Source: a virus. From it: a DNA stretch of 21,672 bases. The translations under genes and the position numbers were made by a program. The notes beneath the pieces are model-generated. The model searched no databases, was not told the DNA's origin, and was given only the letters and a program-made list of their open reading frames with translations. Within the stretch, counting starts at the first letter, position 1, and every line of letters starts with the position of its first letter. Below are positions 1 to 21,672 of this stretch, piece by piece. The stretch is taken from the IMG/VR virus record IMGVR_UViG_3300031772_000331, positions 1 through 21,672 of that record; one strand, written 5' to 3'.

Positions 1-707
1 CAAGTCATGCTTTGAATGCTGATAATGTTATCAGCGCTTCACACGCTTTAGATGCTGATAATGCAATTTCTGCAGCATATGCTTTGAATACTGACAGTGC
101 AGTTTCTGCATCTTGGGCTTCTGCCAGTCTGTCTTCATCGTATTCGTTAACAGCGTCATATATTGTTCCAACAACAGTAACACAACAGATTACTTCAAGT
201 TGGTCAATAAATTCTGTAAGTTCTGTAAGTGCATCGTTTGCATCGTCTAGTATTTCTGCAAGTTATGCTTTAAGCAGTAGTTATGTTATGTCCAGTAGCT
301 ACGCCGTTTCGTCAAGCCATGCTCTGAATTCTAATATAGCAATAAGTTCTTCCTATGCGACAACAGCAGCAACAGCTAGTTCTTTATCCGGGTTTAATTT
401 TTATAATAGTTCATCAACCATAGATTCTACAAGTTCAGCGCAAGTCGTTTTAGAAACACCAACCGGTTCATATATTTCTGTTTTCTTCGATTATGCAGCA
501 AAAAGTGCTAGTAATATTAGAGCTGGAACAATTTTCGGTGCGTGGATTGATACGACTGTGACTTATTCGGAATTTACTACCGTTGATGTAGGAAATACAT
601 CGGAAGTAAGTATGTCTATAGTGTTAAATGGAGCAAATGTTAGATTATTGTCAAGCGCATCACTCACACCAAATTGGAATATAAGAGCTATTGCAAGATA
701 TATTTAA
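1..707 (+). CDS. Fiber-type structural protein, 5'-truncated by the window edge
   Basis: The frame is open to the left edge. The first complete codon is at position 3, and the TTG at 12 that could serve as a start is just one repeat residue, so the real start lies outside the window. The first ~125 visible residues are a low-complexity repeat rich in Ser, Ala, Asn and Tyr (variants of SASYAL, SSSYAV, SSSHAL), a pattern typical of slender beta-structured phage tail or head fibers. The last ~105 residues are non-repetitive (about SGFNFYNSS onward, ending in RAIARYI) and look like a globular tip or knob domain. Three more fiber-like genes follow on the same strand, so this is probably a late structural cluster. 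The receptor and the exact position in the virion cannot be told from sequence. Fiber-like character is fairly sure; tail rather than head or whisker fiber is an inference. Confidence 0.7.
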   Translation, partial: SHALNADNVISASHALDADNAISAAYALNTDSAVSASWASASLSSSYSLTASYIVPTTVTQQITSSWSINSVSSVSASFASSSISASYALSSSYVMSSSYAVSSSHALNSNIAISSSYATTAATASSLSGFNFYNSSSTIDSTSSAQVVLETPTGSYISVFFDYAAKSASNIRAGTIFGAWIDTTVTYSEFTTVDVGNTSEVSMSIVLNGANVRLLSSASLTPNWNIRAIARYI

Positions 708-752
708 TAGTACACTAAATGTGTAGATTCTGGATAGTGAAGGAATTTATAA

Positions 753-1154
753 ATGTCATTAGAATTTGTAGCAAAACATGGGTTAATAAGTCGTGGTAAT
801 GTAATTGTTACCGGATCTGTCACGGCAGATTCATTTACGGGTTCACTTTTTGGTACGGCTTCGTGGTCAAACAATACAATTTCTTCTAGTTATTCATCAA
901 CACCATCAGTACCAATAATAAAAAGTAATATAATATCTGGATCTTCTTTTGAAGGTTTTTCCAAAACATCATCAATAATTTTTACTAACCCGTTTCCTGA
1001 TAATATATATTCTATATCAGTAACTGGAGAATCTACAAGAATTTGGAATATTAAACAAAAATCTGAAACAGGATTTGAAATAGATTCTAATAGTGATGAA
1101 GATATAGAAGGTATGGTCTTTTGGCAAGCAATGCAAATAGGAGAATTTAATTAA
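753..1154 (+). CDS. Short fiber-like structural protein
   Basis: This 133-residue protein starts at an ATG preceded by AAGGA at 740-744, eight bases upstream. Residues 1-45 (SLEFVAKHGLISRGN, then TGSVTADSFTGS and GTASWS) resemble the opening of phage fiber proteins, in which a short attachment segment leads into SASY-type repeats. Residues ~58-133 form a small compact domain with alternating hydrophobic residues (NPFPDNIYSISVTGES, TRIWNIKQKSETGFEI), the sort of beta-sandwich found at fiber tips. The Ser-rich shaft is much shorter than in the genes on either side, so this may be a minor fiber or an adaptor. It lies 45 bases after the preceding fiber gene and 4 bases before the next, suggesting co-expression. 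No enzymatic motif is visible. The fiber assignment rests on composition and context, not on a recognised family. Confidence 0.6.
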   Translation: MSLEFVAKHGLISRGNVIVTGSVTADSFTGSLFGTASWSNNTISSSYSSTPSVPIIKSNIISGSSFEGFSKTSSIIFTNPFPDNIYSISVTGESTRIWNIKQKSETGFEIDSNSDEDIEGMVFWQAMQIGEFN

Positions 1155-1158
1155 AATT

Positions 1159-3039
1159 ATGAGTACAACATTGTATTTAAATACAGCCAGTATAAAAATA
1201 TTAGAAATTGTTTCTAATTGCACGTCATCTGTTGGATCTACTATAGATTTTAAAGATTCTACTTTTGTCTCAGGAAGTTTTTATGGAGATGGAACAAATT
1301 TAAGAATAGATTCCGCGTCGTATTCAACTACAGCATCTATCGCTCTTACTACTATACCAAATGAATCAGCATCGTATGCTACAACCGCATCTATCGCTCT
1401 TACTACTATACCAAATGAATCAGCATCGTATGCTACAACCGCATCTTTTTCTCTTAACACCAAAGATTTATTGACTGACGATATTAAATTATTTTTGGGT
1501 AATTCCATAGATTCTAACATTTCCTTGTTATCAGGTTCAACTATTGTAGGTTATTCTGCTGGAGCAATAACTTCATCAAACGCAGTGATGGTGGGGTATC
1601 GGGCAGGACAAAATATAAATATAGCTCCAAATTCAACAATAATTGGTTATTATTCCGGATTAAATGTCAATACCGCATCAGATGCAACATTAATCGGATA
1701 TCTTTCTGCAGCGTCCTCTTCAAATACATCCGACGCAGTAATAATTGGATATCTTGCCGGCCGTTCAGCAATAACGGCATCAAATGCAGTAATAATTGGT
1801 GCAAATGCTGGTTTATTAGCAGATAATTCGTCAAATACAACATTGATTGGCACTAGTGCTGGCCAAAGTACAAAACTTTCATCCACTGCAGTAATAATTG
1901 GTTACTGGGCCAATTTAAATGGAGCAACTTCGTCGTTTGCAACAATAATAGGTGCCCAAGCTGGTCAGAATATAAAAAACGCAACAAATGCTGTAATAAT
2001 AGGATACACTGCTGCTTCGTCCGCAATAACCGGATCTAATGCAATATTAATTGGGTACAGGGCTGGACAAAATATACAAAATGCAGATGATGCAATAATA
2101 ATTGGTGATACTGCTGGAACGTCTGTAAAAACAGGGTCAAATACAATAATAATTGGTAATACTGCCGGCGCAAATGCAACAAGCGCATCGTATGCTATAA
2201 TAATAGGATATCAGACTGCTGCTAATACTTCTAAAAACACAGAAAATTCAATATTGATGGGTAACAAAGCTGCATATAATGCAAAAACAGCATCAAATTC
2301 AATAATAATTGGTCCTTATGCTGGATACGCCGCATCACAATCAGATAGTGCAATAATGATTGGTCCTTATGCTGGATATGTTGCAACCCAATCGAATAAA
2401 AGTATATTAATTGGATATGAAGCAGGGTATTCAATGAACAGACCGAATACTTTAGTTATTGATAGTCAGGACACTTCCAGATCTTCTTCTGCTTTTATTT
2501 ATGGAGAAATGGATAATAAGAAATTATTTATTAATTCAGATATATATGTTAGCGAATCAAAACAAATCTATGGAACATGTTCAATTGCTCTCAATGCTGG
2601 CGGAGGGCTAAATACTGGATCAAGTTATCCTATTACATCAAGTTGGGCAGAAACAGCAAGTTATGCTCTTCGTTCTCCTACTACAACCATTTTTTCAAGA
2701 GGAGGTACATTTTATGATGCTGGTGGAATATGTGGGAATGCAGCAGTAAGTAATAGTATTATTGTTTGGAAAGCACCATTTAATTGTGTAGCCACCGCAG
2801 TACATGGATGTATGGTTGCCACATCAACAACAGCTACATCTTCAATTAACGCAAGAAGAAATGGTATAGGATCGTTATTATCTACAAATTTATTGGTTAC
2901 TGCATCCAACTTGTGGTTTTCATTTACAACATTACAGACTTCATCTTTTTCAACTGGAGACAGACTAGAGATTATGTTAATGTCTTGTTCACTATGTCCA
3001 ACCCATTCATCTATACAAGTTGATTTTACAAAATCTTAA
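1159..3039 (+). CDS. Long repeat-rich fiber protein
   Basis: This 626-residue protein starts at ATG 1159, four bases after the previous stop and without a strong ribosome-binding site. Residues ~1-115 hold a fiber-type lead-in (SGSFYGDGTNL) and SASYATTAS repeats, including an exact 18-residue tandem duplication. Residues ~126-430 consist of about 18 copies of a ~17-residue unit, roughly N-A-[VI]-I-I-G-Y-x-A-G-x-x-x-x-T-A-S. This regular hydrophobic-Gly spacing suggests a beta-helix or trimeric beta-roll shaft. After it comes a transition segment (NTLVIDSQDTSRSSSAFIYG, then KKLFINSDIYV), a pattern seen before C-terminal domains of phage fibers. The final ~115 residues (from IFSRGGTFYDAGGICG) form a separate Cys- and Ser-containing domain, probably the tip. 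The protein is most likely a trimeric receptor-binding or decoration fiber. No S74 chaperone protease motif was seen. Stop codon and next gene lie close together. Confidence 0.7.
   Translation: MSTTLYLNTASIKILEIVSNCTSSVGSTIDFKDSTFVSGSFYGDGTNLRIDSASYSTTASIALTTIPNESASYATTASIALTTIPNESASYATTASFSLNTKDLLTDDIKLFLGNSIDSNISLLSGSTIVGYSAGAITSSNAVMVGYRAGQNINIAPNSTIIGYYSGLNVNTASDATLIGYLSAASSSNTSDAVIIGYLAGRSAITASNAVIIGANAGLLADNSSNTTLIGTSAGQSTKLSSTAVIIGYWANLNGATSSFATIIGAQAGQNIKNATNAVIIGYTAASSAITGSNAILIGYRAGQNIQNADDAIIIGDTAGTSVKTGSNTIIIGNTAGANATSASYAIIIGYQTAANTSKNTENSILMGNKAAYNAKTASNSIIIGPYAGYAASQSDSAIMIGPYAGYVATQSNKSILIGYEAGYSMNRPNTLVIDSQDTSRSSSAFIYGEMDNKKLFINSDIYVSESKQIYGTCSIALNAGGGLNTGSSYPITSSWAETASYALRSPTTTIFSRGGTFYDAGGICGNAAVSNSIIVWKAPFNCVATAVHGCMVATSTTATSSINARRNGIGSLLSTNLLVTASNLWFSFTTLQTSSFSTGDRLEIMLMSCSLCPTHSSIQVDFTKS
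1333..1440 (+). repeat. Exact 54-bp tandem duplication in fiber gene
   Basis: Two identical 54-bp copies (1333-1386 and 1387-1440) stand head to tail, and the first 6 bases of the unit follow again at 1441. Each encodes an 18-residue unit of the SASYATTAS / IALTTIPNE type. The copies are identical at nucleotide level and in frame, so the duplication is recent and lengthens the shaft by 18 residues. Confidence 0.95.
1536..2445 (+). repeat. Array of ~18 degenerate 51-bp repeats (17-residue units)
   Basis: The coding sequence repeats about every 51 bp. Each unit encodes an IIG or LIG core followed by an AG pair and a Thr/Ala/Ser turn. At DNA level the copies have diverged (recurrent 'ataataattgg' cores), so this is an old protein-level array, unlike the exact 54-bp duplication just upstream. 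Boundaries are approximate, set where the GxxAG spacing begins and ends. Confidence 0.85.
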
Positions 3040-3046
3040 TTATAAT

Positions 3047-3718
3047 ATGGGAATGCCTGCTACACAAACGTATTATATGACCAATACAGCAATTGGTGGG
3101 GCTCATTATGCATTATCACAAACTCCACCTACATTTGCATTTTTGGCTAATGCAAGTGGATGGAATGTAGGAGCCATAAATGTTCCTGTATTTTGGAATT
3201 CGGATTTTCAAACAGAAGTTGCAAGAGCAACAAACAAAAATACTCCATATACAGGAATTATATCTTCGGCTAATGTAGGCAATTGTATTGAATTCGGCCC
3301 CCTTAACGGAACTTTTTTAGCTGGAACATGGAATATAACCATGTCGATTAAATCTAATACTCTTGGTACCCCTGGTTCAGGTAGTTTTATTTATCAAATA
3401 TGGAAAAGCGCAGACGGGTCAGGAGCAGGGACCAACGCATCGCTACTTTCGTCTCCGTATATTTCATCATCTATAGGAAGATGCACAACAACTGTGCATC
3501 AAGTTTTGACATCAACAGTTGTATTACCAGATATAACATTAAATAATGAATATTTATTATTTTCAATGCAGTGGAGGGCAACTGTAGCAGGAGTAGGAAA
3601 TAATTCAGATATTAACTTATTTGTAGGCCCAACAACTCAATCTACATTTAACACTCCAGAATTTGTAAGTCATCCAAATACATTTCTTTCTTGGTGTGGG
3701 GATGAATTTCCATCTTAA
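3047..3718 (+). CDS. Putative structural protein, fiber cluster
   Basis: I place the start at ATG 3047 (223 residues). The frame is open upstream to a TTG at 3020, but that would overlap the previous gene by 20 bases, whereas ATG 3047 lies just after that gene's stop at 3039. No convincing ribosome-binding site precedes either, so translation may be coupled to the upstream gene. The protein begins MGMPATQTYYMTNTAIGG, is rich in Thr, Ser, Asn, Gly and aromatic residues, and has alternating hydrophobic stretches (GTWNITMSIKSNT, STVVLPDITLNNEYLLFSMQ) that suggest a beta-sandwich or jelly-roll domain like those of phage fiber tips, baseplates or capsid decorations. It ends SWCGDEFPS. It closes the four-gene plus-strand cluster and converges on minus-strand genes 16 bases away. 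The family is not recognised. Confidence 0.55.
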   Translation: MGMPATQTYYMTNTAIGGAHYALSQTPPTFAFLANASGWNVGAINVPVFWNSDFQTEVARATNKNTPYTGIISSANVGNCIEFGPLNGTFLAGTWNITMSIKSNTLGTPGSGSFIYQIWKSADGSGAGTNASLLSSPYISSSIGRCTTTVHQVLTSTVVLPDITLNNEYLLFSMQWRATVAGVGNNSDINLFVGPTTQSTFNTPEFVSHPNTFLSWCGDEFPS

Positions 3719-3734
3719 CAAATATAAAATATTA

Positions 3735-4238
3735 TTATACTCTTAGAGTAAAATTGACGGGATTCATGACTGGAGCTACATCTTTTTGTGGTCGTTTACC
3801 CCCTCCACAATTCTTAATAAATGTTTTGAGTTTTGGATCGTTCATTGCCTCCTCAAAACATTCTTTCCAGTTTCTCATGATTTTATTGCCACATTCTGTG
3901 ACTCTCTTAGGTTCCTTGAAGAGACGTTTTGCCGTCGAAGCCCAAGCGTTTCCAACTCTCTCGGTGTATTTACGAATTTTATTTTTATAAGATTCGTTGG
4001 TATCGGTGGGTTTTCTCAATCCGTTAGTTTTAACTTCTATCCAATATTGAGCGGGTTCTCCCTCTGTAATACAGACAGAACAGTGAGATTCCCTTTGTTG
4101 ATAATCATTAGAACCATTATATAAAAACCACCCGTTACCTTCTTTTACTCCATCCCACGATCGCAAATCGGAGTCTCCAGAGGACATCGATCCAGGCGCC
4201 CACAATTCATTCAAATATATAATGGTTTTTAGTTTCAT
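3735..4238 (-). CDS. Hypothetical protein
   Basis: This 167-residue soluble protein starts at an ATG three bases after the stop of the upstream gene (4242-4550), so the two probably form a transcription unit. It has a Trp/Gly-rich N-terminal third (ELWAPGSMSSGDSDLRSW, GNGWFLYNGSND) and one C-x-x-C pair (HCSVC). The middle and C-terminal part is basic, with Trp and Cys (RNWKECFEEAMND, FIKNCGGGKRPQ). No signal peptide or membrane segment is apparent, and no catalytic motif is recognisable. There are only three or four Cys, so a zinc site is possible but unsupported. It reads toward the convergent fiber genes; the 16-base gap between the two stop codons has no clear hairpin terminator. Confidence 0.55.
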   Translation of the reverse strand: MKLKTIIYLNELWAPGSMSSGDSDLRSWDGVKEGNGWFLYNGSNDYQQRESHCSVCITEGEPAQYWIEVKTNGLRKPTDTNESYKNKIRKYTERVGNAWASTAKRLFKEPKRVTECGNKIMRNWKECFEEAMNDPKLKTFIKNCGGGKRPQKDVAPVMNPVNFTLRV

Positions 4239-4241
4239 TTA

Positions 4242-4550
4242 TTATTGCATTTCATTTGGAGCTTTCCAGTGATGAAACGGATGTTTGTCTTCACCTTTTT
4301 CAAATCCTAACCCCTGTAAAATCGTTTCGGTTGTTTCTTTAATATCATCATCCCACGTTATGATCGCTGGAGGATCATACATTATCTGAAAATCTTTTTT
4401 ACCTTTAACCGTTATATTTTTAAAAATTGAAGGTAATACTACCTTAGCGAAGTTTTCTTTAGATAAGTTATCCATATAGATTTTATGGACTTCAGAATTT
4501 ACTTCTTTTACTATTTCTTTGATTAGTTTGCGTAGTTGAGAAAATTTCAT
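4242..4550 (-). CDS. Hypothetical small protein with MKxSQLxxLIxEI leader
   Basis: The protein has 102 residues. Residues 1-17 (MKFSQLRKLIKEIVKEV) match the opening of two other small proteins in this window (19306-19530 and 19527-19787), a basic amphipathic helix found at the N terminus of many unrelated small phage proteins. The rest (IMYDPPAIITWDDDIKETTE, LGFEKGEDKHPFHHWKAP) belongs to no family I recognise. It contains Asp- and His-rich patches but no clear active site. The shared leader on different C-terminal bodies suggests a sorting or packaging tag; see findings. It lies 15 bases downstream of the GNAT gene and 3 bases before the next gene, so it is probably co-transcribed with both. 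Confidence 0.6.
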   Translation of the reverse strand: MKFSQLRKLIKEIVKEVNSEVHKIYMDNLSKENFAKVVLPSIFKNITVKGKKDFQIMYDPPAIITWDDDIKETTETILQGLGFEKGEDKHPFHHWKAPNEMQ

Positions 4551-4565
4551 ACATTAATAAATATA

Positions 4566-4970
4566 TCAATCTCTGTCTAAATTCATATTCTTTATACTTT
4601 TAAAAAAACCACTAGCAGCACCATCGACAGTATATACTATATATTCGTGAAATCTACATTTTTTATGAATTATGTCCATTAATAATGTTCCTATACCTTT
4701 TCGCCGGTGCTTCTTAGATACACATATCATTAAACTGCCGGTCATTTTTCTACCCTTTTTCTTAACATCATACACCAGCGCCCACCCAACAATTTTAATT
4801 TTTCTACTTTTTTTGTCTGTTTTCCACGCTAAAACCACCCGAGTATTTTTATCGTTGCGGTGTGTTTCTAATTCGGTTAATATAATTCCTGATGTGATGA
4901 TTTTTGATATTGTTTTGTATTCCGTTGAAGTAAGGCTTGTAGGATGCTTTAATGAAATTTTTAGATTCAT
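4566..4970 (-). CDS. GNAT-family N-acetyltransferase
   Basis: The protein has 134 residues, the normal size for a single GNAT domain. It shows the central strand IKIVGWALVYDV, then SLMICVSKKHRRKGIGTLLM, the motif A region with the R-R-K-G-I-G acetyl-CoA pyrophosphate loop, and a C-terminal ASGFFKSIKN segment like the usual A-x-x-[FL]Y-x-x-x-G-F element. GNAT enzymes move an acetyl group from acetyl-CoA to an amine; the substrate here cannot be told. The ATG at 4970 lies five bases downstream of a TATAAT-like hexamer on the minus strand (4976-4981). There is no clear -35 box or ribosome-binding site. The gene sits 27 bases downstream of homing endonuclease A. Family assignment is good; a role in modifying host proteins is only a guess. 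Confidence 0.8.
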   Translation of the reverse strand: MNLKISLKHPTSLTSTEYKTISKIITSGIILTELETHRNDKNTRVVLAWKTDKKSRKIKIVGWALVYDVKKKGRKMTGSLMICVSKKHRRKGIGTLLMDIIHKKCRFHEYIVYTVDGAASGFFKSIKNMNLDRD

Positions 4971-4997
4971 AGCATATTATAAATATCGTGAAATTAA

Positions 4998-6647
4998 TTA
5001 AAAATCATCTCTCCACTCATATTTTAAATGTCCACAATCCCATATTCGGTCGTAACCCAATTCTTGCATTATTTGCCATTCTGTTTTGTTTCTGTCATGA
5101 CCTAACCTAACAAGTTTTTGTTTTGTAAAGTTAAATCGGTGTTCCCTCTTATATTTTTTAATATACCAATAATTTGGTTTTGTTTCGTCAACAAATTTAA
5201 AACCTATTTTTTCATATACATTATTTCTGTTTGTCCACCTTCTATCAGCATAAGATATGATTTTAACTGGTTTAATTTCATTTACAAAACAAGATAATAA
5301 TTTACCGGCAATACCAACAATTCTATATTTTTCTGTAGTAGAAAATCTAAGCATTTCGTATTCATTTTCTTTCTTATTTTTATTCCCCAACGCTATTCTA
5401 AGTAAAGAAAAAGTCATAACCGCTACCAATTCGTCATCATAATAGGCACCATAACAATATAAGGCATTGGCTTTTCCTTGACTATGTGTTTTCTCAAGAA
5501 AGAGATTAGCAGTCGGATTATCTATTTTTTTGACTATACACTTGCGAGCATAGATTTTTTGAAGGTTATTATTTTCTCCTAATTTATGTAAAATTTTATT
5601 TTTGACTATATCTGTTTTAAAAAGCCATTCATCCTCAAATATTTGAATAACATTGTATCCAATAGATTCAAAACATTTTAATTTTTCAATGTGATATTTC
5701 TTATCCTTTAGTCCTCCCATTTCACTATGCCAAAACAACCCATTCAATTCTATAATGATTTTCTTATCTTCAAAACAAATATCGCCTTCGTATATCTTTC
5801 CATTTATATTAAATCTTTTATTTGGAGTGAAATTTAATTTTGTAGTTTCTTTTAACCACTTCATTAATGACGATTCTTCTTTGGATCGAGCGTTTTTATA
5901 AGTTTCTTCACACTTTTTACAAAAAGGTATTAATAAAGTATCATTCCATTTATTATTACATAAAATACATTTAAATTTTAACAAATTTAAATTTATAATA
6001 TCATTTTCATTTCCAAGACATATCATTCTCAAAGATTTTAATTTATTAATATAATCACTCCAATTTTTATAATGTAAATTATAATTATATTTTCTAATTT
6101 TTAATTTACATTCGTTGGTTATTGTATATCTAGATTCTCCATATTTTTTTATATTTGTTTGTTTAGTTTTTTCTATACATTCAGAAGATTTAACAAATGT
6201 AGAAAACAATTCTCTTGTAGAATTTGTTTTCATTATATTTTCTACACCATATTTTTCCAGTAATGTTTTTCTAGATTTTTCTTTACACCAATCCGTAGAA
6301 AACACGTTTTTAACACCAAATTTTTCCATTGATGTTTTTTCACATCCTTCTTTAATTTTTTGTTTGGTTTCCTCTGTGTGTGGTTTTCTTGGAAAACAAT
6401 TTTTTGTAAAATTATGAAAAAAGGGCCCCAATTTGGATGCCTTAAATGAGAGTGGTTTACCTGTCTTTAAACAAACGGGTCTGATGTTATTATAATATGC
6501 CTTTAAAATATATTGCTCAAAATTCAATCCGTATATTTTTCTAACATACCAAATCATTTTTTTACTAGAATCAAATTTTTTACCATCTAGTAAACACGTT
6601 TTAGCCTCTTCATCAGTTATTGTTATTTCATTTTCATTTCTAATCAT
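4998..6647 (-). CDS. Homing endonuclease-like protein A (Vsr-like nuclease)
   Basis: This is a 549-residue, very AT-rich gene. Residues ~85-185 contain degenerate repeats (MEKFGVKNVF, LEKYGVENIM, IKKYGESRYT), a pattern of DNA-binding regions in phage homing endonucleases (DUF7487-like). C227/C230 and C243/C246 form a likely zinc knuckle. Residues ~255-345 are the nuclease core: KEESS near 256, D289, E300 and H307 in IELNGLFWHSE, then FEDEW, resembling the Vsr/EDxHD endonuclease fold. A second domain (~365-500) with VGIAGKLL, ISYADRRW and YEKIGFKFV looks GNAT-like. The tail ends DRIWDCGHLKYEW. The C-terminal 270 residues closely match protein B at 10073. It is free-standing behind the capsid terminator with its own sigma70-like promoter. 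Probably a selfish element that cuts alleles lacking it; the target is unknown. Confidence 0.8.
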   Translation of the reverse strand: MIRNENEITITDEEAKTCLLDGKKFDSSKKMIWYVRKIYGLNFEQYILKAYYNNIRPVCLKTGKPLSFKASKLGPFFHNFTKNCFPRKPHTEETKQKIKEGCEKTSMEKFGVKNVFSTDWCKEKSRKTLLEKYGVENIMKTNSTRELFSTFVKSSECIEKTKQTNIKKYGESRYTITNECKLKIRKYNYNLHYKNWSDYINKLKSLRMICLGNENDIINLNLLKFKCILCNNKWNDTLLIPFCKKCEETYKNARSKEESSLMKWLKETTKLNFTPNKRFNINGKIYEGDICFEDKKIIIELNGLFWHSEMGGLKDKKYHIEKLKCFESIGYNVIQIFEDEWLFKTDIVKNKILHKLGENNNLQKIYARKCIVKKIDNPTANLFLEKTHSQGKANALYCYGAYYDDELVAVMTFSLLRIALGNKNKKENEYEMLRFSTTEKYRIVGIAGKLLSCFVNEIKPVKIISYADRRWTNRNNVYEKIGFKFVDETKPNYWYIKKYKREHRFNFTKQKLVRLGHDRNKTEWQIMQELGYDRIWDCGHLKYEWRDDF

Positions 6648-6654
6648 ATATCAC

Positions 6655-6683
6655 ATTATAACCCATAATTAGTTCAAAGTCAA
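6655..6683 (-). promoter_or_regulatory. Sigma70-like promoter for endonuclease A
   Basis: On the minus strand a TTGACT box (6678-6683) is followed by a 17-base spacer and a perfect TATAAT (6655-6660). The ATG of the endonuclease gene begins only seven bases later (6647), so the transcript would start at or next to the start codon. This suggests a leaderless, host-polymerase-read early transcript. Confidence 0.65.
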
Positions 6684-6713
6684 GAAATTTTTTTGAAACT
6701 GATGCTCAAAAAG

Positions 6714-6744
6714 AAAAAAAGAGTGATGTTTCCATCACTCTTTT
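6714..6744 (-). terminator. Rho-independent terminator after the capsid gene
   Basis: A perfect 8-bp stem (6721-6728 with 6733-6740) with a four-base TTTC loop is flanked by A-runs on the left and T-runs on the right. Read on the minus strand it lies 35 bases past the capsid stop and is followed by a long U-rich tract; read on the plus strand it has four U's. It is well placed to end the scaffold-capsid transcript and isolate it from endonuclease A. Confidence 0.88.
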
Positions 6745-6779
6745 GTGTTATAAGTTAATCCGTATTAGGATGATGTAGA

Positions 6780-8513
6780 TTATACAGCGTCCAAATCAGC
6801 GATAAGAACTTTCCCGTAAAATTCGGGCCTCACCATCAACTTAGCATAACGGGTCATGACACCACGTCTTGGCGTAAAGTTAACAGGATCATACACTAAT
6901 GGAGTTTGAACTAATGGGATGTAGGGGGCGTATACGGCACCCGTTTCCAAGAAGCTATTTCCACGGAAACCAATGAGAACGATATTATCCGTCATATATG
7001 GATTCTTGTAAACCTGGAAGCGACTTGCGAAGCTACCAACACGGCTTACACCCATCGCGAACTTGGCCTGATCGCCATCCGTATTTACAACGTATCCTGG
7101 AATGGATTCTAGGATTGTTGCAACGTCTGGAGAGCAAACTAGGAAGTTAGCACCACCACGCAGCGTGAGCTGATGAATTCGGTTAGATACCTTCTGAATC
7201 TTGTTACCAAGAGTCTGGTACCAAGTTGACTTGGTGTAATATCCACCTGTCCCTGCGACTGTCTGATCCTGAGCTGTCCAACCACCGGAACCGTCAGAGA
7301 CAATTTCGCGATTGAGTTTAGCGCTCCAACGCTCGGTTGTACGAGCTGGGGCCTGAGTGATCAACATGTCAAGGATTTCGAGATCGATTTCCATCGAAAC
7401 GTATTCTGACAGTAGAGCCGTGAGTTCAGCTTCGGCGTCAATGCTATGATAAGCATTAAGGTCTTGAGCCAATTCAGGAGTCCAAACAGCTTTCAGCTTG
7501 CGCGTCTTAGCAACGATTGGTTCGCTCTTGAGTTCGAGGTTAACTTCTGGAATACCAATAGAAGAGGCTCCAGCTCCTTCGCCTGTGGTGTCTTCAAACT
7601 CACCGCGGGTTTGTGGGCTTGGTTGAACGCTGTAATGGATGGTCCAGTCCTGTAGGTTGCTAGCAGTTGCATTAATACCACCTGCTGCGTTAGAAGCAGA
7701 TACCAAGAAGGCAACTTCGCCGGTAGCGGTCAGCTTCGTGAATGCTGGGAAGTAATTCTTCACCAACGCTACGGAAGCGGATGTTCTAGCTGGAACGAAA
7801 GAACGAATAGCCAGAGAATCAAATGTCTTGCTTGCTGCATCTGCGAGAGTTTTGAATTCGGTTGTCGTTACGACCCATAGTTGGCTTGCTGCATAAGATG
7901 CAGAAATGGAATCCAATAAGGTATCCACTGATCCAGACTTGGAAGCCTGGGTATAGGTGTTAAGCATCCAATTAATACTTTCCATCGACGCGGATGATAC
8001 TGTTACATCAACGGTCGTAAGGGATTGATCATTGACGGTGTATGCGAAGCGACCTGCTCCATATAGACCACCAATTGGTTTATCAGTGGAGCCCGTTTTT
8101 GCAAACGTACCACCAAACAGAGAAGAATAGGTGCCTGCGGCATCTTTCTTATGAGAGAACTGATCAGTACCATACTTGAAGTCCAAGTAGAATACTAGAC
8201 CGGATGGCAGGTTCATTGGCTGAACGGAAACGAATTCCTTAGCAGCGAACTCTGCGAATACACGGCGAACTAATGGGAGAGCAACGCCTGCCCACTGTTC
8301 GGAGTTTGCGGTTGTTCCGCAAGCACTTGCTTCATCAATAAGCTGCTTCGCTTGGTTTTCAAGCAAAATAGACATATTACATTTTTCGGTATCACTCTTG
8401 ATTCCGTCCAGAAGACCAAGTTTCTCCCACTTTTTTACTAGTCCGCGGGTTTCCTGCATCAGTCTTGCCTGTGGATTGAGTGTATCTGTCAATAATGACT
8501 TAATATCATTCAT
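6780..8513 (-). CDS. Major capsid protein, T4 gp23-like
   Basis: This 577-residue protein aligns by eye with T4 gp23. VSVQPMNLPSGLVF (~95-108) matches gp23 VQPMNSPTG. TRKLKAVWTPELAQDL (~337-352) and the following AEAEL and MEIDLEILD segments match the gp23 RQLKAAYSIELAQDL region. NFLVCSPDVATIL and VYAPYIPLVQTPLVYDPVNF match the C-terminal core. It forms the hexamers of the icosahedral head. Residues 58-62 read LIDEA, an I-x-E|A site for the gp21-type protease. Cleavage after E61 would remove an N-terminal segment about as long as the 65 residues cut from T4 gp23. The middle section (~120-320) is longer than in T4 and may hold an inserted surface domain. The gene lies 44 bases after the scaffold gene and looks much richer in GC than its neighbours, fitting a heavily expressed gene. 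Confidence 0.95.
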   Translation of the reverse strand: MNDIKSLLTDTLNPQARLMQETRGLVKKWEKLGLLDGIKSDTEKCNMSILLENQAKQLIDEASACGTTANSEQWAGVALPLVRRVFAEFAAKEFVSVQPMNLPSGLVFYLDFKYGTDQFSHKKDAAGTYSSLFGGTFAKTGSTDKPIGGLYGAGRFAYTVNDQSLTTVDVTVSSASMESINWMLNTYTQASKSGSVDTLLDSISASYAASQLWVVTTTEFKTLADAASKTFDSLAIRSFVPARTSASVALVKNYFPAFTKLTATGEVAFLVSASNAAGGINATASNLQDWTIHYSVQPSPQTRGEFEDTTGEGAGASSIGIPEVNLELKSEPIVAKTRKLKAVWTPELAQDLNAYHSIDAEAELTALLSEYVSMEIDLEILDMLITQAPARTTERWSAKLNREIVSDGSGGWTAQDQTVAGTGGYYTKSTWYQTLGNKIQKVSNRIHQLTLRGGANFLVCSPDVATILESIPGYVVNTDGDQAKFAMGVSRVGSFASRFQVYKNPYMTDNIVLIGFRGNSFLETGAVYAPYIPLVQTPLVYDPVNFTPRRGVMTRYAKLMVRPEFYGKVLIADLDAV

Positions 8514-8557
8514 ACAATTTTAACTTTCTTTTTCTAATTTTTTGTTACTCACAATTT

Positions 8558-9877
8558 TTACTTTGAATTCTTTTTGATGCCTGCGAGTCTTCTCATCTTA
8601 TTTGCGAATTCATTTACATCCCCGGATACAACATCTGTGGATGGTTTAGTCGATGCGACCGGCTTCGATGCTAAGCCTTCGGTAATCTGAGTTACTTGTT
8701 TCTTAACTGCTGGTTTTGGAGCAACAATTGGTTTTGAAACAACTTTCTTTGTACCGAAATTTAGGGCTTCTGATATTACTGCGTAAGCCAGTTTGACTTC
8801 ACGAACGGTCTTTGTAAGGTCAAAGTTCTCAACGATCTTCATTCTGTATTCATCATTGAGAGATCCTGCGAATTCTTTAAACAACTTGTTCGTGTAAAGT
8901 AATTTAGCATTCAACAGGTTAACCTCATTAATCTGTCCACGGAGGAACTCAATGGTCTTGGTATATTCTTCCAGAGCTTCCTTCAATTCAGCAACTTCTT
9001 TCTTCAAAGCCGGGGTATTTTCCATTTTACCTTCCGTATTCTTCTTAGAGTCTTTTGCTTTCTTGAGATCTGCGCTGTCTTTAGCCTGTCCCTTATCAGG
9101 AGATGGCATGCCGTGATCCGTCTTGGCTTCATCAAGATCTTCTTTTTCCTCGTCTTCCTCTTCGTTTTCCTCTTCGTCGTCCTCTTTTGATTCCTCATTG
9201 AGTGCGGCCAGGAGTTCGTCAAGGTCAATTTCTTCGTCCCCTGCGCCCATTTCAGCAACTGGTACTTCTGGTTCGACTTCTGGGGATGGTTCTAATGCTG
9301 GGTCAACAGGAACTGCTCCAGGAACAGGAACATCAACGTGGACTGGCTCAGGAACCTGAGCTAGTGCTGGTGCTGCTGGTGGAACATCCATTGGCGGCAT
9401 TCTTGGAACTGGAGGCGCAACTGCGGGGTCCACAGATGGTTCTTCAACCCTTTCACCGGCCGAATCATCTGCTACTTGGGCTTCCAGTTCTTTTATAATT
9501 TCATCGAGATCATCGTTAGTGATGTCTGCGTCTTCCTCTGCTTCTTCCTTCATGATACTGTCTTCTGCGGCTGGAACATCTGTTGGTCCCTGACCCATAT
9601 GAACAGTCTTGAAATTAGAGGCTGCATCAGATACTTTCTTTGGTTCACCCTTGGAAACATCTTTGGTCTTTACAGCTGGAGAAACATTATTAGGAGCAGC
9701 AACTTCCTCGACGGACTCTTCTTCTTCGGCTTCCTCTTTTAGTTTCTCAGAAAACATTGCTTCGAAACGTGGAGCGAAAGCTTCTTCCAAAGCGGCCTTT
9801 GCGTTTGCTAGGGCAGTAGCTCGTACTGCTTTTGCGTCGGCAATCGCCTCTTTGAGTAATTGACTATTAATTTTCAT
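8558..9877 (-). CDS. Prohead core scaffolding protein, T4 gp22-like
   Basis: This 439-residue protein lies directly upstream of the capsid gene, as gene 22 does in T4. It begins with an amphipathic helix (MKINSQLLKEAIADAKAV). A long acidic Pro/Glu/Asp-rich region follows (~50-260, with uninterrupted D/E stretches), then a coiled-coil section (ALKKEVAELKEALEEYTKTI). The next segment, NLLNAKLLYTNKLFKEF followed by VREVKLAYAVISEAL, is characteristic of phage prohead scaffolds. It ends MRRLAGIKKNSK. Scaffolds of this type fill the prohead, template capsid assembly, and are then degraded by the gp21 protease. LKE|A at residue 10-11 and LEE|A near residue 33 are candidate cleavage sites. The start is supported by AAGGA nine bases upstream. 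The protein is longer than T4 gp22 because of the acidic Pro-rich linker. Confidence 0.85.
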   Translation of the reverse strand: MKINSQLLKEAIADAKAVRATALANAKAALEEAFAPRFEAMFSEKLKEEAEEEESVEEVAAPNNVSPAVKTKDVSKGEPKKVSDAASNFKTVHMGQGPTDVPAAEDSIMKEEAEEDADITNDDLDEIIKELEAQVADDSAGERVEEPSVDPAVAPPVPRMPPMDVPPAAPALAQVPEPVHVDVPVPGAVPVDPALEPSPEVEPEVPVAEMGAGDEEIDLDELLAALNEESKEDDEEENEEEDEEKEDLDEAKTDHGMPSPDKGQAKDSADLKKAKDSKKNTEGKMENTPALKKEVAELKEALEEYTKTIEFLRGQINEVNLLNAKLLYTNKLFKEFAGSLNDEYRMKIVENFDLTKTVREVKLAYAVISEALNFGTKKVVSKPIVAPKPAVKKQVTQITEGLASKPVASTKPSTDVVSGDVNEFANKMRRLAGIKKNSK

Positions 9878-10072
9878 ACAATTTTATCCTTTGTATTTGT
9901 GAAGTTATTAAAAATGGAACTTCAATGAAGTTATTTTGTAATTTATGGCGGCAAATAAGAATTGCTGCATTTCTTAATATAAATATAGAAGTAATTTAAA
10001 ATAAATTGTATTTTAAAAACAATTTGATATACTTATTAACAGGCTATAGCGGAAGCATAATATGAAAAAACT
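9878..10072 (+). promoter_or_regulatory. Divergent intergenic region, scaffold versus endonuclease B
   Basis: These 195 bases separate two genes that start in opposite directions. A 9-base direct repeat (gaagttatt at 9901-9909 and 9927-9935) overlaps an inverted repeat (9918-9923 with 9927-9932, three-base loop), so two alternative hairpins are possible in the scaffold mRNA leader. A second, imperfect hairpin pairs 9948-9954 with 9962-9968. TATAAATA occurs at 9978-9985 on the plus strand and could be a T4-type late promoter for endonuclease B, but the same octamer also occurs by chance inside genes here. No convincing sigma70 pair was found. The scaffold ribosome-binding site (AAGGA on the minus strand) lies at the left end. 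Confidence 0.4.
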
Positions 10073-10083
10073 ATGAAAAAACT
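10062..10083 (+). repeat. 11-bp tandem duplication at a start codon, with 4-codon upstream ORF
   Basis: The 11-base unit atgaaaaaact occurs twice in a row (10062-10072 and 10073-10083), and a third ATG follows at once. The first ATG is six bases after GGAAG (10051-10055), an ideal distance, but it reads Met-Lys-Lys-Leu-stop. The stop (10074-10076) overlaps the ATG at 10073, which opens endonuclease B. The good ribosome-binding site therefore serves the tiny frame, and the real gene would need re-initiation. Confidence 0.85.
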
Positions 10084-11824
10084 ATGTAAAAATTGCAATA
10101 AAGAATTTGACACTCATAGAAATTCAAAACAACATTGTTCAGCAGAATGTTTTAAACAATATAGATTAAAACCAGAAGTAATTGAAGAGTCTAAAAGAAA
10201 AAGAAAAGAATATAATCTAAAAAAATACGGAGTAGATAATCCTGCTAAATTAAAAGAAATTAAAGAGAAATCAAAACAAACCTGCTTAGAAAAATATGGT
10301 GTCGCTTCACCCACTCTTGTAAAAGAAATTCATGATAAACAAATAAAAACGTGTCTGAAAAAATATGGCGTAAAAAATCCACAACAAAATAGAAAAATAC
10401 AACAAAAACAACAAAAAACCTTGTTCAAAAATTATGGAGTTATCATTCCATTACAAAATAAACAGATAAAAGAAAAAGCAACACAAACCTGTTTAGAAAG
10501 ATATGGTGTTGATAATGTTGCAAAATTTAATGAAACCAAAGAAAAAGCAAAACAAACTTGTTTAAAAAAATATGGAACGGAAAGCCCATCTCAAAATGAA
10601 GAAATAAGAAATAAGCAAATAAAAACATGTCTAATAAATCATAATACAAAAACTCCACAAGAAAATTTTCTTATAAAAGAAAAATCTAGAATACAAAGAA
10701 AAAAATTATATTATTTTAAATTATTTAATACCGATAGGTTAAAAAGACTGGTAAAACCGTTGATGACCGAATTAGACTATATAAATACAAAACACGGAAA
10801 TAATTTAAAATTTCAATGTAATCGGTGTGATAATGTTTTTGAAGATAATTTAAAAAGCGGAAACATACCCAGATGCCAAATTTGTTATCCAATACACCAA
10901 TCTAAATTACAAACTGAAATTATAGAATATATTAAATTTTTAGATTCATCTATAATAATATATGAAAACGATAGAAAAACGTTAACTCCATTAGAATTAG
11001 ATATTTATATTCCATCTAAAAAATTGGCCATAGAATTTAACGGATTGTATTGGCACAGCGAAATTGGAGGGAAAAAATATAAGAACTATCATTTAAACAA
11101 AACAAATAAATGTATAGAAAAAGAAATTAAATTAATTCATATCTTTGAAGACGAATGGATAGAAAAACCAGAAATAGTAAAAAATCGGTTAAAATATATA
11201 TTAGGTAAAAATAAAGAAAAATCAATATATGCTAGAAATTGTGAAATTAAAGAAATATTTTCAAGCGAAGCAAATAATTTTCTTGAAAAATATCATCTTC
11301 AAGGTGAAGATAGATCGTCTATTCAATTAGGTGCATTTTACAACAATGTATTGGTGTCTGTAATGACTTTTGGAAAATTGAGATTGGCTCTTGGTTTTAA
11401 AAAATTAAAAGAAAATGAATACGAAATATATCGTTTTTGTGTAAACGATAAAAATATAATCGGTGTAGGTGGAAAACTATTTAATTATTTCATTAAAAAA
11501 TATAATCCGTCTAAAATTATCTCGTATGCTGACAAACGATGGAGCAATAACAATGCCTTTTATACTAAAATTGGAATGAAACTTGTATCCGAAACAATGC
11601 CAAACTATTGGTATGTTGGTAATAATTATATGCATAGATATTATCGATTTAATTTCAGAAAATCGGAATTACATAAAAAATTAGAAAATTTTGATCCAAA
11701 TTTAACTGAATGGGAAAATATGCAGTTGAATGGTTATGATCGAATTTGGGATTGTGGAAATTTAAAATATGAATGGGTAAAACTAACTTTAGTGAATAAA
11801 CCTAAAATTCAAATATATTTATAA
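10073..11824 (+). CDS. Homing endonuclease-like protein B (Vsr-like nuclease)
   Basis: This 583-residue protein is a paralogue of protein A (4998-6647). It opens with a zinc finger (C5, C8, H21/C22, C26). Residues ~50-195 carry about six repeats of ~25 residues around [KR]YGVxNP and a Lys/Glu-rich helix (DUF7487-like DNA-binding repeats). A second zinc knuckle uses C249/C252 and C268/C271. The nuclease core has D310, E321 and H328 (IEFNGLYWHSE) and ends in FEDEW, like Vsr/EDxHD endonucleases. A second domain (IIGVGGKLFNYF, ISYADKRWSNNN, YTKIGMKLV) looks GNAT-like, and the end is DRIWDCGNLKYEW. It is A-rich and low in GC. It is transcribed divergently from the scaffold gene, so proteins A and B bracket the scaffold-capsid pair. 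Its start is affected by the 11-bp duplication at 10062. Function as a homing endonuclease is inferred; the target is unknown. Confidence 0.8.
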   Translation: MKKLCKNCNKEFDTHRNSKQHCSAECFKQYRLKPEVIEESKRKRKEYNLKKYGVDNPAKLKEIKEKSKQTCLEKYGVASPTLVKEIHDKQIKTCLKKYGVKNPQQNRKIQQKQQKTLFKNYGVIIPLQNKQIKEKATQTCLERYGVDNVAKFNETKEKAKQTCLKKYGTESPSQNEEIRNKQIKTCLINHNTKTPQENFLIKEKSRIQRKKLYYFKLFNTDRLKRLVKPLMTELDYINTKHGNNLKFQCNRCDNVFEDNLKSGNIPRCQICYPIHQSKLQTEIIEYIKFLDSSIIIYENDRKTLTPLELDIYIPSKKLAIEFNGLYWHSEIGGKKYKNYHLNKTNKCIEKEIKLIHIFEDEWIEKPEIVKNRLKYILGKNKEKSIYARNCEIKEIFSSEANNFLEKYHLQGEDRSSIQLGAFYNNVLVSVMTFGKLRLALGFKKLKENEYEIYRFCVNDKNIIGVGGKLFNYFIKKYNPSKIISYADKRWSNNNAFYTKIGMKLVSETMPNYWYVGNNYMHRYYRFNFRKSELHKKLENFDPNLTEWENMQLNGYDRIWDCGNLKYEWVKLTLVNKPKIQIYL

Positions 11825-11855
11825 CTAATAGAACAAAAGAAAGAAAAACACAATT

Positions 11856-12479
11856 ATGCCCTCTGTTAGCCGTAGTCAAAGGAGATTTTTTGGTTTGGTA
11901 AGAAAATTACAAAAAGGCGAAATACATCCATCTAAAGTATCTCCAGAAGTAAGAAAAGCAACAAAATCAATAAGTCCAAAAGACGCAGAGGATTTCGCTT
12001 CCACATCTGAAAAAGACCTCCCCTTTAAAGTAAAGAAAGAGATTTTGGCGGTATTAAAAGAAATACGAAAACCTATGATGTTAAATGAGGAAGAGACAAA
12101 TCCAGTAGCAAAATCCTTCACTCAAAAGGGTAAATATGAAGATTATATTAAAAGATTTGTTGGTATGCCAATGTCGCCGAAGGAATTAGAAGCTATTAAT
12201 AATCATAAAGAGATTAAACCTGTAAAAACAGATAGAAATGAAATTCGATACGAAACCACAGACGATTTTGGAAATAATACTACAACGGTTATTAAAAAAC
12301 TAAGAGAAGGAAATCAATTTGTTTTTACATCTTTTTCAAAATACGCTCAATTAAAAGCCAAAGACCCCGCACAGAGTCAGGAAATGGATGACGTTGTAGT
12401 AACCAAATCCTTATCATTTGAAGATGAGATCAAAGGCGGAGCTATTCTTTCTGAATTTTTGAAAAAACTTGATTTATGA
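11856..12479 (+). CDS. DUF3008-like N-terminal domain protein
   Basis: This is a 207-residue protein. Residues 1-65 (MPSVSRSQRRFFGLVRKLQK, later KATKSISPKDAEDFASTSEK and DLPFKVKK) match the DUF3008 pattern seen in T4-like phages and some bacteria: Met-Pro, a basic RSQRRFFG helix, then a D-A-E-D-F-A-S-T segment. Its function is unknown. Residues ~85-207 are an added domain with a Lys/Glu-rich helix (FVGMPMSPKELEAINNHKEI) and beta-like stretches (NEIRYETTDDFGNNTTTVIK, NQFVFTSFSKYAQL) that I do not recognise. The stop overlaps the next start in ATGA (12476-12479), so translation of the two is probably coupled. It lies 31 bases after endonuclease B, with a purine-rich but weak ribosome-binding region. 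Confidence 0.65.
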   Translation: MPSVSRSQRRFFGLVRKLQKGEIHPSKVSPEVRKATKSISPKDAEDFASTSEKDLPFKVKKEILAVLKEIRKPMMLNEEETNPVAKSFTQKGKYEDYIKRFVGMPMSPKELEAINNHKEIKPVKTDRNEIRYETTDDFGNNTTTVIKKLREGNQFVFTSFSKYAQLKAKDPAQSQEMDDVVVTKSLSFEDEIKGGAILSEFLKKLDL

Positions 12480-12775
12480 TAAAATTAACAGAATTAGTAC
12501 ATATCATTCAAAACGGAATTGAGAACGGCCTGGTTCCAACCGATAAGTGGAAAATTACAGATGCTGACTATCTTACAGACATGGGGTTTAAACAAGATGG
12601 TATGTATACTTTTTATTTAAAGAGACCAGAGTTGAAGGTCATTTATAAAAAGGGAGAAGGATTTAAATTGGAAGATAAAAAGAAAAAGGCCACAAACGTA
12701 TTTCCGACGTTTAAAGATTTAGTGCAATATTTTGAAAATTACCAGCAAGAATTTGAAAACCAACCATATTTATAA
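12476..12775 (+). CDS. Hypothetical protein, coupled to DUF3008-like gene
   Basis: This 99-residue protein starts in the ATGA overlap with the previous gene. It is small, soluble and Lys-rich, with an N-terminal helix (MIKLTELVHIIQNGIENG), a beta-type middle (MYTFYLKRPELKVIYKKGEG) and a C-terminal helix with many aromatic and acidic residues (DLVQYFENYQQEF). No family is recognised and no metal or nucleotide site is visible. Coupling to the upstream gene suggests the two act together or are needed in equal amount. The next gene starts five bases later, so the three are likely one operon ending at the terminator near 13340. Confidence 0.6.
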   Translation: MIKLTELVHIIQNGIENGLVPTDKWKITDADYLTDMGFKQDGMYTFYLKRPELKVIYKKGEGFKLEDKKKKATNVFPTFKDLVQYFENYQQEFENQPYL

Positions 12776-12780
12776 AGCAT

Positions 12781-13311
12781 ATGAAGAAGAATGATCTCGA
12801 AGTAAAAGAATTTAGTTTAAAACGTATTGTTGAAAACTTGAAGAATATTCCACGAAACGGAGTATTTGGCGACGAAGTTAAAAAATTGACTACTGAGGAA
12901 AAAAAACGTCTCATGGAGTTAGTTGCAAAATTCAACGAATATGGTCAAGTTCTTCGTTGTGAACAGGCTCTAATGGAAACATCCAAGACGTTGGAAGAAG
13001 TTGCTCGGATGGCTGAAACCTATGCCATAACCGAATCCTCAGATTGGTTTCAAACCGAAGTGGTTAAAAGAGATTTCAAACAAGTTAAAGATATTTCAAA
13101 AAATTTCAAAAAACTGTCACAGGAATGCTACGGCAAGATTCAACAGTTGAATGCCCTATATGAAGATATGGGTCATGTTCTTGGTCGTTATTATGAAATC
13201 AAGACGTTGGATGAAATATCTGGAGTAACACCTACTGTTACGGCTCCTCAGGTTCCTCCTGTAAAAGAAACCGGTCCAACAGCACCTGTAGATCAACCGA
13301 CTTCTCTGTAA
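12781..13311 (+). CDS. Hypothetical coiled-coil protein
   Basis: This 176-residue protein is predicted to be mostly helical. Residues ~1-145 show heptad-like spacing (LTTEEKKRLMELVAKFNEYG, METSKTLEEVARMAETYA, DFKQVKDISKNFKKLSQE). Residues ~150-176 are a disordered Pro/Thr/Val tail (APQVPPVKETGPTAPVDQP). There is no signal peptide or catalytic motif. Its length, helical body and Pro-rich tail would suit a structural, chaperone or scaffold-associated protein, but this is only an impression. It is the last gene of the plus-strand block and is followed 22 bases later by a clear terminator. Its base composition looks less AT-rich than that of endonuclease B at the head of the block. Confidence 0.6.
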   Translation: MKKNDLEVKEFSLKRIVENLKNIPRNGVFGDEVKKLTTEEKKRLMELVAKFNEYGQVLRCEQALMETSKTLEEVARMAETYAITESSDWFQTEVVKRDFKQVKDISKNFKKLSQECYGKIQQLNALYEDMGHVLGRYYEIKTLDEISGVTPTVTAPQVPPVKETGPTAPVDQPTSL

Positions 13312-13333
13312 AAGTTAGTTTCTTCACATTCAA

Positions 13334-13361
13334 ACGGGCACAGATTGCCCGTTTTTATTTT
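13334..13361 (+). terminator. Rho-independent terminator of the plus-strand block
   Basis: A perfect 7-bp stem (13334-13340 with 13346-13352, core CGGGCA/TGCCCG) with a five-base loop is followed by a T-rich run. It lies 22 bases after the coiled-coil gene and 9 bases before the end of the convergent minus-strand gene. On the minus strand it has only three T's, so it works mainly for plus-strand transcription. Confidence 0.92.
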
Positions 13362-13370
13362 GTCCGTAAA

Positions 13371-13805
13371 TTATACAGAGAAAAATTCAAACTCACTTTG
13401 GGGTATTTTATAGAAATATTCACCGTTTTTAATAAACTTGTTATACACTTCCACCAAAAATTTCGGTTTCATATATTTTTGTATAACATCTTTATGAATA
13501 AATCCAAATCTATCAAAATTTCTTGACACAATACAATAATGCGCTTTCCCAAGTTTGAAGAATTTATCTTTTCTTTCAGGAACATTCACGTCGCTAAACG
13601 GAAATTTGGGGTTGGACCAAACATCTCTATGTTCCACTTCTACTTGCACAGTGCCGTCTTCGGATATTAAATCTACATCATATTTATCAGGGTTGTCTAT
13701 CAACACCTTTCCACGTTTTTTAAAAACTGATTTAATTACTTGGCGAGATTGTGGATCGTGTTTTTCGTATCGATCTTCGGACCAATCAATATGTTTTCCT
13801 TTCAT
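13371..13805 (-). CDS. Possible PD-(D/E)XK nuclease-like protein
   Basis: The protein has 144 residues. The central part reads DKYDVDLISEDGTVQVEVEH, then WSNPKFPFSDVNVPERKDKF. An Asp followed about 10-12 residues later by E-x-E on a beta strand is the layout of the PD-(D/E)XK nuclease core, and the VPERKDKFF helix with its basic residues could complete the site. The usual Lys of D/E-x-K is replaced by Glu (or shifted), so activity is uncertain. It may be a restriction-like or VRR-type nuclease, or a degenerate fold relative. It ends the minus-strand accessory operon, starting one base after the 53-residue gene upstream and converging on the terminator at 13334. No signal or membrane segment is present. 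Confidence 0.5.
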   Translation of the reverse strand: MKGKHIDWSEDRYEKHDPQSRQVIKSVFKKRGKVLIDNPDKYDVDLISEDGTVQVEVEHRDVWSNPKFPFSDVNVPERKDKFFKLGKAHYCIVSRNFDRFGFIHKDVIQKYMKPKFLVEVYNKFIKNGEYFYKIPQSEFEFFSV

Positions 13806-13806
13806 A

Positions 13807-13968
13807 CTATTTACTATTCCATCTTTTTACTATTTCTTCAGCGATTTTCTTATCCCAACACCACGCTACGGCTGATATATCATCTTTTTTTTGTTTTTTA
13901 TCAACAAGAAAAGTGGGCCAGTGTGATCCATCGTTATGGATTTTAATTTTATTTGGTAGTTTTTTCAT
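13807..13968 (-). CDS. Small 53-residue protein, ATGA-coupled
   Basis: This short gene fills the gap between the nucleotidyltransferase and the nuclease-like gene. Its ATG (13966-13968) overlaps the upstream stop in ATGA, and its TAG (13807-13809) is one base before the next ATG. The 53-residue product begins MKKLPNKIKIHNDGSHWPTF, continues with a Lys-rich stretch, then ISAVAWCWDKKIAEEIVKRW, and ends NSK. It is basic with five Trp/Cys residues in the C-terminal half and no recognised domain. The tight fit between coding neighbours, the intact frame and the operon spacing support a real gene although it is short. Function is unknown. Confidence 0.6.
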   Translation of the reverse strand: MKKLPNKIKIHNDGSHWPTFLVDKKQKKDDISAVAWCWDKKIAEEIVKRWNSK

Positions 13969-15095
13969 AGATTATGATACTCCTCATATAGTTCGTGATA
14001 GAGAGAGTTTATTTTGGAATAATCCACACTCTTTGGAAGCGTTGAAACTTTATAAGCATCACCCAATTTCTTCTGCATTTCCTGAGCGAATTCCATTACT
14101 TTTTCATAACTCCAGGCTCCGTTCTTGACGGATAATATTTCTTCACGATCCGGTCGTTTTACAATAACCTTCTGTTCCGTAAGTATTTCATATCCCATTC
14201 TCATCAAACGAACAAGATGGGAAGCGTGTTTGGTGTCGTATCCACTTTTCTCTTCAAGTTTATGACGGTCAACATTACGATTCTTTTTCCAGTTTAACCA
14301 AGAGGCGTATTGTTCTCTGGCCTTTTTGTATTGTCTCTCACGATTGAGAAGTTCTACTACTTCTTCCTTTAAGTCATACTCCTTAGCCAACCGTTCAACA
14401 ACAGCAGCTTCATAAACCTGTGGCCAGTTATCCCAACCCACTTGAAGTTGAGAAACATTCATAACCAAATCCCAGATGGTTTCTTTTAATTGGCTTCTAT
14501 CCATTTCCTCCATCGGAAATTGAGTGAGGTTCCATCGTTCTACTTCGGATTTTACGAAACCAAAAACTTCATCCAACTGTCTGGCTCTAACTTCTGGAAG
14601 ACCAAAATCAGATCGTTTTGGTTCCTTAAGATCACCCAATACTATCCATTTTCGATGACGCTCTATTTTAGCTAATTGCGCAAACCCGTATCCCGAAAAC
14701 GTAAATTTAGCCTTTGTGGAAAGAAATAGATGACGATTAGCCATAAGTTTTTCCATAGGCTTTTTGAACACAAAATAGTCCGAAGGATCAGTCCACAATA
14801 ATTCTACTATGTTGGGATTGACGTTGGCGGCCAACACCATAAATTTTCGTAGAGAATACAGAACCGATTCAAACTTGGGATTTTTAGGATTCTTGAGATG
14901 TTCCAACGATTTCTCCATTTCAGAGTTATTCTCAGCTTGTTCAAACCGATGAAACAAATCGTTTTCTACTTCTCTTGGAGGAACAACGATTCCCTTAACA
15001 TCAACATCGGAAAATTCGTTGTTGAGGCCGTAAGCTTGTGATCCGTGAAGGGTCACGTATATGGTATTTGGTAAAAGCCATTTCATAATGGTCAT
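13965..15095 (-). CDS. RlaP-type nucleotidyltransferase (DNA polymerase beta superfamily)
   Basis: This 376-residue protein has the nucleotidyltransferase signature near its N terminus: L-H-G-S-Q-A-Y-G (G18-S19) followed by EFSDVDVKGI, giving metal-binding D30 and D32. This arrangement and the overall length fit the RlaP family (PF10127), which is linked to RNA repair operons. In phages such enzymes may modify or repair host or phage RNA cut during defence, or act on tRNA ends. Here that role is inferred. The helical remainder includes NPNIVELLWTDPSDYFVF, typical of the family, and a C-terminal helical part with DTKHASHLVRLMRMGYEIL. ATG 15095 is used; ATG 15086 is an alternative and lies nearer a likely transcription start. 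It heads a three-gene operon with ATGA coupling at its end. Confidence 0.8.
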   Translation of the reverse strand: MTIMKWLLPNTIYVTLHGSQAYGLNNEFSDVDVKGIVVPPREVENDLFHRFEQAENNSEMEKSLEHLKNPKNPKFESVLYSLRKFMVLAANVNPNIVELLWTDPSDYFVFKKPMEKLMANRHLFLSTKAKFTFSGYGFAQLAKIERHRKWIVLGDLKEPKRSDFGLPEVRARQLDEVFGFVKSEVERWNLTQFPMEEMDRSQLKETIWDLVMNVSQLQVGWDNWPQVYEAAVVERLAKEYDLKEEVVELLNRERQYKKAREQYASWLNWKKNRNVDRHKLEEKSGYDTKHASHLVRLMRMGYEILTEQKVIVKRPDREEILSVKNGAWSYEKVMEFAQEMQKKLGDAYKVSTLPKSVDYSKINSLYHELYEEYHNL

Positions 15096-15123
15096 ACTTT
15101 ACCACAAATATAGAAAATGTCAA
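15096..15123 (-). promoter_or_regulatory. Sigma70-like promoter before the RlaP-type gene
   Basis: On the minus strand a perfect TTGACA (15118-15123) stands 16 bases before TAAAGT (15096-15101), a four-of-six match to TATAAT. The ATG at 15095 follows immediately and the alternative ATG at 15086 is nine bases on, near the expected transcription start. The -35 box overlaps the stop codon of the upstream miniprotein gene. Confidence 0.5.
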
Positions 15124-15329
15124 GGTAAAGAATCTTTATTTATGTTGTAAAAATATTGAAGTTCTTGTTCGGCTTCCGGCGCCCATCGAACTTTGAGTTT
15201 TCGTTTGGCTGGAATTACATAATTCTTTACCTTGACCCAACCATCGTCAGTTTTAGGAAACAGAGAAACTCCAGCCGTAATAGCAGCAGAAACTCCACCG
15301 AATAATTTTAAAAATTCTCTTCTATACAT
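15120..15329 (-). CDS. Twin-arginine-leader miniprotein with a gp23-like segment
   Basis: The protein has 69 residues, and GGAAG seven bases before the ATG supports the start. Residues 2-8 (YRREFLK) closely match the Tat signal S-R-R-x-F-L-K, and residues ~9-24 (LFGGVSAAITAGVSLF) form a hydrophobic core. Taken at face value this is a Tat leader or N-terminal membrane anchor, without a clear A-x-A cleavage site. Residues ~42-65 (AKRKLKVRWAPEAEQELQYF) resemble residues ~336-356 of the major capsid protein in this window (TRKLKAVWTPELAQDLNAYH), sharing RKLK, W, PE, Q and L in register. The combination of an export leader and a capsid-like strand is odd; see findings. Function is unknown. It lies 25 bases before the RlaP-type gene. 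Confidence 0.65.
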   Translation of the reverse strand: MYRREFLKLFGGVSAAITAGVSLFPKTDDGWVKVKNYVIPAKRKLKVRWAPEAEQELQYFYNINKDSLP

Positions 15330-15419
15330 TTAAATCTTCCTTTTCTAACATAACCGTCTCATCCGTAAAAACAATGGAAACACGATTTTGGATAAATAGT
15401 ATTGGTGTGAATAAAAATG

Positions 15420-15950
15420 TTATTTTATTTCTTCGAAAAATTTTTCACACAATAAATTGACAAAATCCATTATTTTTTTGTAAACGTCATCTTCTTTTGT
15501 AAAATTCCATCTTTTAGTGGCAGTTTCATCAATCCAATCTCTTAAAGAAGTTCCAAATTCTTCACTTCGAGCCTTAATATCACAACAAAATTCGGCTAAA
15601 TAAACATCAGGCATCTCTCCTATGCCACCTATCCAATATTCAACGTGATGGGGATTAATTGTTCTATGATGTTGAATAGATAACTTTAATTTTAGTTTGG
15701 AGGATTCTTCTGTTTGTTTTCCATTAGAAAGATATTCAAATTCAATTCCGTGAAATTTACTAATATCATGAACAAATCCATTTGCAATCAATCTATGACC
15801 CAACTCGATTTCTCCTCGTTCTATAAGCTTAGTGCCCAATAATAAACAATTATCTTCAACATTTCGAATATGACGAGTAATTTGCGATATTTTTACCAAC
15901 GTCTCAGCGATCTGTTTTTGTGTCTTTTTTGTTATTTTTATTGGTTTCAT
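15420..15950 (-). CDS. DUF5662-like, HD-type phage protein
   Basis: I use ATG 15950 (176 residues); the codon at 15953 is TTG and the ATG has GGTG a few bases upstream. The sequence shows FVHDISKFHGIEFEY (H61-D62), HHRTINPHHVEYW (94-106), then GEMPDVYLAEFCCDIKARSE (~111-130). HD-x-SKF, HH-x-x-N-x-HH-x-x-YW and M-P are hallmarks of the DUF5662 family found in phages and bacteria. The His/Asp pattern suggests an HD-like metal-dependent hydrolase, perhaps acting on nucleotides, but no reaction has been assigned to the family that I know of. The N-terminal ~45 residues are helical. The 90-base gap to the next gene downstream holds no evident feature. Confidence 0.75.
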   Translation of the reverse strand: MKPIKITKKTQKQIAETLVKISQITRHIRNVEDNCLLLGTKLIERGEIELGHRLIANGFVHDISKFHGIEFEYLSNGKQTEESSKLKLKLSIQHHRTINPHHVEYWIGGIGEMPDVYLAEFCCDIKARSEEFGTSLRDWIDETATKRWNFTKEDDVYKKIMDFVNLLCEKFFEEIK

Positions 15951-16004
15951 CAATCACCATACTTTCGCTTCCATTTACATTTTAAATGTTTAATATAACA
16001 CATT

Positions 16005-16286
16005 TCATTTCTTAAGAGATTTCATCAAGTTTTCCATCGCCTTTTTTTCTGCCGTTTCCTGCATCAAAGGAGTTGGGTGAGTTATTACATGAATAAACCT
16101 CAGTTGGTTTGGACAAACTTCTATTGCCATTTTGAAACTGTTTTCACAACACATACAAGTATCCTCATAAATTCCTTCGGCCAAAGATGCTAACTCTTTC
16201 TGATCAACATCATATTTTCTATGACAAAAAGGGCATTCTACATCGTTATAAGGAGATGTGGGTCGATGTAATATTGGATATCTCAT
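16005..16286 (-). CDS. Small zinc-finger protein
   Basis: This 93-residue protein has CPFC at residues 19-22 and CMCC near 44-47, a C-x2-C...C-x2-C zinc ribbon with a ~21-residue loop, and a further Cys (EVCPNQ) downstream. The remainder is an N-terminal Pro/Tyr-rich segment and a C-terminal helix (ETAEKKAMENLMKSLKK). Such phage mini zinc fingers often bind DNA, RNA or host polymerase, but nothing here defines the partner. It begins eight bases after the upstream gene (16295-16717) and probably shares its transcript, which starts at the sigma70-like promoter at 16741-16768. Confidence 0.65.
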   Translation of the reverse strand: MRYPILHRPTSPYNDVECPFCHRKYDVDQKELASLAEGIYEDTCMCCENSFKMAIEVCPNQLRFIHVITHPTPLMQETAEKKAMENLMKSLKK

Positions 16287-16294
16287 TTAAACTT

Positions 16295-16717
16295 TCAATT
16301 AGTTATTATAACTCTAGTCAAATCTTTTGTCTTAATACGGACGTTTTTACCCTTCAAAAACTTTGGCTTAAGAGATTCGAACAACCCAACCAAACCATCA
16401 ATACGATTCTTCTTTCTCTTGGCCGCCTCGTTTTGTTCCTTAGCAGCGTCTTCCAATCGAGAAAGAATTGTTCCAGCATCATCTCCTTCTTTCTGCTGAA
16501 CAACCCAACCAGCGATTTCTTTACCCTTCAAAAGACCCTCTTTATCATTCAATACGATGATGTGTTCCCACTTGACCTTTGGAAGATCAGTATCATCCTT
16601 ATCGTTTTTGAGTTCCTGAACTACCTGTTCAAGATCGTGAATAATAGCTTGAACTTTGGGTTGATCAATTTTATTTTGTAGTAATACGCTTTCAACTTCT
16701 GTTATATCGATCTTCAT
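16295..16717 (-). CDS. Hypothetical coiled-coil protein
   Basis: The protein has 140 residues. It has an N-terminal helix (KIDITEVESVLLQNKIDQPK), a heptad-rich stretch (VQAIIHDLEQVVQELKNDKD) and a beta-like middle (KWEHIIVLNDKEG, KEIAGWVVQQKEG). A basic helix (DAAKEQNEAAKRKKNRIDGL) precedes a Lys-rich tail. No family is recognised. AAAGGA lies about 12 bases before the ATG, and a sigma70-like promoter lies just upstream, so expression is probably early and independent of the fractured gene before it. Its base composition is slightly richer in GC than the surrounding genes. Function is unknown. Confidence 0.6.
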   Translation of the reverse strand: MKIDITEVESVLLQNKIDQPKVQAIIHDLEQVVQELKNDKDDTDLPKVKWEHIIVLNDKEGLLKGKEIAGWVVQQKEGDDAGTILSRLEDAAKEQNEAAKRKKNRIDGLVGLFESLKPKFLKGKNVRIKTKDLTRVIITN

Positions 16718-16740
16718 AGTGTAATTTTTCCTTTTTGAGC

Positions 16741-16768
16741 ATCATACCATACATCACGTTATAGTCAA
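16741..16768 (-). promoter_or_regulatory. Sigma70-like promoter before the coiled-coil gene
   Basis: TTGACT (16763-16768), a 16-base spacer and TATGAT (16741-16746) lie on the minus strand in the non-coding gap that follows the fractured gene. They are followed by GGAA and the ATG at 16717. The rest of the gap (16769-16919) is AT-rich and shows no hairpin terminator for the fractured gene. Confidence 0.55.
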
Positions 16769-16919
16769 GATAAAATAACGTTTAACTTTTTTATTGAACG
16801 TTTTGATTTTGATTGTATAGTTATTAAAGACAAAAAACGAATGAGTGAAATAATATCATTTCTTAATTGTAAGTTCTACAGATATAATGAAAAAGAAAAA
16901 ACTTTATTGGAATGTTTTA

Positions 16920-17456
16920 TCAATCAGGATAAACTAAACCCCAATCTACAAAGTTGAAAGCTTCCAGATTTGTGCCCCCTGCGTAGGAGATTGCGCTCGA
17001 AAGCGATTGTTTAATTTCTTCCATTCTCTCAGCATAAGTCAATCCTTCTTCCAATTCAATCTGACGACCTTCGATGTGTTTTCTTTGTCCTTTGGATTCA
17101 TATGAAGTTGATCCACGGTAAAGTTTTTTGCCACCAACAATTTTGGCTGGAGAATCAATACAAGAAGCGAACCATCCACCTGACATAACCATAGTAGCGC
17201 CAAACGTTAACGCCTTGGCAATATCTCCATAATATTTCGCTCCTCCATCTGCTATAATTGGAACGTTTGATTCTTGTGATTCATAAACAGATTGAAGTGT
17301 TGGAAGATGGAATCCTGTCATGTATCGAGTAGTACAAATACTGTTGTGAACGATTATATTGAACACATTATATGACTTAGTAGATTTTACCTCTAAATCA
17401 TATACCTTTCCAATATAAGGAACGAATTCTATTTTTTTTATTTTTATAAGTTTCAT
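16920..17456 (-). CDS. guaC: C-intein + C-terminal half of GMP reductase (fractured gene, part 3)
   Basis: The protein has 178 residues. Residues 1-38 are the C-terminal part of a split intein: block F as GKVYDLEVKSTKSYNV and block G as IIVHN, ending in the His-Asn pair needed for Asn cyclisation. The next residue is Ser39, the +1 nucleophile. Residues 39-178 are the C-extein, starting SICTTRYMTG with the catalytic Cys of IMPDH/GMP reductase (C41). It continues IIADGGAKYYGDIAKAL (phosphate-binding Gly), ATMVMSGGWFASC and QSLSSAISYAGGTNLEAF, closely like Bacillus-type GuaC. The start overlaps the stop of the endonuclease gene in ATGA (17453-17456). After splicing to the product of 18411-19256 it gives a 321-residue enzyme that would reduce GMP to IMP with NADPH. 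The IMPDH reaction cannot be excluded. It is not a degenerate fragment: all key residues are present. Confidence 0.9.
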   Translation of the reverse strand: MKLIKIKKIEFVPYIGKVYDLEVKSTKSYNVFNIIVHNSICTTRYMTGFHLPTLQSVYESQESNVPIIADGGAKYYGDIAKALTFGATMVMSGGWFASCIDSPAKIVGGKKLYRGSTSYESKGQRKHIEGRQIELEEGLTYAERMEEIKQSLSSAISYAGGTNLEAFNFVDWGLVYPD

Positions 17457-18379
17457 AACTGATTTATCATTTCACCTATTGCTGATATATCTTTTTCTAA
17501 GTTTATGATACGATTTTCGGCTTCTTCTACACGATAAAGAACATATCCATTTTCTGCTGCTATTCTATTTTTTATTTCGTCATTTTTATTTTTTATAACT
17601 TTATGCCAATAATATCCATCATACTCTATTAGTATTTTACCAAAAAGACATATATCATAATAATATCCAAAAAGAGGATAATTAGATTTTACATTTTCAT
17701 TTCCATATTTTTCTGCTAACAGATTGTATAATCTTAGTTCGGGAGCAGATGGATTAGAGTATAGTTTTTTATAAGCACAAATAACATCTAAATCTTCTTT
17801 AGATACTAAACCAAGTTTTACCCACCAATATTTTAGTGTTCTATAATCTATTTTATATTTATCCATCAACAAATCACGATTTATTCCGCCCACCAAATAT
17901 TCTTGTAATACATTTTCTAATTCTTCTTTAGTTTTATTTATTCTATTTAGTCCATTTTGTATTACTTTATCTTGATTTTTGATTCGAAAATCTTTATTAG
18001 CCTTTTTTATTTTTTCTATGGTTTCTTTACTGTGATGTTTCCCATAAAAGGGGTTTTTGTTTCCTATATGTTTACATCTTTCGTTATTTTTGAGATTTTG
18101 TATAACCTTTTCAGTATGAGATTTCCCAAAAAATGGATTGTTGATTCCTTTGTAATCGTGAACATTTGCGCCCATTTTCTTTTTGGATTTTTCTGTGTGA
18201 TGTTTCCCATAAAAGGGGTTTTTGTTTCCTTTAATGCAACACGATTGACATAGATATTTTTTATAAAGAAAAATTTTTCTAAAATATTTCAGTGTCACTT
18301 CCTTTTTACAAAAAGAACACAATATTCTAACTTCTTTTGTATGTTCGTCGATAGTATAAGTATTTATAGTCATATACAT
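17453..18379 (-). CDS. Homing endonuclease C between split-intein halves (NUMOD3 + Vsr-like)
   Basis: The protein has 308 residues. C21/C24 and C44/C47 form a zinc finger. Three NUMOD3 motifs follow (NPFYGKHHTEKSKKKM at ~54, NPFFGKSHTEK at ~81, NPFYGKHHSKETIEKIKK at ~109), helices that contact DNA in modular homing endonucleases. Residues ~155-192 look like a helix-turn-helix (YLVGGINRDLLMDKYKIDYR). The nuclease core is residues ~210-290: E214, D242, E252 and H259 in IEYDGYYWH, a Vsr-like EDxHD arrangement. It is a separate gene with its own start (AGGAG four bases before ATG 18379, ten before ATG 18373), 31 bases after the N-intein gene and overlapping the C-intein start by four. This is the layout of fractured-gene split inteins. 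It presumably cuts the intein-free enzyme gene to spread the whole unit. Confidence 0.88.
   Translation of the reverse strand: MYMTINTYTIDEHTKEVRILCSFCKKEVTLKYFRKIFLYKKYLCQSCCIKGNKNPFYGKHHTEKSKKKMGANVHDYKGINNPFFGKSHTEKVIQNLKNNERCKHIGNKNPFYGKHHSKETIEKIKKANKDFRIKNQDKVIQNGLNRINKTKEELENVLQEYLVGGINRDLLMDKYKIDYRTLKYWWVKLGLVSKEDLDVICAYKKLYSNPSAPELRLYNLLAEKYGNENVKSNYPLFGYYYDICLFGKILIEYDGYYWHKVIKNKNDEIKNRIAAENGYVLYRVEEAENRIINLEKDISAIGEMINQL
18031..18065 (-). repeat. 35-bp exact direct repeat, copy 1, in endonuclease C
   Basis: This copy is identical base for base to 18196-18230, 165 bases away (55 codons, so in frame). Each copy encodes the GNKNPFYGKHH core of a NUMOD3 motif (third and first motif respectively). 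The second motif in between has diverged, so the outer two were probably duplicated or converted recently. Confidence 0.95.
18196..18230 (-). repeat. 35-bp exact direct repeat, copy 2, in endonuclease C
   Basis: Second copy of the repeat at 18031-18065, encoding the first NUMOD3 motif. Recombination between the copies would delete 165 bp in frame and leave one NUMOD3 motif fused to the rest of the protein. Confidence 0.95.
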
Positions 18380-18410
18380 TCTACTCCTATACCATAAATA
18401 TAACCCACGG

Positions 18411-19256
18411 TCACATTTTAATCAAAAAATATTCGTGAGAAAGTTTTTCTGCTGAAATCCATTCTGCATATTGATGAATATTTTTATCATTGACTATAGA
18501 TTCATGTTTTTTATGAACAACATAAAACTCGTGGTTTTTAGTACACGTAATGTTATTATTTATTCTTATAACTTCCTCATCTCTATCTTCAGAAAAAGTA
18601 TGTGTCACTTCTTCAAATGTATCAAGATGTGTCAATACTTTTTCTCCCACAACAATATCTTGAATATTTTTATATCCATTTTCAGTCAAAACTTTTGTAT
18701 TCGGAATAAAGCAGCCGCCGCCGATGCCCACTTTAATGGCATCCACTCTCAATAATTCTAAATAATGAATTCCCGCTCCTGTAGCTACATTACCGACTAT
18801 GAGTTTGGTTTTTGGAAACCATTTACGAATAAATTCTATTGCCGGTCGAACATTGATGTGGTGTCCGTGAGCTACGTCAATAGTAATAAAATCTATCCTC
18901 CACGATTCTCCGATAGGTATTGCCAATTCTGGTTCATATTCGTTGGTGCCAATACTTACACTAATACATTTCCAGTTTTCTTGATTTGCCTTTTTAATCA
19001 ACGTAGAAGTTTTTAAATGTGGGTGGTCAGAATTTTCTTTGCCAAAACGATGATAGATGTAAAAATAATCGTTTTCTGATAAAAATTTAGCATTGTCTGG
19101 AGATATAACATCCTCCATATTAGCGGGAATAACAGGCAGTTTAAATCTCCGCCCCAAAAAATCTACGGAAGTATCGGCATCACTTCTAGATGGTAATGTA
19201 GAAAACTTCGGACGCAGACAAACGGTGTCATAAGATAATAATAAAAAATCTTTCAT
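18411..19256 (-). CDS. guaC: N-terminal half of GMP reductase + N-intein (fractured gene, part 1)
   Basis: The protein has 281 residues. Residues 1-181 are the N-extein, a TIM-barrel half of the GMP reductase/IMPDH family: PKFSTLPSRSD, FKLPVIPANMEDVI, NDYFYIYHRF, FITIDVAHGHH, LIVGNVATG and AIKVGIGGG. These resemble Bacillus-type GuaC more than IMPDH, and no CBS domains are present. Residues 182-281 are the N-intein: Cys182 opens block A (CFIPNTKVLTENGYKNIQD), and block B is ITCTKNHEFYVV with the T-x-x-H motif. The break falls between GIGGG and SICTTR, just before the catalytic Cys loop, the commonest kind of intein site. It matches the IMPDH-1 split intein in length and motifs. The protein ends LIKM with no endonuclease domain. 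Cys1 and Ser+1 suit fast trans-splicing. The gene has its own sigma70-like promoter. Confidence 0.93.
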   Translation of the reverse strand: MKDFLLLSYDTVCLRPKFSTLPSRSDADTSVDFLGRRFKLPVIPANMEDVISPDNAKFLSENDYFYIYHRFGKENSDHPHLKTSTLIKKANQENWKCISVSIGTNEYEPELAIPIGESWRIDFITIDVAHGHHINVRPAIEFIRKWFPKTKLIVGNVATGAGIHYLELLRVDAIKVGIGGGCFIPNTKVLTENGYKNIQDIVVGEKVLTHLDTFEEVTHTFSEDRDEEVIRINNNITCTKNHEFYVVHKKHESIVNDKNIHQYAEWISAEKLSHEYFLIKM

Positions 19257-19266
19257 ACAGCATTAC

Positions 19267-19294
19267 ACTATACGAAAGATTTGAGAATTGTAAA
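19267..19294 (-). promoter_or_regulatory. Sigma70-like promoter of the fractured gene
   Basis: TTTACA (19289-19294), a 16-base spacer and TATAGT (19267-19272), each one mismatch from consensus, lie on the minus strand. The start codon at 19256 is ten bases past the -10 box, so the leader would be only a few bases long. It would drive all three parts: N-half, endonuclease C and C-half. Confidence 0.55.
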
Positions 19295-19305
19295 GTTATT
19301 ATATG

Positions 19306-19530
19306 TTAATTGTGATAGTTGGATAACTTATCAACGACTTCGTGGGCTTGGTCAAAATTACCGGCATCCAACCTATCCATCAACACTTTTTTAAGTTTTT
19401 CTACTTCTTGTGGATTATCCCATACAAATTTGGGATCTTGGCTTCCGTATTTTTCCCACCGATTATACATCCACCGCTCGTTTTCTTCAACTATCTCACG
19501 AATAAGTTGTTTAAGTTGTGATTTTTTCAT
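19306..19530 (-). CDS. Small protein with MKKSQLKQLIREI leader
   Basis: The protein has 74 residues. The first 16 (MKKSQLKQLIREIVEE) are the leader shared with 19527-19787 and 4242-4550. The body is helical and charged, with KYGSQDPKFVWDNPQEVEKL and MDRLDAGNFDQAHEVVDKLS. It starts in an ATGA overlap with the upstream gene, which carries nearly the same leader. The first 30 bases of the two genes differ at only two positions, pointing to duplication or exchange of the leader. Function is unknown; packaging into the head is a possibility. Confidence 0.65.
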   Translation of the reverse strand: MKKSQLKQLIREIVEENERWMYNRWEKYGSQDPKFVWDNPQEVEKLKKVLMDRLDAGNFDQAHEVVDKLSNYHN

Positions 19531-19787
19531 CTTAATTGTTTATTTCTATCCAAAACAATATAAAAATTTGGATTGTTATTTTGAAACTTTTGAACTATAG
19601 ACTGAACAAGTTTAGATGGAGCTTGTGACCCATATTCAAGGGAAAAATATTCGATAATATCTTGAAGAGATGGTTGGTTTCCATAAACCTGTTTAATGAC
19701 ATTTTCAACATAATTTAGATCGTCTAAACTTCCACTGGTTTCTTGAATAATTTCCCGAATAAGTTGTTTAAATTCTGATTTTTTCAT
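19527..19787 (-). CDS. Small protein with MKKSEFKQLIREI leader
   Basis: The protein has 86 residues. The leader MKKSEFKQLIREIIQET precedes a body predicted to be helical (LDDLNYVENVIKQVYG, LQDIIEYFSLEYG, LVQSIVQKF) with a short beta end (NFYIVLDRNKQLR). The body differs from that of the next gene while the leader DNA is almost identical. The ATG is one base after the stop of the prohead protease, and its own stop overlaps the next start (ATGA), placing it in the head-gene operon. No family is recognised. The position directly behind the protease is compatible with a head-associated protein. Confidence 0.65.
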   Translation of the reverse strand: MKKSEFKQLIREIIQETSGSLDDLNYVENVIKQVYGNQPSLQDIIEYFSLEYGSQAPSKLVQSIVQKFQNNNPNFYIVLDRNKQLR

Positions 19788-19788
19788 T

Positions 19789-20403
19789 TTAATTCATCTC
19801 CGTTAAAATGTCTCTGATAATATCTTCTGTTTTTTCCCATTTACTTGTAATGGGGTTTTTTGTAACACCTTCACTCAATCTGGTTTGAAGAAACATGAAC
19901 GCTCCACGCGTAGACGGATTAGAAACAAAATCAAAAGCAATAAGTTCAAAATCATCTTGAACTACATCAACGTCTTCTCTAATATTTTTTTGAACGGTTC
20001 CCAATCCTCTGCTTGAAATACCCAACCGAATGTTGGAACGAAATAATTCCTTCAAAATATTTCCGTTTGGAGTGGGTAGTATCTCTATCGTTCCCACAAG
20101 GTCGTCATTTTCCCAATGCATTTCAACGATATTATGAGACACGTTTTGGAGATTGACTACGGATGATTCTGGATGATCTAATTCGCCCAATGCTCTTCGT
20201 TCTCTGATGAAATTTTCTTCGTATTTTTTGGATTCACGAATAAGAATGTCTCGTGGATATACCCTGCCATTTTGATTTTTAGATCCTGCACGCTGAAGAA
20301 CGCCTTTTACTATCAGAGCTTTGTATGGATCACGAATCGCTTCTAATATGACATCCCTCGGGCATTCAAACGATATAAAATCTACTAATAATTGTTTGTT
20401 CAT
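19789..20403 (-). CDS. Prohead core protease, T4 gp21-like
   Basis: This 204-residue protein is close in size to T4 gp21. KNQNGRVYPRDILIRESKKY (~43-61) is the conserved N-G-R-x-Y-P segment. ALGELDHPES (71-80) carries the catalytic His77, and LGISSRGLG (128-136) the catalytic Ser (S130 or S131). FELIAFDFVSNPSTRGAFMF (152-171) is the conserved D-x-V-x-x-P-S element. Proteases of this family (MEROPS S77-like, herpes-protease fold) act inside the prohead, degrading the scaffold and trimming the capsid protein after I/L-x-E. Sites of this type are visible in the scaffold, in the capsid protein (LIDE|A) and in the upstream head protein (LVE|A). The gene is one base downstream of 20405-21457. Unlike in T4, the scaffold and capsid genes are not adjacent but ~10 kb away. 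Confidence 0.9.
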   Translation of the reverse strand: MNKQLLVDFISFECPRDVILEAIRDPYKALIVKGVLQRAGSKNQNGRVYPRDILIRESKKYEENFIRERRALGELDHPESSVVNLQNVSHNIVEMHWENDDLVGTIEILPTPNGNILKELFRSNIRLGISSRGLGTVQKNIREDVDVVQDDFELIAFDFVSNPSTRGAFMFLQTRLSEGVTKNPITSKWEKTEDIIRDILTEMN

Positions 20404-20404
20404 A

Positions 20405-21457
20405 TTACGTGTTCAAGCCAACGGTTTTTTCAAAATCCATAATATAATTATTTCCAACTTTTTCAACGTTTACCCAACCATTACTATATGTTCCACCAGG
20501 ACCGCCATAAGATCTAAATTCGTTGCGAACAGCAAGTTGAAGATCTTTTACGTCTAGTGGATCTATATGCGCCATTGGCACGGTTAATCTAAATGTAGCT
20601 TTTGACTTATCATTTACATTTTCAAGAACTGGTTTGTCTTTGATGTATTGTTTTGTATTGACTTTGCCGGATTTATCTTTATATTCATCTTTAATAAACT
20701 CACATAATATACTACCAACATCGTGTTGAATCCACACTGCTTTATATACATCTAGAGTTTGTTCTTCTTTAATCGGTTCTTTTTTCTTATCTGGATCTTC
20801 TAGATCCCGCGGATCTTTTGGAACTTCCGGTTTAACCTCCGGAGCCACTGGAGCAGTCGGAGCAGTCGGAGCAGTCGGCTTTTCAGCTTGTGGAGGTTCA
20901 ACAGACGGTTCAACGGCTGGAGGAATTGGTTCCGCCGTTGGTTCCACTGGAGGTGGAGTTGGTTCTTTTGGAGCTTGACTTGGGCCGCCGACAGCCGGTT
21001 CTTCTTTTGATGCTTCGGCGCCCTCGGCCCCAAGTTTAATATTAACACCAGGAGTCAAAAAATATTCTTTTCCGTTTGGATCTTTGAGGATAACCACGTT
21101 TTTATTGTAATACCATTCGACTGCTGCACTGGATACTTTATCAACGTTATAATCTTTTTGTGGCTGTCCATATCCTCGGGATGCATTAACGGTCACTCCT
21201 TTTCCGGAAACTGCTTGATTGAGTTTATCGAGGAATTTCTTTTTTGCTTCATTCTTAGCTACATTAACCGTGTCTTCGAACTCCCGAAAATCTTTTGTAA
21301 AATCGTATTCACCAGAACTTGGTGCAACTGGTTCTGCTGGAGTTGCTGGGTCGGCAGGAGCCGCGGCTGGAACTTCCGCTGGTTTTTCTGATGAAGGAGT
21401 AACAGGCAACGAAGCATCAGCTTCTACTAACAAATGTTTTAACATCATTCTTCTCAT
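20405..21457 (-). CDS. Putative prohead/internal head protein, Pro/Ala-rich
   Basis: The protein has 350 residues. The N terminus (MRRMMLKHLLVEADAS) is a short amphipathic helix ending in L-V-E|A, the T4 prohead protease consensus, much like the capsid-targeting leaders of T4 internal proteins. Two disordered regions rich in Pro, Ala and Glu (~17-48 and ~150-225) flank a folded segment (residues ~50-145, with FTKDFREFEDTVNVAKNEAK and VVILKDPNGKEYFLTPGVNI). A C-terminal domain (~238-350) includes VYKAVWIQHDVGSILCEFIK and KATFRLTVPMAHIDPLDV. No enzyme motif is visible. The gene lies directly upstream of the protease, where T4 has genes 67 and 68, so an internal core or packaged protein is the likely role; this is inferred from context and the leader. 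Family unrecognised. Confidence 0.55.
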   Translation of the reverse strand: MRRMMLKHLLVEADASLPVTPSSEKPAEVPAAAPADPATPAEPVAPSSGEYDFTKDFREFEDTVNVAKNEAKKKFLDKLNQAVSGKGVTVNASRGYGQPQKDYNVDKVSSAAVEWYYNKNVVILKDPNGKEYFLTPGVNIKLGAEGAEASKEEPAVGGPSQAPKEPTPPPVEPTAEPIPPAVEPSVEPPQAEKPTAPTAPTAPVAPEVKPEVPKDPRDLEDPDKKKEPIKEEQTLDVYKAVWIQHDVGSILCEFIKDEYKDKSGKVNTKQYIKDKPVLENVNDKSKATFRLTVPMAHIDPLDVKDLQLAVRNEFRSYGGPGGTYSNGWVNVEKVGNNYIMDFEKTVGLNT

Positions 21458-21463
21458 ATTTTA

Positions 21464-21672
21464 TTAATTCTCGTTTTTCTTGACAGGTGTGTATCCCATT
21501 TTTTTCGTGACATCCATAGCTCTTTTACTAGGAGTTTTGCTAAAGGCGTTTTTGGATTGATAACCAGCTACTCCGCCAGTAGTGGAAACTTCTTTCATCT
21601 CTTTATCCATTTGTCTGGCTTTATCTTCAAGAGCTTCAAGTTTTTTAGCCCTAGCATCAAACTGAGCAAGTG
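21464..21672 (-). CDS. C-terminal end of an unidentified gene (cut by right edge)
   Basis: An open minus-strand frame enters from the right edge and ends at TAA 21464-21466, seven bases before the start of the next gene. The visible ~68 residues contain a charged helix (LAQFDARAKKLEALEDKARQ), then MKEVSTTGGVAGYQSKNAF and a basic tail (KRAMDVTKKMGYTPVKKNEN). It is soluble, Lys-rich and coiled-coil-like. Tight spacing to the head genes suggests it belongs to the same operon. The fragment is too short to name. Confidence 0.6.
   Translation of the reverse strand, partial: LAQFDARAKKLEALEDKARQMDKEMKEVSTTGGVAGYQSKNAFSKTPSKRAMDVTKKMGYTPVKKNEN

What the first reader, a model, noticed from the sequence alone, without database searches (positions are those of the whole stretch)
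16920..19256. Fractured GMP reductase: split intein with a free endonuclease gene in between
The sequence shows an enzyme N-half ending GIGGG joined to a Cys-led N-intein (blocks A and B), then a separate NUMOD3/Vsr-like endonuclease gene, then a C-intein (block F, VHN) joined to SICTTR and the rest of the enzyme. Neither half carries the endonuclease in its own frame. The joined exteins restore the catalytic loop and a full 321-residue barrel. From knowledge of the field, this is the fractured-gene arrangement described from ocean metagenomes (IMPDH-1 class). All splicing residues (C1, TxxH, penultimate H, terminal N, Ser+1) are present, so trans-splicing should be active. This copy is linked to gp21/22/23-like genes, which gives the element a phage context.
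Basis: partly seen in the sequence, partly recalled or inferred. Interest (0 to 1): 0.93.

Follow-up and report, generated by a model that had tools for sequence, protein, structure and literature searches.

The report
Phage GMP reductase split by intein
A phage gene for a nucleotide-metabolism enzyme has been broken in two by a selfish element that should stitch the protein back together after translation; the element's DNA-cutting gene also turns up, on its own, beside unbroken copies of the same enzyme gene in related phages.

Summary
On the minus strand lie three genes: GMP reductase 1-181 fused to a 100-aa N-intein; a free-standing homing endonuclease (three NUMOD3 motifs plus an EDxHD/Vsr-fold nuclease, best structural match I-Bth0305I); and a 38-aa C-intein fused to the other 140 residues. 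The break is at GIGGG|SICTTR in the catalytic loop. This is a new member of the known fractured-gene (IMPDH-1-like) kind. Three points go beyond it. (1) The split enzyme belongs among about 20 intein-free GMP reductases of the same T4-like phage group, whereas other carriers of this endonuclease in inteins are IMPDH-like, so the element arrived horizontally. (2) The endonuclease clade (14 contigs found) occurs only in or beside GMPR/IMPDH; its two closest relatives are free-standing next to INTACT GMP reductase genes, one inserted after codon 7 of the gene, one just downstream. (3) The site also carries continuous mini-inteins, endonuclease remnants and a LAGLIDADG intein, a natural series of homing-cycle states. 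Splicing, cleavage and homing are inferred, not shown. A co-varying hairpin over the GMP reductase start codon was found in passing.

The parts
18714..19256 (-). N-extein: GMP reductase residues 1-181, ending GIGGG just before the catalytic-loop SIC
   Evidence: aligned to intein-free alleles up to the junction
18411..18713 (-). N-intein (100 aa, Cys1, block B TKNH) and stop codon
   Evidence: TIGR01445 above cut-off; profile hits gp41-1 6qaz; 49-53% identical to N-inteins at the same site in L026-L028
18380..18410 (-). Spacer between N-half and endonuclease; holds a leader (TATTTATGGTATAGGAGTAGAATGTAT) partly shared with the free-standing relative in L004, with an SD-like GGAG
   Evidence: local alignment over 27 bases, score 29, best of 500 shuffles 27
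17453..18379 (-). Free-standing homing endonuclease gene: 3 NUMOD3 motifs, C-terminal EDxHD/Vsr-fold nuclease (candidate E214, D242, H259, D267); start may be the second ATG at 18373
   Evidence: PF07460 E 7e-19, 3 stretches; profile to 3r3p E 6.9e-5; model residues 211-308 to 3r3p Z 11.3, rmsd 2.7, 92 aligned; conserved residues
17343..17456 (-). C-intein (38 aa, ends VHN); its ATG overlaps the endonuclease stop (GTTATGAAA), so translation is probably coupled
   Evidence: PF14890; HMM 70 bits; sequence
16920..17342 (-). C-extein: GMP reductase residues 182-321 from Ser+1 (SICTTR...), with stop
   Evidence: 65-76% identical to intein-free alleles of the phage group
19246..19282 (-). Hairpin that pairs the 5' leader with the start codon region of the N-half; native control element of this phage group's GMP reductase genes
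   Evidence: -17.4 kcal/mol, z -5.5; arms co-vary across 20 genes, 0 of 20,000 permutations reach the observed pairing

Best explanation
This is a fractured gene: a GMP reductase interrupted two residues before its catalytic Cys by a class 1 split intein, with a separate EDxHD homing endonuclease gene between the intein halves. SHOWN: the anatomy, the conserved splicing residues, the HINT fold (modelled on a natural continuous homologue), the nuclease fold, the empty alleles, and foreign ancestry relative to the host gene. INFERRED: the three genes are translated from one mRNA with coupling at the endonuclease/C-half overlap; the two intein parts associate and splice in trans to give a 321-residue GMP reductase with a GGG-SIC junction; the endonuclease cuts intein-free GMPR/IMPDH genes near this codon pair, and repair from the carrier copies both intein halves and the endonuclease. 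Insertion in the catalytic loop makes imprecise loss destroy the enzyme, and the intein protects the carrier from self-cleavage. The endonuclease lineage is dedicated to this target gene and can also persist outside the intein, beside an unbroken copy.
For: Both extein halves match one enzyme family and abut exactly. Intein profile and fold: gp41-1 by sequence; a model of the continuous homologue L024 (pLDDT 93.5) matches gp41-1, NrdJ-1 and many other inteins (54 hits E<=0.001). Endonuclease: I-Bth0305I is the top hit by sequence profile, Foldseek and VIA-align. Empty alleles in conserved synteny S77 protease - GMPR - 140aa - 177aa - nucleotidyltransferase. Horizontal arrival: extein groups with intein-free GMPRs (70% to L132) while other hosts of this endonuclease in inteins are IMPDH-like; G+C 0.37-0.40 in exteins against 0.24-0.27 in intein and endonuclease. 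Target dedication: the 14 contigs with close endonuclease relatives (337-407 bits; next hit 83) all carry it in or next to GMPR/IMPDH.
Against: No splicing, cleavage or homing was measured. The window's N- and C-intein were not modelled together because they are separate chains; the fold rests on a 43-47% identical continuous homologue. GMPR as the cleavage target is inferred from linkage. Free-standing carriers (L004, L031) do not show unusual divergence at the site compared with endonuclease-free alleles, so how they avoid self-cleavage is unexplained.
Confidence: 0.9

Rival explanations
1. Decayed intein or assembly artefact: a once continuous intein-endonuclease broken by frameshifts or misassembly.
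For: Remnants do exist at this site elsewhere: endonuclease remnants in L020 and L025.
Against: Each ORF is intact with its own start; the same three-gene order with this endonuclease recurs in 11 other contigs; the endonuclease/C-half overlap is clean; all splicing residues are kept.
Confidence: 0.04
2. Genes in pieces without splicing: the two halves assemble non-covalently into an active enzyme, as in Aeh1 NrdA split by mobE.
For: Precedent in T4-like phages (PMC2988022).
Against: Conserved intein halves with class 1 residues flank the break and would obstruct a barrel enzyme if not removed; the break lies in the catalytic loop.
Confidence: 0.04
3. The free-standing endonucleases in L004 and L031 came first, and the window's composite was put together by joining such an endonuclease to a split intein of another lineage (collaborative-homing route), rather than the free genes being escapees from an intein.
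For: Holding all intein-embedded endonucleases of the clade together without the free ones is rejected at p-AU 0.029; the window intein groups weakly (89/84) with inteins that carry a different endonuclease subtype.
Against: Outgroup endonucleases are also in inteins at this site; intein/endonuclease discordance is not significant (p-AU 0.06); groups were named after seeing the tree; L004 and L031 differ in position.
Confidence: 0.3
4. The endonuclease is linked to GMPR only by hitch-hiking and its cleavage site is elsewhere.
For: Other endonuclease families also settle near this locus, e.g. L006 and L003 between S77 protease and GMPR.
Against: Close relatives are linked to GMPR/IMPDH in different gene neighbourhoods in all 14 contigs found.
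Confidence: 0.1

Closest known systems
Fractured genes with split inteins (Dassa et al. 2009, doi 10.1093/nar/gkp095; cited via PMC7090010, PMC11766414, PMC7891396; the paper itself was not held)
   Same: Host gene broken into N-half+IntN, free-standing endonuclease gene, IntC+C-half; phage-like metagenomic origin; class 1 residues Cys1 and Ser+1
   Different: Host here is GMP reductase; the extein is not of the clade that carries the other close relatives; relatives of the endonuclease were found free-standing at the intact gene
IMPDH-1 split intein (fast, orthogonal tool intein; PMC11766414, PMC7090010)
   Same: As I recall its published sequence, the same insertion site GGG|SIC; L026/L027/L029 appear to be of that kind by recall; IntN 49-53% identical to L026/L027
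   Different: Paralogous host enzyme; about half of intein residues differ; identity of L026-type loci with published IMPDH-1 could not be checked (string search found no paper)
I-Bth0305I, EDxHD homing endonuclease (PDB 3r3p; PMC3943268)
   Same: Catalytic fold (Z 11.3) and conserved E..D..x..H..D order
   Different: I-Bth0305I is a group I intron endonuclease; here NUMOD3-type DNA-binding repeats and a split-intein setting
Intronless and collaborative homing in T4-like phages (mobE, SegF/G, F-CphI; PMC2988022, PMC6083498, PMC10448857)
   Same: Free-standing endonuclease next to its presumed target gene, hundreds of bases from the presumed cut site (L004, L031)
   Different: The same lineage also lives inside a split intein at that target; the target genes in L004 and L031 carry no intervening sequence

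Membership tests
Fractured-gene split intein | Two ORFs, N-extein+IntN and IntC+C-extein, that together make one full enzyme | tested here: met
Fractured-gene split intein | Free-standing endonuclease ORF between the halves, in neither frame | tested here: met
Fractured-gene split intein | HINT-fold splicing domain with class 1 residues | tested here: met
   residues; profile hit to gp41-1; fold of continuous homologue (homologue, not the window's own two chains)
Fractured-gene split intein | Trans-splicing activity | not testable with these tools
   needs co-expression and mass spectrometry
IMPDH-1 intein allele | Same insertion point between GGG and SIC | tested here: met
   pattern scan and extraction; site of published IMPDH-1 itself from recall
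IMPDH-1 intein allele | Host gene IMPDH | tested here: not met
   host is GMP reductase-2 kind and groups with intein-free GMPRs
EDxHD homing endonuclease | Vsr/EDxHD nuclease fold with conserved E, D, H, D | tested here: met
   assignment of the letters to catalytic residues is inference
EDxHD homing endonuclease | Site-specific cleavage of the intein-free allele | not testable with these tools
   no assay
Collaborative homing | Free-standing endonuclease adjacent to an intervening sequence that lacks its own endonuclease | tested here: not met
   in the window the endonuclease lies between the intein halves; in L004 and L031 the adjacent gene has no intein

The most novel reading that the evidence does not exclude
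One endonuclease lineage dedicated to GMPR/IMPDH alternates between two life styles: enclosed by a split intein, and free-standing next to an unbroken copy of the same target gene (inserted after codon 7 in L004, just downstream in L031). The window's element would then be a composite of an endonuclease from the free-standing pool and a split intein of another lineage, that is, the collaborative-homing route to a mobile splicing element, seen for inteins.
Probability: 0.3. Interest if true: 0.75.

Novelty: new member of a known kind. Interest (0 to 1): 0.52.

Why it matters
It extends the fractured-gene class to GMP reductase and, more usefully, gives in one phage group and at one codon pair the empty, intein-split and endonuclease-only alleles needed to test how endonucleases and splicing elements come together or part. 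A published study (PMC10448857) says it is not clear how collaborative-homing arrangements arise; here the alternatives can be tested with real alleles. The split intein is also a new candidate ligation tool, related to the fast IMPDH-1 intein.

Tried and rejected
Single-sequence scan for the endonuclease found nothing; profile scans were needed. Resistance by site divergence in L004/L031: not supported, since endonuclease-free L142 and L137 are as diverged at the site. Intein/endonuclease discordance: suggestive but not significant (p-AU 0.06). A clade of the two free endonucleases alone: not supported and not rejected (p-AU 0.07). Bacterial genomes gave only distant zinc-ribbon Vsr-type proteins (L206, L207), not this clade. 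No Rfam match or tRNA in the window. No relevant paper held on a GMP reductase intein. Dassa 2009 itself is not in the library. Weak NUMOD3-only neighbours of intact GMPR in L006, L009, L008 and L141 belong to other endonuclease types and were not counted. Scans use short conserved patterns, so relatives may have been missed.

Full report
What is there. The window is a whole 21,672-base virus record. On the minus strand between 19256 and 16920 lie three ORFs in the order N-half, endonuclease, C-half. The N-half is GMP reductase residues 1-181 followed by a 100-residue N-intein starting at Cys; the C-half is a 38-residue C-intein ending VHN followed by GMP reductase residues 182-321 starting at Ser. 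Both extein parts match the same family (NF003966 GMP reductase, E 6.7e-41 and 9.4e-30) and the same solved enzyme, 1ypf. The middle ORF overlaps the C-half start codon (GTTATGAAA), and a 31-base spacer separates it from the N-half.

It is an insertion. At least ten contigs of the same phage group hold an uninterrupted gene that reads GIGGGSIC[TS]T through the junction, at 50-62% (N part) and 62-76% (C part) identity, within the same order of genes: S77 prohead protease, GMP reductase, a 140-aa protein, a 177-aa protein, a nucleotidyltransferase. The neighbourhood is a T4-like head cluster (gp23 PF07068, gp21 PF03420); nearest named phages by major capsid protein are Microcystis phage Mel-JY01 and Flavobacterium phages 'immuto' at 51-52%.

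The intein. Cys1, T58xxH61, penultimate His, terminal Asn and Ser+1 are present; Cys1, T58 and H61 are invariant in 18 N-inteins from this site. A profile of these hits the solved gp41-1 intein (E 1.6e-5). The window's two chains could not be modelled as one, so I modelled the natural continuous homologue in L024, aligned with the split ones: mean pLDDT 93.5, with matches to gp41-1, Prp8, NrdJ-1 and many other HINT structures.

The endonuclease. Three NUMOD3 motifs precede a C-terminal domain whose best match is the catalytic domain of I-Bth0305I by sequence profile (E 6.9e-5), by Foldseek (E 0.011, probability 1.00, but only TM 0.24 of the query because one domain aligns) and by VIA-align (Z 11.3, rmsd 2.7, 92 residues, range 211-308; Vsr follows at Z 9.4). 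E214, D242, H259 and D267 are conserved and give the E-D-x-H-D order; that these are the catalytic residues is inference.

Where the element came from. In a tree of exteins the window's GMP reductase lies among about 20 intein-free GMP reductases (70% to L132), in a branch separate from all other hosts of this endonuclease in inteins, which are IMPDH-like (family scores). Exteins have G+C 0.37-0.40, intein halves and endonuclease 0.24-0.27. So the element is foreign to this gene lineage and has crossed between two paralogous enzyme families that share the catalytic-loop sequence.

Many states of one site. A pattern scan for HN|S-x-C at this site and the endonuclease scan gave, at the same codon pair: split inteins with an endonuclease of this clade (L026, L027, L029, L030, L032, L033, L034, L038, L039, L040, L041); split inteins with other NUMOD3/Vsr-type endonucleases (L022, L028, L042, L044); split inteins with endonuclease remnants only (L020, L025); continuous mini-inteins (L021, L024); and a continuous intein with LAGLIDADG-like motifs (L023).

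The endonuclease outside the intein. The close clade (14 contigs, 337-407 bits, next hit 83) has two members that are not in an intein. In L004 (50% identical, the window's nearest relative) the gene stands directly upstream of an unbroken GMP reductase. The DNA in front of it is the native 5' region of GMP reductase: aligned to L006 it scores 70 against at most 32 in 1000 shuffles, and it contains the old start and first codons (MTKDFLL, then a stop at the endonuclease's leader). The endonuclease therefore sits after codon 7 of the gene, and the enzyme body restarts behind it with a second N-terminus. In L031 (353-kb contig) the gene stands directly downstream of an unbroken, divergent GMP reductase, the only copy in that record; no GMPR intein was found in the L004 or L031 records. 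In the tree the window, L004 and L031 endonucleases group together (88/90; window+L004 93/88); holding all intein-embedded ones of the clade together is rejected at p-AU 0.029, although the group was named after the tree was seen. The window intein groups weakly with inteins that carry another endonuclease subtype (89/84), but the test of this discordance is not significant (0.06). Direction, escape from the intein or assembly from free parts, is thus open.

How it most likely works. Shown: anatomy, folds, empty alleles, foreign ancestry, linkage of the endonuclease to one target gene. Inferred: coupled translation, trans-splicing to a 321-residue enzyme, cutting of intein-free GMPR/IMPDH and repair that copies the whole unit. 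The free-standing genes would home by the intronless route, with the presumed cut site about 440-540 bases away, as reported for T4 free-standing endonucleases (PMC2988022). How L004 and L031 avoid cutting themselves is unexplained; their sites are not more diverged than those of some endonuclease-free alleles.

Known or new. The arrangement is the fractured-gene organisation of Dassa et al. 2009; that paper was not held, so I rely on papers that cite it and on recall. The window is a new member. Not found in the held literature, which is incomplete: a GMP reductase host and the same endonuclease lineage free-standing beside the intact target.

In passing. GMP reductase genes of this phage group carry a hairpin that pairs the leader with the start codon region. 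Arms change together between phages (e.g. ATCTTTCATTT/AAATGAAAGAT, AAAATCGTTCATA/TATGAACGATTTT, AAATCTCTCATG/CATGAGAGATTT, TTATCCATGC/GCATGGATAA). True pairings exceed all of 20,000 reshuffled ones, and the window's hairpin folds at -17.4 kcal/mol, z -5.5. It survives in front of the endonuclease in L004, while the restarted enzyme gene there has none (z -0.7). A likely role is to block translation from read-through RNA, as known for some T4 genes (recall).

Noticed in passing
window 19246-19282 (-), and the 5' ends of GMP reductase genes in L002, L006, L009, L011, L013, L014, L144, L004 (about 4410-4455): Inverted repeat that covers the start codon, with arms of 8-15 bp that co-vary between phages; a likely translation-control hairpin, retained upstream of the endonuclease in L004.
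   Followed up: yes
window 4998-6647 (-) and 10073-11824 (+): Two further free-standing homing endonucleases (phrog_3339, DUF7487 repeats) flank the gp23 and presumed gp22 genes; relatives sit between the S77 protease and GMP reductase in L006 and L003.
   Followed up: partly
L030 4773-6431 (+): The C-half of this IMPDH appears to hold a second, larger intein-like insert after YRGMA, so one enzyme may carry both a split and a continuous intein.
   Followed up: no
L006 1195-2889 (+); same record G005:C1 14224-14463 (-): Intein-like N-terminal region inside the S77 prohead protease ORF (25.7 bits; E 3e-8) and another inside a 2306-residue ORF (E 1.7e-8).
   Followed up: no
L021, L024, L025, L023: Continuous mini-inteins, an endonuclease remnant and a LAGLIDADG-type intein at the same GMPR/IMPDH codon pair.
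   Followed up: partly
window 18361-18368 (-) and seven other places: TATAAATA, the T4 late promoter consensus from recall, occurs 8 times against 3.3 expected; one copy lies in the first codons of the endonuclease gene.
   Followed up: no
window 1159-3039 (+): Tail or fibre-like protein with many repeats of the kind IIGYxAGxxxxxASNAVIIG.
   Followed up: no
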